Assembly (NCBI RefSeq): GCF_900176145.1
Contig: NZ_FWWY01000001.1
Location: 1,659,819 to 1,723,818, forward strand
Source of the DNA: Sulfobacillus thermosulfidooxidans DSM 9293
Lineage (GTDB): Bacteria > Bacillota > Sulfobacillia > Sulfobacillales > Sulfobacillaceae
Reading direction: 5' to 3'
Length of the DNA stretch: 64,000 nt
Shown here: positions 1 to 64,000 of the stretch, piece by piece
Numbering within the stretch: position 1 is the stretch's first letter
Layout: each line of letters begins with the position of its first letter
Position numbers and translations under genes: made by a program
The notes under the pieces: model-generated
The model's input: the letters and a program-made list of their open reading frames with translations, nothing else
Database searches by the model: none
What the model was told of the DNA's origin: nothing

Positions 1-647
1 CTGCGTGTTTGTTGTCCATCGCCATAGACTGTCAAGGGCTTGCCTTCTAAGGCTTGGCGAACGAAATTGGGTACGACGCGACCATCTTCTGATTGCATGC
101 GTGGTCCATAACAGTTAAAAAATCGTAAAATCCGCAAGTCAAGGCCAAATTGGCGATGATATTCCATAGCGATGGCTTCCCCATAGCGCTTACCTTCATC
201 ATAACAAGCCCGTTCACCATTGGGATTCACATGGCCCCAGTAGGTTTCACTTTGAGGGGAGACTTGGGGATCACCATACACCTCCGAAGTCGATCCCAGA
301 ATGAAACGGGCTTGAAATTTTCGGGCGAGTTTCAACGCGTTTTCTGTACCAATGGAATTGACACGTAATGTTTCTAACGCAAGGCGGCGGTAATGAATGG
401 GAGATGCTGCAGAAGCCAAGTGGACAACAACGTCTGCCTGATCAATGCTCAAAACATCATCAGGAGGATATTCTGTAATATCCCATGTTAGGCGTTTGAC
501 GTGCTCATCACGATGATGCTTCAAATTATCCCAAGTTCCGGTCGCCAGGTTGTCAATGGCTACCACAAAATAGTCGTTTTCCACCAACTTGTCCACTAAA
601 TGACTGCCCATAAATCCTGCAGCACCGGTAATAATAGCCGTTTTCAT
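1..647 (-). CDS. UDP-glucuronate decarboxylase-like NAD-dependent epimerase (3' end cut by window edge)
   Basis: Extended short-chain dehydrogenase, probably turning UDP-glucuronate into UDP-xylose in the cytoplasm. Reading leftward from the ATG at 647 gives about 215 residues before the window ends. The Rossmann motif GAAGFMGSH lies near residue 8, the serine region reads STSEVYGDP, and the catalytic pair is in CYDEGK. The stretches HLASAASPIHY, YWGHVNPNGERACYDEGKR and RFFNCYGPRM resemble UDP-xylose synthase more than GalE or GDP-mannose dehydratase. A GGGA ribosome site precedes the ATG. It lies just downstream of UDP-glucose dehydrogenase, whose product UDP-glucuronate would be its substrate, so the two form a pathway pair. 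The C-terminal third is outside the window, so substrate choice is an inference. Confidence 0.8.
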   Translation of the reverse strand, partial: MKTAIITGAAGFMGSHLVDKLVENDYFVVAIDNLATGTWDNLKHHRDEHVKRLTWDITEYPPDDVLSIDQADVVVHLASAASPIHYRRLALETLRVNSIGTENALKLARKFQARFILGSTSEVYGDPQVSPQSETYWGHVNPNGERACYDEGKRYGEAIAMEYHRQFGLDLRILRFFNCYGPRMQSEDGRVVPNFVRQALEGKPLTVYGDGQQTR

Positions 648-696
648 CGATTCTCGTCCCTTTCTTTTTCCCAACGTTGACCAGCTTGTCATAGGC

Positions 697-2073
697 TTAG
701 CGTCCGATGCCCCGGTACCGGATCCCAAGTCGGCTAGCCTCCTGCGGATCAAAAATGTTACGACCATCAATGATCACGGGGAAATCTAGACGGCTCATGA
801 TCTCAGCGAGAGGGATTTGACGAAAGACGTCCCATTCCGTCATAACTAACAGCGCATGCGCTCCATCTACGGCGGCTAAGGCACTGGAGGCATATCGAAT
901 GTCCCAGTGGGGATATTGCTTGCGCATATTGTCCATAGCTACCGGATCATAAACAATGACCCGGGCATTTAAATGCAGTAGTTCTTGAATCACGCTGAGC
1001 GAGGGAGCATCACGCAAATCATCGGTCCCTGGCTTAAAGGCTAACCCCCACAGAGCTATTCGCCGACCTTTAAGAGTTTTTAATTCTTCTTGGAGGCGTT
1101 TAATGACGCCCTTGCGCTGTTGTATGTTGACGTGTTGAGTGGATTCGAGTAAGGCGGGTTCATACCCATATTCTTTAGCCGTATAAATCAACGCAGCCAG
1201 ATCTTTGCCAAAACAGCTACCGCCCCAACCAATGCCCGCATTGAGAAACTTGGAACCAATGCGGGTATCGAGACCAATGCCTTGCATGACAGTCGTGATG
1301 TCAGCACCCACACGCTCACAAATATTCGCCATTTCATTTGCAAACGATATCTTCGTCGATAAAAAGGCGTTGGCAGCATATTTAATCATCTCAGCCGATA
1401 GCCGATCGGTGGTGATTAAAGGAATTCTCTGAATTCCTAGGGGTCTAGGAAGATCCCCGGGCGGTTCAAAAGTTTGATCTAAAATGGGCTGGTAAAGATC
1501 TATGAGACGTTCCAAAGCCCAAGCATGGTCGGCTCCAAGAACAATCCGGTCCGGATAGAGGGTATCATGAATGGCTGTGCCTTCTCTAAGAAACTCTGGG
1601 TTGGAAGCGACCGTGAAGACACCTTCAGGAATTGGGTGACCCCACTTTTGGACAAACCCATCGTCGATCCACATTTCTACCAGATTGGCCGAGCCGATAG
1701 GAACCGTTGCCTTATTGACAATCACGTACGTGCGATTCTCGCCTAAGTGTTGACCAATCGTCATGGCAGCTTGGTGGACATAGTCCAAATTCGGGGCCCC
1801 ATCGGGTAGTGGGGGAGTTCCTACCGCGATAAAGATTATGTCAGCGTTTTGAACCGCTTGGGATGGATCCATACTGGCTTCAAGCATTCCAGATTGTCTG
1901 ACACGTTGTAATAAATTTTCCAGTCCATATTCAAAAATTGGAGGCTGGGCCTGGTTGATCATAGCGACCTTAGACGGGTCAACATCAATTAAGGTGACAT
2001 GATGTTCTAACTCCGCTAATACCGCGCCTGTCACTAAGCCCACATACCCAGCACCAAATACGACAACATTCAT
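697..2073 (-). CDS. ugd: UDP-glucose 6-dehydrogenase
   Basis: Oxidises UDP-glucose to UDP-glucuronate with two NAD+, giving the acidic sugar precursor for exopolysaccharide. It has an N-terminal Rossmann motif VFGAGYVGLVTG, the family motifs NPEFLREG and KYAANAFLSTKISF, and the catalytic cysteine in GWGGSCFGKDL (about residue 287 from the chosen start). A C-terminal NAD/UDP domain contains ALWGLAFKPGTDDLRDAPS. Length (458 aa) is normal. The ATG at 2073 is preferred over an in-frame ATG at 2100: it lies 13 bases after the stop of the upstream glycosyltransferase and starts directly at the Rossmann strand. The run 3232 to 1 looks like one minus-strand operon. Confidence 0.95.
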   Translation of the reverse strand: MNVVVFGAGYVGLVTGAVLAELEHHVTLIDVDPSKVAMINQAQPPIFEYGLENLLQRVRQSGMLEASMDPSQAVQNADIIFIAVGTPPLPDGAPNLDYVHQAAMTIGQHLGENRTYVIVNKATVPIGSANLVEMWIDDGFVQKWGHPIPEGVFTVASNPEFLREGTAIHDTLYPDRIVLGADHAWALERLIDLYQPILDQTFEPPGDLPRPLGIQRIPLITTDRLSAEMIKYAANAFLSTKISFANEMANICERVGADITTVMQGIGLDTRIGSKFLNAGIGWGGSCFGKDLAALIYTAKEYGYEPALLESTQHVNIQQRKGVIKRLQEELKTLKGRRIALWGLAFKPGTDDLRDAPSLSVIQELLHLNARVIVYDPVAMDNMRKQYPHWDIRYASSALAAVDGAHALLVMTEWDVFRQIPLAEIMSRLDFPVIIDGRNIFDPQEASRLGIRYRGIGR

Positions 2074-2086
2074 AAACGTTCCATCC

Positions 2087-3232
2087 CTATCCATTGTCAT
2101 TTGTTGATCGCTCTGACATTAAGTGATGATAAACTTTCAAGGTCTTTTCGGCGATCACATCTTGGGAATAGTGGTGAAGGACACGCTGGCGCCCTTGCCG
2201 GCCTAAGGCGATCCGTAACCCTGCATTATCATACAGCGACTCTAACGCTTTGAATAGGGCTGTGGGAGAACCTTCGGGAACGATAAGACCCGCTTGTCCA
2301 ATCACCTGAGGAATTTCTCCGCTACTCGAACCAATCACGGCAATTTCTGAGGCCATAGCTTCGGTTAAAACACGGCCAAATTGTTCTTTCCAATGGGATG
2401 TGGTATGTGAGGGAAGCACTAACACATCGAGTGTATTCATGATTTCTGGCATTTTTTGTGTGCTGACCCACGGGATGATTCGCAACTGCGACGTTAATTG
2501 CAAAGACTCGGCACGTTGTTGTATGATTTCTGCCCAAGGGCCGGATCCCACCAACAATAAAAGGGCTTCGGGATGCTCGGATAACAAAGGCACTGATGCC
2601 TGCCAGAGATCATCCAGGCCTTTTTCTTCAACAAGGCGGCCCACATACCCGATGACAAATCGACCCGACATATCCCAATCTTTCTTGATTTCACGTTTAT
2701 CTAACGGTTGATATAACTTCACATCCGTGCCAAATTGGGGGATAACCCAAATGGGCTTCTGAAATCCTTTTCGGCGCAGAACCTCTTGGGCTTCTTGATT
2801 GCCTGCCATGGCAGCTAACGATTGGTGAAAGACCTCTTGTTCCATTGCCGAAAAAGGCCATGGATAACGTTTGTAAATGTTCTGCCATGTAAAAAAAAGA
2901 GAAGGAATTTTAAGCCGTTTGGCAATCCGTGTGGCCTGATACGTCACCGTGCTATAGTGTTCCTCATCAATATGTAATAAGTCAGGACGGTAACGCCGGA
3001 TTATGGAACCTAATTCTGGGTAGAAATGAAAATGATTGCGGCCGTTTAAGCGAATCGGACTTAGAAACAAGGGATACGCCGAGTCTTGTTCCCGTGGTTC
3101 AAAATGCAGCGATCCCCACTTTGGAGGCACAACCAACCCAACTTCTACAGTGGGGTCGAGCTGATTGAGATATTCGACTTTCGTTCGGTAACTCTGAGAA
3201 ACGCAGGCTTTCGATATCATGAGGACACGCAC
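2087..3232 (-). CDS. GT4-family glycosyltransferase
   Basis: Retaining GT-B glycosyltransferase, probably building a surface polysaccharide from an NDP-sugar. The N-terminal half carries the acceptor-side Rossmann fold. The C-terminal half shows FVIGYVGRLVEEKGLDDL and the E-x7-E donor-binding motif in EAMASEIAVIGSSSGE. The start is taken as GTG at 3232, nine bases after AGGGGG and giving VRVLMISKA, the usual first beta strand. An in-frame ATG at 3253 has no good ribosome site. The stop almost touches the UDP-glucose dehydrogenase start, so the genes are probably cotranscribed. Sugar specificity cannot be read from the sequence. Confidence 0.85.
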   Translation of the reverse strand: MRVLMISKACVSQSYRTKVEYLNQLDPTVEVGLVVPPKWGSLHFEPREQDSAYPLFLSPIRLNGRNHFHFYPELGSIIRRYRPDLLHIDEEHYSTVTYQATRIAKRLKIPSLFFTWQNIYKRYPWPFSAMEQEVFHQSLAAMAGNQEAQEVLRRKGFQKPIWVIPQFGTDVKLYQPLDKREIKKDWDMSGRFVIGYVGRLVEEKGLDDLWQASVPLLSEHPEALLLLVGSGPWAEIIQQRAESLQLTSQLRIIPWVSTQKMPEIMNTLDVLVLPSHTTSHWKEQFGRVLTEAMASEIAVIGSSSGEIPQVIGQAGLIVPEGSPTALFKALESLYDNAGLRIALGRQGRQRVLHHYSQDVIAEKTLKVYHHLMSERSTNDNG

Positions 3233-3289
3233 GCGGATAATCCCCCTATACAAAGTGGTGCCTAGTTATGTTCGTGTGCCGGATCGTCA

Positions 3290-5119
3290 TCACGATGACG
3301 ATCCGGGATCTGAGGTGTCGTGTTCCCCATCAGGATTCCATGGCGCTTGAAGCCATGTTTCAAAGATATTTTGTTGCAGCGGCGTGGGATCTTTAACCGG
3401 GGTAATCGTCACTTTATCAAAGGGTTTAGGTGCTAAGACAATAGACACGGTTTGCAACTGCCCTTGACGGAAGTATGCTACCGTAACCGTATCCCCCACT
3501 TGATGATCGTATTCGAGCCGGTGAGTGAGATCCTCCGGTTTGTGCAACTGGTATCCATTAAGCGCCACGAGCTCGTCGCCCGCATTCAGTAACGTTGCCG
3601 CGGGTCCACTGCTATAGGTTTGACTAATCACAATGCGGTGACCATCGACAATTTTGGTGTCAATTCCAAGCCATGGCAAGGGAATCTGGGTCGTTTTGTT
3701 GGCAGAGAGTTCCTCATCATCTTGTGCCGGTTTGGTGTACTGGCGCTGAATGTCCAGTCCTGCTGACCGCAAGGCCTCGTCGATCGGAATGGATTCGGTC
3801 CCATAAATATACTTGTCAAAAAACTCCTGAAAGGAACTTTGAGCAACTTCTTCTACGGTATCTTGATAGACCGATTCGGGGAATCCAATGCCTTTAGCGC
3901 CATAGCGTTCATACAGTTTGCGCAATACATCATCTAATGACGCCTGATTGTTGGTTCGTTTGCGGATTTCGAGATCTAAACATGTTCCCACTAAATCCCC
4001 TTTGAGATAATAAGAAATCGTACGGTTGATGGAATCTTCATCCGGCTTGTAGAGTTTTATCCAGGTATCAAAGCTCGATTCGGCCAGCGACTGGACGAAT
4101 CGGCCAGGACGTTTCTCATAATCGGCCAGTTTTTTGCCTAAACTGTGCAAGTAGTCTTTGACGGAATAGAGCTGGGCGCGCCGTAAGGTTAAATAGGCGT
4201 AATAATCGGTGAATCCTTCCATTGCCCAGAGCAAATGTGTATAGACTTCTTTGTTATAGTCAAAAGGTCCCAGCATGTCAGGGTGGATACGTTTTACATT
4301 CCAAAGGTGGAAGAATTCATGGGATAGGAGTCCCAATACTCGCTTGTAATTCTTCCAAGGGCGAAACATAAACCGTTCAACTCCACAGGTCGTCGAATTG
4401 AGATGTTCGAGCCCTCCCGTGGATTTGTCAGACAAATGCAGGATAAAAGTGTAGTGATTATAGGGTAAAGAGCCGAATATTTGGCGCTGGGACAAAACAA
4501 TTTTTTCCACATCACGGGTCAATTGCGCCAGATCTTCATTCCCGTGACCATATACTGCGAGTGTATGTTTTTTGTTGTCCACTTCGAAGGTAGTGATACT
4601 CTGCGTGCCCACTTCAAAGGGACTATCGATGAGAATATCGTAATTTTCCGCCTTAAATTGGGCGAGACCATTGTGGTCCTCATTAAGACCGGTGGAAATC
4701 TTCCATAACGGGGGTTTCTCCAAACTTAGGTAATAGGGAATCTCTTTGTAATCATCGATCAGAAGAAATAGCTGAGCGCCATTGAAATAGGCATGACTTT
4801 GGTCCAAGTGAGACGTCGATACACCGAATTCAAAAGCATAGACACGGTACTCAATATGTACAGAAGCCTCCGTCGTGGTTTCAAAAAGCCAGCGATTTTT
4901 GGCGGCGTGGATCACTTCTAAGGATTCTTGCCCTGCTTTAACCGATAAATCAAAAAGGTGGCGGGAAAAATCTTCTATTTTATAAGCACCGGGTGTCCAT
5001 ACCGGCAAGGACAGTTCGTGACGCCCTTGAGGCAGTTGGTCAATATCGAGTGTCACGTGGTAAACATGATTGCCCGGCTCGAGAAAGCTGACCGTAAAAT
5101 GGCAAATAGGTTGTTGCAC
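3290..5119 (-). CDS. M61-family metallopeptidase with PDZ domain
   Basis: Glycyl-aminopeptidase-type zinc peptidase. The N-terminal beta domain is followed by the M61 substrate motif GGLEHLNST (about 235-243), the zinc-binding HEFFH at 267-271 and the third ligand Glu in MEGFTDYYAYL near 301. Residues about 475-570 form a PDZ-like domain (LPWLGIDTK, SGPAATLLNAGDELVALNG). Length (609 aa) is typical. No signal peptide is visible, so it is probably cytoplasmic. The start is GTG at 5119 with AAGGGGGA about seven bases upstream. It lies in the same direction as the polysaccharide genes downstream but shows no functional link to them. Confidence 0.9.
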   Translation of the reverse strand: MQQPICHFTVSFLEPGNHVYHVTLDIDQLPQGRHELSLPVWTPGAYKIEDFSRHLFDLSVKAGQESLEVIHAAKNRWLFETTTEASVHIEYRVYAFEFGVSTSHLDQSHAYFNGAQLFLLIDDYKEIPYYLSLEKPPLWKISTGLNEDHNGLAQFKAENYDILIDSPFEVGTQSITTFEVDNKKHTLAVYGHGNEDLAQLTRDVEKIVLSQRQIFGSLPYNHYTFILHLSDKSTGGLEHLNSTTCGVERFMFRPWKNYKRVLGLLSHEFFHLWNVKRIHPDMLGPFDYNKEVYTHLLWAMEGFTDYYAYLTLRRAQLYSVKDYLHSLGKKLADYEKRPGRFVQSLAESSFDTWIKLYKPDEDSINRTISYYLKGDLVGTCLDLEIRKRTNNQASLDDVLRKLYERYGAKGIGFPESVYQDTVEEVAQSSFQEFFDKYIYGTESIPIDEALRSAGLDIQRQYTKPAQDDEELSANKTTQIPLPWLGIDTKIVDGHRIVISQTYSSGPAATLLNAGDELVALNGYQLHKPEDLTHRLEYDHQVGDTVTVAYFRQGQLQTVSIVLAPKPFDKVTITPVKDPTPLQQNIFETWLQAPWNPDGEHDTSDPGSSS

Positions 5120-5262
5120 GAAAATCCCCCTTACATCGTAAGTTTTTGCCTGGTGATGATTGTGTTGCCACTATTTGGCCCTTAGCATGACGCGACAGGA
5201 ATTAGACAGGCTTCGACTTTTTGAGCGTCAAACCTATGTTAGCATATCCATTTGCCATCGAG

Positions 5263-6417
5263 TTAGCGCGCCTTGTCCATGAACGCCGTAAGTCGCCTGG
5301 CCGCTTCTTTAAGCCGGTTTTCGTTTTCCGTCAAGGAAATGCGGATATACCCCTCGCCGCCCTCACCAAATCCGACACCCGGAGCGACAATCACGTGAAC
5401 GGTTTCCGCCAGACCTTGTGCAAAGTCTAAGGAAGAGGGAAAGCCCTTAGGCAAAGCCATCCACTGAAAAATCGATCCTTCCGTCGCTGGCGGACGGTAG
5501 GAGGGTGGTAAAGCCTCGAGAAACGCATCGCGGCGACTTTGGTATAAGCTTCTTAGTGCCCTGACAAATTCTTCGGAATCTGTAAGCGCTGTAATGGCGG
5601 CTTCTTGGATGGCACCATATTGACTGCAATGTAAATGATCTTGCAATGTTTCCAAATACTGAATAACCTCGGCATGACCAGCGGCAAAGCCTAAACGAAA
5701 TCCCGCCATATTAAATGACTTGGAAATGGTCGTAAATTCAATGCCCACGGCTTTGCCACCTGGCCGGGCTAAGAGACTTTGGGCTCGCTTGCCATCAAAG
5801 ACGATGTCGCCATAGGCTAAGTCATGAGCTAAGATGGTCTCTGTCTCCATGGCTTTAGTAATGACCGCATCAAACAATTCTTTGGACGCCAGTTTACCTG
5901 TCGGATTGTTGGGGTAATTTAAAAACGCTAAGCGCATATCGGTGGTCAAGAGATCCGGATCGGGATAACCTGTTTGTGGATGGAGCGGCCATTTTTTCAT
6001 TTCGGCTCCGGCCAGTTGAATTCCCGACCAGTAATCAGGGTAGCCGGGGTCAGGGACTAGGGCCTTATCACCGGGATTTAGCAACGCTAAAGAAATTTCT
6101 TGTAGGCCAATTTTGCTTCCGATTAAAATGGCGATTTCCTTTTCCGCATCGAGTTGAACATCGTAATGCCGACGATACCAATCTGCTACGGCTTGTTTTA
6201 ACGCGGGAAGACCTTTAAAAGAAATATAACGGTGATAAGAGGGATTCTCTGCCGCTTGTTGTAATTTTTTGATGACAAAGTCGGGAGCAGGTTGATCGGG
6301 ATTGCCTTGTCCGAGGTTAATAACATCATATCCGGCGTGTTTGAGTTGTTCAGCACGTTGAATAAGTTGAGCAAAAAATTGTGTGGGTAGGCGCTTAAGA
6401 CGCTTTGCGGGTTCCAT
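5263..6417 (-). CDS. PLP-dependent class I aminotransferase
   Basis: Fold-type I aminotransferase of the LL-diaminopimelate/MalY-like group. Recognisable parts are NLGQGNPDQPAPDFV, YHRYISFKGLPALKQAV, PDPGYPDYWSG, the NYPNNPTGK loop that contacts PLP, and the Schiff-base lysine in TISKSFNMAGFRLGFAAG. The C-terminal arginine that binds the substrate carboxylate fits EGYIRISLT. About 384 residues, complete. The ATG at 6417 is favoured because AAGGAG lies 11 bases upstream; a GTG at 6429 would abut that site. The amino donor and product are not determinable. It is separated from the upstream sulfur oxygenase reductase gene by a strong terminator. Confidence 0.9.
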   Translation of the reverse strand: MEPAKRLKRLPTQFFAQLIQRAEQLKHAGYDVINLGQGNPDQPAPDFVIKKLQQAAENPSYHRYISFKGLPALKQAVADWYRRHYDVQLDAEKEIAILIGSKIGLQEISLALLNPGDKALVPDPGYPDYWSGIQLAGAEMKKWPLHPQTGYPDPDLLTTDMRLAFLNYPNNPTGKLASKELFDAVITKAMETETILAHDLAYGDIVFDGKRAQSLLARPGGKAVGIEFTTISKSFNMAGFRLGFAAGHAEVIQYLETLQDHLHCSQYGAIQEAAITALTDSEEFVRALRSLYQSRRDAFLEALPPSYRPPATEGSIFQWMALPKGFPSSLDFAQGLAETVHVIVAPGVGFGEGGEGYIRISLTENENRLKEAARRLTAFMDKAR

Positions 6418-6524
6418 GAAAGAAAACACTCCTTATGATATTCGTGATAGTTCGGGTCTCGATGAAAACAGATTTCGGTCGAGAGGGATTTTGTTACTCA
6501 TTATACGGAAAATCTAAACAGAGC

Positions 6525-6558
6525 GGAAAAAAAGACTTCCCGAAATGGGAAGTCTTTT
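6525..6558 (-). terminator. Rho-independent terminator of sor
   Basis: On the minus strand a perfect 12-bp stem (AAAAGACTTCCC, loop ATTTC, GGGAAGTCTTTT) runs into a T tract. It lies 40 bases after the sulfur oxygenase reductase stop and isolates that gene from the aminotransferase downstream. Confidence 0.92.
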
Positions 6559-6598
6559 CAATGATTTTCGAAACGTATTAATAGGATAGAAGGAATAA

Positions 6599-7519
6599 TT
6601 ACTCGTTGAGATATTCCCGCCATGACGTGTCTTCCATCATCGGGCTCCATAATGTCACGTAAGGTCCTTGGACCAATGTGGCTAACGCCTTGTCGTGCTG
6701 AGCACGGTAACGTCCGTTAATCACCACACGAGAAATCCCAAACATCGCCGAGTTTAAGTCCATCCACTCCATGTGAACCAGGTACTTGGTTGGGGTCTTC
6801 TTCGCCTCGATGAGTTTGAAATTGCCTTCTTTGTTCTTGGGTGGGTTGTCTCCCAAGGTTTGCAGTGCCTGGTGAATCCCTTCTGGTTGCAGCTGGAAGC
6901 TTCCAATGGCGGAGGCACCAATTTGCTTTAAGACCATGTAACCCAAGAAACCCGGAGCCTTCTGGAACATCTTCATCAAATCAGTAATAGCGGTTTCAAA
7001 TTCTTGTTCGCGGCCGGGAATGATATAGTGATCAGATCCCGCAATCACACGCTGACCATACGGCATGGCTACAGGAGCCGGTTGCTGTCCGGCCATGAAG
7101 GCTGCTCCGAGCTTCGAAGGAACGTCAGTCATCGCGATGACTTCCGGCAAATCAGAACTGACGATTTCATACACATCTTCCCAAGGGCCTTCAACAACCA
7201 TACCTAAGCAGCTGGAGCAGAGACGGAAAATACTGTCGAATTGCTGGTAGTGCATTTCTTCGTGGTCTTCCCAGCGCTTCCACATAGTGTATTGACGAAT
7301 ACCAATGGGGTTTAGTTCTTCGTGCATGTCCATTTTGGCGCCGCCGTAACGACCACCCATGGGGAACACACCGATTTGCACGTGGTTCTGGAAACCAACG
7401 AATCCGGGGTGATTCGCGGTCACCATACAAACTTTTGGTCCAACTTGTTGAAATGCTTGAAAACTCGATTCAGCATTAACTACTTTTGCATCATTAATTG
7501 CGATATATGGACGAGGCAT
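6599..7519 (-). CDS. sor: Sulfur oxygenase reductase
   Basis: Cytoplasmic non-haem iron enzyme that disproportionates elemental sulfur with O2 to sulfite, thiosulfate and sulfide, working as a large hollow homo-oligomer. At 306 residues it matches the usual length (about 308). All known active-site residues fall at the same numbers as in the Acidianus ambivalens enzyme: iron ligands His86 and His90 (WEDHEEMHYQQ) and Glu114 (EGPWE), the essential Cys31 (KVCMVTANHPGF) and the Cys101/Cys104 pair (RLCSSCLG). The start has GGAGGG about ten bases upstream. The gene is single, with its own terminator. Its upstream region runs into an insertion sequence within a few tens of bases, so its promoter may lie in or be altered by that element. 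It marks an aerobic sulfur-oxidising lifestyle. Confidence 0.97.
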   Translation of the reverse strand: MPRPYIAINDAKVVNAESSFQAFQQVGPKVCMVTANHPGFVGFQNHVQIGVFPMGGRYGGAKMDMHEELNPIGIRQYTMWKRWEDHEEMHYQQFDSIFRLCSSCLGMVVEGPWEDVYEIVSSDLPEVIAMTDVPSKLGAAFMAGQQPAPVAMPYGQRVIAGSDHYIIPGREQEFETAITDLMKMFQKAPGFLGYMVLKQIGASAIGSFQLQPEGIHQALQTLGDNPPKNKEGNFKLIEAKKTPTKYLVHMEWMDLNSAMFGISRVVINGRYRAQHDKALATLVQGPYVTLWSPMMEDTSWREYLNE

Positions 7520-7708
7520 CTTAATATACCCTCCTACCTCAATGTTTTGTCCTGTTTCCTAACCCTTTCACAATCTTTCAAGGGATTTCGCTTCGGTTCC
7601 CTCTCGAACGGTCTTTCATTACCGTGACCACGTTAGCGAACCCTACCATGTCTCACAGGGTCTATGCCCGACCAATCCTTCGTTCAGCTTGACGTGCGGT
7701 AGTAATGA

Positions 7709-7781
7709 CGTGGGAGCCGGACTCGTATACGGGGTCATTTCACCGAGTGAAAGCCCAACAGGAGGGAGACGACTTCCCACG
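7709..7781 (-). ncRNA. Candidate seekRNA/bridge RNA segment of IS copy A
   Basis: Non-coding stretch between the transposase stop and the 3' end of the element. The arms CGTGGGA (7709-7715) and TCCCACG (7775-7781) can pair, and inside them TTTCAC-CGA-GTGAAA forms a small hairpin. A structured 3' non-coding region is where IS1111-type elements are known to encode their guide RNA. Assignment rests on position and these pairings only; target and donor loops were not identified. Confidence 0.35.
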
Positions 7782-7810
7782 CCCGAGACAGAACCGAAGC
7801 CCCTCCATCG

Positions 7811-9064
7811 TTACGCGGCGGTCGACACCTCCCCCAGGGGGAACAGTCGCGCCGCATCATACGCCTGTCCGTGCTTCATGCACGCCCAGGCCACCCGGAG
7901 GAGCTTCGTCGCGACCGCCACCATGGCGGCTTTCGGGGCGAGCGGATGCGCCGCCCGTCGGGTGAGCGACTGATACCAGGCCTTCCACTGGGGATCCTTG
8001 GCCACCGCGACGCACGCGGCCTGATACAGCACGGCACGCGCGGCGGGACGTCCCCGTTTGGCAATATGCGTTGGGCCTTGGCGGTGTCCCGAGCTGGTTT
8101 GGGTGAGATTGAGTCCCGCCATTTTCTGCGCTTGGCGCGCATCGGCGAATCGGGACAAGTCCCCCAACTCGCCCAACACCGTGGCAATGACCTGGGGCCC
8201 GAATCCCGGAATGCTGAATAACGGCTGAGCAGGAGTCCAGTCCTCTAAAATGGCGGCTTGCGCGGCTTCAATGGCCGTTTGCGCGGCGAGCGCCGCGCGC
8301 CAACTCCGAAGATAGGAGGCGAGTTGGAGACGCGCAGTCGCCCGGCCTACGGGAATCCCAATGGAGTCCACGGCGGCCTGGTGCAAGGCGTGGGCGCGTT
8401 TAGCGCCGACGCGATGTGTGGTGGCGGCCTTAAACTGGTCCGCTATCGCATCCACGGACTGCGCTAACACCAAGTCCGGCGTCGGGAGCGTATCCAGCGT
8501 CGTCAGCGCCGCTTTCCCATCCCACGCCTTGAAGACCGTGAAGAATTCCGGAAAGTATTGATGGATCCAGCCGGCAATGCGCGCTCGCCATCGCATGACG
8601 TCCTGGTGGTGCTGCCGACGCGTCACCGCCAACGTGGCCAGCTGGGCCAGCGCGCCGCCGCGCGGCTCCCACCGGAACCACCGGCCATCATAGACGAGTC
8701 GGGCGATAACCCGGGCATCCTTGGCGTCGGTCTTGGTCGGGGTATTGTCATCCAATTCCTTGAGTCGATGGACGTGAGCCGGCTGCACCAGCACCACCTC
8801 CGCGCCGTGCGCACGGAGCCAATGGGCCAACCCAACCCAATAGTGCCCGGTGGACTCCATGCCAACGCGGACCTCCTCGGACGGCCGCCGCTCCCACATC
8901 GCCTCAAATCCCGCACGGGTATTGGCGAACCGAAAGGCTTTACCGACAGGCCGCCCGTTCGTGTCCAGCCATTGCACATAATGCCAGTCCTTCGCCACGT
9001 CGATGCCGCCCACCCCCAGTCCTTGCTTTCTTCCGTCGCTCTGCTCTACACTGTGCTTAGCCAT
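7811..9064 (-). CDS. IS110-family (DEDD) transposase, copy A
   Basis: Recombinase of the IS110 superfamily, 417 aa and apparently intact. The N-terminal RuvC-like DEDD domain shows GIDVAKD, the Glu of GMESTGHYWVG and the Asp pair in TKTDAKDARVIARLV. The C-terminal Transposase_20 region has SIPGFGPQVIATVLGELGD and AGLNLTQTSSGHRQG, with the serine expected to be the nucleophile. GGGGGG lies about ten bases before the ATG. Codon use is much GC-richer than the flanking host genes, which fits recent arrival. It is only about 38% similar by eye to copy B in the key motifs, so the two elements are not duplicates. Confidence 0.92.
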   Translation of the reverse strand: MAKHSVEQSDGRKQGLGVGGIDVAKDWHYVQWLDTNGRPVGKAFRFANTRAGFEAMWERRPSEEVRVGMESTGHYWVGLAHWLRAHGAEVVLVQPAHVHRLKELDDNTPTKTDAKDARVIARLVYDGRWFRWEPRGGALAQLATLAVTRRQHHQDVMRWRARIAGWIHQYFPEFFTVFKAWDGKAALTTLDTLPTPDLVLAQSVDAIADQFKAATTHRVGAKRAHALHQAAVDSIGIPVGRATARLQLASYLRSWRAALAAQTAIEAAQAAILEDWTPAQPLFSIPGFGPQVIATVLGELGDLSRFADARQAQKMAGLNLTQTSSGHRQGPTHIAKRGRPAARAVLYQAACVAVAKDPQWKAWYQSLTRRAAHPLAPKAAMVAVATKLLRVAWACMKHGQAYDAARLFPLGEVSTAA

Positions 9065-9195
9065 TGAACTGTGCCCCCCTGAATTTGGTTGTTGTTCGCT
9101 ACTCCAACCCTATCAGAGGGGCCATTCTTTACTCAATCCCTAAATACGCCCCGGACACTTTATTACAGGATTCTCGTATAAAGAAATTGATTCTG

Positions 9196-9520
9196 CTACC
9201 CTGAGGCTTTATCTTGAGGCCTGCCTCGCGGCCAGCAGCAATCGGCATTCGGGATGATCAGGCTTGCCAGATCGGGTTTCGTCGGCGATGCTCGAAGAAG
9301 ATCGGGACGATTCAAGACTGCATTCCTCCTGCCGGATTGACGGCTTCGAAAGTCTGTGAGTCGGCGACGCCGCTTCGTCACAGTTAACGCGCGGGATGCC
9401 GCTCCCCCCGTGGAGACCCGTGGCACCGGTCTATCGCACACCGCGGGTGGCGATGACGGCTTATAAGCGAGGTTGCGGCGAAGGCGTCGGCGCGTCGGCG
9501 AAATCCCGTTCCCGATGCAT
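9196..9520 (+). ncRNA. Candidate bridge RNA region of IS copy B
   Basis: About 330 bases of GC-rich DNA without a plausible gene between the left end of the element and its transposase. IS110-type elements encode a bridge RNA at this position, with one loop matching the target and one the donor. Local complementarity is present (for example GACGCCG and CGGCGAC segments around 9360-9380), but I could not fold it reliably or assign the loops. The call is by position. Confidence 0.4.
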
Positions 9521-9521
9521 T

Positions 9522-9537
9522 CCTCCGCGAAGGGAGG
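9522..9537 (+). promoter_or_regulatory. Hairpin that buries the transposase ribosome binding site
   Basis: CCTCC (9522-9526), loop GCGAAG and GGAGG (9533-9537) form a perfect 5-bp hairpin. The GGAGG arm is the Shine-Dalgarno sequence nine bases before the ATG at 9547. In the folded RNA this site would be hidden, limiting transposase translation. Confidence 0.6.
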
Positions 9538-9546
9538 TGAAATCCC

Positions 9547-10782
9547 ATGGATAGCGTGTTGTACGTCGGTATTGACACCAGTCTCGGGGCTCACGTCGTC
9601 TGCGCGATGGCGGCGGATGGCCAGGTCGTCGCGCGGACGACCGTCCCCAACGATCAGGCGGGGGCCGAGCAATTCGTCGCCTGGCTGCACCCCCACGCCG
9701 CGCCGTACGCGCGGCTGGCCATTGGCGTCGAGGCCACGTCCGTGTACCATGTGCCGCTGATGGAATGGCTGACGCAAACCCCCGACTTGCAGCGGTGGCA
9801 ACCCACCTGGTACGTCCTCAATCCGAAAGTCGTCCAGAAATTCCGAGAGACCTATGTGGATCGGGGCAAAACCGACCGAGCGGATGCCGCCCTGATTGCG
9901 GATGTCATGCGGTTTGGGCGCGTCACGCCCTGGACCCCGCCGGATCCGCGCTATGCGGCGTTGCAGGTCTTGACCCGCCATCGTCGGCAGCTGAGCCACC
10001 TCATCACCCAAGAAAAAAATCGCGCGTTGGTGCAATTGTTTTGTGTCTGGGGGCAGTATGCCCATACGGAGGAGCCGTTTTTCTCGAACGTCTTTGGGGT
10101 AGCGTCGCAAACCGTGTTGGAACGCTACACGCCCGATACGCTGGCAGCCATCCCGCTGGCGGATCTGGTGGCGGAAATCGCGGCGGCCGGTCGCCAACGG
10201 CTGAAAGCGCCCGATGACATTGCGCAGACCTTGCACCGCTTGGCGCGGCGCGCCTTTCGGTTGCATCCGGACGAGCAGGACGCGCGGCACCAAAGCTTGG
10301 TCCTGCATTTGGACACCATCCGGGCCTTGGAACATCAACAACAGGCGCTGGACAAAGTGATTGCCCGTGACATGCAGGCGTTTCGCCAAACCCTGACCAC
10401 GATTCCGGGGATTGGTCCGGTCTATGGCGCGGGCCTCTTGGCCGAAATCGGTCCCATCGAACGATTTCCGTCGGAAAATGCCTTGGCCAAATATGCGGGG
10501 CTGACCTGGCGCCCGCATCAATCGGGGAATTTTGATGCCGACATCCGTCCGCTGACGCGGACGGGGAACGTCTATTTGCGGTACTACTTCATCGAAGCGG
10601 CGGAGAGGGTCCGGGTGCGGGACCCGCAGTTCAAAGCCTTTTACGAGAAGAAGTACCACGAAGCCACGCACCACGCGCATAAGCGGGCGTTGGTCTTGAC
10701 GGCACGCAAGTTGGTCGGCGTGGTCTACGGGATGCTGACCCGGGGCCAAATCTACGACGAAAGGAAGTTGATGCCGCACTAA
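9547..10782 (+). CDS. IS110-family (DEDD) transposase, copy B
   Basis: Intact 411-residue IS110-type recombinase. N-terminal DEDD domain: YVGIDTSLGAHVV, the Glu in GVEATSVYHVP, and the aspartates in DRGKTDRADAALIADVM. C-terminal Transposase_20 domain: TIPGIGPVYGAGLLAEIGP and YAGLTWRPHQSGNFDAD, the latter with the expected serine nucleophile, then GNVYLRYYFIEAA. Start ATG with GGAGG nine bases upstream, inside a hairpin. Base composition is far GC-richer than the host genes. A long open frame on the opposite strand (9196-10806) is a by-product of this composition. Confidence 0.93.
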   Translation: MDSVLYVGIDTSLGAHVVCAMAADGQVVARTTVPNDQAGAEQFVAWLHPHAAPYARLAIGVEATSVYHVPLMEWLTQTPDLQRWQPTWYVLNPKVVQKFRETYVDRGKTDRADAALIADVMRFGRVTPWTPPDPRYAALQVLTRHRRQLSHLITQEKNRALVQLFCVWGQYAHTEEPFFSNVFGVASQTVLERYTPDTLAAIPLADLVAEIAAAGRQRLKAPDDIAQTLHRLARRAFRLHPDEQDARHQSLVLHLDTIRALEHQQQALDKVIARDMQAFRQTLTTIPGIGPVYGAGLLAEIGPIERFPSENALAKYAGLTWRPHQSGNFDADIRPLTRTGNVYLRYYFIEAAERVRVRDPQFKAFYEKKYHEATHHAHKRALVLTARKLVGVVYGMLTRGQIYDERKLMPH

Positions 10783-10909
10783 AGGGATTGACAACTGATT
10801 TGCCATTATCTACCACCTCCTTTTAGGCAGGTTTATGTTGACCTGGCCCTGTTCGTCGTTGTCCTAAGCTGATCGGTTCTTGACATTTAACCGCGGGACT
10901 TAATTATGA

Positions 10910-11143
10910 CTCTGCTTCTGGGACAGAGTACGAAATGATGGCAATTTTTTGTTCCCAGGTCGTTTGAAATTGTCTTTTGGTCGCGTGACCATTGACCTCG
11001 GTCAATTTGTATTGTACACCTTTGATTTCGAAATGGATCAACTTGTTTCAAAAAAAATCGAAAGCAGTTTAAAAAAGAACCAGTTCTTGCTCCTCAGCGT
11101 GAGCTATGCCAGAATCGACACAAAGGATGATGAAGATTCATGA
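10910..11143 (+). pseudogene. Open frame at the IS edge, possible 3' remnant of a disrupted host gene
   Basis: An open frame of about 78 codons follows the in-frame stop TGA at 10907 and ends at TGA 11141-11143, 12 bases before the next gene. It encodes host-like, lysine-rich sequence (FVLYTFDFEMDQLVSKKIES and a polar end TKDDEDS). There is no ATG at its beginning; the first possible start is TTG at 10949 and it lacks a ribosome site. A gene whose 5' part was lost when IS copy B inserted would look like this. The protein is not recognised, and a chance open frame is also possible. Confidence 0.3.
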
Positions 11144-11155
11144 AAGAGGCCGATT

Positions 11156-12540
11156 ATGACGGAAAGTGTCTGGATAAAACCAGAAGTTGAGAATCGTGAT
11201 GCCCAATATTTTGGCGTGGGACTGTATAGTCGCATTTTTGCGTACGTGGCGATTGTCCTCTCCGCGCAGATTTTTCGCTGGAGCTTATATGTCGCGCATG
11301 GTTTTGATTTGGGATTTTACCAGCAAGCTTTGGCGGCATGGGTCCATGAAGGGATACATGCCACGTCTACCTATTTTTCCGGGCCCGTATTAGGACACAA
11401 TGACGCCTGGTTGATGATTTTTCTCGCTTATCCTGCCATCTGGCTAGGCACCGGTTTTTGTTTTTTATCGAAACTCTGGGTGTGGCATTAGGATACATTC
11501 CTCTGGCGAAATTAGCCAAGTTATGGGGCCTATCCCCAGAATCCCTGGTTGTGATAGGAGGATTGTACCTTCTAAATCCCTTAGTGATTGCTGGTAATCT
11601 TTATGATTTTCATATGAGCCTCTTGGCTATTCCCTTTTTACTATGGGCCTTTGTCTTGGCTCAGAAATCCCAGTTAGGAGCCTTTACCCTAACTCTCCTT
11701 CTATTCACGGGTTTTGGGATTCACGGAACATTGGTTATGGCATTGTTCACGCTGGTATTGCTGTTGCAAAAAGACCGGCGGTTTGCCCTCGTGACGTTTT
11801 CTGTGCTGATTGTGTGGTTTCTCGTCTTACACCTGGGATTTGACTTATCATGGGCGCGTTGGCTTTTGCCCGGTGTTTATCCGTTAAACTTTCATATCTC
11901 CATGCGCACGGTACTTTATAGCATTTGGGTGATAGCGCCCTTTTTGTTCGTAGCGACACTGATCCTTCGTCACAAGGCGTTTTACTTGAGTCCCTATTGG
12001 ATTATGGCCCTAATTGGGTTAAGTATTCATCTATTTTCAAGCAATTTGGCACAATCCTCACCCTTTGACCAAGACTCTGCGTGGTTGGTACCGTTTTTGT
12101 TGTGGGCTGTGATGGACACGTTAAGACACTTTTCGCGGGTTACCTGGTCCAAAAAAGCACATGGGTTTATAAATGCTGTGCTTTTGGGAATGCTCGCATT
12201 AATGGCTTTAGATTTTTATCATTCGGCTTGGCGCGTCAGGCCCCAAAATACGGCGGCATTGACCAAAGCCCTTGCTCATGTTTCTCTCCACCAGGAAATT
12301 TATGCACAAAATAACGTGCTACCGCATTTGGGCATGACACCTTACGCGGTGCCTTTAAGTCGTCTTAATCCTTTGCACCTGGCCTATGGGGCGCAGGTGA
12401 TTTGGGACACCCAGTTTAGTGATCACATCACTTCAGCCAAGGTTTATGCCTTTTTGCATACCCTATCTCACTCCCCAAAGGCCGACATTGTCTTTCAAGA
12501 CGCGGGTGTTATCGTATTCAAAATTACCGCGCGCCATTAA
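11156..12540 (+). CDS. DUF2079-like polytopic membrane protein, split by a -1 frameshift
   Basis: Two overlapping frames together make one membrane protein. Frame 1 (11156-11491) carries a membrane helix and HGFDLGFYQQALAAWVHEG, typical of DUF2079. Frame 2 continues from about 11458 to 12540 with IETLGVALGYIPLAKLAKLWG, LLNPLVIAGNLYDFHMSLL and at least six more hydrophobic helices. The join is at T-rich DNA (11455-11467), where the family alignment is continuous if the ribosome slips back one base. DUF2079 proteins are integral membrane proteins of uncertain function, often placed near glycosyltransferases. The ATG at 11156 has AGAGG six bases upstream. It may be a true programmed frameshift, a pseudogene or a homopolymer sequencing error. 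Confidence 0.65.
11461..11467 (+). other. T-TTT-TTA slippery heptamer
   Basis: In the reading frame of 11156 the bases read T TTT TTA, a classical X-XXY-YYZ site for -1 slippage. After the shift, translation would go directly to ATC GAA ACT, the continuation of the DUF2079 protein. The zero frame ends at TAG 11489-11491. I did not find a convincing downstream pseudoknot by eye. Confidence 0.5.
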
Positions 12541-12572
12541 CAGCTACGGGGCACTAGGGTTATGATTGTTGG

Positions 12573-12598
12573 CATTTTAGCCATAGATGTCTAAAATG
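12573..12598 (+). promoter_or_regulatory. Inverted repeat just before the ABC exporter
   Basis: CATTTTAG (12573-12580) and CTAAAATG (12591-12598) are perfect inverted repeats with a 10-base spacer, ending a few bases before the ribosome site of the exporter permease. It could be a regulator site or an RNA hairpin; no T tract follows, so it is not a normal terminator. Confidence 0.35.
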
Positions 12599-12611
12599 AG
12601 CGAAGGATATC

Positions 12612-13520
12612 ATGAGCCGGCGATTGATTTTTGGATCGAGCAAGGGAGCGAAAAAAAGCGTGTCAAAGCCTGTCCGTATGGATGAATCATCACACGAGAG
12701 TGCATCGTCACCCTCTGTGTCATTATGGAAAAGCCAGTGGCAAAAGCGTTTCCATCAAATCGGGTTGTGGGCCGAATTAACGCGCAATTTGGCAGTACGA
12801 GATGTGGAAACCCGTTATAAACACTCGATCTTGGGGTTATATTGGGCCATCATCAACCCCTTAGTGACCGCGGCGATCTTTGGATTTGTCTTTGGGGTTG
12901 TCTTTCATGCTTCCAGTAAGCCGATTCCCTATGTGGTTTTTATGTTGACGGGAATCACATTTTGGAACTTTTTTGCTAATGGCGTGATGTCGGCTGTTGG
13001 GAGCATATCCGGCAATGCGGCTTTATTGGCGAAGATTTATTTTCCTCGTATTGTGTTGCCGACGGCATCAGTTTTGGCGCGCTTTATTGATTTCCTATTT
13101 TCATTACTTGTGCTCATTGTCTTTATCTTTATTTATCACACCCCTATTTATTGGACGACCTTATGGATTCCTGTTATTTTAGTGCTGCAAATATTCTTTA
13201 CGCTCGGGATTGGTTACTTAGTGGCGGCCTTAAATGTTCTCTACCGCGATGTGAACCAGCTTATGGGCCTTATTCTTTTGGTGTGGATGTATTTTTCTCC
13301 GGTTATGTATCCTGTTACCAATCTGAAACCCAGCCTCCGTAGTATTTTGTTAATGAATCCGATGGGCAGCCTGTTGCAAATGGAACGTGATGTGATTTTT
13401 ACTGGCCATTTGCAATATCCCATTTTTGCTTGGGTAGCTCTGGCCTGGACGGTTTTTGTATTTTTGGCTGGGGTTAGTCTTTTTAGACGGATTGAACCGC
13501 TATTTGCTGAGGTGATGTAG
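12612..13520 (+). CDS. ABC-2 polysaccharide exporter permease (Wzm/TagG type)
   Basis: Membrane half of an ABC exporter for lipid-linked polysaccharide or teichoic acid. The 302-residue protein has a polar N-terminal tail of about 60 residues, then LAVRDVETRYKHSILGLYWAI, a signature of the ABC2 export family, and six hydrophobic helices. Other family hallmarks are FGVVFHASSKPIPYVVFM and LVWMYFSPVMYP. Start ATG with GAAGGA upstream. The next gene, the ATPase, begins at the base after the stop, so the two are translationally coupled and form the complete transporter. Confidence 0.92.
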   Translation: MSRRLIFGSSKGAKKSVSKPVRMDESSHESASSPSVSLWKSQWQKRFHQIGLWAELTRNLAVRDVETRYKHSILGLYWAIINPLVTAAIFGFVFGVVFHASSKPIPYVVFMLTGITFWNFFANGVMSAVGSISGNAALLAKIYFPRIVLPTASVLARFIDFLFSLLVLIVFIFIYHTPIYWTTLWIPVILVLQIFFTLGIGYLVAALNVLYRDVNQLMGLILLVWMYFSPVMYPVTNLKPSLRSILLMNPMGSLLQMERDVIFTGHLQYPIFAWVALAWTVFVFLAGVSLFRRIEPLFAEVM

Positions 13521-14729
13521 GTGGCAACCATTGTTGTGGATCATGTCTGGAAACAATTTATGCTGCGCCGCGATAGGGCCGATAGTGTGGGACAGCTGTT
13601 GACCCGTATGATCCCAAAGCGCCGGAGAAAGGCACCTGCGGAACCGTTCTGGGCTTTAAAAGACATTTCATTGAACATGCCTGCTGGGACCTCTTTTGGT
13701 ATTGTGGGCAATAACGGTTCGGGAAAAAGCACGTTATTAAAAATTTTGACGCGAACGATGAGTCCGACTCGAGGACATATTCATATTGAAGGCCGGGTTT
13801 CGGCGCTGGTGGAGTTGGGGGCTGGTTTCCATCCTGACTTTACTGGTCGGGAAAATGTCTACTTGAACGCGTCCATTTTAGGGATCAGCCGCCGGGCTAT
13901 TGAAAAAAAGATGGATGACATTATCGATTTTGCAGAAATTCGACCGTTCATTGATACCCCGGTGAAGTATTATTCCTCTGGAATGCATGCCCGCTTGGGA
14001 TTTGCCGTAGCGACCAGCGTGGAACCCGAAATTCTTATTGTGGATGAGGTCCTTGCAGTCGGTGATGAAGCCTTCCAACAAAAATGTATGGACCGTATTT
14101 TTCATATGAAGCGGGAAGGCACGAGTATTTTGTTGGTATCCCATGATCTGTCATCCATTGAACGGCTTATGGATCAAGCCATCTGGATTAATAAAGGGGT
14201 CATGCAAAAATCGGGTCTTCCCCGTGATGTGGTCTTAGCGTATCGTCAAAGCGTGTTAGATCAAAATCCACAAAACCCCGCCGAGGAATTCACCACTTCG
14301 GAAGTCAAACGAGATAGTGAAGGCCCTTTGCAGTTGCAACAGGCTTTTGTGCGTAGTCGGGATAAAATTATTGATACGTTATTATCGGGGGACTCTTTAA
14401 ATGTGGTCATCGTTATGGAAAATCATGGACCTGATGCGTTTAGGGGGCATTTGAGCTTGGCCTTAAGACGGCCAGATGGGCTTGAAATTGCCAGTTTCTC
14501 GACGTTACTGGACGGTACACCAGTCATCTTCCCACAAGGAACAGTGCGGGTTTCTTTAAATATGCCGGAACTGTATTTAACGGCTGGCCAATATGAAATG
14601 AGTGTGACCTTATATGATGATAATGGTCGCCGGTTAAGAGAATGGCCGGGAGCCATCCCCTTGGCGGTGCAATCCATGGCACGAAGCCCAGGGCTATTAG
14701 TGCTTCCGCACACGTGGCAGGTGGAATAG
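13521..14729 (+). CDS. ABC polysaccharide exporter ATPase with C-terminal glycan-binding domain (Wzt type)
   Basis: Energy-coupling subunit of the exporter. Residues about 1-245 form the ABC domain: Walker A GIVGNNGSGKSTLLKI, the signature YSSGMHARLGFAVAT and Walker B ILIVDEVLAVGDE. About 150 extra residues follow (about 255-400), resembling the Wzt C-terminal beta-sandwich that recognises the modified end of O-polysaccharides (LVSGDSLNV-like region, EMSVTLYDDNGRRLREWPG). Such a domain usually goes with chain-end recognition before export. Start GTG with GAGGTGATG upstream, overlapping the permease end. Confidence 0.92.
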   Translation: MATIVVDHVWKQFMLRRDRADSVGQLLTRMIPKRRRKAPAEPFWALKDISLNMPAGTSFGIVGNNGSGKSTLLKILTRTMSPTRGHIHIEGRVSALVELGAGFHPDFTGRENVYLNASILGISRRAIEKKMDDIIDFAEIRPFIDTPVKYYSSGMHARLGFAVATSVEPEILIVDEVLAVGDEAFQQKCMDRIFHMKREGTSILLVSHDLSSIERLMDQAIWINKGVMQKSGLPRDVVLAYRQSVLDQNPQNPAEEFTTSEVKRDSEGPLQLQQAFVRSRDKIIDTLLSGDSLNVVIVMENHGPDAFRGHLSLALRRPDGLEIASFSTLLDGTPVIFPQGTVRVSLNMPELYLTAGQYEMSVTLYDDNGRRLREWPGAIPLAVQSMARSPGLLVLPHTWQVE

Positions 14730-15821
14730 GTGACAAGGCCCGTCATTGGTATTGATGCGCGCTACGGAATGCATAGCCCCCGCCGAGGTATTGGGGAATA
14801 TATTTACCAATTGCTTCGCCATCTAGCGGATATTCCTAGGCCCTATGATCTATACCTGTATGCGGATGAACGAGCGGATAATGAGACCATCAAACAATTT
14901 CGCTCGGCGTTTCCCATAGAGATTCTCAAGGCTCCCAATTTCTTTTGGTGGGAACAATTGGCTATGCCCTATGCGGCGCGTTCCATGTCATTAATTCATG
15001 GGACGGCCAATATCGGGCCGCTACGAACGAGACAACCTTTAGTGCTGACGGTTCATGACGTCATCGAATGGCACCGGGGCAAGGATTTCGGAGGTCAGAT
15101 TCCCTTGCGCCATCATCTGAGCCGACTATACCGGATGAATGCCCTCAACTATTTAGTGCGGAAAAGCTCGCTGATCTTTACGGTGTCTCACCATGCGGCC
15201 CAAGATATTGCGGCAACGTTAAATGTTCCCATTGACAATATTATGGTGACGCCTTTGGCTCCTAAATATCAAAGTGACAACATAATGTGGCCCAAAAAGC
15301 CCTTTGTTTTAGTCTTGGGAGCCATGGACCCCAGAAAAAATCTGGCCCTGGTGATGAAAACGGCGGCTATGTTGGTGAGGCGGGGGGTGCATTTTAAAGT
15401 GGTGGGAATCGAATCCCATCATTTATCCCGGGTGATGCAGGAGACTGTGGTACCGGACAATGTGGAATTATGCTCGATGATTAATGACGTTGCGTTAGCG
15501 GATTTATACGCCGAAGCGAGCTGTTTTGTCTATCCCAGCCTGTATGAGGGGTTTGGCCTACCGATTTTGGAGGCGATGTCCTTGGGCTGTCCTGTCATTA
15601 CCGGAACCAACAGTTCATTGCCCGAAATAGGGGGCGATGCCGCATTCTATGTGGATTCGCTCGATCCCTCTCACTGGGCCGATGCGATTTGGCAGGTCAT
15701 TACGCACCCTGAACAACAAAAAAATTTGGCAGAGCGGGGACAACAGCGCGCTGGGCGGTTTGACTGGAATAAGACGGCTTCCCTAACCGATGAAGGATAT
15801 CGGCGTGTTCTTGGGCTTTAA
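14730..15821 (+). CDS. GT4-family glycosyltransferase (first of a pair)
   Basis: Mannosyltransferase-like GT-B enzyme, 363 aa. It starts with VIGIDARYGMHSPRRGIGEY, has LVLTVHDVIEWH and FTVSHHAAQDIA, then FVLVLGAMDPRKNLALV and the donor-binding SLYEGFGLPILEAMSLGCPV with the E-x7-E pattern. Start is GTG immediately after the Wzt stop, with AGGTGG upstream. It is followed by a second protein of the same layout, so the two probably add successive sugars of the exported chain. Donor sugar unknown. Confidence 0.88.
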   Translation: MTRPVIGIDARYGMHSPRRGIGEYIYQLLRHLADIPRPYDLYLYADERADNETIKQFRSAFPIEILKAPNFFWWEQLAMPYAARSMSLIHGTANIGPLRTRQPLVLTVHDVIEWHRGKDFGGQIPLRHHLSRLYRMNALNYLVRKSSLIFTVSHHAAQDIAATLNVPIDNIMVTPLAPKYQSDNIMWPKKPFVLVLGAMDPRKNLALVMKTAAMLVRRGVHFKVVGIESHHLSRVMQETVVPDNVELCSMINDVALADLYAEASCFVYPSLYEGFGLPILEAMSLGCPVITGTNSSLPEIGGDAAFYVDSLDPSHWADAIWQVITHPEQQKNLAERGQQRAGRFDWNKTASLTDEGYRRVLGL

Positions 15822-15859
15822 GGTAATGGGAAGTCATTAGGCGATGGAGGCGAAAGACA

Positions 15860-16936
15860 ATAGCCACGGTTGTTGCTATGGATGTGCGGGTTTTGTCCGG
15901 ACAACGGGAACGGGTAGGCATTGCCCAATATATCGCGCGTTTATTGGCCGAATACCAACATGACAGCCAAAATGTCGTCTTGCATCCTTTATCTTATGAA
16001 AAGAATGACAGTGAATCGGATGGGGTAGCCGTTCGGGTCATTCCCCGTATCAAAGGAATCCCCTGGCAAAGTCTCTTATTGCCATGGCATTTAAGGCGTC
16101 ATCACTATGATGTGTTTCATGGCCCGGCATTTAGTATTCCTCCCTTTAGTTCCGTCCCGTCAGTAGTTACGATCCATGATGCCGCCTTTTACCGTATGCC
16201 TGAAGTGGTACGGTCCGATACGGTTCGCTATCTGATGCAGGTCGTACCGCGCTCAATGCGAAATGCCACCAAAATTATCGTTCCGTCTTGGGAAGTGCGA
16301 GAGGATTTGTTAAAAATGGCTTCAGACTTGAGTCCAGATCGTATTGCTGTGATTGCGCTGGGCAGTGATCGTTTAAGAGATATTCCGCCATCGCCTGCAT
16401 CATTTCTGGAAGCCCCCTATTTTCTTCATGTGGGAACGATTGAGCCTCGTAAGAATTTGGAGTTTTTGCTAGAGGTATTCAACGAGATCGTCACAAAGGG
16501 CCATTTGCCCCATCATCTCGTATTGGCCGGATCAAATGGCTGGAACAATGAATCGTTTTGGCGGACTTATGAGAACTTCCCGCTGAAAGACCGGGTGCAT
16601 ATTTTGGGGTATGTGTCAGATAGTGAGACGGTGAGATTGTATCACGATGCGGCCATATATCTTTCGCCTTCCCATTATGAAGGCTTTGGCCTTGGGAGTT
16701 TTGAGGCGTTGTGGCATGGTTGTCCCGTCATTGCTTCGCCGACAGGAGGCGTGAGGGATCATACTGTGGAAGGACTTTATGTCTTACCCACGGACCATGT
16801 GGAATTATGGACTCAAAAAATTATGGAAATGGTAAAAGAACGAGTAGATGTTGACCAAAAAGCGTTGCCTACCTGGCATCAGACGTATGCTCAGCACGCA
16901 GCCCTTTATCATGAGGTGAGTCATGGAAAACGATGA
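15860..16936 (+). CDS. GT4-family glycosyltransferase (second of a pair); start uncertain
   Basis: GT-B glycosyltransferase similar to its upstream neighbour: VVTIHDAAFYRM, FLHVGTIEPRKNLEFL and LSPSHYEGFGLGSFEALWHGCPV. The first ATG in frame is at 15878, but it has no ribosome site and would cut the first beta strand. GGAGG (15846-15850) is nine bases before an in-frame ATA at 15860, and starting there gives IATVVAMDVRVLSGQRERVG, which lines up with VTRPVIGIDARYGMHSPRRG of the sister gene. I therefore extend it to 15860 and mark the start as doubtful. The 3' end overlaps the next gene by 14 bases. Confidence 0.82.
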   Translation: MATVVAMDVRVLSGQRERVGIAQYIARLLAEYQHDSQNVVLHPLSYEKNDSESDGVAVRVIPRIKGIPWQSLLLPWHLRRHHYDVFHGPAFSIPPFSSVPSVVTIHDAAFYRMPEVVRSDTVRYLMQVVPRSMRNATKIIVPSWEVREDLLKMASDLSPDRIAVIALGSDRLRDIPPSPASFLEAPYFLHVGTIEPRKNLEFLLEVFNEIVTKGHLPHHLVLAGSNGWNNESFWRTYENFPLKDRVHILGYVSDSETVRLYHDAAIYLSPSHYEGFGLGSFEALWHGCPVIASPTGGVRDHTVEGLYVLPTDHVELWTQKIMEMVKERVDVDQKALPTWHQTYAQHAALYHEVSHGKR

Positions 16937-17882
16937 CAGACTGCGAGTTGAAGATGTCTCTGTTATTATTGTGAACTATAATGGGGAAAAAGTTATTGCT
17001 CAAGCGGTTCAATCCGTTTTGGCTCTTCATCCAAGGCCCCTTGAATGCATTGTGGTCGATAATGGGTCGACCGATCAAAGCCTCAATATTCTTCACCAGT
17101 TCTCCGATCCCCTCTTACGATTGATCTCGTTAAATGAAAACCGTGGTGTTGCAGGAGGGCGTAATGCGGGTGTGGCTATGGCCAGAGGCCGAATTTTGGC
17201 ATTTTTAGATAGTGATGGAGAAGCGACGGAGAGCTGGCTTGCCAAGGCTGTGGAGGTTCTGGTGGAACATCCGCAAGCGGGCGCTGTTGCTCCTTTGGTA
17301 TTGATGAACCAAGGGAAAATCATTAACGGGGCGGGTTCCTTTCTTGATGCTACGGGTCACGGCAGAGATCGTCTTTGGGGAGAGTCTTTGTCTCAATATG
17401 AAAGCACTTTGTTGACCTGGCGTGGACAGCCAGTCGATTATCCGATGGGATGTGGCATGATTATACGCCGTGAGGGGCTCGAGGCTATTTGGCCATTAGA
17501 TGAGACGATGCCCAAATGGCATGACGATACGGAGATCGGAATTCGTATCCGGCAATTAGGGTATCGCGTCATATTTGAACCCTTATCCCGCGTGTTGCAT
17601 CATCCGGGCCATTCTGATCCTAAAGATAGGAGGCAACGCCAACATATGGCCGAAACAGCACGCCTGTTGTTGGTATGGAAATATTATCCTTTGACGACGG
17701 CCATTGCGGTAACGCTGCATTATAGTTTTTTTGCTCTAACCGCTTCCCGATATCATATGTCGTATGCGAAAGATTTATGGAAAACATGGTCGAAATTATG
17801 GGGAGAACGGAAAAAAATTTGGGCAATTCGCCAACAATGGCGAAATAAAGACAATATGGTCGGAAAATCTTTCCTGCCTTGA
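16923..17882 (+). CDS. GT2-family glycosyltransferase
   Basis: Inverting GT-A glycosyltransferase. N-terminal VIIVNYNGEKVIAQAVQSV, LECIVVDNGSTDQSL and NRGVAGGRNAGVA bind the nucleotide sugar; the metal-binding motif is FLDSDGEA. GCGMIIRREGLEAIW and WHDDTEIGIRIRQLGYRV follow, as in rhamnosyltransferase-like members. A hydrophobic stretch near residue 255 may touch the membrane. 319 aa. The ATG lies inside the end of the previous gene with GAGGTGAG upstream, so it is translationally coupled. Last gene of the exporter/glycosyltransferase run. Confidence 0.9.
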   Translation: MENDDRLRVEDVSVIIVNYNGEKVIAQAVQSVLALHPRPLECIVVDNGSTDQSLNILHQFSDPLLRLISLNENRGVAGGRNAGVAMARGRILAFLDSDGEATESWLAKAVEVLVEHPQAGAVAPLVLMNQGKIINGAGSFLDATGHGRDRLWGESLSQYESTLLTWRGQPVDYPMGCGMIIRREGLEAIWPLDETMPKWHDDTEIGIRIRQLGYRVIFEPLSRVLHHPGHSDPKDRRQRQHMAETARLLLVWKYYPLTTAIAVTLHYSFFALTASRYHMSYAKDLWKTWSKLWGERKKIWAIRQQWRNKDNMVGKSFLP

Positions 17883-17924
17883 TGAAGTTTGTTATTATGG
17901 CAGGAGATTTTGTAGAAGGTAAAG

Positions 17925-19163
17925 GTGTCGGTCGTGGAGGACGTGAAAATTCGGCCTGCGTCCCTTACCGTAGGTGACCGGATTCGGAACCTGCGTCTGA
18001 TGCAGGGCCTGTCTGTAGAAGCATTGGCGACCCCAGGGCTTCCCGTTTCCGTGATTGAGTTGATAGAAACCAATCAATGTGTGCCTCCTGACGACTGGAT
18101 CCGGCACTTTGCCCACGTTCTCGGAGTGGACATGAGCGCGTTAATTTGTCCACCAAAGGTTGCCTTAAGGCAAGCGGCACAGGCTTTATGTGAGGCGGGA
18201 CACGACGCCGTTATCAAAGGACGTCATGAGGATGCAGCAGAAATTTTGTCCCAAGCTTATCAGTTTACCCGGGCTTACCACTGGCATGATTTACTCGCTT
18301 CGATCGGTCCCGATTTGTCTCAAGTCCTACAACTAACAGGTCAAGTCTCGCAAGCTGCAGATTTTGGTCTGCATATTTTGTTGTCGCTTCCTGCTCATGT
18401 GGATACCAAAGACCGGCGTCACACATTAATTCGCACAGGTAATGCGCTATATCAAATGAATCATTTTGCCATGGCTGCTGTGCTTTATGACCAAGTGATA
18501 TCTGAAGCCGATGGGGATGAGCGCATTGTTATGAAAATGTTATTAAACACCGGCCTTTGTTATCTCAATATGGGTCAATTTCATCAAGCGTACCACACTT
18601 TTGAACAATGCTGGGATATCGCTAAACAGCTTAATGAACCGTATTGGTTGGCTTGGACACATATTGATCTAGCCGCGTGCGATTTGATGCAACATGAAGC
18701 AATGCCGAGAACCCGAGAGCATTTAGAAAAAGCCGAAGAATTCGCGCTCGCGGCCCATGACCAAGCTGCTTATGCCGCAGTCATTCATGACCGCGGCGAA
18801 TATTATCTTTATCAGAAGCAATGGAAAAAGGCTGAAACGTGTCTTATTGATGCCCTCGGGTATTTGAGAGATGATAGTGCGTCATATGCTTTTATTCTAG
18901 ACGACTTGGCGGAATTATACATTCATCGCCGGTACTGGCGCAAGGCGCAGAAAATTATTCAACGCATGTTAAAGATTTCTCGTTTCATCCACAACGAACG
19001 CATCAAGGGATTGGCCCACCGGCGTCAAATGCAGTGGCACTTATCCCGCCAACAAAAAGATGAGGCCCAAGAATATTTCTACCGTGCGTTGTCCGTTTTT
19101 AATCAGATTGGTCATCAATTAGAGGTTCAACAAACCCTTGCCCTCTGGTCTCAGTCTCCATAA
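17925..19163 (+). CDS. XRE-type regulator with TPR repeats
   Basis: DNA-binding protein of 412 residues. Residues about 14-70 are a helix-turn-helix domain (VGDRIRNLRLMQGLSVEALA). The rest is helical TPR repeats (for example LLNTGLCYLNMGQFHQAYHT and IHDRGEYYLYQKQWKKAE). This is the layout of peptide-sensing RNPP regulators such as PlcR and Rgg, though many such proteins have no known ligand. It lies 42 bases downstream of the polysaccharide genes and could control them. No small secreted peptide gene is seen next to it. Start GTG with AAGG upstream. Confidence 0.85.
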   Translation: MSVVEDVKIRPASLTVGDRIRNLRLMQGLSVEALATPGLPVSVIELIETNQCVPPDDWIRHFAHVLGVDMSALICPPKVALRQAAQALCEAGHDAVIKGRHEDAAEILSQAYQFTRAYHWHDLLASIGPDLSQVLQLTGQVSQAADFGLHILLSLPAHVDTKDRRHTLIRTGNALYQMNHFAMAAVLYDQVISEADGDERIVMKMLLNTGLCYLNMGQFHQAYHTFEQCWDIAKQLNEPYWLAWTHIDLAACDLMQHEAMPRTREHLEKAEEFALAAHDQAAYAAVIHDRGEYYLYQKQWKKAETCLIDALGYLRDDSASYAFILDDLAELYIHRRYWRKAQKIIQRMLKISRFIHNERIKGLAHRRQMQWHLSRQQKDEAQEYFYRALSVFNQIGHQLEVQQTLALWSQSP

Positions 19164-19290
19164 CGTGGATCATATGTCCTTCTTTTTTGCCGCATGCTGT
19201 AAGAATTCTAGCTTTTTATTTATGTGAATAATTCGTTAATTGCCAGATTCCAGATAACCGATGAAAATAATAGGGGGAGGGGGATGATGT

Positions 19291-20229
19291 ATGTCCATTA
19301 TTGATTATGGTCAGGGGATTTATGCCATTGATTTATTTGAGGAAGGAAAACCGTTTCGATCCAGTGCGTATGTGATTAAAGATGATCAGACGGCGTTAAT
19401 TGAGACGGGATCAGCGAGAAGCCATGAGGCATTGCTACAAGGTCTCAAAGAATTGGACCTTAGCCCAGTGGATTTAGATCATATTATTGTGACCCACGTC
19501 CATTTAGATCATGCTGGGGGAGCGGGCCAAATGATGCAAAAAAGTCCACATGCTCTTCTACATGCGCATCCCCGGGCCGCCCGGCACTTAATTGATCCCT
19601 CTAAGCTCGATCAGGGTGCGCGGGCCGTGTATGGGGACCATATGGATGAGATGTTTGGCGCGTTAGTCCCCGTGGACGCAAGCCGGGTCGTCATCGAAGA
19701 CGATGAAGGCACCCTGAATCTTGGAGAGCATACGTTGAGTTTTTACCATACTCCAGGACATGCCAAACATCACATGTGTATTGTCGATGATGTCACACAG
19801 GGAATCTTTAGCGGCGACATGATCGGCATTCGTTACGTACCAGGATATACCGGATGGGACTTTGATTATGGATTTCCTACCACTTCGCCCGTGGATTTTG
19901 ATCCCGACGTGATGCTTCAATCCCTTGACCGGCTGGAAGCGCTCGGTGCGCACCGTATTTATCACACCCATTTTGGAGTGACAGAACCAGCTCAAGAGGC
20001 TTTTGACTTTTCCCGCAAAGGGGTGCACTATATCAACGAGTTGATTAAACAATTGCCGGAGAATCCAAGCTATGAGCTAATCTACCGGGCATTATCCGAA
20101 ATTATTGCCCAAGATTTAAAACGCTTAGGCCATCCGGTAAACAATGTGGATCCCTTAGCTTTGGACATTATGTTGGATAGCCAAGGCATTTTGGTGTACA
20201 TACAGAAGAAAAAGGATGGGAAATTATAG
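19291..20229 (+). CDS. MBL-fold metallohydrolase
   Basis: Metallo-beta-lactamase-fold hydrolase, 312 aa, probably binding two metals. The ligand motif is THVHLDHAGG (His69, His71, Asp73, His74); later ligands fit TPGHAKHH, FSGDM and YHTHFG. The helical C-terminal part resembles the glyoxalase II-like, B1-lactamase-unrelated group. GGGGGAGGGGG lies before the ATG. The small NifX-like gene follows at 15 bases and is probably cotranscribed. The substrate is unknown; persulfide dioxygenase-type chemistry would be tempting in a sulfur oxidiser but is not shown by the sequence. Confidence 0.85.
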   Translation: MSIIDYGQGIYAIDLFEEGKPFRSSAYVIKDDQTALIETGSARSHEALLQGLKELDLSPVDLDHIIVTHVHLDHAGGAGQMMQKSPHALLHAHPRAARHLIDPSKLDQGARAVYGDHMDEMFGALVPVDASRVVIEDDEGTLNLGEHTLSFYHTPGHAKHHMCIVDDVTQGIFSGDMIGIRYVPGYTGWDFDYGFPTTSPVDFDPDVMLQSLDRLEALGAHRIYHTHFGVTEPAQEAFDFSRKGVHYINELIKQLPENPSYELIYRALSEIIAQDLKRLGHPVNNVDPLALDIMLDSQGILVYIQKKKDGKL

Positions 20230-20244
20230 AAAGAGGTGATTAGG

Positions 20245-20583
20245 ATGGCACATATCATTTGTATTCCGGTTGATGAGACCGGTCAGGTAGAACCTCGGTG
20301 GGGACGTGCTCCTCGGGTGGCACTAGCGACTATTGAAAATCATCAAATCACGAACTGGGAAGAATTCGATGTCCACTGGGATACGTTACATGATCAAGAC
20401 GGTGAAGGTCGGCATCACGCACGGATTGCGAAATTCCTGATGGATCACCATGTGAGTGATGTGGCCGCGAGCCATATGGGTCCCGGTATGTCACGCATGT
20501 TGGAATCCATGCGACTGCACACCTATTTAGGCGTCGAAGGCAACGCGCGACAAGTCGTTGAGCGGCTGGCTCAAGAACTGTAA
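20245..20583 (+). CDS. NifX/NifB-like dinitrogenase cofactor-binding superfamily protein
   Basis: Small protein of 112 residues with the RNase H-like fold of the dinitrogenase iron-molybdenum cofactor family: HIICIPVDETGQVEPRWGRA, then a central HHARIAKFLMDHHVSDVAA and MGPGMSRMLESM with the usual GxGM loop. Members outside nitrogen fixation bind or shuttle metal clusters, and no nif genes are near. The ATG at 20245 is preferred because GAGGTG lies six bases upstream and overlaps the alternative GTG at 20236. Confidence 0.8.
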   Translation: MAHIICIPVDETGQVEPRWGRAPRVALATIENHQITNWEEFDVHWDTLHDQDGEGRHHARIAKFLMDHHVSDVAASHMGPGMSRMLESMRLHTYLGVEGNARQVVERLAQEL

Positions 20584-20639
20584 GCGTCACAATTCTCTGG
20601 GACGTCCGAGGGAACTAATAAAGGAGTTCAAATGACTAA

Positions 20640-21482
20640 ATGAAACATGTGATTATTGGAGCCTCGGGTCAAGTGGGGACGTACCTCTATCAAAAATTAG
20701 ATCAGGTTAGGGAAGACGTTATAGGCACCTATTATCGTCATCCCCATTCGGGTTACGTATCATTAGATATGCGTGATAAAGAGGCTGTTAAGTCCCTGCT
20801 GTCCGCTGTTAAGCCGGATGTTGTGTGGATTCCTGCCGCTATGGCGAATGTGGACTTCTGTGAAGACAATCCTGAGTTGAGCTACGAACAAAATGTTCGT
20901 GCTCCTGAGATGGTGGCTGAACTGGCGTCAAAACAGGGCGCCCGTCTTGTCTTTTTTTCTACGGACTACGTTTTTGACGGGGTGAATGGACCGTATCAAG
21001 AAAAGGACCCCGTGCATCCCATTCAGGTCTATGGTCAGCACAAGGTGGAGATGGAACAGTACTTGTTGACGCACGTACCGCATAGCCTTATTATCCGGCC
21101 AGCTTGGATTTACAGCCGCGATGATAATGCCAGAAATTTTGTCTACCGGGTGTTATCTGAACTGAAAATGGGACGTTCTGTTAAAGCGGTGACAGATCAA
21201 TGGAATACACCGACTCCTAGTGATGGCTTAGTGAATATGGCATGGAAAGCACTGCAAGACGGATTTGAAGGCATTTTACATATTGTCGGGCCTGAGCGCT
21301 TAACGCGATATGAGTTGACTCAGCGCATTGCCAAGGCCTTTGGCTATTCTCCAGATTTAGTGGAACCCGTGAGCACCGAATCGTTTCAGTTGCCAGCGAA
21401 GAGACCGCTTAATGGGGGCTTGATCACACAATATCCTTCTTATCGCTTAGTCGCGGGCCGCGATTTTGAGCCGTTGTTCTAG
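20640..21482 (+). CDS. dTDP-4-dehydrorhamnose reductase-like (RmlD) protein
   Basis: NAD(P)-binding reductase of the RmlD family, 280 aa. IIGASGQVGTYLY is the cofactor motif, followed by VVWIPAAMANVDFCEDNP, FFSTDYVFDGVNGPYQE with the catalytic serine/threonine, and the YxxxK pair in VYGQHKVEME. In the rhamnose pathway it makes dTDP-L-rhamnose; no rmlA, rmlB or rmlC is nearby, so the substrate is uncertain. A four-codon reading unit (ATG ACT AAA TGA at 20632-20643) uses the best ribosome site, AAGGAG, and overlaps the real ATG, so translation may start by reinitiation. Confidence 0.83.
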   Translation: MKHVIIGASGQVGTYLYQKLDQVREDVIGTYYRHPHSGYVSLDMRDKEAVKSLLSAVKPDVVWIPAAMANVDFCEDNPELSYEQNVRAPEMVAELASKQGARLVFFSTDYVFDGVNGPYQEKDPVHPIQVYGQHKVEMEQYLLTHVPHSLIIRPAWIYSRDDNARNFVYRVLSELKMGRSVKAVTDQWNTPTPSDGLVNMAWKALQDGFEGILHIVGPERLTRYELTQRIAKAFGYSPDLVEPVSTESFQLPAKRPLNGGLITQYPSYRLVAGRDFEPLF

Positions 21483-21502
21483 CTCTTTTTAAAAAACAAA
21501 AT

Positions 21503-21531
21503 ATCCCGCTCAGACGTGATCTGAGCGGGAT
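21503..21531. terminator. Strong hairpin terminator
   Basis: Perfect 12-bp stem ATCCCGCTCAGA / TCTGAGCGGGAT with loop CGTGA. The minus-strand side runs into a T-rich stretch (complement of AAAAAACAAAAT), so it ends the flagellin remnant; it can also stop the rightward RmlD-like gene. Confidence 0.85.
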
Positions 21532-21545
21532 GTTGTCGTAATGCC

Positions 21546-22010
21546 TTAGCCGAGTAATTTCAAAACGAGTCCGGGGAGCTGGTTAGCTGAAGCCAGAGCC
21601 TGGAGTCCCGTTTGTTGCAGAATTTGTTCTCGTGAAAAATTACTCATGACCTGCGACATATTGGCGTCCATAATTGTTGATTTAGCCGCCTGCAAATTGG
21701 TATTTTCTGTGTTCAGATTCTGAATCGTGTAATTCAATTGGTCTTACTGTGCACCAATTTGGCCTTGCGCATTTGTCAACATGGATAGCGCATTATTTGC
21801 GAGGGTTATAGCCTTCTGAGCATTGGTTGTTCCTACAACGTTGATATTAGAAAGACCCAAACTTAAACTCGTAAAGGAACCAAGATGAGTTTGAATTTGG
21901 TTAGCTGCATTGTTATTGGGACCACGTTGGAACGTTAATGGTCAGTGGTGGCACCTGTACCAAAGTTAATAGTGTTCGAAGTTGAACCGCTTATGACTGT
22001 TGCATCAACG
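21546..22010 (-). pseudogene. Broken flagellin gene (C-terminal half)
   Basis: Minus-strand sequence translates into flagellin-like segments: LTFQRGPNNNAANQIQTHLG, NAQKAITLANNALSML, then LNYTIQNLNTENTNLQAAKS and FSREQILQQTGLQALASANQ, the conserved C-terminal D0/D1 helix. It is broken by at least one nonsense codon (TAA, 21743-21745, where the family has Gln, a single C-to-T change) and by a frame change near 21940 close to another stop. The N-terminal domain is absent. No flagellar neighbours exist. The intact last 63 codons end just before a strong terminator, so the loss may be recent. Confidence 0.8.
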
Positions 22011-22197
22011 TTGACTATACAGGATGCTTCCGCCGCGTTGGTCGAAGTCGCCGTTCGCAAGCGTAGCATTGTCGATGCTGATTCCAAGGATTCGCAAGCG
22101 ACTTGATAAAGGTTGTTGTTCTATTAAGCACGCCGACCAACCATAACTGCGATGTATAACGAATGCTAGCACGAGTAAAAGAAGAACGCCATCCTGT

Positions 22198-23163
22198 TTA
22201 AAAATCCTTGAGGAGATCATGGGGCAAGATCACATGAGGATGGAGCAGATGGATTAATTCTGCCAATCCCATGGCAATGGCGGGTGAGGGTTCATCAATA
22301 TAAGACGGCTCGGGCATGGCCAGAATATGATTGTCTTTAACTGCCCGAACATGGGAAAATCCCGGTAAAGTGGCAATAACATGGGCTGTCGCATCAGTCG
22401 GATCATAAATGATGTCCTCAGGATTGGCCTTGACAATTTGCTTCGGTGTGAGTACAGGATAGGCCGTGTGAGCAAATTGATCAGCAATATTCTTCCCTCC
22501 GGCCATTGTAATGAGATTGTTCAAATAGCTATTGGGCCCCGCAGAATATAGCTGTCCTAAATCCAAAAAGACTGTAGGAGTATGATGGGTATTTTTGCGC
22601 ACAAGGTGCTGAAGAGTCGTTAATTCGGTTTTTAACTGGGAAATCAACGTTTTGGCTTGTTGTGTTCTCCCAGTGGCTATTCCAACAATTTGGATATCGT
22701 GATACACGCCGTTTATATTTTGCGGGCTTAAAATGATAACCGGAATGTGAAAGTGTTGAAGGGCGGATAGTCCTTTAATGCCGGGGATTGCGAGCACCAA
22801 ATTGGGCTTCGTCGCCACGATTTGCTTGATATTGATGGAGGGGAAAGACGAACCTATATTATGGAGTCCTTTCAATTCGCTTTCCCATGGAGGCGGCGCA
22901 TACTCAAATGTCATGGTGTCAGTTCCCACAATCTCGTTTTTGAGTCCCAAATCTAAAGCAATTTCGGTATTACTAGGCGCAATGGTGACGATGCGGGTAG
23001 CCTTATGCGTGAGAATGACGGTGCGTCCGGTATCATCCGTTATCGTAATCGTATGGATTTTGGCCGCCTTGGCGTGGGTTACAGTTTGTCCACAGCCCGC
23101 CAAGAGACTAAGGCTAAGACCGAGCCCGAATAGCTTTAGGGCTCTTGCAAAACGGTTCAACAT
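22198..23163 (-). CDS. BtuF/FepB-type ABC substrate-binding lipoprotein
   Basis: Extracellular binding protein for an iron-siderophore or cobalamin-type ABC importer. The chosen ATG at 23163 has AAGGAG upstream and gives 321 residues with a lipoprotein signal ending LSLLAGCGQ. Then come TDDTGRTVILTHKATRIVTI and IAPSNTEIALDLGLKNEIVG, typical of the periplasmic-binding fold II group, followed by a long connecting helix and AGGKNIADQFA. No permease or ATPase lies beside it, so it is an orphan that must pair with a transporter elsewhere. A longer frame to 23319 lacks a ribosome site. Confidence 0.87.
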   Translation of the reverse strand: MLNRFARALKLFGLGLSLSLLAGCGQTVTHAKAAKIHTITITDDTGRTVILTHKATRIVTIAPSNTEIALDLGLKNEIVGTDTMTFEYAPPPWESELKGLHNIGSSFPSINIKQIVATKPNLVLAIPGIKGLSALQHFHIPVIILSPQNINGVYHDIQIVGIATGRTQQAKTLISQLKTELTTLQHLVRKNTHHTPTVFLDLGQLYSAGPNSYLNNLITMAGGKNIADQFAHTAYPVLTPKQIVKANPEDIIYDPTDATAHVIATLPGFSHVRAVKDNHILAMPEPSYIDEPSPAIAMGLAELIHLLHPHVILPHDLLKDF

Positions 23164-23364
23164 GTTTCTCCTTTTAGACTGATTACTCTTGATGAAATTA
23201 CACAATGTTTCCGTCCAGGACCTTTGCCATAATGAGAGTGTATGATGATGTGCTCTCATTGACAAGGAAAAAAGTCGGTTAGGACTCAATTTGTAAATTT
23301 CGGGAATATTGTAGAACAAGTGGAGGCATTTTCCAAACGAGGCACATCTAAGGAGGTTGTAACG

Positions 23365-23661
23365 ATGGATTATCCTAAAGACATCGACGACTTTACTGAA
23401 CGCGTATTGTGGTCCTTATGGTATCGGCGCCGAGCAGTGACGGTCGGGACCATCTGTGGGGATGCCCGTCTCGAACCCCACATTGTTACCCCGATTCTTG
23501 AACGCTTGGCAGCGAAAAAATGGATTGAAGTGTATCACACCGCGGGACAGCCTTCTTTATATTTTTGGGCACGGCCTAAAGATCAGGACATGATTAAAAC
23601 AGCGGAATTAATGCACCGCTTGCTTTGGGATCTGCCTTTAAACCATCATGATGTACTATAG
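23365..23661 (+). CDS. Small winged-helix-like protein, unknown function
   Basis: 98 residues from an ATG preceded by AAGGAGG at the right distance. The middle (VGTICGDARLEPHIVTPILE, then a short beta part VYHTAGQPSLYFWAR) looks like a winged-helix fold, where one helix precedes a recognition helix and wing. It is transcribed away from the BtuF-like gene, so it may regulate it, but this is not shown. No family recognised with confidence. Confidence 0.6.
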   Translation: MDYPKDIDDFTERVLWSLWYRRRAVTVGTICGDARLEPHIVTPILERLAAKKWIEVYHTAGQPSLYFWARPKDQDMIKTAELMHRLLWDLPLNHHDVL

Positions 23662-23700
23662 AGGACCCATTATAAATAAGAGTGGGGTCCATGGTGGTGG

Positions 23701-24342
23701 TTAATCTAAGTCACATCCTTCTTCTCGAGCATTACACAGCGGGGAGAAAATGAGGACCCAGCGTCCGTTATCAAACCACCGCAGCAGCAATTGCCCGGTA
23801 TTCGGTACCCAAATATGACGGGCAGCGGGTCCATGGGCGTCTAAAATGACGAGCAGGGCCCCTTTAATACAATCGGCGTGGGTTGCTGCTACGGTTAAGG
23901 TGCTGGGCTCACAGGTTTGAAGGAACTGCGAGAGCGCGGTCAGCACACGCTGGCCCACGGTCATGATACTTTCTCCGCCTGGAGGGGGATTGCTCTCGGG
24001 ATCTTGTCGCCAGGCCTGGAAAGCCGGTGAATTGGCGTTTTCCAAATCTTTCAGTCGGTGACCATCCCACTGTCCTAAATCAACTTCTGCCAAGTCTTCC
24101 AAGACGACGGGATCAATGTGAAGTATTCGTGCCAAGGGTGCAATGGTTTGCCTGGCGCGTAACAAAGGGCTTGTGACAATATAGCGAACGGGCGCATTGA
24201 GCAATTGTCGTGCGAGTCGCTCAGCCTCTAGAGAACCAGAGGCGGTCAAAGGCGGGTCCCATGTGCGGCATGCAAAGCGACCTGCTGCATTCGCTTCACT
24301 TTCACCATGCCGGACCAATAATACATCAGCGTATGCGGGCAA
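23701..24342 (-). CDS. Histidine-phosphatase (phosphoglycerate mutase-like) protein
   Basis: 213-residue member of the histidine phosphatase clan. The phosphate-accepting His is in LLVRHGESEANAAGRF (His12), the helper arginine in TSPLLRARQT and the second catalytic His in VAATHADCIKG. The set resembles broad-specificity phosphatases (GpmB, CobC-like) rather than glycolytic mutase. The start is TTG at 24342 with AGGAGG seven bases upstream. Substrate unknown. Confidence 0.87.
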   Translation of the reverse strand: MPAYADVLLVRHGESEANAAGRFACRTWDPPLTASGSLEAERLARQLLNAPVRYIVTSPLLRARQTIAPLARILHIDPVVLEDLAEVDLGQWDGHRLKDLENANSPAFQAWRQDPESNPPPGGESIMTVGQRVLTALSQFLQTCEPSTLTVAATHADCIKGALLVILDAHGPAARHIWVPNTGQLLLRWFDNGRWVLIFSPLCNAREEGCDLD

Positions 24343-24549
24343 CAGAAAACCTCCTGTGAGAAATAATTGAGAACAATGGACTAGGCGCTATTTATCTTAC
24401 TGAAATTCCGAAGTCATGGGGAGAATTTATTGCGCCCGCGCAAATTTGTCAATGATATACAAAATTGCCCTGAACACCGAACTCATGTTAGGCTGAAAAG
24501 GAACACTCACAGTCCTTTGTACATATAGTACGCTAGGGCTTAGTGGAAT

Positions 24550-24672
24550 CAATTGAATTAATCGCCAAATCGTGTGCAAACACGAACGGGGGACCCAATT
24601 TTCGGGGCGTACGTAAGGGGGCAGCTTTCCGCCCTAGCCCGTCAGCTTACCTCGTCGGCATGGAAAGCTTGG
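24550..24672 (+). ncRNA. ydaO/yuaA-type (cyclic di-AMP) riboswitch
   Basis: The leader shows the conserved core of the ydaO class in order: CGCCAAATCG near 24563, a short hairpin (CGTGTGCAAACACG), GGGGGACCCA, GGGGC, and then CCTAGCCCGTCAGCTTACC and CTCGTCGGC ending at 24659. GGGGC can pair with GCCC(G), and the first GCC with the last GGC, as in known members. A TATAGT box near 24526 could serve as promoter. It is followed by an intrinsic terminator, so cyclic di-AMP binding most likely turns the gene off. It precedes the NitT/TauT permease. Confidence 0.82.
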
Positions 24673-24680
24673 ACAGTTGC

Positions 24681-24702
24681 CCGGGCTTGTCCCGGTTTTT
24701 TT
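24681..24702 (+). terminator. Terminator of the riboswitch
   Basis: CCGGG-CTTGT-CCCGG followed by seven T residues, only some 20 bases after the riboswitch core and about 65 bases before the permease start. It is the likely expression platform. Confidence 0.85.
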
Positions 24703-24766
24703 ATCGATTTGGTGATTTTTCGATTGATAGGAGATGAGAAGCTCAGTTTTTAAGGAGGTACGCTTT

Positions 24767-25621
24767 ATGGGTTATTCATGGGTGACGCCTGATGAGGAAC
24801 AGAAAAATGTCGTGGTGAATCAAAATCCAGAAGCCATGACGTGGGCGATGCAAAAAAAACCATATAAAGGTTATGTTCCCTGGTTAGTGGCTGTCATGGT
24901 CATTTTGGTATGGTGGTTAATTTCCGCTCTTCACTGGGTTTCATCCACAGCGCTCCCCTCGCCCGGCTCTGTCTTTCATGATTTCATTTCGGTTGCCACA
25001 ATCGGTTATAGCGGTGTTCCCTTATTAACGAGCACTTTATATAGCCTGGGGCGGATTACTGCAGGATTTTTAGCGGCCGTTGTTGTTGGGATTCCCATTG
25101 GATTTTGGATGGCGTCTTCAGACTGGGTATTTTTAGCCATTGACCCGTTATTACAATTCCTGCGTCCTATTCCCCCGCTTGCCTATATTCCTGTGATGAT
25201 TGTCTGGTTTGGCATTGGTGAAACCTCGAAAGTGATCCTGATTTTTTTCTGCACGATCCCCATTATCATCATTAGCGCCATGAGCGGTGTGAAAAGTGCT
25301 CAAGAGACCCGCATCCGGGCAGCCCAATGCCTTGGAGCCAACAAAAGACAGCTGTTCCGCTATGTGATTTTGCCATCGGCACTCCCGGAAATTTTTACGG
25401 GTATGCGTGTCGGCATCGGGATTGCGTGGACCTGTCTTGTCGCTGCCGAAATGATTGCAGCGTCCAAGGGACTGGGCTGGATGATTGAATCGGCAGGTAA
25501 TGAGCTGCAAATCGGGGTGGTTTTTGTTGGCATTGTTATCATTGGTCTTCTCGGTTACGGGATGGAACTCGTTATCCGCCGTATTGAACACCGAGTCACA
25601 CCGTGGAAAGGGAAAGCATAA
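24767..25621 (+). CDS. NitT/TauT-family ABC transporter permease
   Basis: Inner-membrane subunit of an importer of the nitrate/sulfonate/taurine class, 284 aa. Six hydrophobic helices are visible and the EAA loop reads EAA-like ETRIRAAQCLGANKRQLFRY with downstream LPSALPEIFTGMRVGIGIAW. The ATG at 24767 has AAGGAGG eight bases upstream. It is the first gene after the riboswitch. The binding protein and the ATPase follow in the same direction, so all three likely form one importer. The substrate cannot be read from the permease. Confidence 0.9.
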   Translation: MGYSWVTPDEEQKNVVVNQNPEAMTWAMQKKPYKGYVPWLVAVMVILVWWLISALHWVSSTALPSPGSVFHDFISVATIGYSGVPLLTSTLYSLGRITAGFLAAVVVGIPIGFWMASSDWVFLAIDPLLQFLRPIPPLAYIPVMIVWFGIGETSKVILIFFCTIPIIIISAMSGVKSAQETRIRAAQCLGANKRQLFRYVILPSALPEIFTGMRVGIGIAWTCLVAAEMIAASKGLGWMIESAGNELQIGVVFVGIVIIGLLGYGMELVIRRIEHRVTPWKGKA

Positions 25622-25774
25622 AGATTAAGGATTGTTGTCTTAAACAAGGCATGGCCTGCCATGGCTTTAAATCGCCACGCTTGTAGATCTTATGCCACCT
25701 TTCTCCCTGAGAAAGGATAACGTGACGGTTTTACCCTTACTGAAGCAGGCGTCTACTGCCGTAATGATGACGAC

Positions 25775-25786
25775 TTAGGCGCCTAA
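25775..25786. promoter_or_regulatory. 12-bp perfect palindrome before the binding-protein gene
   Basis: TTAGGCGCCTAA is a perfect palindrome 32 bases before the GTG of the binding protein. The 195-base gap also has CCTTTCTC-CCT-GAGAAAGG (25692-25712 region) and CATGGC-CT-GCCATG. It may be a regulator site or RNA structures that set the ratio between the permease and the binding protein. Confidence 0.4.
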
Positions 25787-25817
25787 CACCCATAACAATA
25801 CCAAAGGAGGATGTTTT

Positions 25818-26882
25818 GTGCGTGTATTCATGCGAACCAAGAAATCATGGCGATCTTTAATGATGGGAGCCTTCGCTCTACCTTTCCTAGTGGGGTTAGC
25901 TGGGTGCGGCAGTGCCACAGCTGCTACACAAGAACCGACGGTGACCATCGGCTATGAAAATGCTCCAGACCCTGAGTCGGTGGCGATTGAGCAGAATTTC
26001 TTTCAAAAATATATGCATGCACATGTCGTCTTGAAATATTTTTCATCAGGGCCCGAAGCCCTGACATCCTTAGCGTCTGGGTCGCTAGACTTCATGACTA
26101 CCTTAGGTAATCCGCCGACAGCCTCTGCGATTGCCCGCGGCGTGCCCTTGAAAGTGATATGGGCAATGGAACGCTACACCACTGCCGAAGGACTCGTCGT
26201 TAAAAATGGCTCTCATATTCGGTCCCTCAAAGATTTAGAAGGGAAAACGGTGGCTCTGGTGCAAGGCTCGACCTCACCGTTTGAACTGGATACTGCTCTT
26301 GAAATGCACCACATTCCCGTATCTTCCGTCCATATTGATAACATGGCTCCTCCCAATATGGTGGCCGCGTGGAAAACCAACCAAATTGAAGCAGCGTATG
26401 TGTGGGCACCCTTTTTGAACGAAATGCAGCAAGATCACGGTCATATCCTCATTTACGATCAAAACCAGGTCAATCAAGCCCCGATTTTTAATTTGGCAGT
26501 TGTCAATTCGCATTTTGCCAGCAAGTATCCTCAATTGGTGGATCAATTTATTCAGGCAGAAGAAGCTGGGGTCAAATTCTTCTATGCCCATCCCCATAAG
26601 TCATTCCAAGATATTGGGAAGTTGAATGGGATTTCGGCTGCCGATGCGAAAGCGCAAGCGCAAGGCTTACACTTTACGACATTGTCCCAGGAATTAACCC
26701 TGCGAAGATTGGGGACTCCCAGTACGGTGGCCGATTCTTTGGTCACAAAATCGTTAACGTCGGCAGCAACGTGGCTGAAACAGACGGGACAAATCAGTAC
26801 TGTCCCGGCGAATATGAGCCAGTATGTTGACCCTTCTTTTTGCCAAACGGTTTACAATCATTCTCTTAAAACGGGATCCTAA
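25818..26882 (+). CDS. TauA/SsuA-type ABC substrate-binding lipoprotein
   Basis: Extracellular solute-binding protein, 354 aa, with an N-terminal signal and lipobox (VGLAGCGS near residue 30). The body follows the TauA pattern: VTIGYENAPDPESVAIEQN, LASGSLDFMTTLGNPPTASA, GLVVKNGSHIRSLKDLEGKT and VALVQGSTSPFELD, then AAWKTNQIEAAYVWAPFL. This subfamily takes taurine, sulfonates and similar small anions. Start GTG with AAAGGAGG upstream. It is the second gene of the transporter set. Confidence 0.9.
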   Translation: MRVFMRTKKSWRSLMMGAFALPFLVGLAGCGSATAATQEPTVTIGYENAPDPESVAIEQNFFQKYMHAHVVLKYFSSGPEALTSLASGSLDFMTTLGNPPTASAIARGVPLKVIWAMERYTTAEGLVVKNGSHIRSLKDLEGKTVALVQGSTSPFELDTALEMHHIPVSSVHIDNMAPPNMVAAWKTNQIEAAYVWAPFLNEMQQDHGHILIYDQNQVNQAPIFNLAVVNSHFASKYPQLVDQFIQAEEAGVKFFYAHPHKSFQDIGKLNGISAADAKAQAQGLHFTTLSQELTLRRLGTPSTVADSLVTKSLTSAATWLKQTGQISTVPANMSQYVDPSFCQTVYNHSLKTGS

Positions 26883-26930
26883 ACGATGTCATCTCTGTGA
26901 TCAATAAAGTTCATAAAGGAGCATTTACGG

Positions 26931-27710
26931 GTGATAGAACTTCACAATGTGACGAAATTCTATCCACCGACTAAAAAAGGTGGGCAAGCTGTTTTAGCGG
27001 TGGATCATGTGGACTTGTCATTATGTCCTGGCCAATTTGTCTGTATTGTCGGTCCTTCGGGATGCGGAAAAACGACGATTCTTAATATGATGGCTGGGTT
27101 TGAACAACCGAGCCAAGGAGAGATTTTAGTAGACGGCACGGTCGTGGATAAACCGGGGCCAGAACGGGTAGTCGTGTTTCAGCAACCGTCTTTGTTTCCT
27201 TGGATGAATGTTTACGACAATGTGGCCTTGGGACTAACGATTCGCGAAGGGAAAAAATCTTCTCATGTCCCAAAAGTTCAGGCCATTATCGATACGGTCG
27301 GATTGTCTGGATTTGAACAGCATTTTCCCTACCAACTTTCAGGAGGCATGCAACAACGGGCAGCTATCGCTCGGGCCTTGATCACGGAACCGCAAATTCT
27401 TTTGATGGATGAACCGTTTGGCGCCTTGGATGCCCAAACCCGAGCCGATATGCAACGCTTTTTGTTATCCCTGTGGGAGCGGCTTAAACCCACAGTTCTC
27501 TTCATTACGCATGATGTCGAGGAGGCGATTGTATTAGCTGACCGGGTGGTGGTGATGACGCCACGGCCTGGCAAGATTGCCGCGGATATTCCGATTAATC
27601 TGGGAAGACCTCGTCAGTGGGACGTTACGCTGTCTTCGGATTTCTTGCATTACAAGAAAACTGTGTTAAACATTCTGAAACCAGGGCCAACCTCGAAACT
27701 CGCCCATTAA
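26931..27710 (+). CDS. TauB/SsuB-type ABC transporter ATPase
   Basis: Cytoplasmic ATPase of the importer, 259 aa. Walker A GPSGCGKTTIL, Q-loop VVFQQPSLFPW, signature LSGGMQQRAAIARAL, Walker B ILLMDEPFGALD and the H-loop FITHDVEEA are all present. Start GTG with AAAGGAG upstream, 48 bases after the binding protein. Completes the permease-binding protein-ATPase trio under the riboswitch. Confidence 0.93.
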   Translation: MIELHNVTKFYPPTKKGGQAVLAVDHVDLSLCPGQFVCIVGPSGCGKTTILNMMAGFEQPSQGEILVDGTVVDKPGPERVVVFQQPSLFPWMNVYDNVALGLTIREGKKSSHVPKVQAIIDTVGLSGFEQHFPYQLSGGMQQRAAIARALITEPQILLMDEPFGALDAQTRADMQRFLLSLWERLKPTVLFITHDVEEAIVLADRVVVMTPRPGKIAADIPINLGRPRQWDVTLSSDFLHYKKTVLNILKPGPTSKLAH

Positions 27711-27845
27711 GGTTCGAAGTCGAAAACTAGGCGAAGAAGGGATCTAGGAGCTGCTGAGTGTCGCATTCCAAGACCCTTTTCGCCTGTTCAAACACAAGAT
27801 CGTGTTCAGCCTAAAAGGTTTTTGATGTGCGAAAATTCCCTTCCT

Positions 27846-27895
27846 GTGAAACTGAGTGAAACTGAGTGAAACTGAGTGAAACTGAGTGAAACTGA
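27846..27895 (+). repeat. Five tandem copies of GTGAAACTGA
   Basis: Perfect head-to-tail array of a 10-bp unit, 62-111 bases before the MarR start. The period equals one DNA helical turn, so each copy faces the same side. Because 10 is not a multiple of three, the array cannot encode a repeat peptide. Copy number could change by slippage and alter promoter spacing. Confidence 0.95.
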
Positions 27896-27956
27896 GTCTA
27901 CCCGAGTAGCGATCTTTGATGGTATGCTTGTCATATCCCGTGGAGAGGAGAAGACG

Positions 27957-28397
27957 GTGGACCAGGAAAAGGCAGAAGCATTGTTTGATGCCGCATTTCG
28001 CGTTTTGCGCATGATGGCACGTCAATTTGCGCGTGATCGCGCGCCATGGCATATTACGCCAACGCAATATCACATTTTGTATTTGATTAGAGATCGCCGA
28101 ACCTTGACGCTTATGGATATGGCTAAACATCTACAGGTGTCTGCGCCGACCGCCACGCGAGCTGTCGATGCGTTAGTGCAAAAAGGATTGTTGTGTAAAG
28201 AACGTGATCCGCAGGATCGGCGACTAGTGTGGTTGCGTTTGTCTGATGAAGGGATCCGCTTGTTGTCGTTAGAACGTGCGGAACATGTCAAATTTTTAGC
28301 TCAAGAGGCCGATGCCAAACTCAGCGCAGATGAGCAAGATCAATTGATTGCGTTGCTCAATAAGTTAATTCCCCCGGCATCGACCGAAAAACAATAA
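27957..28397 (+). CDS. MarR-family transcriptional regulator
   Basis: 146-residue winged-helix regulator. ITPTQYHILYLIRDRRTLTL, MDMAKHLQVSAPTATRAVDALV with the recognition helix and DPQDRRLVWLRLSDEGIRLL with the wing and following helix make a full MarR domain. GTG at 27957 is chosen because GGAGAGGAG lies six bases upstream; a longer frame to 27876 would begin inside the 10-bp repeats. It is followed 12 bases later by the AcoX-like gene, so the two are likely cotranscribed. MarR proteins usually control nearby genes and respond to small aromatics or oxidants; the ligand is unknown here. Confidence 0.9.
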   Translation: MDQEKAEALFDAAFRVLRMMARQFARDRAPWHITPTQYHILYLIRDRRTLTLMDMAKHLQVSAPTATRAVDALVQKGLLCKERDPQDRRLVWLRLSDEGIRLLSLERAEHVKFLAQEADAKLSADEQDQLIALLNKLIPPASTEKQ

Positions 28398-28409
28398 GGT
28401 GAATGGTGA

Positions 28410-29378
28410 ATGCCCACAATTGGCCTAATTATTAATCCGATGGCTGGACGTGATATCAGGCGCTTAGTGGCTGCCGCGTCTTTGCAGTCGGCACCCGAAA
28501 AAATGTTAGTGGTCCGGCGATTATTTTCTGGGATGTCTGGAATCCCGGATACCGAAGTGATGATGATTGATGATTATGAAGGATTTGGGCGGTATGCTCT
28601 ACATGAATTGAACGACCTCTTGCCTGTGAAACTCATTGCGGGGGAAAAAGAGCCGAGTAACGGGGCATCGACAATTGATTGGGCTAAACGTCTTGAGCAG
28701 GCGGGAGCACGGGTTATAGTGAGTGTGGGAGGGGATGGTACGCAACGGAACATTGCCCAGGCCCAACTCCGGATTCCCATCTTGCCGATTGCGGGTGGAA
28801 CTAATAACGTCGCTTGCTGGACTGGAGATCAAACCGCGGCCGGTTACGCGTGCGCACTATATCTAGCACGGGGCGATGATCCGCTGGACGTCGGATTTCA
28901 AGCCAAATTGATTCATGTGCAGCTGGAAAGTGGTCATGAAGAGCTGGCATTAATTGATGTGGCGCTTGTGCGTCAGGCTTATACGGGAGCTTTGGCCGTT
29001 TGGCATGCTGAGGATGTGGAACGTCTGCTCTTGACCGTGGCGGATCCGGTTCGACCGGGGTTGTCTAATGTGGGGGGATTTCTTTATCCTGTTTTTCCGG
29101 GTGACGATGTCGCGCTTCAAGTGACTTTGCGAGGAGGCCCACCGGGACAAGCCACCTTAGCCGTGATGGCGCCAGGTCTAATGACGCCATTTTATGTTCA
29201 ACAAGCTGAACCCTTAGCATTAGGACAAACGGTGACGTGGAGCCGTAAAGAGGGCGGTTCGTTAGCTTTGGATGGCGAACGAAGTGTGGTGTTAAAACCT
29301 GGGGAGCCTGTCATGCTGCGCGTTATTCGCGATGGGCCCTTTGTATTAGATCCTACTAAAATTCTGAGAAAAGGTTGA
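28410..29378 (+). CDS. AcoX-like ATP-NAD kinase family protein
   Basis: 322-residue member of the NAD kinase/diacylglycerol kinase fold. IGLIINPMAGRDIRRLVA is the N-terminal signature of the AcoX group, VSVGGDGTQRNIAQA is the GGDGT phosphate loop and LPIAGGTNNVACW follows. AcoX proteins occur with acetoin catabolism genes, but none are seen here, so the true substrate is unclear. GGTGA precedes the ATG, and it sits behind a MarR regulator as an apparent two-gene operon. Confidence 0.8.
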   Translation: MPTIGLIINPMAGRDIRRLVAAASLQSAPEKMLVVRRLFSGMSGIPDTEVMMIDDYEGFGRYALHELNDLLPVKLIAGEKEPSNGASTIDWAKRLEQAGARVIVSVGGDGTQRNIAQAQLRIPILPIAGGTNNVACWTGDQTAAGYACALYLARGDDPLDVGFQAKLIHVQLESGHEELALIDVALVRQAYTGALAVWHAEDVERLLLTVADPVRPGLSNVGGFLYPVFPGDDVALQVTLRGGPPGQATLAVMAPGLMTPFYVQQAEPLALGQTVTWSRKEGGSLALDGERSVVLKPGEPVMLRVIRDGPFVLDPTKILRKG

Positions 29379-29566
29379 TCACACATCTTGCAACGAACCA
29401 TGATGGCAACATGATGCTCTCAATTATTCTCATGGCCATCGTGGAACTCACGTTAAGAAAGAGCCAGATTTCAAGAAAATAGCCGGTGGACCAGCATTTT
29501 TTTGGTCTAAATCTCTTCCTGTGACTTATTTATAGGACAACAGGCAATTTTGTCAGGGGGGAGATT

Positions 29567-30079
29567 ATGGGCTCACCAGATTATGCTGTGAGTGCCAATA
29601 TGGCTCAGGTTATCGTGCGTCTTGCGACCATCCGCCGGGAAATCAGACAACTAGAAACGGAAGAGCACGTCATTCGCCAAGAACTTTTAAAGACGCTACA
29701 GGATTGGCCACCTAATGCTTTTCCCATCCGGGTCGGTGAAGTGGAATTACGTCTTCAACAACGTAATGGGCGCATCGATTATGAGGAAGCCCTGCAGGTA
29801 TTAGATGACCATGGCTTGTTAGACCAAGCGGCTTCAGAAGCTGTGGTTTCTGATCAAGAGGCTCTGGTTGCTTTACGCATTGCCATCTCGGAACTCAGCA
29901 TGCCTCAAGATACCCAACAACAACTCTCCAGCGTCTTTCAAAAGGCCGTTCAGTTTCGTCCTGCCCTCAGTGCTGAATGGTTGGAGCGCCTTTTTAAATC
30001 ACAAGCTTTGGATGAAGCAAGCTATGCTCGCTGTTTCAAAGATCAGAAACCGGTGGTTCCGGTTCTGGTGGTACGCTAA
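29567..30079 (+). CDS. Hypothetical protein with coiled-coil N-terminus
   Basis: 170 residues, not recognised. The N-terminal part is a long charged helix (RLATIRREIRQLETEEHVIR) and may form a coiled coil. The rest is helical with many Gln and Glu. GGGGGGA lies before the ATG. The 3' end overlaps the convergent beta-glucosidase gene by 44 bases, which is unusual and would give mutual antisense transcripts. The 190-base gap upstream holds no recognised element apart from the ribosome site. Confidence 0.65.
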   Translation: MGSPDYAVSANMAQVIVRLATIRREIRQLETEEHVIRQELLKTLQDWPPNAFPIRVGEVELRLQQRNGRIDYEEALQVLDDHGLLDQAASEAVVSDQEALVALRIAISELSMPQDTQQQLSSVFQKAVQFRPALSAEWLERLFKSQALDEASYARCFKDQKPVVPVLVVR

Positions 30080-31271
30080 TGGGCCACCGGCCTTGGTTGG
30101 CTGAAATGATGCGGCGGTATAACAGAGCACTGTCTTTAAGCGTGCGTTGTTGCGTGGCATAATCCACATGAATAAGACCAAACCGGGGTCTATAGCCTTC
30201 GGCCCACTCAAAATTATCGAGTCCGGCCCAGTAAAAATAGCCGCGGACAATAGCCCCCTGATTTTGGGCACGGCCTACGGCTGCGATATGATCTTTGAGA
30301 AATTGCTGCCGTAGCCGATCATCATTCGTAGCAATCCCGTTTTCCGTAATGATAAGAGGCTTGTCATAGCGCTTCATCGCGACCAATAATTTTTCTAGAC
30401 CCTCGGGATAAATTTCCCAGCCCATGTCGGTAAGAATTTGGTCCGGTTTATGCGGAACCGGGGTGAGAAATTGACGAAAACGTGCATACTGCCGGGTATA
30501 GTAATTAATCCCGATAAAATCAGCGGTATGCTTGGTCCACTGAATAAAGCGGCCATTAAACAAGGAATGAAGAAGACGGGCATTGTAACGATCGAGCCGG
30601 GAGCGACTGTTATAGGGTTCAAAGGCCAAGAGATGATGGGCAAGACCCACCATGGTATTTGGTCGTTGCTGTTTGATTTGGTGATAAGCGGCATTGTGAC
30701 AAGCGAGAAGGCGGGGGCCGATTTGCCACACTTCTTTGAGATTTTTATGGCCAGGCGGCCATTGTCCATTACCGTAACCCATTACGGCATAGACCATGGG
30801 TTCATTGATGGTGATATAAAACCGGACTAAATCGCCTAGTGCGCTGACCACCTGTTTCACATACCGGGCAAATATCTGTGGCGCCTCAGGATGAAAAAAA
30901 CCTCCCTGCTCGGCAAACCATAAGGGCAACGTAAAGTGATGCAATGTAACCATGGGCTCCATCTGGTGCCTCATGACGGCTTCAGTCATTGTCCGGTAAT
31001 GATTTAAAGCGTTCTGATCAAAATATCCGGGTTCTGGCTCAATGCGGCTCCATTCTATTGAATAGCGGTACGCATTGATGCCCAGCTCGGCAAACAGATT
31101 AAGATCCTCAGGATATTTTTCGTAATGAAGACATGCTCTTCCCGATTTCTCGGGAACATGGCCCTGTTCTTCCCATTGTGTCCAATCGTTATGGTTGTTG
31201 CCTTCTACTTGATGACTTGATGTCGCCACGCCCCATAAAAACGGTGTGGTATCAAGAGGCCAAGACATCAT
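30036..31271 (-). CDS. GH1-family beta-glucosidase
   Basis: Retaining glycoside hydrolase, 411 aa, slightly short for GH1 (about 440). FLWGVATSSHQVEGN is the N-terminal signature, the acid/base Glu157 is in YITINEPMVYAV, and the nucleophile Glu310 is in PLIITENGIATNDD. No signal peptide, so cytoplasmic. It could release glucose or galactose from imported beta-glycosides. The start is one of two consecutive ATGs at 31271 with AAAGG upstream. It lies with the DagK and endonuclease IV genes in the same direction, but gaps suggest loose coupling. Confidence 0.92.
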   Translation of the reverse strand: MMSWPLDTTPFLWGVATSSHQVEGNNHNDWTQWEEQGHVPEKSGRACLHYEKYPEDLNLFAELGINAYRYSIEWSRIEPEPGYFDQNALNHYRTMTEAVMRHQMEPMVTLHHFTLPLWFAEQGGFFHPEAPQIFARYVKQVVSALGDLVRFYITINEPMVYAVMGYGNGQWPPGHKNLKEVWQIGPRLLACHNAAYHQIKQQRPNTMVGLAHHLLAFEPYNSRSRLDRYNARLLHSLFNGRFIQWTKHTADFIGINYYTRQYARFRQFLTPVPHKPDQILTDMGWEIYPEGLEKLLVAMKRYDKPLIITENGIATNDDRLRQQFLKDHIAAVGRAQNQGAIVRGYFYWAGLDNFEWAEGYRPRFGLIHVDYATQQRTLKDSALLYRRIISANQGRWPISVPPEPEPPVSDL

Positions 31272-31308
31272 CCATTATTCTGCCTTTCTGTTCATACGCT
31301 TGAAAATT

Positions 31309-32199
31309 TTATGGCGCGTCTTGTTCCATCGAACCGACACGGACCCGAATCGCCTTGGGGACGGTTTTCACCGTGACCGGTAAGTGACCAATCAATTCTC
31401 CATCGGCATGGACCCACAACGCTTTGGGCCCTTCCAAGGTCAAAGAGGCGGCAGGAAAGGTCTTAACCACTTTGCGGCTGACATGGCTGCCCCGAAAAAC
31501 GCGCGCTAATAGTGGAAATACTTGCCATGGACTAATCCCTTCAATCCATACCACTTGGAATTCTCCGTCATGGGGATTCGCTTCCGGGCAGATTTTCATT
31601 CCTCCGGCATAATATTGCGTGTTCCCAATCGCAATCATAAACGTATTTTGCGATCGCGTTGCTTCTTGCAAGGTTACCGTCATCGGTTGCGGACGATAGC
31701 CAAAGGCATTATATAAAATCCCTCGGATGAAAACCCATGTCCCATTTCCTTGCTTCTTGCGCTGATTGACCCAACCCGCGACTTCGGCGTCAAATCCGGC
31801 ACCGGCCACGGTAAGAAAATACTGGCCATCAATATGACCTAAGTCGAACCATTGATGGGGTCCCCTAAGGGCGGTATCTACCATTTGATCGAGTGCTTTG
31901 GGATATCTCAGCATGCGAACAAAGTCATTGCCCGTGCCCGCAGGAATGACACTAAAGATGGCTTTACCCGAGGGCATCAAGCCATTAATCACTTCGTGAT
32001 GTGTCCCATCTCCTCCTAAAGATACGACCGTCATGTCTTCAATATCTGCAACTTCTTGGGCCAGTTGGGTGGCATGACCTGGGCCCTGTGTTTCAACAAT
32101 TTCCACATCGAATTTCTCGAGAAACGGTTTAACACTTTCTAATACGTGAACCGCTCTGCCATTACCGGCTGTGGGATTATATATGATCCGCGCTGCCAT
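31309..32199 (-). CDS. Diacylglycerol kinase-like lipid kinase (DagK/YegS family)
   Basis: 296-residue soluble lipid kinase. YNPTAGNGRAVHVLE, VSLGGDGTHHEVINGLM and IPAGTGNDFVRML are the three conserved nucleotide-binding blocks; the C-terminal part holds the lipid-binding beta sandwich. Such enzymes phosphorylate diacylglycerol released from lipoteichoic acid synthesis and return it to phospholipids, though sphingosine- or phosphatidylglycerol-like substrates occur in related proteins. GGGGGA upstream of the ATG. Confidence 0.9.
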   Translation of the reverse strand: MAARIIYNPTAGNGRAVHVLESVKPFLEKFDVEIVETQGPGHATQLAQEVADIEDMTVVSLGGDGTHHEVINGLMPSGKAIFSVIPAGTGNDFVRMLRYPKALDQMVDTALRGPHQWFDLGHIDGQYFLTVAGAGFDAEVAGWVNQRKKQGNGTWVFIRGILYNAFGYRPQPMTVTLQEATRSQNTFMIAIGNTQYYAGGMKICPEANPHDGEFQVVWIEGISPWQVFPLLARVFRGSHVSRKVVKTFPAASLTLEGPKALWVHADGELIGHLPVTVKTVPKAIRVRVGSMEQDAP

Positions 32200-32249
32200 A
32201 TGTTACGGGATTCCCCCATTAAATGAAGATACCTGCGTAGATATTTCGA

Positions 32250-33104
32250 CTACGTCGCCCATTGTTTGTCACTTCCCAGCAGTTCGCGACACGTGCGAAT
32301 TTCGTCCGCATACTGTGCTTCAGATTCGACAGGGGTTTCCAAGAAAAATGGTATCGAATGCAAACGGGGTTCGTTTAAAATCGCCTGGATCATATTGATC
32401 CCCATAAATCCCTGCCCAATTAACTCATGGCGGTCCTTTTTGGCACCAAAAGGCACTTTACTGTCATTTAAATGAATGGCTTTTAGTCCATCCATAAATT
32501 CGGGGTGTCGAAATCCTTCAAAATCCCCGATGTTTTCCGAAGAGAGAATGCCTGCAGCAAAAGCATGCTGGGTATCCAAGCAAAATCCCACTTTGTCTTT
32601 GGGGAATGGATCCGCTATGGCTAATAACTGTTCAATCGTCGTTCCAATTTCCGATCCTTGTCCCGCCGTGTTTTCTAACAAAATCATCACGTGCTCCGTC
32701 TTATTTCTCTCTAAGACCCGAGCGAGGGCTTCTTGCATACGGGTAATACCCCAGTCTAGACCTTTATCCTTGGGTTTGCCGCAATGGACGATTACGCCGT
32801 AGGATCCCCGCGCTTCTCCAATCACTAAATCTTGGACTAAGGCGTCCACAGACAACTGAAACAGTTCTTCATCAGGAGTCGCCAGGTTAATGAGATAGGG
32901 CGTATGTCCTACCGTCACCAAGTTCAACTCCTGCATGCGGGTACGTCCCTCTTCAGCATCGACGACATTGAGAGGTTTTGCACCTCGAAATCCCCGCGGG
33001 TTCTTTGTGAAATATTGAAAACATGTGGCGCCCAACTTCGGCGCGTTATCCACTGCTTTGACAAATCCTTTGGCCACACTCAAATGGCATCCTATACGTA
33101 TCAT
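32250..33104 (-). CDS. nfo: Endonuclease IV (apurinic endonuclease)
   Basis: DNA repair enzyme that cuts 5' of abasic sites. It has 284 residues and a trinuclear zinc site whose ligands fall at the family positions: His67 in VGHTPYLINLA, His107 in VIVHCGK, Glu144 in LLENTAGQGSEIG, Asp177 and His180 in GFCLDTQHAF. The later block LNDSKVPFGAKKDRHELIG supplies the remaining ones. It starts with MIRIGCHLSVAKGF as expected. In an acidophile, depurination is frequent, so this is a sensible housekeeping gene. Confidence 0.95.
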   Translation of the reverse strand: MIRIGCHLSVAKGFVKAVDNAPKLGATCFQYFTKNPRGFRGAKPLNVVDAEEGRTRMQELNLVTVGHTPYLINLATPDEELFQLSVDALVQDLVIGEARGSYGVIVHCGKPKDKGLDWGITRMQEALARVLERNKTEHVMILLENTAGQGSEIGTTIEQLLAIADPFPKDKVGFCLDTQHAFAAGILSSENIGDFEGFRHPEFMDGLKAIHLNDSKVPFGAKKDRHELIGQGFMGINMIQAILNEPRLHSIPFFLETPVESEAQYADEIRTCRELLGSDKQWAT

Positions 33105-33345
33105 TGTTATTTCGCCTCATTCCATCACTATGGTCCATGATGACGAAAATCGGATTTGACGTCAAGCAAAGTGTAAATCCCTGAAAAAATTAAAGGAATT
33201 TTGCTTGTCAAAATCGAACTAACATAGACATCACGAATCATGATGACGGCATTCGAAGGTGCGCTGGATTATTTGAGGGAACCGTGAAAATTGGCCAGTT
33301 GTTACAGCGCATGTTTGTTTAATGAAAAACCGGGAGGCAACATGG

Positions 33346-34740
33346 ATGAGTGCAGCACGTTACTATACCTATGCGTTAATGACAGAAACCCTGCAGCAGT
33401 GGCAAGAACAGTATGCTAATCTTTTTGCGCTCGAAGCCATCGGGAAAAGCCGGATGGGCCGGGATTTGTGGGCCGTAACCATATCATCGCCGGTCAAAGA
33501 AGCAAAGAGGAAACCTGCAGTGCTGGTGGATGCTAATATTCATGCGGGTGAAGTGGCTGGAAATGCGGTAGCTATGCACTGGATGGCCACTCTCTTAGAG
33601 AACTACGGGAAATCCCCCGCCATCACCTGGCTTCTCGATACCCGTACTGTGTATGTGATTCCCCGAATTGCGGTGGATGGAGCCGAAGAATATTTAACGA
33701 CCCCGCTTCGGATGCGTTCTAGTCCTCATCTTTATCCGTATTCGGAAGTATTACCGGGATGGATATTAGACGATATTGACCATAATGGGCACATTTTAAC
33801 GATACGGATGCCGGCGGATGATGGGGCATTTGCCGTGGATGACAAAGATCCTCGGATTATGCGCAGGCGCCGCCCTGGCGAATTTGGCGGTCAATATTAC
33901 CATGTCTTTCCCGAAGGACGCGTGCTGCCTGCGGAGCATCAGGGCAAAGACTTGATGGGAGGCCGCTTAAATCTCACCGTTCCTAATGCAATGGATTTTA
34001 ACCGGAACTTCCCGATCCGCTGGGCCGGAGAAGACAAGCAAAAGGGGGCAGGACCCTTTCCCCTTTCTGAACCTGAACTGTATGCTTTAGCCCAATTTGT
34101 CATCGACCATCCCAATATTGCAGGGTATGCGGCGCTTCATACCTCGGGCGGCGTGATCTTGCGGCAACCGTCGACAGGACCCGATACGGTCTTGTCACTG
34201 GAGGACCGGATGCTCTTTACCCGGGTTGCTTATGAGGGAGCGCAAGTGAGCGGATATTTTGCCAAGTCCAATTATGAAACCTTTCATAATGGCCACGATG
34301 ACGTGTTGATGCCGGGCGCAGCTGATGACTGGATGTATGATCATCAAGGCGTTTTAAGTTTCACAGTCGAAATTTGGGACTTGCCTCGTCATGCTGGGGC
34401 ACGGGGATATGCCGAATATGGTGTACAAGGTTTGATGAAATTAACGGATAGCGAAAAAGAAGACGATATGCGCAAAATTATGGCCTTTATCGATGAAAAA
34501 ATTGGTTCGGAAGCATTTTTTGCATGGACACCATTTAACCATCCGGATTTAGGTCCGGTAGAAATTGGGGGCATTGATCCCAAATTTGTGATTCAAAACC
34601 CACCGCCAATGTTTTTGGAGGAAGAGTGTGAGCGCGTCGGACGTTTTCTCACCACTTTGGGGTTGAGCACGCCCCAGTTGGCCATTTCGAAACTGGCGGT
34701 CGAAAAACGGGGAACGATATTTTCCGGATTGTCGCTTTAG
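33346..34740 (+). CDS. M14-family zinc carboxypeptidase
   Basis: 464-residue peptidase. Zinc ligands are in VDANIHAGEVAGNAVAM (H-x-x-E) and the third His in AALHTSGGVIL, about 200 residues later. RNFPIRWAG (cf. the NRNF substrate-binding motif) and TVEIWDLPRH with the catalytic Glu also fit. No signal peptide, so the enzyme is likely intracellular. The ATG at 33346 is favoured because GGGAGG is eight bases upstream; an ATG at 33322 has no site. TTGCTT/CATAGA boxes in 33180-33235 may form the promoter. Confidence 0.88.
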   Translation: MSAARYYTYALMTETLQQWQEQYANLFALEAIGKSRMGRDLWAVTISSPVKEAKRKPAVLVDANIHAGEVAGNAVAMHWMATLLENYGKSPAITWLLDTRTVYVIPRIAVDGAEEYLTTPLRMRSSPHLYPYSEVLPGWILDDIDHNGHILTIRMPADDGAFAVDDKDPRIMRRRRPGEFGGQYYHVFPEGRVLPAEHQGKDLMGGRLNLTVPNAMDFNRNFPIRWAGEDKQKGAGPFPLSEPELYALAQFVIDHPNIAGYAALHTSGGVILRQPSTGPDTVLSLEDRMLFTRVAYEGAQVSGYFAKSNYETFHNGHDDVLMPGAADDWMYDHQGVLSFTVEIWDLPRHAGARGYAEYGVQGLMKLTDSEKEDDMRKIMAFIDEKIGSEAFFAWTPFNHPDLGPVEIGGIDPKFVIQNPPPMFLEEECERVGRFLTTLGLSTPQLAISKLAVEKRGTIFSGLSL

Positions 34741-34790
34741 TCACGAACCAAGGCTTTTTACCGACCTCAAGCACGCAAAAAGGACGCACG

Positions 34791-35030
34791 ATGAAACGTA
34801 ACCAGGGACTAACCGCACGTCTTGACGGGAATTATCAAATCATTGCTGGGCAATCGCCCCAATATTTAGGGCATTTAAGCGGGTATGGCAGTTTAGATGC
34901 GGGAGAACCTCCGGCATCAAATCGGGTACAACTGGAATGGGTCATCCAAGCGAGCCCTCACAGCACAGTGGCGCTCACGGTGAGTACGCCTAAAGCGGGT
35001 CAAGTTACGGTGCCCGTGGTTTTAGAATAA
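34791..35030 (+). CDS. Small hypothetical protein
   Basis: 79 residues, ATG with AAAGGA upstream. It has no recognised domain. The C-terminal half alternates polar and hydrophobic residues (STVALTVSTPKAGQVTVPVV) and should be beta-rich. It sits between the M14 peptidase and the class V aminotransferase, 50 and 23 bases away, so the three are likely cotranscribed. It may be a folding partner of the peptidase, which is speculation. Confidence 0.6.
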   Translation: MKRNQGLTARLDGNYQIIAGQSPQYLGHLSGYGSLDAGEPPASNRVQLEWVIQASPHSTVALTVSTPKAGQVTVPVVLE

Positions 35031-35053
35031 CGAGTAGGGAACGGAGGATTAGC

Positions 35054-36208
35054 GTGTTTGGATATGACTTGCGATTATTGATTCCCGCGGCGTTACGACA
35101 AACCTACTTGAATACCGCAACGCTTGGTCCGACTCCCACACCTGCCTCCGCCGCGGCTTGTGCGGCTGAATTGGAATGGGAAGAAATCGGTCCCGGCCAT
35201 GTTCCCTACTATTTAGAAGCGCGGGAAAAAGCGCGTCAGTTTGCTAAGCGGATAGAGCATTACATGCCTAGGGGTACGGTAAGCCTGGTGGAAAACAATA
35301 GTGAAGCCATTTTGCGAGTGATGTGGGGATTACCATGGGAGAGAGGGGACGAAGTCATTACCACCGATCACGAACACCCTGCCATGCTTTTCAGTTTAGC
35401 CTCATTAATACGCCGATTTGGGATTAAGGTTAAAGTGATGACGGTGGATAGTGCTGATTCGCTCCAAGACCAGTTACAACGTCTCCTCACGCCAAAGACC
35501 CGACTTGTCGCCATGAGTCATGTTTCTTATTTAACGGGATGGCAACTTCCGGTGGAAAAGCTGGCACCGATTATTCATCAGTATCCGCGAACACGGTTTT
35601 TGGTGGATGGAGCTCAGGCTTTGGGAAATATTTTGATAAATCCTTTTAATACCGGGGCTGACTTCTATGTGTTTTGTGGACATAAATGGATGATGGCGCC
35701 GCCAGGATGGGCGGGATTATGGGTTCGGACCACCCGGTTAGGTGAATTAGCAACCATGTGGCCTATTGATGATCATGTGTTTAATCCCAAAGATTTGGAA
35801 CATGGCGTCTGGCCGTTAGATTTGGATAACGGCCAAGGATTAGAGTTCGGGAGCCGGGCTTGGCCCCGGGTTGTGGGATGGTCGATAACCTGGGACTATT
35901 TTGAAGAAGAGGGATTTGCCCATCAAAGCCGCTACCAATTAGGACTTGCACAACAACTAGTGCAGGCTGTAGGCCATCTTGATGCCTTTGAAGTGGTGAT
36001 GCCGCCCCAGTCCGATTATCGTCTGACGGCGTTAGTCACCGTACGATCGAAAAAATTGGGGGCCCATTTGGCAGAAAAATTATGGGAACACAATGTTGTC
36101 GTGAAATCGGTGCCCGATTACCAAGGCATTCGGGTAGCTTTGGGTTTATTTAATATTCCCGATGATGTTAATGCCTTGGTCAGTTGTTTGCAGACGCTGT
36201 CCGAATAA
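35054..36208 (+). CDS. Class V aminotransferase
   Basis: PLP enzyme of the cysteine desulfurase/isopenicillin N epimerase-like family, 384 aa. TLGPTPTPAS near the start, VTTDHEHPAML, the loop FLVDGAQALGNI with the PLP-binding Asp and Gln, and the Schiff-base lysine in FCGHKWMMAPPGWAG are seen. There is no obvious active-site cysteine loop of a desulfurase, so epimerase or lyase activity is as likely. Start GTG with GGAGG eight bases upstream; follows the M14 peptidase unit. Confidence 0.87.
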   Translation: MFGYDLRLLIPAALRQTYLNTATLGPTPTPASAAACAAELEWEEIGPGHVPYYLEAREKARQFAKRIEHYMPRGTVSLVENNSEAILRVMWGLPWERGDEVITTDHEHPAMLFSLASLIRRFGIKVKVMTVDSADSLQDQLQRLLTPKTRLVAMSHVSYLTGWQLPVEKLAPIIHQYPRTRFLVDGAQALGNILINPFNTGADFYVFCGHKWMMAPPGWAGLWVRTTRLGELATMWPIDDHVFNPKDLEHGVWPLDLDNGQGLEFGSRAWPRVVGWSITWDYFEEEGFAHQSRYQLGLAQQLVQAVGHLDAFEVVMPPQSDYRLTALVTVRSKKLGAHLAEKLWEHNVVVKSVPDYQGIRVALGLFNIPDDVNALVSCLQTLSE

Positions 36209-36218
36209 TGGGGTCCCC

Positions 36219-36599
36219 TTAGGAATTTGATTGGGAAGGTGGATTATCCATGTCCCGAGCGCTTTCTTCTAGGACTGCAAGCCTGTCGTGGATGAGCCAT
36301 GCTAAATCAGGATCGAGCTTTTCGGGATCGATAGAACCTTCGTAGGCATACCACAGTGTCTGCCAGTGACCTGCAATACCGGGTTGAGCCAAAATATACT
36401 GGCGAAAGTCCTGCTGGGACAAAAATCGGGCAATGGTGTCAAAGGCTAGCGGTGCGTGGGCCGTAAGTAACGGTTCACAAATGGCTTCTAGCCACCGTTT
36501 TAACGAAGGTGTGCTTCGTTCTGGGTATAAAAGATCAATAAGATCAATTACCGCTTTAACGCCACTTTGGGGATCGCCTGTACTTGGACCAAAACCCAT
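36219..36599 (-). CDS. Hypothetical helical protein
   Basis: 126 residues, not recognised. The ATG at 36599 has AAAGGAGG upstream, which is preferred over an earlier start at 36638. It is rich in helix (SLKRWLEAICEPLLTAHAPL) with several Trp and Pro. The divergent neighbour starts 85 bases away, so they may share a control region. Its end is 10 bases from the aminotransferase gene end, in convergent orientation. Confidence 0.65.
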   Translation of the reverse strand: MGFGPSTGDPQSGVKAVIDLIDLLYPERSTPSLKRWLEAICEPLLTAHAPLAFDTIARFLSQQDFRQYILAQPGIAGHWQTLWYAYEGSIDPEKLDPDLAWLIHDRLAVLEESARDMDNPPSQSNS

Positions 36600-36684
36600 G
36601 ATTTCCTCCTTTTTGTTCTCCCTTGAGAATGTTCTCACCTTTCGGATCGTCTACCCGTATCGTAACACGAAAAGGGGGATTGGT

Positions 36685-37251
36685 ATGCCTGCACGTTTTT
36701 CGGCATGGGGACTTATCACGCAAAATCCCCAAATGTATCGGGACAAGATTGTCGCTACAGTTGTAGCCCGGTCCCGACCCTATGATTTGTGGAATTTTTA
36801 TGAGCAAGCGGGATATTCCGTGGCGCATATTGACGATGTGCTCAGCATTCCTTTGACATTACGGGAAATGTGTGCCAGTCAAATGCGCCAGCATTACCGG
36901 TGGTGCATTACCGCAGAAATGGGTGTCAGTACCCTAAGCGGCCCTTTGGCGCCAGTGATTGGGATTCCTCTTTTGACCGGTATTTTGCTGAGATGGAGTA
37001 TCGATATGGGATGGATCTATGGGCTCGACATGGCACGACGATCCAATCAAAAATGGGTTGCGACCCAGGTGATAAGGCATATGAATCAGGTGATTTGGGA
37101 AGGACAAAGTCCTCTTCGGTCATGGTCATGGCAGCGGGGAGTGAGTATCGCGGGTCATTTCCTATTGATGGGATGGGGTCAGGAACTTACATGGGCTGAT
37201 AAGGTGATGGCCAAAATCCGTTCCGAATTGCGCGCTAGAGTGGGAGGATGA
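36685..37251 (+). CDS. Hypothetical membrane-associated protein
   Basis: 188 residues from an ATG with AAGGGGG upstream. A hydrophobic region follows the Gly/Pro-rich segment VSTLSGPLAPVIGIPLLTGI, and a second one near HFLLMGWGQELTW; the rest is basic and helical. No family is recognised; EcsC-like proteins have a comparable middle, but the match is weak. Divergent from the 126-residue gene to its left. A longer frame to 36433 overlaps that gene antisense and is not supported. Confidence 0.6.
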   Translation: MPARFSAWGLITQNPQMYRDKIVATVVARSRPYDLWNFYEQAGYSVAHIDDVLSIPLTLREMCASQMRQHYRWCITAEMGVSTLSGPLAPVIGIPLLTGILLRWSIDMGWIYGLDMARRSNQKWVATQVIRHMNQVIWEGQSPLRSWSWQRGVSIAGHFLLMGWGQELTWADKVMAKIRSELRARVGG

Positions 37252-37416
37252 TAGGGCTTTTATGGAGGCTGTTTGCTCTGTATGCACTTCATGGAGCTAA
37301 GAAAACCATTCACTGTTAATTTTGCACCATTCGCGGCGAGAGCGTAGCCGCCTGAAGACTTGAGGCACACAATAAAACTACAGCCAACGGACTTCAGACT
37401 TAGGGAGGTGCTCGAT

Positions 37417-37503
37417 ATGGAAGAGGAAACACGCCAAGAGACCGAAGAAAAATTGGAAGAATGGTTTGACGTGATGCGTGAATGGTTTGATGTAACCGAA
37501 TAA
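37417..37503 (+). CDS. 28-residue acidic small protein with a duplicated motif
   Basis: A complete short gene: GGGAGGTG eight bases before ATG, 28 codons, TAA, then a strong terminator 12 bases later. The protein is very acidic (ten Glu and two Asp against three basic residues). Its second half repeats EWFDV: EEWFDVM then REWFDVT. It is probably helical with one aromatic face. About 165 bases upstream hold no other recognised gene, though GCGGC-gagagcgta-GCCGC could fold. No function can be assigned. Confidence 0.72.
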   Translation: MEEETRQETEEKLEEWFDVMREWFDVTE

Positions 37504-37515
37504 CCCAGCTTCCAT

Positions 37516-37553
37516 AACGAAGCAGCTCCCCGCCACCACGGAGCTGCTTCGTT
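37516..37553 (+). terminator. Terminator after the 28-residue gene
   Basis: Perfect 14-bp stem AACGAAGCAGCTCC / GGAGCTGCTTCGTT with a 10-base loop, followed by the T-rich GTGTTGTTGG. It isolates the short gene from the hydrolase downstream. Confidence 0.88.
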
Positions 37554-37656
37554 GTGTTGTTGGCGCATTGAGACAGAAATGGCCAGTGCATGATGCCATA
37601 GCACATCGACATCCATCGTGTGCTAAAATTAGAAGTTATTGGGGGGTGTATTTTCA

Positions 37657-38253
37657 ATGGAAGAGTTTATTGCTAAAACCTCAGATGGAGCAGAGATTGA
37701 AACATATTTTTTACCTGCAGGACCCTTGGCCGTTATTTTATGTCACGGCAAAGCTTTTGACCGGGACAGTTTTGTCGAATACGGACAAACGTTGCGTGAA
37801 GAAGGCTACACGGTTGCTATTCCCAATTTCCGGGGATATGGTCGTTCGACGGTGGGCCAAGAGGGCGTCGACGCGATTGAATATGATGTCATTGCCGTGG
37901 CGAAAGAACTAGAAGCCAAAGGGCATCCGTCCGTGGCTTTAGGGGCCTCGCGTGGCGGGGGCGGTGTCCTTCGGGCGGTCGCATTAAATCCTAACCAATT
38001 TCGTGCCGTCATTACCTGGTCGACCGTGGCAGTGTCTGATGAGGTCGCAAGCCGCCTAGGCAATATTCCCAAACTGTTTATCGTTAGTGAGAGTGAAATG
38101 ATGCACGATCAGACTTTGGCGGTTTACCGGGAAGCGCCCGAACCCAAAATGCTCAAGCAGATTTCTGGCGGCCGTCATGCACAAAAAATTTGGCAAGGTC
38201 CCGATCGTGATCTCATTGAACAATACGTCCGTGAATTTTTGAAAGCATTGTAA
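37657..38253 (+). CDS. Alpha/beta hydrolase
   Basis: 198-residue single-domain hydrolase. VILCHGKAFD corresponds to the oxyanion region, NFRGYGRS follows, and the nucleophile serine is in LGASRGGGGVLRA. The Asp and His would be near IVSESEMMHD and GGRHAQKIW. It is short for the fold but complete, without a lid domain. GGGGGG precedes the ATG at 37657. The substrate is unknown (carboxylesterase or dienelactone hydrolase-like). Confidence 0.85.
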   Translation: MEEFIAKTSDGAEIETYFLPAGPLAVILCHGKAFDRDSFVEYGQTLREEGYTVAIPNFRGYGRSTVGQEGVDAIEYDVIAVAKELEAKGHPSVALGASRGGGGVLRAVALNPNQFRAVITWSTVAVSDEVASRLGNIPKLFIVSESEMMHDQTLAVYREAPEPKMLKQISGGRHAQKIWQGPDRDLIEQYVREFLKAL

Positions 38254-38312
38254 GGGCATTGTGAGGGCATGACCAGAAACAGAAAAATGGGATCAGCTTA
38301 TAGGTTGTGGAT

Positions 38313-38360
38313 GAGAAAGAGAAGAGCCGCCTAGGTGCACTGGCGAGTCTTCTCTTTCTC
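38313..38360. terminator. Shared terminator between convergent genes
   Basis: Perfect 13-bp stem GAGAAAGAGAAGA / TCTTCTCTTTCTC, with an inner GCCGCC/GGCGAG part, between the convergent hydrolase and the O-antigen-ligase-like gene. It can work in both directions. Confidence 0.8.
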
Positions 38361-38364
38361 AGTT

Positions 38365-39720
38365 TTATGGCAGGCGCTTTTGAAAACTTAAACGCGATGT
38401 GTTTTGTGACAGAGTTCCTTGATACATGGCCATGATGGCCATCCCATAGACGATCCACATAATGTTGAAACCAATCATCACACTAGAGGGTGATACGGAT
38501 CCAATCAAAAAGCCTATTAAGGAAATAAACCCTGCCCAGGAGAGATATCGCAAAACAGGATCCGGATGTTGGCGCAAGCGGTAGAGCCCTCGTAAGAGCA
38601 TGCTATAAAAAATGATGTAAAGACCAATTCCTAACCAGCCGAAATCGATAGCGATTTCTAACCACATGTTATGGGCATCGATGACGCCATAGGTGTTATA
38701 GGGACTTTTGTGGTGAACATAATATAAATAATACCGCTCGGCTCCCCGAGGACCTAAACCCCAAGGATGATGCAATAAGGCATGGTATCCGCTTTCTAAC
38801 AGGGCGAGACGGATTTGTAACGAACCTGGCCCCTGTGTTGGTGTCACTTTATGAAAAGTCGGATGGAATAAATGGGCCAGATGACGAAACTTCTCTAGAG
38901 CAAAAGGTAATTTGTCTTGTGCAGGAAGATGCGTGACATACCACAAACCGGCCACGAATACCGCCATCAAAACACCTAGACTGATCAGCGCATAGGGTTT
39001 ATACCTGCGTGGCAAAATGATCACAAGACCGAAAAATTCCATGAACAACGCGAGTTCTCCGCCGCGACTTCCCGTCTTATATAGAACATAGAGTCCTCCC
39101 AGGGAAATGATCACACTCAAGACAATGGACCGCGCCGAGGGTTTTAATAAAAAGAGAAAGAGAACAAACGGAAACATGAGAGCTAAAGCCGCGCCTAGGT
39201 GATTGGGTCCATAAAAAAACGCAGTAGGAATGGGTTGGGGATGAAGCCCTCCTTCGCTGGAGTGTCCTAAATGATGGGCGGTGCGAATTTCCCAAAAACT
39301 CACGATCAAGGTGACGACATAATAAATCAATAAACTGCTGATAGTCGTCAAACGCGAAAAGGTGGGGAAACGAGCAAGATACCAAAAACTTAAAATCAAC
39401 AAGAAGCCGGCAATTTGTTCCCACGTATAATACAGATAATAATAGGTGTGGGGACTGAATACGAGAAAGGTCATGAGCACCCAAATTAGCCATGCGGTAA
39501 TGATGCCAAGGGGCCAGATTGACCGGTAATCTTTATATTGGATAATGGTATAGAGTGTGATGACAGGTAGTGGTATTAAGAGAAGGCGTTGCAACAAGGA
39601 CACGAGAGAATGACCATGAAATCCTGGAATAACCAAATAGCCTTCAAAGGGCGCACTAAGAATGTAAAGTGCGATAAGAATCAGCCATGTCCACTGTAAA
39701 GACTTTTTTTGCGTGAGCAA
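38365..39720 (-). CDS. O-antigen ligase/Wzy-like membrane protein
   Basis: 451-residue polytopic membrane protein with about ten to twelve hydrophobic helices. The Wzy_C region includes TGSRGGELALFMEFFGLVI and, after a large outer loop, HPWGLGPRG and YGVIDAHNMWLEIAIDFGWLG, where the conserved Arg and His are expected. In diderms this family ligates or polymerises glycans; in Firmicutes such proteins are linked to exopolysaccharide or glycoprotein glycan transfer. It may act with the exporter island at 11-18 kb. The start is TTG at 39720 with AGGAGGG nine bases upstream. Confidence 0.83.
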   Translation of the reverse strand: MLTQKKSLQWTWLILIALYILSAPFEGYLVIPGFHGHSLVSLLQRLLLIPLPVITLYTIIQYKDYRSIWPLGIITAWLIWVLMTFLVFSPHTYYYLYYTWEQIAGFLLILSFWYLARFPTFSRLTTISSLLIYYVVTLIVSFWEIRTAHHLGHSSEGGLHPQPIPTAFFYGPNHLGAALALMFPFVLFLFLLKPSARSIVLSVIISLGGLYVLYKTGSRGGELALFMEFFGLVIILPRRYKPYALISLGVLMAVFVAGLWYVTHLPAQDKLPFALEKFRHLAHLFHPTFHKVTPTQGPGSLQIRLALLESGYHALLHHPWGLGPRGAERYYLYYVHHKSPYNTYGVIDAHNMWLEIAIDFGWLGIGLYIIFYSMLLRGLYRLRQHPDPVLRYLSWAGFISLIGFLIGSVSPSSVMIGFNIMWIVYGMAIMAMYQGTLSQNTSRLSFQKRLP

Positions 39721-39820
39721 TAAACCAAACCCTCCTACTGTCTATATCCATTCGAACGCACGACACGTAAGCCTTCAATCTTTATGGCATATGAGCCATT
39801 TCGAAATCTCCCCCGTTTTG

Positions 39821-39898
39821 TCATAAAACCATCAAACTACACAAATCGACCCAAGACAACAACAAAATGATGAGAAGGCCAAATACAGCCTGAGGCAT
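39821..39898 (-). CDS. Possible 25-residue hydrophobic peptide
   Basis: Short ATG-to-TGA frame giving a mostly hydrophobic peptide (MPQAVFGLLIILLLSW then VDLCSLMVL). It lies between the terminator of the 28-residue membrane gene and the O-antigen-ligase-like gene. The ribosome site is weak, so it may be chance. Otherwise the roughly 300 bases 39721-40030 contain only the terminator. Confidence 0.22.
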   Translation of the reverse strand: MPQAVFGLLIILLLSWVDLCSLMVL

Positions 39899-39960
39899 CC
39901 CATATCTTTGCACACAGAAAAGAATCTAAATTGCATCCAATGACAGACACCACAAAAAAA

Positions 39961-39988
39961 GCCGAGTCATCCTGTTACGGGACTCGGC
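39961..39988 (-). terminator. Terminator of the 28-residue membrane protein gene
   Basis: Minus strand: GCCGAGTC, loop of 12, GACTCGGC and a run of seven T. It lies about 43 bases after the short gene. Confidence 0.88.
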
Positions 39989-40030
39989 CGAAAGTGGGAA
40001 CCAGGGTAACCGGGAAATCCAACAAATTTT

Positions 40031-40117
40031 TTACGGTTCTTCTTTGTGGTCAGCCATGAAGCGGATGCCGATGAGTAGCGAAATAACCATGGCAATCCCA
40101 CCTAATATCCATAACAT
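40031..40117 (-). CDS. 28-residue single-helix membrane protein
   Basis: ATG with GGGAGGG nine bases upstream, 28 codons, TAA and a strong terminator after it. The peptide is one membrane helix (LWILGGIAMVISLLIGI) followed by a charged tail (RFMADHKEEP). Such proteins often attach to larger membrane complexes. Its neighbours do not say which. It is transcribed toward the O-antigen-ligase-like gene but ends at its own terminator. Confidence 0.7.
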   Translation of the reverse strand: MLWILGGIAMVISLLIGIRFMADHKEEP

Positions 40118-40226
40118 GATAGTACCCTCCCGATTAGATTGTTCTCATCATACCCAGTTTTTACGCAAAAATCAAAGTCCGTTGGCTTTAATTTTCTTAT
40201 TGCCCGTGATTTTATTGCGGTGGGGT

Positions 40227-41126
40227 TCATGGATTATTGTCGGTATCTTGTCGTGTCTCGGGAAGAGAAACGCGGTGAGGACGGACGGCTTCTAGCGTGT
40301 CAGATAATTTGCTTTCAGCTTCTTCGGCGAGGGTATTGGCCAACGCAAATAATAAAGCGCTCATGGCGGTTAACGAGGCAATAAGGGAAGAGCTGGCACC
40401 AATGCGGGGGGACGCCTCATAGGCGTAAACATAAATCGGCAAATCGGCAAGCCGTGACAAGGGATTTTTCCGATCAAAGCGGGTTAGCGCCGCAATAAAC
40501 GCTTTTCGTCTTCGAGCCAATTGAACGAGTTCTAGCACTTCAGATGTTTCTCCTGAATAGGATACCGCTAAAAATATGTCATCGGCCGTGAGTTGACCGA
40601 CGATAGTGGCCATAACGTGGAAGTCTTCGGCAAAAAACACTGGCAGGCCCAGACGCCATAATTTTTGTTGGAAATCTTTTACCACGATTGCCGAGGCACC
40701 AATTCCATAAGAGACAATCCACCTGGCTTGTTTCAATCGTTGGACGATGGCATCGATGTCATTTTCTCTCATGTCATTGAGGGTGCGGTTAATCGCCATG
40801 ATGGTATTGCGTTTTAAGGATTGAATGGAACGAGACAACGGCGTGGTCGGATCAATTTCCATAAACCGGGATGTGGGGGGACGTTCTTCACGGGTTATAT
40901 CGGCAACTACAGCCACTTTCAGGCTTTGATAACCTGGGACTTGAATGGACTTACATAGCCGGATAACAGCGGCTTGACTACTGCCTGTGATGCGTGCCAA
41001 GTCCTTAACGGTAAGATCCACCAGTTGACGTGGGTTTTCAAGAATCCAGCGAGCAATCCGTGCTTCGGACTTGGCCAGTGTCGGTAGTGTGCTGCTGAGG
41101 CGATCCAAAACGCCAGAAATAGCCAC
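40227..41126 (-). CDS. RpiR/MurR-type transcriptional regulator
   Basis: 299 residues: N-terminal HTH_6 domain (LAKSEARIARWILENPRQLV, DLARITGSSQAAVIRLCKSI) and a C-terminal SIS domain that binds a phosphosugar (VSYGIGASAIVVKDFQQKLW, VSYSGETSEVLELVQLA). In Bacillus MurR, the same kind of protein represses the muropeptide-use genes and senses MurNAc 6-phosphate. It is divergent from the transporter operon that begins at 41364, so it most likely controls it. Start GTG with GGAGGA eight bases upstream. Confidence 0.9.
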   Translation of the reverse strand: MAISGVLDRLSSTLPTLAKSEARIARWILENPRQLVDLTVKDLARITGSSQAAVIRLCKSIQVPGYQSLKVAVVADITREERPPTSRFMEIDPTTPLSRSIQSLKRNTIMAINRTLNDMRENDIDAIVQRLKQARWIVSYGIGASAIVVKDFQQKLWRLGLPVFFAEDFHVMATIVGQLTADDIFLAVSYSGETSEVLELVQLARRRKAFIAALTRFDRKNPLSRLADLPIYVYAYEASPRIGASSSLIASLTAMSALLFALANTLAEEAESKLSDTLEAVRPHRVSLPETRQDTDNNP

Positions 41127-41213
41127 TCAAGAAATCCTCCTACCTCTATCGGATAGAACTGACAAATTTGGGAGATTTGTAACTTGTGATGAATTATTTT
41201 TTCAGCATATTGG

Positions 41214-41236
41214 TTCAACTTTTGAAATATGATAAC
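41214..41236 (+). promoter_or_regulatory. Possible promoter and operator between regulator and transporter operon
   Basis: TTCAA-CTT-TTGAA (41214-41226) is an inverted repeat in the 238-base gap, overlapping a possible promoter with TTGGTT (41210-41215), 17 bases of spacing and TAACAT. A repressor bound there would block the operon. It is a by-eye reading. Confidence 0.4.
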
Positions 41237-41363
41237 ATAAATTTAGAAAATCTTACAGATTATTCATCCCATTTATTCACGCTCAAGCCGATCTGGGCCC
41301 TTTGTATTCTGAAAATTATGGATAAGTGCGTACCCACGAGAATTTTTTAGAGGAGCGAGACTG

Positions 41364-43169
41364 ATGAAAAAAGCCATAGGGATGGTATTAGTGGCGAGCA
41401 TTGGTGTTATGGCGGCTGGTTGCGGCGCATCTCCTACGCAAAGCACGGCTTCCGGTACGTTCACGACGATTGATGAAAGTCATGGCATTACCGTGGGAGC
41501 CCCGTTAAACCCTTTTAATAGTAATGGCAACAATTGGCTGAGTTTTGATCAAATGCAACTCGGGTGGTCAGCCAATTCAGCCACAAATCCCAATGCGTTT
41601 TATCCGGGACTAGCTGAAAAATGGACAATTTCCAATGGGGGACGGACCGTGACGGTGTGGTTGCAAAAAGACGCCAAATGGTCCAATGGCAAACCTGTGA
41701 CGGCTGAGGATGTTAAGGCGTCGATGGCGGCCGCGTTTACCCAAGGCAATGCGCAGGCATTTTATTTGGGCAGTGTAAAGATTATTTCTCCGACAGAGAT
41801 TCAATTTAATCAGGTACCTGGTCAAAATTATAATTTGTTTTTTAACAACTTGATGCAACAGCCGATTATTCCGAGCTTTGAATATGATAAAGTGTTGGGG
41901 CCCAATATCTGGACGATTATTAATGAGTCGTTATATACCGGTTCCAATCCGGCTAAAAAGGCCTTGGCAAGCAAGGCTGAAACGGAATTGACCAATTTGG
42001 GCAAAAAAGTCGCCGCATTTTCCCCCGCAAAAGATATTTCGGCCGGGCCATTTGTGCTAAAAAACTTAAACCCGGGAGAAGCCTTGCTTGTTAAGAACCC
42101 GGATTTTTATGACGCCCAAAATATTCATGTCAAACAAGTGGTATTTCGAAATTACACGGGTAACCAACAAATTTGGAACTATTTGATTGCAGGACAATTA
42201 GACATGGCGCCCTTTACCGCAATGCCCACCAATATCCTCAATCAAATCCTTAAGACCAAAGGTAATCAAAAAGTTGTAGCACCTGCATATGTCGCCGCAG
42301 CATTGGCCTTTAACCAAGGCATTTATCCCTATGGCATTCCTAATGTGCGATATGCTTTAGCCCACATTATAAACCGTCAAGCCGTGCAGAAAGTGGCGGA
42401 GCCGGTCGTGGGAACTGTATCGAAATACTCAGATGGCATGGTGGATGCGGCTACGGAAAAATGGCTTACGCCGGCCCAAATCAAACAATTAAATCCCTAT
42501 AATTACAATTTAACTGAAGCAACCCATGAGTTAGAAAAGGCGGGCTTTAAGAAAGTTAACGGGCAATGGATGATGCCGAACGGAAAGCCATGGACAGCCA
42601 CGATCTATACGGTAAATGGATTTAGCGACTGGATTGAAGCGGCCAAAGTGATTTCTAGTGAAATGACCGCATTTGGCATTCCTACTCAGCCCGCCATTGT
42701 CAGCAGTTATTCGGAATATCTCAAGAACATCGCTTTGGATAAATATGCTATAGGATTCTGGCTCAATGCTCTGGGACCGGAAGCCTATCCAACATTTCAA
42801 AGAATCTGGGGAAGCGATGATGGATACAACGTTGTCGGCGGGCAGTTGGTGCATTATCCCTACAGCAACAAGACAGAGGGAAACTGGCTAGATGCACCAC
42901 GCACTGTCAAATTGCCAAACGGGCAAGTGATCGATCCGGGTCGTCTCACCTATGCTCTTAACAATTTGACTCCCTCAGAGCAGCGTCCGATTGTGCAAAA
43001 ATTAGCTCTGGCTGCCAACGTGAGTCTTCCCATGATTACCTTATGGAACTACATCAATGTGCAGTTTATTAATACCAACCGGTTCACTGACTTCCCGGTA
43101 AACAATCCCGGTTTACTGAATAATCCTCCGGGCGTGTGGATGATGGAGGGTTACGTGAAACCGAAATAG
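41364..43169 (+). CDS. Oligopeptide/dipeptide-type ABC substrate-binding lipoprotein
   Basis: 601-residue solute-binding protein of family 5. The signal peptide ends in the lipobox VMAAGCGASP, so the protein is anchored outside the membrane. VTVWLQKDAKWSNGKPVTAE and AGPFVLKNLNPGEALLVKNP are the usual Opp/Dpp blocks. GAGGAG lies before the ATG. First gene of a run that continues with two permeases and two ATPases. Because the operon also encodes enzymes for cell-wall sugars, the ligand may be a muropeptide instead of a plain peptide. Confidence 0.92.
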   Translation: MKKAIGMVLVASIGVMAAGCGASPTQSTASGTFTTIDESHGITVGAPLNPFNSNGNNWLSFDQMQLGWSANSATNPNAFYPGLAEKWTISNGGRTVTVWLQKDAKWSNGKPVTAEDVKASMAAAFTQGNAQAFYLGSVKIISPTEIQFNQVPGQNYNLFFNNLMQQPIIPSFEYDKVLGPNIWTIINESLYTGSNPAKKALASKAETELTNLGKKVAAFSPAKDISAGPFVLKNLNPGEALLVKNPDFYDAQNIHVKQVVFRNYTGNQQIWNYLIAGQLDMAPFTAMPTNILNQILKTKGNQKVVAPAYVAAALAFNQGIYPYGIPNVRYALAHIINRQAVQKVAEPVVGTVSKYSDGMVDAATEKWLTPAQIKQLNPYNYNLTEATHELEKAGFKKVNGQWMMPNGKPWTATIYTVNGFSDWIEAAKVISSEMTAFGIPTQPAIVSSYSEYLKNIALDKYAIGFWLNALGPEAYPTFQRIWGSDDGYNVVGGQLVHYPYSNKTEGNWLDAPRTVKLPNGQVIDPGRLTYALNNLTPSEQRPIVQKLALAANVSLPMITLWNYINVQFINTNRFTDFPVNNPGLLNNPPGVWMMEGYVKPK

Positions 43170-43251
43170 AGGAAGAACCATATGATGCCAGTTCTGCTGC
43201 GAGAATCTGCGTGGCGAACTGGCATCATATCACAGAGAATGGAGGGACAGC

Positions 43252-44241
43252 GTGCAAATCTGGATTCGACTCGTGAAAAGAATCCTGGCAGGAATTATCA
43301 TGGTCCTGGCGGTTGCATCCTTTACCTTCTTTTTGGTTCGTTTGATGCCAGGCAATCCTGTTGAGGCGAAGTATAATGAGTTAATTATGCGGGGCATGAC
43401 GCCGGTCCAAGCAATGGACCAAGTGCGAGTGATGTATGGATTTATTCCTCACCAACCGTTGTGGCAACAATATGTGCTCTATCTCAATCAGATCATACAC
43501 TTAAATTTGGGACGATCTATTTCCTATGAGGGGATTCCCGTTCTTCATATCATTTTAGGCGCTGCTCCATGGACCATTATATTGGTCTTAACGGGCCTGA
43601 TTGCAAGTTTTATTGTGGGAGTATTAGCGGGCGTGATTGCTGCCATTAAGCGCTCGTCCCCAGTCGGAAATGCCTTATCGTTGTCCGGATCGATATTGCA
43701 CGGAATTCCTCAATTTGTGATGGGATTATTTTTGGCGTATGTTTTTACGACACTTTGGGCGATTCTTCCGTTTGGGGCGCCTTATAATGCGGCTTTAACG
43801 CCCGGATTCAATTGGCCTTTTATCTCCTCCCTCGTCCGCCATGCCATTTTGCCTGTCGCTACGTATGCTCTATCCAGTTATGGTGGATGGTTACTAACCA
43901 TGAAATCAAGCGTGATCACAGTATTAGGTGACGATTTCATTTTGGCGTCGGAAGTGCGTGGCTTAAAAATGTCGACTCAGGTTAAATATATTGCCCATAA
44001 TGCGATCCTCCCTTTGTTTACCGTTTTTGCTTTGTCGATTGGCTTCATGTTTGGGGGGTCCTTGTTCATTGAAGATATTTTTGATTATCCGGGACTGGGG
44101 AATTTGCTGCTTCATGCAATCAATGCCAGGGATTATCCGTTGATGAGTGGGGCCTTTTTGCTGATTACAGTAGCTGTGATTATCTCGAATATTTTCGCTG
44201 ACTTTCTGTACTCGGTCGTGGATCCGAGAATACGGAGGTGA
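43252..44241 (+). CDS. Oligopeptide ABC transporter permease (DppB/OppB type)
   Basis: 329 residues, six membrane helices. The N-terminus (AGIIMVLAVASFTFFLVRLM, PGNPVEA) and the cytoplasmic EAA-like loop (LASEVRGLKMSTQVKYIAHN) fit the OppB group. GTG start with GGAGGG. The next gene starts six bases after its stop, so the pair is tightly coupled. Confidence 0.93.
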   Translation: MQIWIRLVKRILAGIIMVLAVASFTFFLVRLMPGNPVEAKYNELIMRGMTPVQAMDQVRVMYGFIPHQPLWQQYVLYLNQIIHLNLGRSISYEGIPVLHIILGAAPWTIILVLTGLIASFIVGVLAGVIAAIKRSSPVGNALSLSGSILHGIPQFVMGLFLAYVFTTLWAILPFGAPYNAALTPGFNWPFISSLVRHAILPVATYALSSYGGWLLTMKSSVITVLGDDFILASEVRGLKMSTQVKYIAHNAILPLFTVFALSIGFMFGGSLFIEDIFDYPGLGNLLLHAINARDYPLMSGAFLLITVAVIISNIFADFLYSVVDPRIRR

Positions 44242-44247
44242 TGAAAA

Positions 44248-45162
44248 ATGTCCATGGCAGTACCGACGTCGACAAATCCCACAACGCCCCCGATTCGCCG
44301 GAAAAGGCCAACGTTCTTTCGTACGGCATGGAAGATTATTGTGAAAAAACCGGGTCGGCTGGTGGGACTGGCGATTATTGTGCTTTTTACATTGATGGCC
44401 ATTGTCGGGCCTTATCTGTATCCCAAAAATCTTCCGATTAATCCTAATGCCATATATGCCCCGATAAGCTGGAAATATCCATTGGGCACAGATTTTGAAG
44501 GCACCAGCAATTTGGCGTTAATTGTGACCGGTGCTCGGTATGTTCTGTTTGCAGCCTTTATGGCAGCGATTTTTACCGTCGTATTTGGTACTGTTTTAGG
44601 ATTAGTTTCCGGATATTTTTTGGGATGGTCGGATTCGATTATCATGCGGATAACCGATTTTATTTTGACCATTCCCGGTTTTCCGTTGTTAGTCGTGTTA
44701 TCCACCGTGTGGAATTTTGGTCAACCTATTGCTATGGGCTTTGTGCTTGGGATTACAGGATGGGGAGGACTTGCCCGGGCGGTGAGATCTCAAACCTTAT
44801 CTTTGCGTGAACGGGGATTTATTGAAGCCGCCCGGACTTTAGGACTCTCTCCCATGCATATTCTCTTTAAAGAAATTTTGCCGAATGTGGGTTCATATAT
44901 TGCGATGAATTTGTTATTGGCCATCACAGGCAGTATTTATGCGGAAGTCGGATTATTCTTTTTAGGTGTGGTGCCCTTTCAAGTCAATAACTGGGGCGTC
45001 ATGCTCAACTTAGCTGTCTTTTCTGCCGGAGCCATGTCCAGTACTCAAGCCTTGCCTTATTTACTGTCTCCCCTAATCGCATTGCTCGTACTGACATTAG
45101 GCGTGGTACTCTTTCTCGATGCCGTGGATGAACTCTTTAACCCGCGTTTAAAGGAGGCCTAG
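44248..45162 (+). CDS. Oligopeptide ABC transporter permease (DppC/OppC type)
   Basis: 304-residue second permease. A polar N-terminal tail is followed by LVGLAIIVLFTLMAIVGPYL, the ALNPP-like YPLGTDFEGTSNLALIV and the EAA loop in RERGFIEAARTLGLSPMHIL. GGAGGTGA precedes the ATG. Works with the upstream permease as a heterodimer. Confidence 0.93.
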   Translation: MSMAVPTSTNPTTPPIRRKRPTFFRTAWKIIVKKPGRLVGLAIIVLFTLMAIVGPYLYPKNLPINPNAIYAPISWKYPLGTDFEGTSNLALIVTGARYVLFAAFMAAIFTVVFGTVLGLVSGYFLGWSDSIIMRITDFILTIPGFPLLVVLSTVWNFGQPIAMGFVLGITGWGGLARAVRSQTLSLRERGFIEAARTLGLSPMHILFKEILPNVGSYIAMNLLLAITGSIYAEVGLFFLGVVPFQVNNWGVMLNLAVFSAGAMSSTQALPYLLSPLIALLVLTLGVVLFLDAVDELFNPRLKEA

Positions 45163-45166
45163 ATCG

Positions 45167-46171
45167 TTGGGAGTAAACCTTAGTAGGGCCCATGTGCAGC
45201 CTGTGGGGATTTCTATTCGCAACTTGAAAGTCGTTTATCACACGGGTCAAGGCGATATTCCCGCCGTGAATGGTATCAATTTGGACATACCGGCGGGACA
45301 AATCACCGGCATCATTGGCGAATCGGGATCCGGCAAGTCGACTTTGGCCATGGCTCTGATGAATGCGGTGCCGCATCCCGGACAAATTGTTAGCGGGTCT
45401 GTGGTTGTCGATGGTATTGGGGATATGCTCAAAATTGACAAGGAAAGCCGAAGACAGGCGCGCGGACGGCATATCGGGTTTGTTTTTCAGGCGGCACAAA
45501 ATTCCTTGAACCCACTTCGGCGTATCGGGCACCAAGTGCTGGATTTAGGGCGATCGCATAATGTCAAGGATTTGCGAGCTCTTATTCGGCGAGCCAAAGA
45601 TTTATTGACACGAATGGGTCTCAATGCGGATCGTGTCTTAACATCCTATCAACACGAGTTGTCGGGGGGGATGCGCCAACGCGTGGGTATTATGTTTGCC
45701 CTGGTTTTAGATGCCCAAGTGGTCATCTTGGACGAACCAACAACGGCTTTAGACATGATTTCGCAGGCGGCAGTTCTTCAAATTGTGCGCCAGATCCATG
45801 TAGAGCGGGGATTGACGACGATTCTCATTACCCATGATATGGGCGTCGTGGCTGACCTTGCCGACAATGTGGTTGTGATGTATGGCGGCGAATTGGCAGA
45901 AGCGGGTCCAACCGAACAGGTCCTCGCACATCCTGCCCACCCTTATACGCAAGGTCTGATTAGGGCTATTCCCCGAATCACGGGTGAGCTCGAGCAAGCT
46001 GTCGCTCTACCTGGTTCTCCTCCCGATGCGGTGACGTTTTTCCAGCCCGGTTGTCTTTTTGCGGCGCGGTGCCCTCTACGCTTTGCGCCGTGTGAGCTCA
46101 CTCGACCAGTGTATGAACGTCTAGGTCCCAGTCGACATGTCGCATGCTTTCGGGTGACACAACATGATTAA
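45167..46171 (+). CDS. Oligopeptide ABC transporter ATPase (DppD/OppD type)
   Basis: 334 residues. Walker A GIIGESGSGKSTLAMAL, signature LSGGMRQRVGIMFAL, Walker B VILDEPTTALD and the C-terminal oligopeptide extension with a cysteine cluster (FQPGCLFAARCPLRFAPCEL) that commonly holds an Fe-S cluster in this family. Start TTG with AAGGAGG upstream. It overlaps the next gene by 8 bases. Confidence 0.93.
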   Translation: MGVNLSRAHVQPVGISIRNLKVVYHTGQGDIPAVNGINLDIPAGQITGIIGESGSGKSTLAMALMNAVPHPGQIVSGSVVVDGIGDMLKIDKESRRQARGRHIGFVFQAAQNSLNPLRRIGHQVLDLGRSHNVKDLRALIRRAKDLLTRMGLNADRVLTSYQHELSGGMRQRVGIMFALVLDAQVVILDEPTTALDMISQAAVLQIVRQIHVERGLTTILITHDMGVVADLADNVVVMYGGELAEAGPTEQVLAHPAHPYTQGLIRAIPRITGELEQAVALPGSPPDAVTFFQPGCLFAARCPLRFAPCELTRPVYERLGPSRHVACFRVTQHD

Positions 46172-47171
46172 TGTGACTAACCTGGTTAAAGTATTCCCAT
46201 CGCGTAAGGGACTCCTCGGACGTGACGCTGTGGTGGCACTAAGAGGGGTGAGCTTTGCCATTCCTGATGGAGGAGCCATTTCGTTTATTGGAGAGTCAGG
46301 ATCAGGGAAAACCACAATCGGGCGTATATTGGCGGGATTAGAGACACCGAGTGCAGGAGAGATTTGGTGGGATGACGTCAATATTACGGCTTTGCCGCAA
46401 CGCCAACGACTACGGTTTCTTCGCAAGGTGCAATTGATCCAACAAGATCCCTACCAAGCGTTAAATCCGGCTCGGACGATCGAACAGGCCTTAAAAGACC
46501 CATTGACCGTTATCGCACGAGAACAGCATAAAGGGCCCCAATGGGTTCAACAACGGATCAATGAAGTGCTGCAAATGGTGGGTATTGAACCCGTGAGTGT
46601 CTTAGACAAATATCCCCATATGTTATCTGGAGGGCAACGACAACGTATTGTCATCGCTCGGGCATTAACTGTTGAACCCAAAGTGCTCGTGGCCGATGAG
46701 GCCGTTTCGATGATTGATGTGTCATTGCGGCTTGGGGTATTGAAATTACTTCGGGACTTACGAGATCAATTTGGCATTTCGCTTTTCTTTATCACACACG
46801 ATGTGGCGGCTGCCCGCTATGTGGGACAAGACGGGCAGTTATTTGTGATCTATAAGGGGATGATCATCGAATCAGGGCAGACCGATGAGGTGATTACTCA
46901 TCCCTATCATCCCTATACGCAAGCCCTGTTAAGTGCGGTTCCGGTTTTAAAAGGGTTAGAAATCCCAGGGCCCGACCGCTATATTCCCTTAAGGGCTGAT
47001 GAGGACGGAGAGATTCAAGAGACTGTGTGCTTGTATGAACCGCGTTGTCCTTTTGCCCAGGATCAATGCCGGCAAACTCGTCCCCTTTTGCAAGGGGATG
47101 GGCATGATCATGCTTGTCATTTTCCAACTGTCCGGCGCGTGGTGGCCACAGCCCGACCAGAAAAACCATGA
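46164..47171 (+). CDS. Oligopeptide ABC transporter ATPase (DppF/OppF type)
   Basis: 335 residues. Walker A ISFIGESGSGKTTIGRIL, signature LSGGQRQRIVIARAL, and Walker B VLVADEAVSMID (Asp-Glu retained, the usual PTSALD is changed). The C-terminal cysteine cluster (CLYEPRCPFAQDQCRQT) is present as in DppD. It completes a five-gene importer, with the AmiE-like hydrolase 41 bases downstream. Confidence 0.93.
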   Translation: MINVTNLVKVFPSRKGLLGRDAVVALRGVSFAIPDGGAISFIGESGSGKTTIGRILAGLETPSAGEIWWDDVNITALPQRQRLRFLRKVQLIQQDPYQALNPARTIEQALKDPLTVIAREQHKGPQWVQQRINEVLQMVGIEPVSVLDKYPHMLSGGQRQRIVIARALTVEPKVLVADEAVSMIDVSLRLGVLKLLRDLRDQFGISLFFITHDVAAARYVGQDGQLFVIYKGMIIESGQTDEVITHPYHPYTQALLSAVPVLKGLEIPGPDRYIPLRADEDGEIQETVCLYEPRCPFAQDQCRQTRPLLQGDGHDHACHFPTVRRVVATARPEKP

Positions 47172-47212
47172 CGCCTGGCTTTTGTCACACGCATGAGCAG
47201 CGGCAGGCGTGA

Positions 47213-48316
47213 GTGAATGAACTTTTAGATGACACTGAAGAAGACGGGAAGGTGAGCATTACGGAGAGATTTTATGAGGTCAAGCAGATGCTGGATTACA
47301 GCACCGAACATCAGCTGATACCCGGTGTGGTGGCCTGGCTCGGGCGCTATGACAACGTACTCTTTCGTTACCACCAGGGTTACGCCCAAATTTATGGAGA
47401 AAAGCGGAAGATGACGTCCGATACGGTTTTTGATCTGGCATCATTGACCAAAGTTGTGGCAACCTTGCCAGCCGTTTTATTGCTTGTGCAAACTGGGCAG
47501 CTTTCCCTAGAGTCATTCCTGTCACGATATTTTTCCGCTTTTCAAGACGGTATGAAAGCCAAAGTGCGTATTATCCATTTGCTTACCCATAGCGCGGGAT
47601 TGATTTCTCACCAACCATTTTATGAATGGGCTCAGGGATTTCAGGAGATTGTGAATCTCGTAGTCCATGAGCCTTTGAGTTATGAGCCTGGCACTCGTGT
47701 CGTCTATAGTGATTTGGGATTTATTCTTTTGGGTGCCTTAGTCGAAAAAATTAGTGGACAGTCGTTATCGGAGTTCTGTCAACAGCAGATTTTCGAGCCT
47801 TTAGGAATGAAGAACACGCGTTTTCTTTCTCCTTTGGGACTTTTAGGACCTTTGGCAGAAAAAAATTTTGCTGCCACTGAAGTGGTAGATAAACAACCTT
47901 TAGTGGGAATTGTGCATGATGAAAATGCTCGCGCGATGGGAGGTGTTGCAGGTCACGCGGGCTTGTTTTCAACGGCTCAGGATTTAAGCCGGTATCTTGC
48001 CATGTGGGTCGGCCAGGAAGGTCCTCTGCGTGAGGTTGTCAAAGAACGTTCTTTGCATTCCTATACGCATGGCCTCGGCGGTTCCAGGGGCTTGGGATTT
48101 GTCATGCGCCACGATAGTTACGATATTGCGGGGGATTTATGGCCCACAACCACAGTCAGCCATAGTGGATTTACGGGAACATCGTTGGTATTCGATAGGC
48201 CCTCTGGTTATTGGGCTATTTTGCTCACGAACCGGGTGCATTTTGGCAGGCAGACAGATATTAGTGATTTTCGACGCCGTTTCCATAATGTGGCGGCAGC
48301 CTGCTTGTTTGGATAA
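47213..48316 (+). CDS. AmiE-like serine hydrolase (beta-lactamase fold)
   Basis: Penicillin-binding-protein/class C beta-lactamase-fold hydrolase, up to 367 aa. The nucleophile and lysine are in FDLASLTKVVA (S77-x-x-K80), the second triad motif is YSDLGF (Y165-S-D) and HAGLFSTAQDLSRY and SHSGFTGTS are downstream. In Bacillus, AmiE (YbbE) of this family removes the peptide from MurNAc. There is no signal peptide, so it would act in the cytoplasm on imported fragments. The start is uncertain: GTG at 47213 has only a weak ribosome site, and later GTG/ATG codons near 47252 and 47291 are alternatives. Confidence 0.82.
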   Translation: MNELLDDTEEDGKVSITERFYEVKQMLDYSTEHQLIPGVVAWLGRYDNVLFRYHQGYAQIYGEKRKMTSDTVFDLASLTKVVATLPAVLLLVQTGQLSLESFLSRYFSAFQDGMKAKVRIIHLLTHSAGLISHQPFYEWAQGFQEIVNLVVHEPLSYEPGTRVVYSDLGFILLGALVEKISGQSLSEFCQQQIFEPLGMKNTRFLSPLGLLGPLAEKNFAATEVVDKQPLVGIVHDENARAMGGVAGHAGLFSTAQDLSRYLAMWVGQEGPLREVVKERSLHSYTHGLGGSRGLGFVMRHDSYDIAGDLWPTTTVSHSGFTGTSLVFDRPSGYWAILLTNRVHFGRQTDISDFRRRFHNVAAACLFG

Positions 48317-48412
48317 AGACGGAACAGAACTAGAAGGCCGTGATTTCTCTAGCAAACTTGATTTTTCGCCATCATAAATCATCAATCCAAATAGAAAAGA
48401 GATGAACAACAG

Positions 48413-49474
48413 ATGACTCGTCACATTACCGTCAAACGGGCCGTGCCGGAAATGGTCAATATGTTAGGAGCGATGATTGATAAGGTTTACCGACCTGAGC
48501 AACGTCCGGGTGAGGGAATGCCCAAAGAATTTCCTCATCTTTTTCATTCAGGTAACGCGCACAACTTATTTTATGCGGAAATGGATTCCACTCCTGTGAG
48601 CATGGTGGCGGTTTTGAAACAAACGGCTATTATTCCCGGAGCCCATATTCCCGTGGCCTCGATCGGTAGTGTTGTCACCTTGCCTCAATATCGTGGACAA
48701 AAACTGGCTACGACGATTTTGAAGACGGTTTTTGATGTCATGACGCAAGAAGGGCAAGCCCTTTGTCTCATTTCAGGTGACCGGGATTTATATCTCAGGC
48801 AGGGAGCAAGGAAAATTGGCCGGATGTACACCGTTCATGTCAATGCCGACATGCTTCCCCGGGATTCTTCAGCCGATGGGAACATACGATACATTGAGTC
48901 CCATAGCCGGCAGGGTTACGCTCCTTTGTTGGCGAGCATCTACCAGCAAGAAAGTTACCGGTTTCAGCGCAGTGCCGAACAGATGGCGGTATTATTGAAT
49001 GCCTTGTGGTTTAAGCGCCCCCATTTCCGTCAAGAACTGTTTGTGATCGAATCGGAATTATCTATTGAGGGCTATCTTGTGGTGTTCGTTAGAGAATCCC
49101 AACCCCAGCATGGCATGATTATGGAATGGGCTGGAAACCGTGATAGAATGCCGGGGGCTTTGGCCCACGTTCTCAGGCAGATGAATCTGAACGATATCAC
49201 GTTTCATATTCATGCCATGGACCATTGGATGAAATCTCTAGCGATAGCGCATGGTTGGATGATGCATGAAGAACCCATTCAAGGCACCGTTAAAGTGGCC
49301 AATTCCGACGTATTAATTCATGCCTATGCCTCACGGCTTGAGGAAGAAGCTCAAGACATTATGAGCCTAAAGACCCTTTCAGACGAGCAGCTCTTGAGCC
49401 ATCTGTTTGGACCGCCGTTTGATGAGAGCTTAAATCTTCCTTTTATCTTGACCGACGATCTGAATTATATTTAG
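48413..49474 (+). CDS. GNAT-family acetyltransferase (Eis-like layout)
   Basis: 353 residues. The N-terminal GNAT domain has VASIGSVVTLPQYRGQKLAT, the acetyl-CoA-binding loop (Q/R-x-x-G-x-x), and LCLISGDRDLYLRQGARKIG. A second half is similar in size to another GNAT domain, and the end (KTLSDEQLLSHLFGPPFDES) resembles the C-terminal part of Eis-type enzymes. B. subtilis also has an acetyltransferase gene (ybbJ) in its muropeptide cluster. Possible roles are acetylating amino sugars or peptides; none is proven. Confidence 0.8.
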   Translation: MTRHITVKRAVPEMVNMLGAMIDKVYRPEQRPGEGMPKEFPHLFHSGNAHNLFYAEMDSTPVSMVAVLKQTAIIPGAHIPVASIGSVVTLPQYRGQKLATTILKTVFDVMTQEGQALCLISGDRDLYLRQGARKIGRMYTVHVNADMLPRDSSADGNIRYIESHSRQGYAPLLASIYQQESYRFQRSAEQMAVLLNALWFKRPHFRQELFVIESELSIEGYLVVFVRESQPQHGMIMEWAGNRDRMPGALAHVLRQMNLNDITFHIHAMDHWMKSLAIAHGWMMHEEPIQGTVKVANSDVLIHAYASRLEEEAQDIMSLKTLSDEQLLSHLFGPPFDESLNLPFILTDDLNYI

Positions 49475-49543
49475 CCCTCGGTCCTTGATTGAGTCCTAAA
49501 GACAACACTTACAACAAGGGAACAATGGCAAGGAGGAGGCAGT

Positions 49544-50500
49544 ATGCTCATTCGTTGTTACCGCCCCGGAGATGAAGCCCTTTTGGTTGATGTCTGGAAC
49601 CAGACATTACCCCAAGATGGGATTACCCTCAAACGGTTTACTCAAAAAGTTCTGCTTGATCCCAATTTCCGCCCTCAAGGGTTATGGGTTGCAGAGCATG
49701 ATGGCGAACTCGTAGGGTGGATCTTGGCCGTGATTGATCATCAAGACACTTCACATCAATCAGATGACCAAGGATGGATTACAACCTTTGGCGTCGCTCC
49801 CCCCTATCAAAAATTAGGGATTGCGCACCAATTATGGGAACATGCCGAACAATATTTTCTGTCTCATCACCGCCACAAAGTGATGTTTGCTGCCTATGCT
49901 CCAAATTATTTTCTTCCTGGTCTTGATGCAAATCGGTATCCTCGCGCTTACGATTGGTTGTTGCATCATGGTTTTTCTGTGCTTTATTCCCCGGTGGCGA
50001 TGGACAAAAATCTTGTGGATTTTTGTGTGCCTGAAGACGTTCGTCTCAAACAACAAGAATTAGAACAGCAAGGATGTGTCGTTCACCCCCTCAAATCCTC
50101 TCAAATTTGGCCCTTATTATCGTTTTTGCATCAAGAATTTGATCGTGACTGGGAAAGGGCGGTCCGCACGGCACTGTTGGGATCGTTATCATTATCGCAG
50201 ATTTGGGTCGTAGCCCAGGACGATCAAATTGTGGGTTTCGCCATGTATGGGGGATATGAGGATATTGCTGAGCGTTTTGGACCGTTTGGTGTGGCGAAAG
50301 CATTACGGGGCCATTATCTCGGAAAAGTGTTGTTGTACCGGACTTTAGAGGCCATGCAGCGGCAAGGTCTCCATTCGGCATGGTTTTTGTGGACGGGAGA
50401 GAGAGAACCAGCGGGCCATCTTTATCTCCGCACCGGGTTTGCCGTAACTCGACGTTTTCATGTCATGGTGAAAACCCTCTCGCCGAAGAGAACGCCATAG
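49544..50500 (+). CDS. Double GNAT-domain acetyltransferase
   Basis: 318 residues with two GNAT domains. The first has TTFGVAPPYQKLGIAHQLWE and the second FGVAKALRGHYLGKVLLYRT, each with the acetyl-CoA loop, as in mycothiol synthase-like proteins. AAGGAGGAGG precedes the ATG. It is followed 62 bases later by the PIG-L-like gene. In thiol biosynthesis, a PIG-L deacetylase is paired with a double GNAT, so this order is suggestive, but the other enzymes are not here. Confidence 0.83.
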   Translation: MLIRCYRPGDEALLVDVWNQTLPQDGITLKRFTQKVLLDPNFRPQGLWVAEHDGELVGWILAVIDHQDTSHQSDDQGWITTFGVAPPYQKLGIAHQLWEHAEQYFLSHHRHKVMFAAYAPNYFLPGLDANRYPRAYDWLLHHGFSVLYSPVAMDKNLVDFCVPEDVRLKQQELEQQGCVVHPLKSSQIWPLLSFLHQEFDRDWERAVRTALLGSLSLSQIWVVAQDDQIVGFAMYGGYEDIAERFGPFGVAKALRGHYLGKVLLYRTLEAMQRQGLHSAWFLWTGEREPAGHLYLRTGFAVTRRFHVMVKTLSPKRTP

Positions 50501-50562
50501 GTAGGCCGTGAAAGAGAAGGAATTTTGTCAGTGATGGGATGTTAGGGGAGGTTGACATACTA

Positions 50563-51264
50563 ATGAGGATTCTGGCGATTGGAGCTCATGCTGGCGACAT
50601 GGATTTAACGGCGGGGGCGGTACTCGCACAGCACGTGTTAAATCACGACGAAGTGACATTAGTCCATCTTAACCCGGGAGAAAAGGGACATCCGCGGTTA
50701 CATCCTCATGAATATGCAAAGCAAAAAATTGAGGAAGCGACCTTGTTTGCTCAACACATTGGTGCGCATGTCCGGTTTTTACCTTATCACGATGGGGAAC
50801 TGGAAGTGAATTCCGACACCGTTCATGAAATGACCGACATTATTCGAGAAATTCGTCCCGCCGTCGTGATTACGCACTGGAAACAAAGTATTCATCCTGA
50901 CCATGCCGCGGCACACTACATTACGGAGCAGGCCCTATTTTATGCCAGTTTGAAATGGTATGAGCGTGCCTTACCTTCGCACTTTGTTCCCTATGTTTAT
51001 TACGCGGACAATTGGGAAGATAGTGAGGGATTTGTTCCCGAAGTTTTTGTGGAAATTCAACCCGATGCCTATGAATTATGGTTGCAAGCTATTTCGCATT
51101 ATGCGTTTGCCCGTGGCGAAATTACCCGCTTTCCCTATATCACTTATTATCAAGCTTTAATGCAGGTTCGTGGCGCTCCAAAAGGTTTTAATCGAGCGCA
51201 AGCTTTTATGGTGCCGCCAGGCGATTTACATCGCAGGGTACCACATTTAGGGCCCCAGGCATAA
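50563..51264 (+). CDS. PIG-L (LmbE)-like protein with altered active-site motif
   Basis: 233-residue member of the PIG-L N-acetylglucosamine deacetylase family. The N-terminal zinc motif normally AHPDD reads AHAGD here: His and the second Asp are kept, but the first Asp, the general base in MshB, is Gly. The second zinc His is kept in SIHPDHAAAH. RILAIGAHAGD, LVHLNPGEKGH and VRFLPYHDGELEV fit the family. ATG at 50563 is used, with GGGAGG 11 bases upstream; an earlier ATG at 50539 lacks a site. The gene may be a non-catalytic binder or a deacetylase using another base. Confidence 0.82.
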   Translation: MRILAIGAHAGDMDLTAGAVLAQHVLNHDEVTLVHLNPGEKGHPRLHPHEYAKQKIEEATLFAQHIGAHVRFLPYHDGELEVNSDTVHEMTDIIREIRPAVVITHWKQSIHPDHAAAHYITEQALFYASLKWYERALPSHFVPYVYYADNWEDSEGFVPEVFVEIQPDAYELWLQAISHYAFARGEITRFPYITYYQALMQVRGAPKGFNRAQAFMVPPGDLHRRVPHLGPQA

Positions 51265-51294
51265 TGGCACAAAGAAAGGGATGCTGCTGTTACT

Positions 51295-52467
51295 ATGGTC
51301 AGATTGGGGATTGATCGTTTGATTAACGAATATCCTTCATGGGTGAAGGGCAACCGGACTGGTGTGGTGACCAATTATGCGATGACCGATAGTCATTTGC
51401 ATCCAGTTATTGATCGCCTAATTCAAGTGTTTGGATCCAATATTGTCAAGCTGTTTGGGCCCGAGCATGGGATTCGCACAGCGAGCCCTGAAGGTGAGCA
51501 TATTAGCAGCGAACAGGATGCACGTAGCGGACTTCCGGCGCTTAGCCTTTACGGCACGGACAGAAAACCCACAGCGGAAATGTTAGAGGATGTGGATTTG
51601 CTGATCGTGGACCTGCAAGATATCGGCACTCGATATTTCACTCACGTAAGTACGTTAAAAGGAGTCTTAGAAGCCTGTGACGAGAATCACATCCGCTGTT
51701 TGGTGCTAGACAGGCCCAATCCTATTGGCAGCTCCATGGAAGGCCCGTTAACCGAACCGGGTTATACCTCCTTTGTGGGAAGTCTTCCTATTCCTGTCCG
51801 TCACGGGTTAACTTTGGGTGAGATAGCGAGGTGGCTTAAACGCACGCGTTATCCCCATCTCGATTTAGACGTTATGGCCCTTGAACATTGGCAACGGGGG
51901 CAATATTGGGACGACACGGCATTACCTTTTGTGCCCCCCTCCCCTAATACCACGGGCATTGATATGATGATCTTATATCCAGGAACTTGTTTGTTTGAAG
52001 GAACCAATGTATCCGTTGGCCGGGGAACGACGAAACCCTTTGAAATCATTGGTGCACCATATATTGACGGTTTTGAATTGGCCGAGCGATTCAATCAACA
52101 ACAGTGGCCGGGAATCCGTGCGAGACCCTTGTATTTTTCTCCGTGGCGTTCCATTTACGCTAAGACTCTGTGTCAAGGAATCCAACTTCATGTTATAGAC
52201 CGCAAAGTGCTGACCCCTTTTAGAGTCGGGATAGCCTTGGTGCAATTAATTCATGACACCTATCCTGAACATTTTGCGTTTCTTAGACCTTCTCATAACG
52301 GCCACGATGCGGATCGGTTGTTTTTTGACTTATTAGCGGGTTCTGATGGATTACGGAAAGCGATTGAATCTGGTCATGGTCTTGATTTCTTGCAAGATGA
52401 AGCCAGGCAATTAGAACAATTTCGTGACGAAGTCGCCCAAGATTTGTTATATCCCGAAAAATCATGA
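51295..52467 (+). CDS. namZ: Exo-beta-N-acetylmuramidase NamZ-like protein (GH171, DUF1343)
   Basis: 390 residues of the YbbC/NamZ family, which releases MurNAc from the non-reducing end of peptidoglycan fragments. Conserved blocks are RTGVVTNYAMTDS, KLFGPEHGIRTASPEGEHIS, VDLQDIGTRYFTHVSTLKG, VLDRPNPIG and FEGTNVSVGRGTTKPFEIIG. No signal peptide, unlike the secreted Bacillus enzyme. It is 24 bases before NagZ, the enzyme that takes the GlcNAc left by NamZ. Confidence 0.92.
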   Translation: MVRLGIDRLINEYPSWVKGNRTGVVTNYAMTDSHLHPVIDRLIQVFGSNIVKLFGPEHGIRTASPEGEHISSEQDARSGLPALSLYGTDRKPTAEMLEDVDLLIVDLQDIGTRYFTHVSTLKGVLEACDENHIRCLVLDRPNPIGSSMEGPLTEPGYTSFVGSLPIPVRHGLTLGEIARWLKRTRYPHLDLDVMALEHWQRGQYWDDTALPFVPPSPNTTGIDMMILYPGTCLFEGTNVSVGRGTTKPFEIIGAPYIDGFELAERFNQQQWPGIRARPLYFSPWRSIYAKTLCQGIQLHVIDRKVLTPFRVGIALVQLIHDTYPEHFAFLRPSHNGHDADRLFFDLLAGSDGLRKAIESGHGLDFLQDEARQLEQFRDEVAQDLLYPEKS

Positions 52468-52491
52468 TAAGACTGATAGGTGTGAGGTGTA

Positions 52492-54096
52492 ATGATGTCC
52501 CGTGAATTGCGCCATCTGATTGGCCAACTAATGGTCTGTGGTTTTCCGAGTCCCGATGTGGATGCCCATGTGCAGCAATTAATTCGTGAATATCATGTGG
52601 GCAATATCATTCTTTTTTCAAGGAATATTGAGTCCTTGGAACAAACGAGACATCTTACCCAAAGCTTGCAGCAATTAGCCCAGGAGACAGGACAAGACGA
52701 TCCTCTTCTGATTTGTACGGATCAAGAAAATGGACTGGTGTCGCGCTTCAGTAAGGATGTTCCCGGATTCCCCGGCAATATGGCCTTGGGAGCCACAGGA
52801 GATGATAAATGGGCTTACCGCGTCGGCCAAATGACGGGTGCATTTCTGGCTTTGGCTGGCATCAATATGGATTTGGCTCCGGTTTTAGATGTGAACAATA
52901 ATCCCTTAAATCCTGTGATTGGTGTGAGATCGTTTGGTGACAATCCGAAGAGCGTGGCCCAAATGGGCGTGGCGATGATCCGCGGGTTAGAAGAATCCAA
53001 AGTGATCGCCTGCGGCAAACATTTTCCCGGGCATGGTGATACGCATGTCGATTCCCACACGGATTTGCCCCGGATTTCCCATCATCTCGACCGGATGAAA
53101 GCGGTCGAGTTGCTACCCTTTGAACAAGCCATTCATCATGGATTGTCTGCCGTTATGACGGCTCATATTGTGTTTGAACAACTTGATGCCGATCATCCTG
53201 CCACCTTATCTCCCAAGGTACTCCAAGGCTTGCTGCGTGAAACCTTGGGCTTTACTGGGGTGGTTACTACCGATTGTCTTGAGATGCAGGCGATTTTAGG
53301 GACTGTAGGGGTAGGTCAAGGAGCCGTCATGGCCTTGTTAGCGGGTGCAGATATGATTATGGTTTCTCATCACCTTGATCTGCAGATTGAAGCGATGAAT
53401 GCTATTTATGATGCGGTGGTTAAAGGTCAGTTGCCACTATCCCGTCTCGAAGAAGCTTATGGGCGTATAGAGCGCCTTAAAACAGCCCTGCATGAGAGTG
53501 TTCATGAATCCCAAGACCGCTTGCCACTCTTGCAGGCAAAGGCGCTCGATCTGCAAAAAGACGCCGCCCAGCATGCCTTAACCTGCCTTTATGATGGCAG
53601 TCAATCAAAAACAGAACCGGGAGTCTCCCGGCCTTTTCCCAAACCCCGGCGTGTTGCTGTTGTTTTCGATACCGGGGCACCTCAAATGATTGCGGCCGGA
53701 CCCGATGCCGTGCACGCGAGTTTAGTGCAAAGCATTGAAGCCGGTCTTTTAGGTGCGGAGGTGCGAGCGTTCTCGGAGAGCGAGGCATTAGGCGATGTTG
53801 AAGAGGTCTTGCACTATGATTGGTTAATCTACCTCTCGCGCACGCTGGGACCAATCAAGGACGATCTGAGTTTACTCCTTCAGGCCCATCCTTATGCCGT
53901 GGTTTGGCTCTTGCGCACACCTTATCTGTTTCCGATGTTTAAAGAGATGGGAGCTAAGCGGATTTATGCATTATATGAAAATACCCCGTGGATGATTCAG
54001 GCGGCTTTAGGAGCGCTTCGTGGTCAGAGTGCATGGGGTTCATTGCCCGTACAAGTGAAAGACTATCCTAGGGGCTACCAGGGATGCGTATCATAA
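52492..54096 (+). CDS. nagZ: GH3 beta-N-acetylglucosaminidase (NagZ-like)
   Basis: 534 residues. The GH3 barrel has RFSKDVPGFPGNMALGATGD and KHFPGHGDTHVDSHTDLPRI (Lys176, His177 and the Asp187-His189 dyad of NagZ), with the nucleophile Asp261 in VVTTDCLEMQAI. A second, smaller domain occupies about 350-534. There is no signal peptide. It removes GlcNAc from muropeptides, acting after NamZ or AmiE-like trimming. A short GAGGTG site before the double ATG. Confidence 0.93.
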   Translation: MMSRELRHLIGQLMVCGFPSPDVDAHVQQLIREYHVGNIILFSRNIESLEQTRHLTQSLQQLAQETGQDDPLLICTDQENGLVSRFSKDVPGFPGNMALGATGDDKWAYRVGQMTGAFLALAGINMDLAPVLDVNNNPLNPVIGVRSFGDNPKSVAQMGVAMIRGLEESKVIACGKHFPGHGDTHVDSHTDLPRISHHLDRMKAVELLPFEQAIHHGLSAVMTAHIVFEQLDADHPATLSPKVLQGLLRETLGFTGVVTTDCLEMQAILGTVGVGQGAVMALLAGADMIMVSHHLDLQIEAMNAIYDAVVKGQLPLSRLEEAYGRIERLKTALHESVHESQDRLPLLQAKALDLQKDAAQHALTCLYDGSQSKTEPGVSRPFPKPRRVAVVFDTGAPQMIAAGPDAVHASLVQSIEAGLLGAEVRAFSESEALGDVEEVLHYDWLIYLSRTLGPIKDDLSLLLQAHPYAVVWLLRTPYLFPMFKEMGAKRIYALYENTPWMIQAALGALRGQSAWGSLPVQVKDYPRGYQGCVS

Positions 54097-54118
54097 TGTC
54101 CCGAGTGAGGTGAGGGTC

Positions 54119-54889
54119 ATGCACATCGAAGTATTTGGGGATCAGAAAAGAGCCAGTCAACGCATTGTGGATTTATTGACCCGTCAATTACGCGCTTATC
54201 CCTATTCGGTTTTGGGACTCGCTACCGGTGCCACGGTCATCCCGATTTATCGCGAGATTATAGGGCGGATCCGTCGCGAACAACTTAGCCTGGCCCAAGT
54301 CCGCACGTTCAATTTGGATGAGTATATGGGATTACAAGACCATGATCCCCATTCGTTTCACGCTTTTATGCAACATCATTTGTTTTATCCGGCGCATTTG
54401 ACCCCCAATCAAACCTTCTTTCCTTTTCCCGAGTTTTCACAAGACCCATCCGGATATGATCGCCTGATCGAACAACATGGAGGCATAGATTGGCAACTTC
54501 TCGGGATTGGCCACAATGGTCACATCGGATTTAACGAACCGGGTACCTCTTTTGATAGTGAGACGCATGTTGTGAAGTTGACGGAGAATACCCGCAAAGC
54601 GAACCGGCACTGGTTTGATGGGGATTGGCATCATGTTCCTGAACAGGCCTTAACTATGGGACTCAAAACGATTATGCGCTCACGTACCATTGTGTTGGCC
54701 GCATTTGGCGCGAGCAAAAGTGCTGTCTTAGCCAAGGCCGTTTACGGGCCCGTGTGCCCTGAACTACCCGCGTCGATTTTACAACATCACCCACGCGTCT
54801 ATATTATTTGTGATCAGGAAGCCGGGCGCTTGTTGCGCCCTAGCTCGTCCTTCAATTCGCCCGGTTTCCCCTCTCAATTTGACGTATAA
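54119..54889 (+). CDS. nagB: Glucosamine-6-phosphate deaminase
   Basis: Turns glucosamine 6-phosphate into fructose 6-phosphate and ammonia, the final step that feeds amino sugars into glycolysis. 256 residues with LGLATGATVIPIYREI, VRTFNLDEYMGL and LLGIGHNGHIGFNEPG, which hold the catalytic Asp/His/Glu set. ATG at 54119 is preferred over GTG at 54110 because GAGGTGAGG precedes it. No nagA or murQ was found in the window. Last gene of the operon. Confidence 0.94.
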   Translation: MHIEVFGDQKRASQRIVDLLTRQLRAYPYSVLGLATGATVIPIYREIIGRIRREQLSLAQVRTFNLDEYMGLQDHDPHSFHAFMQHHLFYPAHLTPNQTFFPFPEFSQDPSGYDRLIEQHGGIDWQLLGIGHNGHIGFNEPGTSFDSETHVVKLTENTRKANRHWFDGDWHHVPEQALTMGLKTIMRSRTIVLAAFGASKSAVLAKAVYGPVCPELPASILQHHPRVYIICDQEAGRLLRPSSSFNSPGFPSQFDV

Positions 54890-55206
54890 GTTCTGTCATC
54901 TCTCCAAGACCAGGTCTCACGCCTCAAACGGGAGTGCTCTCATGGTGCGCCTAATTTTTCGTTAAAAGGGCGGTTCATGTCAGTGAGACAATAAGGGTTT
55001 CCTGCCCTGTGCGTTTGGTCCGGCACGGCTTTGTATTAAGGGCTTTTGGTTGGTCCATTGCGTCATGTGTTCTTTGTGTTGACCATTTTTGCAAGAAAGT
55101 TGAGAATACAAGAAGAAGAAAATCAAACATGCTTGATGTGTGGGAATGATGAGCTGTCATGATAAGAGACACATCCACAATTGAAGGGAACAGAGGAGAG
55201 GGTGAC
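54890..55206. other. Non-coding gap (317 bases)
   Basis: No gene, strong terminator or riboswitch is recognised between nagB and the HIT gene. The sequence is AT-rich with some T runs. It probably contains the end of the long operon transcript and the promoter of the HIT gene. Short open frames on the minus strand lack ribosome sites. Confidence 0.5.
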
Positions 55207-55596
55207 ATGGCGTCCATTTTTTCACAAATTATTGCGGGAGAAATTCCCAGTTTCCGCATTCGGGAAGACGATCATTTTCTAGCCTTTTTGGATATTCGTC
55301 CGGTAATGCCGGGACATACCCTGGTTGTCCCCAAAAAAGAAGTCGATCACTTTTTTGACATGGATGATGAGCTTCTGCAGGAAATTTTGATTTTTGCTAA
55401 ACCGATTACGCGAGCGCTAAAAAGGGTGACAGGATGTGACCGGGTTGCGGCGGTAGTCGCAGGCTTTGATGTTCCGCATGCGCATTTGCACCTCATTCCT
55501 GCTTTTGTCATGTCTGATTTAGATTTTAGCAAAGCTGCCCCGAGTACTCCGGAGCAGTTAGAGAGCATGGCAGAAGAGATTCGGCGGGCATTATGA
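55207..55596 (+). CDS. HIT-family nucleotide hydrolase/transferase
   Basis: 129 residues. MASIFSQIIAGEIPSFRIRE is the typical N-terminus and the histidine triad is HAHLHLIP. Proteins like this cleave nucleoside phosphoramidates or dinucleoside polyphosphates. ATG at 55207 with GGAGAGGGTG upstream. The stop overlaps the next start (ATGA), giving tight coupling. Confidence 0.92.
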   Translation: MASIFSQIIAGEIPSFRIREDDHFLAFLDIRPVMPGHTLVVPKKEVDHFFDMDDELLQEILIFAKPITRALKRVTGCDRVAAVVAGFDVPHAHLHLIPAFVMSDLDFSKAAPSTPEQLESMAEEIRRAL

Positions 55597-56549
55597 TTCA
55601 AACACGAGTCACCGAATTATTACATATTCGCCGGCCGATTATTCAAGGGGGACTGGCATATTTGGCCCGAGCACCCTTGACCGCAGCGGTTTCTGAGGCT
55701 GGAGGACTGGGACAAATCACGGCTACGACCTTAGATGATGTTGGGCAGTTACGACAAGAAATTCATGAGGTGCGGCAGCGGACGAATCAACCTTTTGGCG
55801 TCAATTTTGCTTTGGGTCACCGGCCGATTGATGATTTGTTGGATGTGGCTATTGAAGAACAGGTCCCGGTTATTTCGCTCACTGGAGGCAATCCCAAACC
55901 CTTTGCCCGGCGTATTATCGATGCCGGCATCCGTCTTATGGTATTAACCGCGGGTGTGCGCGCTGCGAAGAATGCAGAAAGTTTAGGAGCCGATATTGTT
56001 GTGGCGGTTGGGGTCGAAGGTGGGGGCCACCTTGGCCGGGATGACGTGGGAACCATGGTATTAACAAGAAAAATTGTGGAATCCGTGCAGGTTCCCGTCG
56101 TCGCGTCCGGGGGCATTGGGGATGGCTACGGCTTACTGGCGGCGTTAGCTCTAGGAGCCCAAGGAATTGAAATGGGAACGCGCTTTGTGGCCACAAAGGA
56201 ATGCCCAGCCCATCCTTCTTACAAAGATCGGCTGATTAACACCCAAGAGAATGAAACACGCATTATCGAACGCTCGATTGGAAGACCAGGACGAGTTTTG
56301 CCCTCGCCATATGTTGAAACCATTTTGGCTCACGAACCGGCTTCATCGATTGACGAGTTATTGCCGTATATTTCGGGTGACAAAAACCGTTCAGCGGCCT
56401 TAGACGGTCAATGGGATGAAGGGTTTGCCTGGGGTGGGCAGGTGACGGGGCTCATTACCGACATTCCATCTGTTGCAGAACTCTTGGAACGCATGGAAGA
56501 TGAAGCCCTCAGCATGTGGACAACGCTTGGAAAGATGTTTGGGCATTGA
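55593..56549 (+). CDS. Nitronate monooxygenase/FabK-like FMN enzyme
   Basis: 318-residue TIM-barrel flavoprotein of the 2-nitropropane dioxygenase/enoyl-ACP reductase II group. RRPIIQGGLAYLARAPLTAA at the start, VGVEGGGHLGRDDVGTMVL and VPVVASGGIGDGYGLLAALA form the FMN-phosphate site, with MGTRFVATKECPAHPSYK. It could detoxify nitronates or reduce enoyl-ACP; the catalytic His of true nitronate oxidases is not clear. Translationally coupled to the HIT gene. Confidence 0.85.
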   Translation: MIQTRVTELLHIRRPIIQGGLAYLARAPLTAAVSEAGGLGQITATTLDDVGQLRQEIHEVRQRTNQPFGVNFALGHRPIDDLLDVAIEEQVPVISLTGGNPKPFARRIIDAGIRLMVLTAGVRAAKNAESLGADIVVAVGVEGGGHLGRDDVGTMVLTRKIVESVQVPVVASGGIGDGYGLLAALALGAQGIEMGTRFVATKECPAHPSYKDRLINTQENETRIIERSIGRPGRVLPSPYVETILAHEPASSIDELLPYISGDKNRSAALDGQWDEGFAWGGQVTGLITDIPSVAELLERMEDEALSMWTTLGKMFGH

Positions 56550-56671
56550 GGCCGTAACCAAATTGAACAGAGAGTTTGTCTGAAGCTTTAATAGGTGCGC
56601 CTAGTCCTGATAACTCTTCAAGGGATTAGTGGGTTATCGTATCGTCCGTCGCTTGATGCACAACACGACTT

Positions 56672-56720
56672 ATGCCTGCTTGATTTTTTGCCGCTTTAGG
56701 CTATCAAGCAGGCATTTTTT
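56672..56720. terminator. Strong terminator between convergent genes
   Basis: Perfect 13-bp stem ATGCCTGCTTGAT / ATCAAGCAGGCAT with an 18-base loop and a T run after it on the plus strand (and an A-rich stretch before), between the FMN enzyme and the GH18 gene, so it can end both transcripts. Confidence 0.9.
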
Positions 56721-56759
56721 GACGTCAATCCTGACCTTTGTTACAGGCTGTCACATGCT

Positions 56760-58655
56760 TTAGGACGGCCAATTACCTGTGAATTGTGTCCAAAAATGGG
56801 GTGACTGATATCCTAGCCGCCAAAGTGTCATGCCACCTAAATGGTCAGTAGCAGCGGTGGTTAAGAGATCGATGATTGACTCAGTATTTTCATCCCATGC
56901 CATAGTCTGGCCAATATTGTATTGATCAATGGCGGCTTGTAATGCTTGGGCCGTATGAGGGCCATAGCTACCAAGAACTTGGGGCTGAACGTTAAAGTCT
57001 TGTTGAAATAAGGCGACAGCGGCTTCTGTGTCCTGACCATAGCCTCCATCTGTCGCTAACAATGCCGGAGGCGTTTGTTGATGGGATATGGCATAGCGCA
57101 ATAAAACGGCATTGAGGACAAACTGCAAATTTTGGACCAGGGGACTGAAGGTCGCCGGATTTAACGACAAGGGTGCTGGCGGAGCGACGGCCAGAGGACC
57201 GGTATTGATTTCGAGATCCTGTTGACTCGGATCCCAGACATATTGTCCAGATTGCTGGCTCAAATTGCTGGCAATTGTCCGGCTCGTGATGGCCTCCCCG
57301 CCTTGAAATCCCTGATTCGTGTAAGTCCAGCTTTGCCCATAAAGCGCCACACCGAGTAATAGTTGGCTAGGGGAGATTCCGGTTTGAAGTGCGAGATCAA
57401 TGGCGTTATTGACCCAAGGTGCCCCTTCGGTAGGGCCGGGATTGGGAGCCAGGGTTGTGGGTGTGGTCGTGGTATATTCAGGGTAGGCTAAGAGATCCAA
57501 ATAATTGGCCGACTTCGCTAATGCTGGATAATCATACGCGCTATTGGGTAACGGCATGACATCGACTATCAGAGTTAACTTTGCTTGATGCAGGGCCTGT
57601 GCCAATTCCCTGACAAATGCGGTGAAATCAGCACCCTGAGCGGCGGGAATGTCCTCAAAGTCGAGCGTATAACCGTTAAATCCATTTTGTACGGCCGTTG
57701 TGATCAGAGTGGTGATCAAATTTTGAGGCTCGGAACTTGCCCACCAGTCGCTAGGGAGAGTGCCTGTCAACTGAACTGTCGGCCAGACGAACATATGATG
57801 GGACGCTGCATAAGTGGTCACGGTTTGTAAGCTTTGGGTAGAGACATCGGTCGAAAAAGGATTACTGTTTGATGGATTGTAAGTATACCAGAGCGGGGCA
57901 ATGGCATTGAATGCGCTCGCATGCTGCTGGATATCGTACCAGGCATGGCCGGGGCTATCGGAAGAGACATGAAAATATCCATACGCTAATGAAATGGGCT
58001 GAACATTGAGACTAACGGTTTGAGACCAGACGGCGCCTTGGGCGTTATTAGGGGCCAAGGGATCTTTGGCATAAACAATGAGGTGGTAAAGACCCGATTG
58101 GTGAGGCGTAAAATTCCAGCTGGGTGAACTTTGATATGGGCCACTCGATTTCCATTGGCCTTCGGGATTTTGCCACCACCATTGATAAACGGGACTGATA
58201 AGATTTGTGGCGTCAGCTTGAAGGAGTTGGGATTGTCCCGCCAGCATCGTTGATGGGGCGGAGATGGTAACCTGACTGCCGATATTGAGGACAACGGAAC
58301 TTTGAGCCGCTTCGTGATATTGTCCTTGTTGTAGTTGGTTGGGATCTAGTGCATAGACGGCTATAATATAGCTCCCCGCGGGTAGGGTACCCAAATTTAT
58401 GGTGTTATCGGCCGAATAATTACGCAGGAGCGTCCACCCTTTGGCGGATTCCATCCAAAATTGATATTGGGGTGTGCTTCCATGGCCATTGGCTTGTACC
58501 GTAATGCTGATACTTGTACCGGGACGTAAATTGCCTTCAGGACCATGAATCATAAGTTGGCTGGCATAGGGAACCGAGGCGGCATGGGTGAGTGGGGAGA
58601 AACTGGCAATCGTCAAAAAACTCGCGAATAGAGGGATAAGGTGACGTTTCTTCAT
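56760..58655 (-). CDS. Secreted GH18-family hydrolase with an inserted peptidoglycan-binding-like segment
   Basis: 631 residues starting at ATG 58655 (GAGGAGGT upstream) with a signal peptide ending SPLTHA-ASV. Two Ig-like beta domains (about 30-220) precede a GH18 barrel: YGYFHVSSDSPGHAWYDIQQ, then the catalytic strand NGYTLDFEDIP with the acid/base Glu, and VDVMPLP and LLAYPEY. Between about 500 and 590 a segment with DGGYGQDTEAAVALFQQDFN and YGPHTAQALQAAIDQYN looks like PG_binding_1, and the last barrel strand GGMTLWRLG follows it. Related YaaH/SleL proteins degrade spore-cortex peptidoglycan. Likely extracellular and possibly the source of fragments for the operon at 41-55 kb. Confidence 0.82.
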   Translation of the reverse strand: MKKRHLIPLFASFLTIASFSPLTHAASVPYASQLMIHGPEGNLRPGTSISITVQANGHGSTPQYQFWMESAKGWTLLRNYSADNTINLGTLPAGSYIIAVYALDPNQLQQGQYHEAAQSSVVLNIGSQVTISAPSTMLAGQSQLLQADATNLISPVYQWWWQNPEGQWKSSGPYQSSPSWNFTPHQSGLYHLIVYAKDPLAPNNAQGAVWSQTVSLNVQPISLAYGYFHVSSDSPGHAWYDIQQHASAFNAIAPLWYTYNPSNSNPFSTDVSTQSLQTVTTYAASHHMFVWPTVQLTGTLPSDWWASSEPQNLITTLITTAVQNGFNGYTLDFEDIPAAQGADFTAFVRELAQALHQAKLTLIVDVMPLPNSAYDYPALAKSANYLDLLAYPEYTTTTPTTLAPNPGPTEGAPWVNNAIDLALQTGISPSQLLLGVALYGQSWTYTNQGFQGGEAITSRTIASNLSQQSGQYVWDPSQQDLEINTGPLAVAPPAPLSLNPATFSPLVQNLQFVLNAVLLRYAISHQQTPPALLATDGGYGQDTEAAVALFQQDFNVQPQVLGSYGPHTAQALQAAIDQYNIGQTMAWDENTESIIDLLTTAATDHLGGMTLWRLGYQSPHFWTQFTGNWPS

Positions 58656-59054
58656 GGATGACCTCCTCAAAATCCGGAACAAATGAAACCAAAAATATCT
58701 CGATGAATTGAAATTGCAAACATCTCAAAAATGATTACGCATAATATATAGAAACTTTTCCCATCCCGTTCCTTTCCCATTATAATGAATCGTTCCGGTA
58801 TGACCCAAAATTTAAGGTAGGTTGTTATTTAATAGCAGAAACGAAGGAAATCGATGAGATATTGCGTGATGGACAGGTTATTGAGGTCTTTTCTCCCGAT
58901 CGTCGACCCAGCAAATAGCCTTACACCCGAAAACTTAGAAAGCACCTGATTCTGCCATGGTACGACCGGCTATCAGGCAGTAGAATAAGAACGACCCCGA
59001 GTTTTGGAAAATTGGTTACAATAGATGAAAGGGAAGATAACGACGGAGGACAAG
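58656..59054. other. Gap (about 400 bases) between divergent genes
   Basis: No recognised RNA. A TATAAT-like box is at 58782-58787 on the plus strand. A possible 31-codon frame at 58853-58948 (ATG with AAGGAA upstream, ending TGA) was noted but its peptide is not recognised. This stretch should hold the promoters for the GH18 gene and for the guanylate kinase-like gene. Confidence 0.4.
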
Positions 59055-59654
59055 GTGGAACCGATATTATTTATTTTCACTGGACCATCAGGCGCTGGAA
59101 AAGGTTCGGTGATGCGGGCCTTATTACAAGATGATCCGACACTTCATAAAGTGGTCACATTTACGACCCGGGCACCCCGGCAAGGGGAAATCGATGGATT
59201 TGATTACCGGTTTGTATCGGTTCAGGAATTTTTACAGCTTGTTGAGCAAGGGCAGATTTTTGAATATGAGAATGTTTATCGCGACCATTATTATGGCTCT
59301 CCTCGTGAATTGTTTGTGGAAGGCCGTGACGGGATTATGGAGCTCGATTATAAAGGGCGTCTGAAATATCAAGAACGTCTTCGGCGAGTGGTTTCGATTT
59401 TTTTATTGCCCCCAAGCCTCGAGGAACTCAAAAAACGCATTCTCTCCCGGTCGAAGGTATCCAATTTGGCGGCACGCCTGGATAATGCCGTTGAACAATT
59501 ACGCCATGCCAAAAGCTATGACTATATTGTTAAAAACGATGATTTAGCGACGTGTATTGCGCGCGTTAAAGATATTATTCGTGTGGAACGGTTGCGGCGA
59601 GATGGACAGTATCAATTAGATGAGATGATCCACCAGTTGCAGGATGATCATTAA
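59055..59654 (+). CDS. Guanylate kinase-like protein (divergent)
   Basis: 199 residues from GTG at 59055 with GGAGG five bases upstream; an ATG at 59025 has no ribosome site. The P-loop FTGPSGAGKGSV, GFDYRFVSVQEFLQLVEQG and EYENVYRDHYYGSPRE match guanylate kinase, as does YDYIVKNDD. The region normally VILEIDVQG reads GIMELDYKGRL, and the usual lid with RGTDSEE differs (RSKVSNLAARL). In Firmicutes, gmk sits with remA and rpoZ, but here it precedes and touches a glycosyltransferase. It may be a paralogue with another substrate. Confidence 0.82.
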   Translation: MEPILFIFTGPSGAGKGSVMRALLQDDPTLHKVVTFTTRAPRQGEIDGFDYRFVSVQEFLQLVEQGQIFEYENVYRDHYYGSPRELFVEGRDGIMELDYKGRLKYQERLRRVVSIFLLPPSLEELKKRILSRSKVSNLAARLDNAVEQLRHAKSYDYIVKNDDLATCIARVKDIIRVERLRRDGQYQLDEMIHQLQDDH

Positions 59655-60728
59655 ATGCGAATCGCTATCATTGCCGATGCGGCGAGTGTGCACACCAGGC
59701 GTTGGGCCTTGGGTCTTAAACAACAGGGCCACGAAATTGCCATCTGGTCGGAAAGGCCATGGGATGATTTTGGTCAAGACCTGGTGCACCTATTACCCAA
59801 AGCATTACGATTCAGACGCGACGTTCCCCGCGCGGTTTGGCAAATTCGCCGGGAAGTCCACGCATTTTCACCAGATATCATTCATGCGCACTATATTTCT
59901 CATTACGGCTTATTAGCCGCATTAGCTCGGTTATCGCCATTAGTGATGTCGATCTGGGGAGCTGATATTGAATGTTTTCCCGAGCGCCATGGATTTTTGT
60001 CATGCCGGATGATCCAGTGGATTCTTGGGCAAGCGGATGCGATTACGTGTTCGAGTCAATACTTGAAAACACTCAGTGCACGCTATACCGATAAACCCAT
60101 CTCGGTCATTCCTTTTGGGATTGATCTCCATCGGTTTCGTCCCCACCCACCTCATAAAGGGCCTTTACGCTTTGTGATTAATAAGGCGTTAGAGCCTGTA
60201 TACGGGATTGATCTCATTTTGACGGCGTTAAAAGATGTCCAAGGAGATTATGTGGGGCGTATTTTAGGTGAAGGAAGTCAACGGCAGACCTTGTTAGAAT
60301 TGGCAAAAACCTACCACCTGGATGAGCGAATTACATGGGTCGGGAAAGTGGGTCTCGATGAACTCCCAGACGTCTTGGCGTGGGCCGATGTCGGTCTTTA
60401 TGCATCGCGCCGTGAATCCTTTGGCGTCGCACCTTTAGAAATGATGGCTCTTGGGCGCGCCGTAATTGCCCATCGTTTGGGGGGACTCACGGAGGTCATT
60501 GATGAAAATGTCACGGGTTTTTTAGTGGAGCCCCACAACATCGTAGCGTGGCAACAAATCTTGCAACAAATCGTCGATGACCCAAGCCGGATCCGGCAGA
60601 TGGGAGAACAGGGTCCCAGGTGGGTTGCCAGCCGCTACAATTTTGACGAGAATTTAAAACGCATGATCGAACTTTATGAACAGCTCAGGTTGACAAAGAT
60701 ATCACGCAATAGGAAAACCCAAAACTGA
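59655..60728 (+). CDS. GT4-family glycosyltransferase
   Basis: 357-residue GT-B glycosyltransferase. It starts IAIIADAASVHTRRWALGLK, then IWGADIECFP, SVIPFGIDLHRF and the donor-binding SRRESFGVAPLEMMALGRAV with the E-x7-E pattern. Its ATG begins at the base after the guanylate kinase-like stop. Donor and acceptor unknown; polysaccharide or lipid glycosylation is likely. Confidence 0.88.
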   Translation: MRIAIIADAASVHTRRWALGLKQQGHEIAIWSERPWDDFGQDLVHLLPKALRFRRDVPRAVWQIRREVHAFSPDIIHAHYISHYGLLAALARLSPLVMSIWGADIECFPERHGFLSCRMIQWILGQADAITCSSQYLKTLSARYTDKPISVIPFGIDLHRFRPHPPHKGPLRFVINKALEPVYGIDLILTALKDVQGDYVGRILGEGSQRQTLLELAKTYHLDERITWVGKVGLDELPDVLAWADVGLYASRRESFGVAPLEMMALGRAVIAHRLGGLTEVIDENVTGFLVEPHNIVAWQQILQQIVDDPSRIRQMGEQGPRWVASRYNFDENLKRMIELYEQLRLTKISRNRKTQN

Positions 60729-60742
60729 GGAGGATTGTTACG

Positions 60743-61009
60743 ATGGATATCGTTGTGGTCAGCGTGGACCGTTCTAAACCCGATGTCGTGATTGCCAATA
60801 CGTCGGTTGATCTTTTGCATTGCCGGATAACCATGCCGAAAACTGCCTTAAAGGCTTTAGGATACTCGGTATTTCGTCCGAAAGTCTTGAGGCCCTTGAT
60901 TGATGCCATTATTATGCGGCAAATTGAACGCCATAATGGGACTTTGCCTTTGGGCGGCATAGTTCTTGATGAAGCCGATCTGGATGGCCTTCCCCGTTTT
61001 GAAGGTTAA
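60743..61009 (+). CDS. Hypothetical protein
   Basis: 88 residues, ATG with GAGGAGG upstream, 14 bases after the glycosyltransferase, so likely in the same operon. It has a beta-strand start (MDIVVVSVDRSKPDVVI) and a basic helix (RPKVLRPLIDAIIMRQIERH). Not recognised. The 3' end overlaps the convergent flavin reductase gene by four bases. Confidence 0.6.
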   Translation: MDIVVVSVDRSKPDVVIANTSVDLLHCRITMPKTALKALGYSVFRPKVLRPLIDAIIMRQIERHNGTLPLGGIVLDEADLDGLPRFEG

Positions 61010-61491
61010 GGGATAAGGCCATCCAGATGGTGATAATGTCCTTGGTAAAAAATCAAGGGTCCATCCTCACTTAAAATGTTAAATTCTTCTACCTGGCATA
61101 TCACCACGTCATGATCCCCTTGAGGCAAGATTTGCGTAATGTGACACGCCAGGTAGGCTAGACTGTCGGCCAAATAGGGGATACCGTTTCTAGCCCGTTC
61201 CAACCGTAGACCATCAAAAGGATCGCTTGTGGGATGGGGCTGGGCGAAAAGTTGACTTAGGACTTTTTGGGATTCTTTCAAAATACTAATGGTTAACGGG
61301 CGATTTGGGATCATGGCATTTTTCATCCGGGCCTTGTGGTCAATAGCTAAAAGAATCAGTGGGGGATGTAAGGACACTGACGTAAAAGAGTTTGCGGTCA
61401 TACCGTGCAAAGAACCCTCGAGTTCGGCGATAACCACGGTGACCCCGGTTGCAAAATGCCCTAAGGTTTGGCGATATTGTTGGCTTTCCAC
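61006..61491 (-). CDS. Flavin reductase-like FMN-binding protein
   Basis: 161 residues from GTG at 61491 with AAAGGA eight bases upstream; a longer start at 61530 is less likely. LGHFATGVTVVIAELEGSLH, GMTANSFTSVSLHPPLILLA and AMIPNRPLTISIL are the split-barrel FMN reductase signature. Such proteins supply reduced flavin to two-component monooxygenases; no partner oxygenase is next to it. Confidence 0.88.
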   Translation of the reverse strand: MESQQYRQTLGHFATGVTVVIAELEGSLHGMTANSFTSVSLHPPLILLAIDHKARMKNAMIPNRPLTISILKESQKVLSQLFAQPHPTSDPFDGLRLERARNGIPYLADSLAYLACHITQILPQGDHDVVICQVEEFNILSEDGPLIFYQGHYHHLDGLIP

Positions 61492-61589
61492 TGGGATTTT
61501 CCTTTCTAGGTAACGCTCCCATGTTATCATGAGGCCAGCAAAAAGAAAACCAGATTGTCTTGATGGTCAAGACTTAGGGGGTTGAATAC

Positions 61590-62783
61590 ATGTTAGTATC
61601 ACGGTCCACAGAAATTTATCTCTTGGGGGGGCAAAGGACACCTTTTGGCACCTATGGGGGAGCATTGCACAAGATCGACTCAACAGAATTAGGGCGGATT
61701 GCCGCTGAGGCGGCTATAGCTAAAGTGGGTCTTATGCCCGAAGCGATAGATTTTGCGGTGATTGGGAATGTGATACCTTCGAGTAAAGATGCGGCTTATA
61801 CCGCTAGGCACATTGCATTAAATGCGAAGGTGCCACAGAGTGCACCAGCCTTAACGGTGAACCGCTTGTGCGGTTCGGGCCTTCAGGCCGCTATTTCGGC
61901 TGCCCAGTCCTTGTTGTTAGGAGAGGGACATGTCGCGCTTGCGGGCGGAACGGAAAATATGAGTCAAGCCCCTTTTCATTTACGTAACAACCGTTTTGGC
62001 ATCAAGGACGGCCCTCCGGAACTGACGGACGGCCTTTTTGATGTGTTGACGGACATGGGCTGTGGGCTCGGTATGGGCATGACAGCAGAAAATTTGGCGG
62101 AAAAATACCACATTTCTCGCGAAGAACAAGATGCCTATGCGGCCTTAAGTCATCAGCGCGCAGCCAAGGCCCGAAGTTCTGGACGTTTTGAAGAAGAAAT
62201 TATAGGTGTACCGGTTGTAATAAAAGGGAAAACTGAAATGGTTTTACACGATGAACATATTCGTCCCGAGACCAACGTCGAAACGTTAGCGCATCTAAGA
62301 CCGGCTTTTAAGAATCCGGGGACAGTGACCGCTGGCAATTCGTCAGGAATTAACGACGGCAGTGCAATGGTGGTTCTGGCAACAGGCGATTTTGTGGCCG
62401 CCCATGGTTTAAAGCCTTTAGCCCGACTTGTGAGTTATGGCATTGCCGGTGTGGATCCCCGAATAATGGGGATTGGGCCTGTCCCCGCTTCACGGATTGC
62501 CTTAGACAATGCGGGATTGGATATCGAGGATGTAGGCCTTGTAGAAATTAATGAAGCCTTTGCCTCGCAATATCTGGCGGTGGAAAAAGAACTGCATCTC
62601 GACCGCGAGAAAACGAATGTCAATGGTGGGGCCATTGCGCTAGGCCACCCCGTGGGTGCGTCAGGGGCCCGGTTACTTTTGACTTTGGCATTGGAATTAC
62701 ATCATCGCCAACAACAATTTGGATTGTTATCGCTGTGTATTGGAGGAGGCCAGGGGATTGCGGCCGTTATTGAAGCGGTCTAA
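61590..62783 (+). CDS. Acetyl-CoA acetyltransferase (thiolase)
   Basis: 397 residues. Catalytic Cys94 in VNRLCGSGLQA, His353 in GAIALGHPVGASGARLLLTL and Cys383 in LCIGGGQGIAAV; NEAFASQYL is also present. Acts in acetoacetyl-CoA formation or fatty acid breakdown. AGGGGG precedes the ATG. The following rhodanese gene starts inside its last codons. Confidence 0.94.
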   Translation: MLVSRSTEIYLLGGQRTPFGTYGGALHKIDSTELGRIAAEAAIAKVGLMPEAIDFAVIGNVIPSSKDAAYTARHIALNAKVPQSAPALTVNRLCGSGLQAAISAAQSLLLGEGHVALAGGTENMSQAPFHLRNNRFGIKDGPPELTDGLFDVLTDMGCGLGMGMTAENLAEKYHISREEQDAYAALSHQRAAKARSSGRFEEEIIGVPVVIKGKTEMVLHDEHIRPETNVETLAHLRPAFKNPGTVTAGNSSGINDGSAMVVLATGDFVAAHGLKPLARLVSYGIAGVDPRIMGIGPVPASRIALDNAGLDIEDVGLVEINEAFASQYLAVEKELHLDREKTNVNGGAIALGHPVGASGARLLLTLALELHHRQQQFGLLSLCIGGGQGIAAVIEAV

Positions 62784-63798
62784 AACGATTTTCTGGATCG
62801 GTGTGCTAAGTTTTCTTGGAAGTGTTAGCGTGATGGGGATTGTTCGGCCCGTTTCGCATCCTGCAATTGGTCCGGACAGCCCCTATGGGGTGAATGGTCC
62901 CTGGAAAAAGAGATTAGAGCACTATTTTCGTGATGCGGCCATTCATCATAGCTATCAACTTAATGCGTCGGCTCTTAAGTCGTTAATGGCTCAAAGTCGA
63001 AAGCGCCATCAGCTCTTGCTGCTATTAGACGTGCGGCAAACAAACGGCCCGGAAGGATTTCGGCAAGGACACATTGTGGGAGCTCGAAACATTCCCCTGC
63101 AAAGTTTTGGACCTGAACTCATGGAGCTGGTGCATGCATCGCCAACGTCTCCCTTATGGCACGAACCTATTGTCGTAATGTGTTATGACGGTGATGGAGC
63201 GAATCTGGTCACAGTCATTCTGCGACTCTTTGGTTTTCACGCGTGGAATTTGCGAGGCGGCATTGGTACTTGGAATCAAAATATGGCGGGTTGGCTCCAC
63301 AACGCCCCAGTCAATTGGCCGACTATGACAGGGAATGTTAAGGGGCTCGAGAGCACAAGTTCCCCAAAAGCTGGGTCCGATCGTTTGCCCAGGAGCCTTG
63401 TGCGCGCTGTGAGTACGATATTCACCCGCCTCTATCATCCCTATCCTCTAGGCTATGGATATCCCTGGACCATTGATTCGGGAACTTTGTACGCGGCGTT
63501 ACACAGTGCCCATGCGCCGGAAGTGATTGACTTACGAAGTACTGAGGAATTTCGTAGGGGCCATATTGCTGGTAGTATCAATATCCCTTTTGCAGCCCTT
63601 GGTCAACATCTGAATCTGATTCATCCGAAGATGAAAGTCGTCTTGGTGTCCCAAACGCTGCAAACCGCCGCTCAAGCCAATACGATTTTGCGCTTGCTCG
63701 GTTACCACAGTTATGTGTTGAAAATGGGCATGGCAGGATGGCAACCTTCTACCTTTTCCTGGCCTATATCCCATAATTTTCCTCTCGTTCAAGGTTAA
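62758..63798 (+). CDS. Membrane-anchored tandem rhodanese
   Basis: 346 residues if it starts at TTG 62758, which has GGAGGAGG eight bases upstream and overlaps the thiolase by 26 bases. An N-terminal hydrophobic helix (TIFWIGVLSFLGSVSVMGIV) should place the rest outside the membrane. Rhodanese domain 1 (about 55-200) has the loop VVMCYDGDGANLV with the active Cys. Domain 2 (about 225-340) reads VVLVSQTLQTAAQ with Ser, so it is likely inactive; LDVRQTNGPEGFRQGHIVGA and IDLRSTEEFRRGHIAGSINI are the signature parts. It fits sulfur transfer at the cell surface of a sulfur oxidiser. Confidence 0.85.
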   Translation: MRPLLKRSKTIFWIGVLSFLGSVSVMGIVRPVSHPAIGPDSPYGVNGPWKKRLEHYFRDAAIHHSYQLNASALKSLMAQSRKRHQLLLLLDVRQTNGPEGFRQGHIVGARNIPLQSFGPELMELVHASPTSPLWHEPIVVMCYDGDGANLVTVILRLFGFHAWNLRGGIGTWNQNMAGWLHNAPVNWPTMTGNVKGLESTSSPKAGSDRLPRSLVRAVSTIFTRLYHPYPLGYGYPWTIDSGTLYAALHSAHAPEVIDLRSTEEFRRGHIAGSINIPFAALGQHLNLIHPKMKVVLVSQTLQTAAQANTILRLLGYHSYVLKMGMAGWQPSTFSWPISHNFPLVQG

Positions 63799-63808
63799 GG
63801 CCCACACT

Positions 63809-64000
63809 CTAAGAGGATGCCTGAGGATGAGGCGCACTCACTATTAGCTTCAGAACTCTGATGGTCGCAGTCGGACCCCCAGGTGTTACCCCGCCAATAA
63901 TCCAAATTTGGTGATTCATGATGCCTGCTGCGAATTGGGTGAGGGCGGTAGGCAAATGAGCGGTAGTCAGGATTAGGGAATGGGAGGTGATCACCCAAAT
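63809..64000 (-). CDS. Kelch-type beta-propeller protein (start beyond the window)
   Basis: The last roughly 60 residues of a minus-strand gene. LPTALTQFAAGIMNHQIWII with GGVTPGGPTATIRVL is the pattern of a kelch repeat, which forms one blade of a propeller. It is the C-terminal end; an ATG at 63994 is probably internal. It converges with the rhodanese gene. Confidence 0.6.
   Translation of the reverse strand: MWVITSHSLILTTAHLPTALTQFAAGIMNHQIWIIGGVTPGGPTATIRVLKLIVSAPHPQASS

Follow-up and report, generated by a model that had tools for sequence, protein, structure and literature searches.

A cyclic di-AMP riboswitch upstream of a taurine-type ABC importer operon in Sulfobacillus thermosulfidooxidans and its relatives, with a probable role in osmolyte uptake

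The riboswitch and the importer operon

Sulfobacillus species are acid-loving bacteria, and cyclic di-AMP (c-di-AMP) is a messenger of osmotic stress. In the 64 kb stretch of DNA analysed here (the window), an operon encoding a permease, a TauA-like binding protein and an ATPase, in that order, follows an element of the c-di-AMP (ydaO/yuaA) riboswitch family, RF00379, which is the sole Rfam family to reach its gathering score in the window. The exact limits are 24553 for the start of the aptamer and 27710 for the end of the operon (Table 1). The element matches the covariance model over its full length (1-134), with 61.7 bits against a gathering score of 38 (E 6.9e-12). A preliminary description of this DNA had recognised the ordered ydaO/yuaA core from the sequence alone and proposed a covariance search; its motifs correspond to the conserved core seen in the cmscan alignment, and the known pairing of the family covaries among relatives.

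Table 1. Features of the importer locus in the window, and loci of a second RF00379-associated operon in related genomes
Feature	Position	Strand	Basis
c-di-AMP (ydaO/yuaA) riboswitch aptamer, RF00379	24553-24676	+	cmscan; covariation over 21 orthologous leaders
Loop-tail pseudoknot, 5' strand AGCTTTCC	24623-24630	+	complementary to 24662-24669
Loop-tail pseudoknot, 3' strand GGAAAGCT, just 5' of terminator	24662-24669	+	complementarity, covariation
Intrinsic terminator (expression platform), 5-bp G+C stem 24681-24695, T7	24681-24702	+	hairpin search; layout in family
Shine-Dalgarno AAGGAGGT of permease gene	24752-24759	+	sequence
ABC permease, TauC-like	24767-25621	+	PF00528 (BPD_transp_1), E 2.5e-27
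TauA-like substrate-binding lipoprotein	25818-26882	+	NMT1 domain, TIGR01729, PDB, AF2/Foldseek
ABC ATPase, SaoA/TauB-like	26931-27710	+	PF00005 (ABC_tran), E 6.9e-34; NCBIfam matches below cut-off
RF00379-ComA-like-(dehydrogenase)-PanD-like locus	L234 5272-6731		
RF00379-ComA-like-(dehydrogenase)-PanD-like locus	L240 455-2752		
RF00379-ComA-like-(dehydrogenase)-PanD-like locus	L246 325-2608		
RF00379-ComA-like-(dehydrogenase)-PanD-like loci	L252 and L280	minus	

Over the 21 orthologous leaders, the consensus structure is formed by standard pairs in 91% of cells, and both sides have changed in 14 of 33 pairs. Compensatory cells number 41, against 12.5 in shuffles, and the signal is lost once the partners are slid by 1-3 columns. 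The loop AGCUUUCC pairs with the tail GGAAAGCU in a pseudoknot that takes part in this covariation, with changes on both sides in four of its eight pairs.

The permease reading frame is listed from 24734 (24734-25621); translation more probably starts at the ATG at 24767, since this codon is preceded by the Shine-Dalgarno sequence and the homologues start with MGYS. The preliminary description had assigned the transporter to the taurine/sulfonate class. The class is right, and the nearest NCBIfam names are TauC for the permease (PRK10160, 262 bits) and TauA for the binding protein (TIGR01729, 178.6 bits), both under their equivalog cut-offs (342 and 304.25, respectively). The binding protein also has a weak OpuAC match. 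Beyond the operon, the 10-mer GTGAAACTGA occurs five times in tandem (27846-27895), either upstream of the start given for a MarR gene or overlapping it.

The genome (3.86 Mb) carries two diadenylate (c-di-AMP) cyclase domains and three further RF00379 copies. The genes that follow these copies, named by reading the sequences, encode an SPS-like glycosyltransferase and two hydrolases, one of the 3D/PG-binding type and one of the LysM-NlpC/P60 type.

Terminator and direction of the switch

A clean terminator had been described after the riboswitch, and it is indeed there: a CCGGG-CTTGT-CCCGG hairpin followed by seven T residues. Such terminators are not rare by themselves (3 found, against 4.5 expected in shuffles); a G+C hairpin with a U tract after the aptamer recurs, however, in 17 of the 19 family loci. 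In the ligand-free state, the minimum free energy fold of the window leader (-50.6 kcal/mol) beats the best fold in which the terminator is forced (-44.8 kcal/mol), which agrees with an OFF switch. The two folds differ little or not at all in many homologues, and folding energies by themselves are therefore a weak argument. We infer that the leader binds c-di-AMP, and it would be off at high c-di-AMP, as fits both the attenuator layout and the known riboswitch class.

Two relatives (G022 and G027; loci L099 and L101) present a variant layout, in which the riboswitch is followed by a hairpin lacking a U tract, directly before the Shine-Dalgarno sequence of the permease gene. This layout suggests a translational version of the same switch.

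Conservation of the riboswitch-importer pairing

We searched for the binding protein and the permease in 34 genomes of the family, and for the binding protein also in GTDB 220 contigs. The importer proteins fall into two groups, a riboswitch-type clade that includes the window's importer and a sister clade. RF00379 lies upstream of the permease gene in 21 of 23 distinct loci of the first clade, and in none of the 12 sister-clade loci where the leader region is visible. Carriers of the pairing span six genera and two unplaced metagenome-assembled genomes, and all seven genomes of the window's genus that have the importer keep the riboswitch.

The two exceptions in the window's clade are G005 and G020. 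The riboswitch was likely lost in G020, since the tree nests this genome among carriers and the locus is still flanked by the phosphatase, MarR and DAGK-like genes found beside the window operon, while the leader is gone. The tree is consistent with a single origin of the pairing. At least seven riboswitch-bearing loci lack the window's neighbouring genes, and the switch thus stays with the operon when the surroundings differ. Chance pairing of riboswitch and operon is ruled out by these loci and by the 21/23 conservation. We also considered whether the His_Phos_1 gene belongs to the system; it is no more than a syntenic neighbour, and no similarity to the genes upstream of the ComA-like loci described below was detected.

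Could the window leader be a decayed or non-switching relic? It scores below the best copies in the same genome (95.1 and 84.8 bits), and G005 and G020 appear to have lost the element. Against this stand the conserved core, the covariation across 21 leaders, the conserved terminator and the retention throughout the genus, which together make a relic highly improbable.

The binding pocket and its substrate

In a PDB search, the nearest solved sequence to the binding protein is E. coli TauA (6ssy, E 2e-33). The AF2 model (pLDDT 86) likewise has 6ssy as its best Foldseek match (E 9e-28, TM 0.69/0.81), followed by SsuA (E 1e-19). The taurine contacts described for E. coli TauA are Q30, G61, G79, E106, T132 and D205 (PMC6906117). 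Four of these six are kept in the window protein (G61, G79, E106 and T132), as is W176, while Gln30 is replaced by Glu and Asp205 by Asn in every relative that covers these positions. The sister clade has the same contact residues; the two groups differ at position 32, which is Ala in the riboswitch-type proteins and Gly in those of the sister clade.

These two invariant replacements could signify a changed specificity, for another osmolyte or small zwitterion such as hypotaurine, cysteinolate, beta-alanine or betaine, and the scores below the equivalog cut-offs and the weak OpuAC match would agree with this. However, the other five residues are those of TauA, and the same E30/N205 pair is found in importers encoded beside Tpa-Ald, that is, beside genes of taurine catabolism. 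A Glu protonated at pH 2 could moreover stand in for Gln towards the sulfonate, and possibly serves the pocket in this way. Pure acid adaptation is at most a candidate explanation of E30/N205, which a Paraburkholderia homologue shares together with E106A and T132Q. On balance we regard a different substrate as quite unlikely. The pocket is predicted to bind taurine because sister-clade importers with nearly the same pocket adjoin Tpa-Ald in three loci, and this gene neighbourhood is the best evidence for a taurine pocket.

Taurine as food or as osmolyte

Is the importer a feeding system? In the sister clade, G028 carries TauABC-permease-Tpa-Ald-Xsc-Pta (with two nearly identical Xsc genes), G040 carries TauABC-Tpa-Ald-Xsc-Pta, and in G002 Tpa-Ald accompanies TauABC while a partial Xsc is located on a separate contig; none of the three importers has the riboswitch. 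Taurine degradation clusters, or parts of them, lie beside riboswitch-less TauABC genes at L158-L159, L165 and L160. Xsc, whether above the curated cut-off or as a partial gene, is found in none of the 23 riboswitch-type clade genomes, and degradation genes are absent beside the importer at the window locus. Xsc is also undetectable in 10 of the 13 sister-clade genomes, and the contrast between riboswitch and Xsc corresponds to one split in the tree, therefore not to many independent events.

Uptake for nutrition, with taurine or other sulfonates serving as a source of sulfur, nitrogen or carbon or their sulfur as a source of energy and with c-di-AMP control being incidental, has been proposed for Sulfobacillus in genome papers insofar as the uptake itself is concerned (PMC4378227, PMC4062416), and E. 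coli TauABC and SsuABC are sulfur scavenging systems (PMC6906117). The window genome also encodes a class-III aminotransferase that shares 63% identity with Tpa from G028 and might transaminate taurine, though the gene lies beside urease and adenine deaminase genes. Homologues 62-68% identical occur in many genomes of the family, and we do not take this enzyme as diagnostic of taurine degradation. A nutritional role is at odds with the lack of Xsc throughout the riboswitch clade genomes searched and with the restriction of importer-linked degradation genes to the riboswitch-less sister clade; a query with E. coli TauD, in a search that had no positive control, gave no match either. Sulfide-oxidising acidophiles, besides, would hardly need a further source of sulfur. 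We therefore hold a nutritional role to be unlikely.

The preliminary description had instead suggested that the importer brings in a compatible solute such as taurine rather than a sulfur source. Comparative genomics favours this osmolyte role, through the 21/23 linkage and the confinement of Xsc to genomes of the riboswitch-less sister clade, and several further observations lend it weight. No OpuAC-type binding protein other than that of this importer, and no BCCT carrier, was found in the genus, whereas control genomes were matched in both searches. More than 100 RF00379 loci surveyed in the family precede wall hydrolases (the majority), LysM proteins, osmotic genes and the taurine importer, classes assigned by similarity to representatives named by reading rather than by a family scan. 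Two studies describe taurine as an abundant compatible solute in acid mine drainage, including in Richmond Mine biofilms (PMC4378227, PMC6396713). Published views on its role in Sulfobacillus are divided between food and osmolyte: uptake was taken as feeding in one case (PMC4378227), while osmoprotection is cited in the other (PMC6396713).

Among the other targets in the survey, an SPS-like glycosyltransferase lies downstream of RF00379 at L001 (in the window genome), at L220 and at some 27 other loci, in many of which an SPP-like HAD phosphatase comes next; these are probable loci of sugar compatible-solute synthesis under c-di-AMP. RF00379 is also found upstream of KdpA (L221, in G020), and in G007 it precedes an OpuC-type osmolyte importer (L232).

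We thus consider it probable that the window holds a c-di-AMP attenuator riboswitch acting on a three-gene importer of taurine, or of a very close zwitterionic sulfonate, with an osmolyte role. In K+-replete, turgid cells, where c-di-AMP is high, the bound aptamer would let the terminator form, and synthesis of the importer would stop. With falling c-di-AMP, the leader would refold and the terminator would be disrupted; the importer would then be made, and the cell would take up taurine and retain it as a compatible solute.

A second RF00379 operon with a possible role in taurine synthesis

In five genomes of the family (G007, G030, G031, G005 and G026), RF00379 precedes a gene for a ComA-like phosphosulfolactate synthase (Table 1). 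The best solved relative of this protein is 1u83, and scores of 233 and 215 bits fall short of the cut-off for archaeal ComA (280). A phosphoglycerate-dehydrogenase-like (SerA-like) gene follows in all but G007, and then comes a gene for a PanD-like decarboxylase; the three such proteins that were scored exceed the PanD cut-off. The residue equivalent to Arg54 of E. coli PanD is Leu in each of the five PanD-like proteins, which keep Lys9, Gly24-Ser25, Thr57, Tyr58 and Asn72.

Judging by its gene content, this operon could serve de novo taurine synthesis. The route would run from PEP and sulfite through phosphosulfolactate, sulfolactate, sulfopyruvate and cysteate to taurine, and would require, besides the ComA-like, dehydrogenase and PanD-like activities, a phosphatase and an aminotransferase. 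Beta-alanine or sulfolactate is a possible alternative product. We tentatively propose a c-di-AMP-run taurine economy in the Sulfobacillaceae, in which riboswitches may limit both TauABC import and, in several genera, synthesis by ComA, a SerA-like sulfolactate dehydrogenase and a PanD-like enzyme; within it, the pyruvoyl decarboxylase, with its Arg54 to Leu change, would act on cysteate.

Comparison with known systems and implications

What is known of the c-di-AMP regulon mostly concerns K+, betaine-type solutes and enzymes of the cell wall. The window element has the same core and tail pseudoknot as the ydaO/yuaA riboswitches of B. subtilis ydaO and of the B. thuringiensis kdpFABC leader (PMC6488665), and likewise lies, with a terminator, upstream of a transport operon. 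Its target here is a taurine-type ABC importer, and a literature search found no report of such a target or of any link between c-di-AMP and taurine uptake. PMC4342826, considered as a precedent, places tauBC under TPP riboswitches, not c-di-AMP ones.

The importer shares with E. coli TauABC (TauA structure 6ssy, PMC6906117) its three-part composition, its nearest fold and sequence, and the pocket residues E106, T132, G61, G79 and W176. Unlike the E. coli system, the window operon has the order permease, binding protein, ATPase and no tauD, its pocket carries Q30E and D205N, its leader contains a c-di-AMP riboswitch and its binding protein is a Gram-positive lipoprotein. In the OpuA and OpuC importers under c-di-AMP control in Bacillota, the messenger limits the uptake of osmolytes, as we propose for the present importer, but the binding protein is of a different class. 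The riboswitch class and the transporter class were already known; what appears to be new is the regulatory link between the two and its meaning for the physiology of the cell.

If the proposed reading holds, the c-di-AMP regulon gains taurine import and perhaps taurine synthesis, and the findings suggest a taurine route in bacteria that uses a PanD-like decarboxylase. The pairing offers a genetic, directly testable answer to the question of whether taurine is food or osmolyte for Sulfobacillus in acid mine drainage, and the osmotic tolerance of these organisms is relevant to biomining with saline water.
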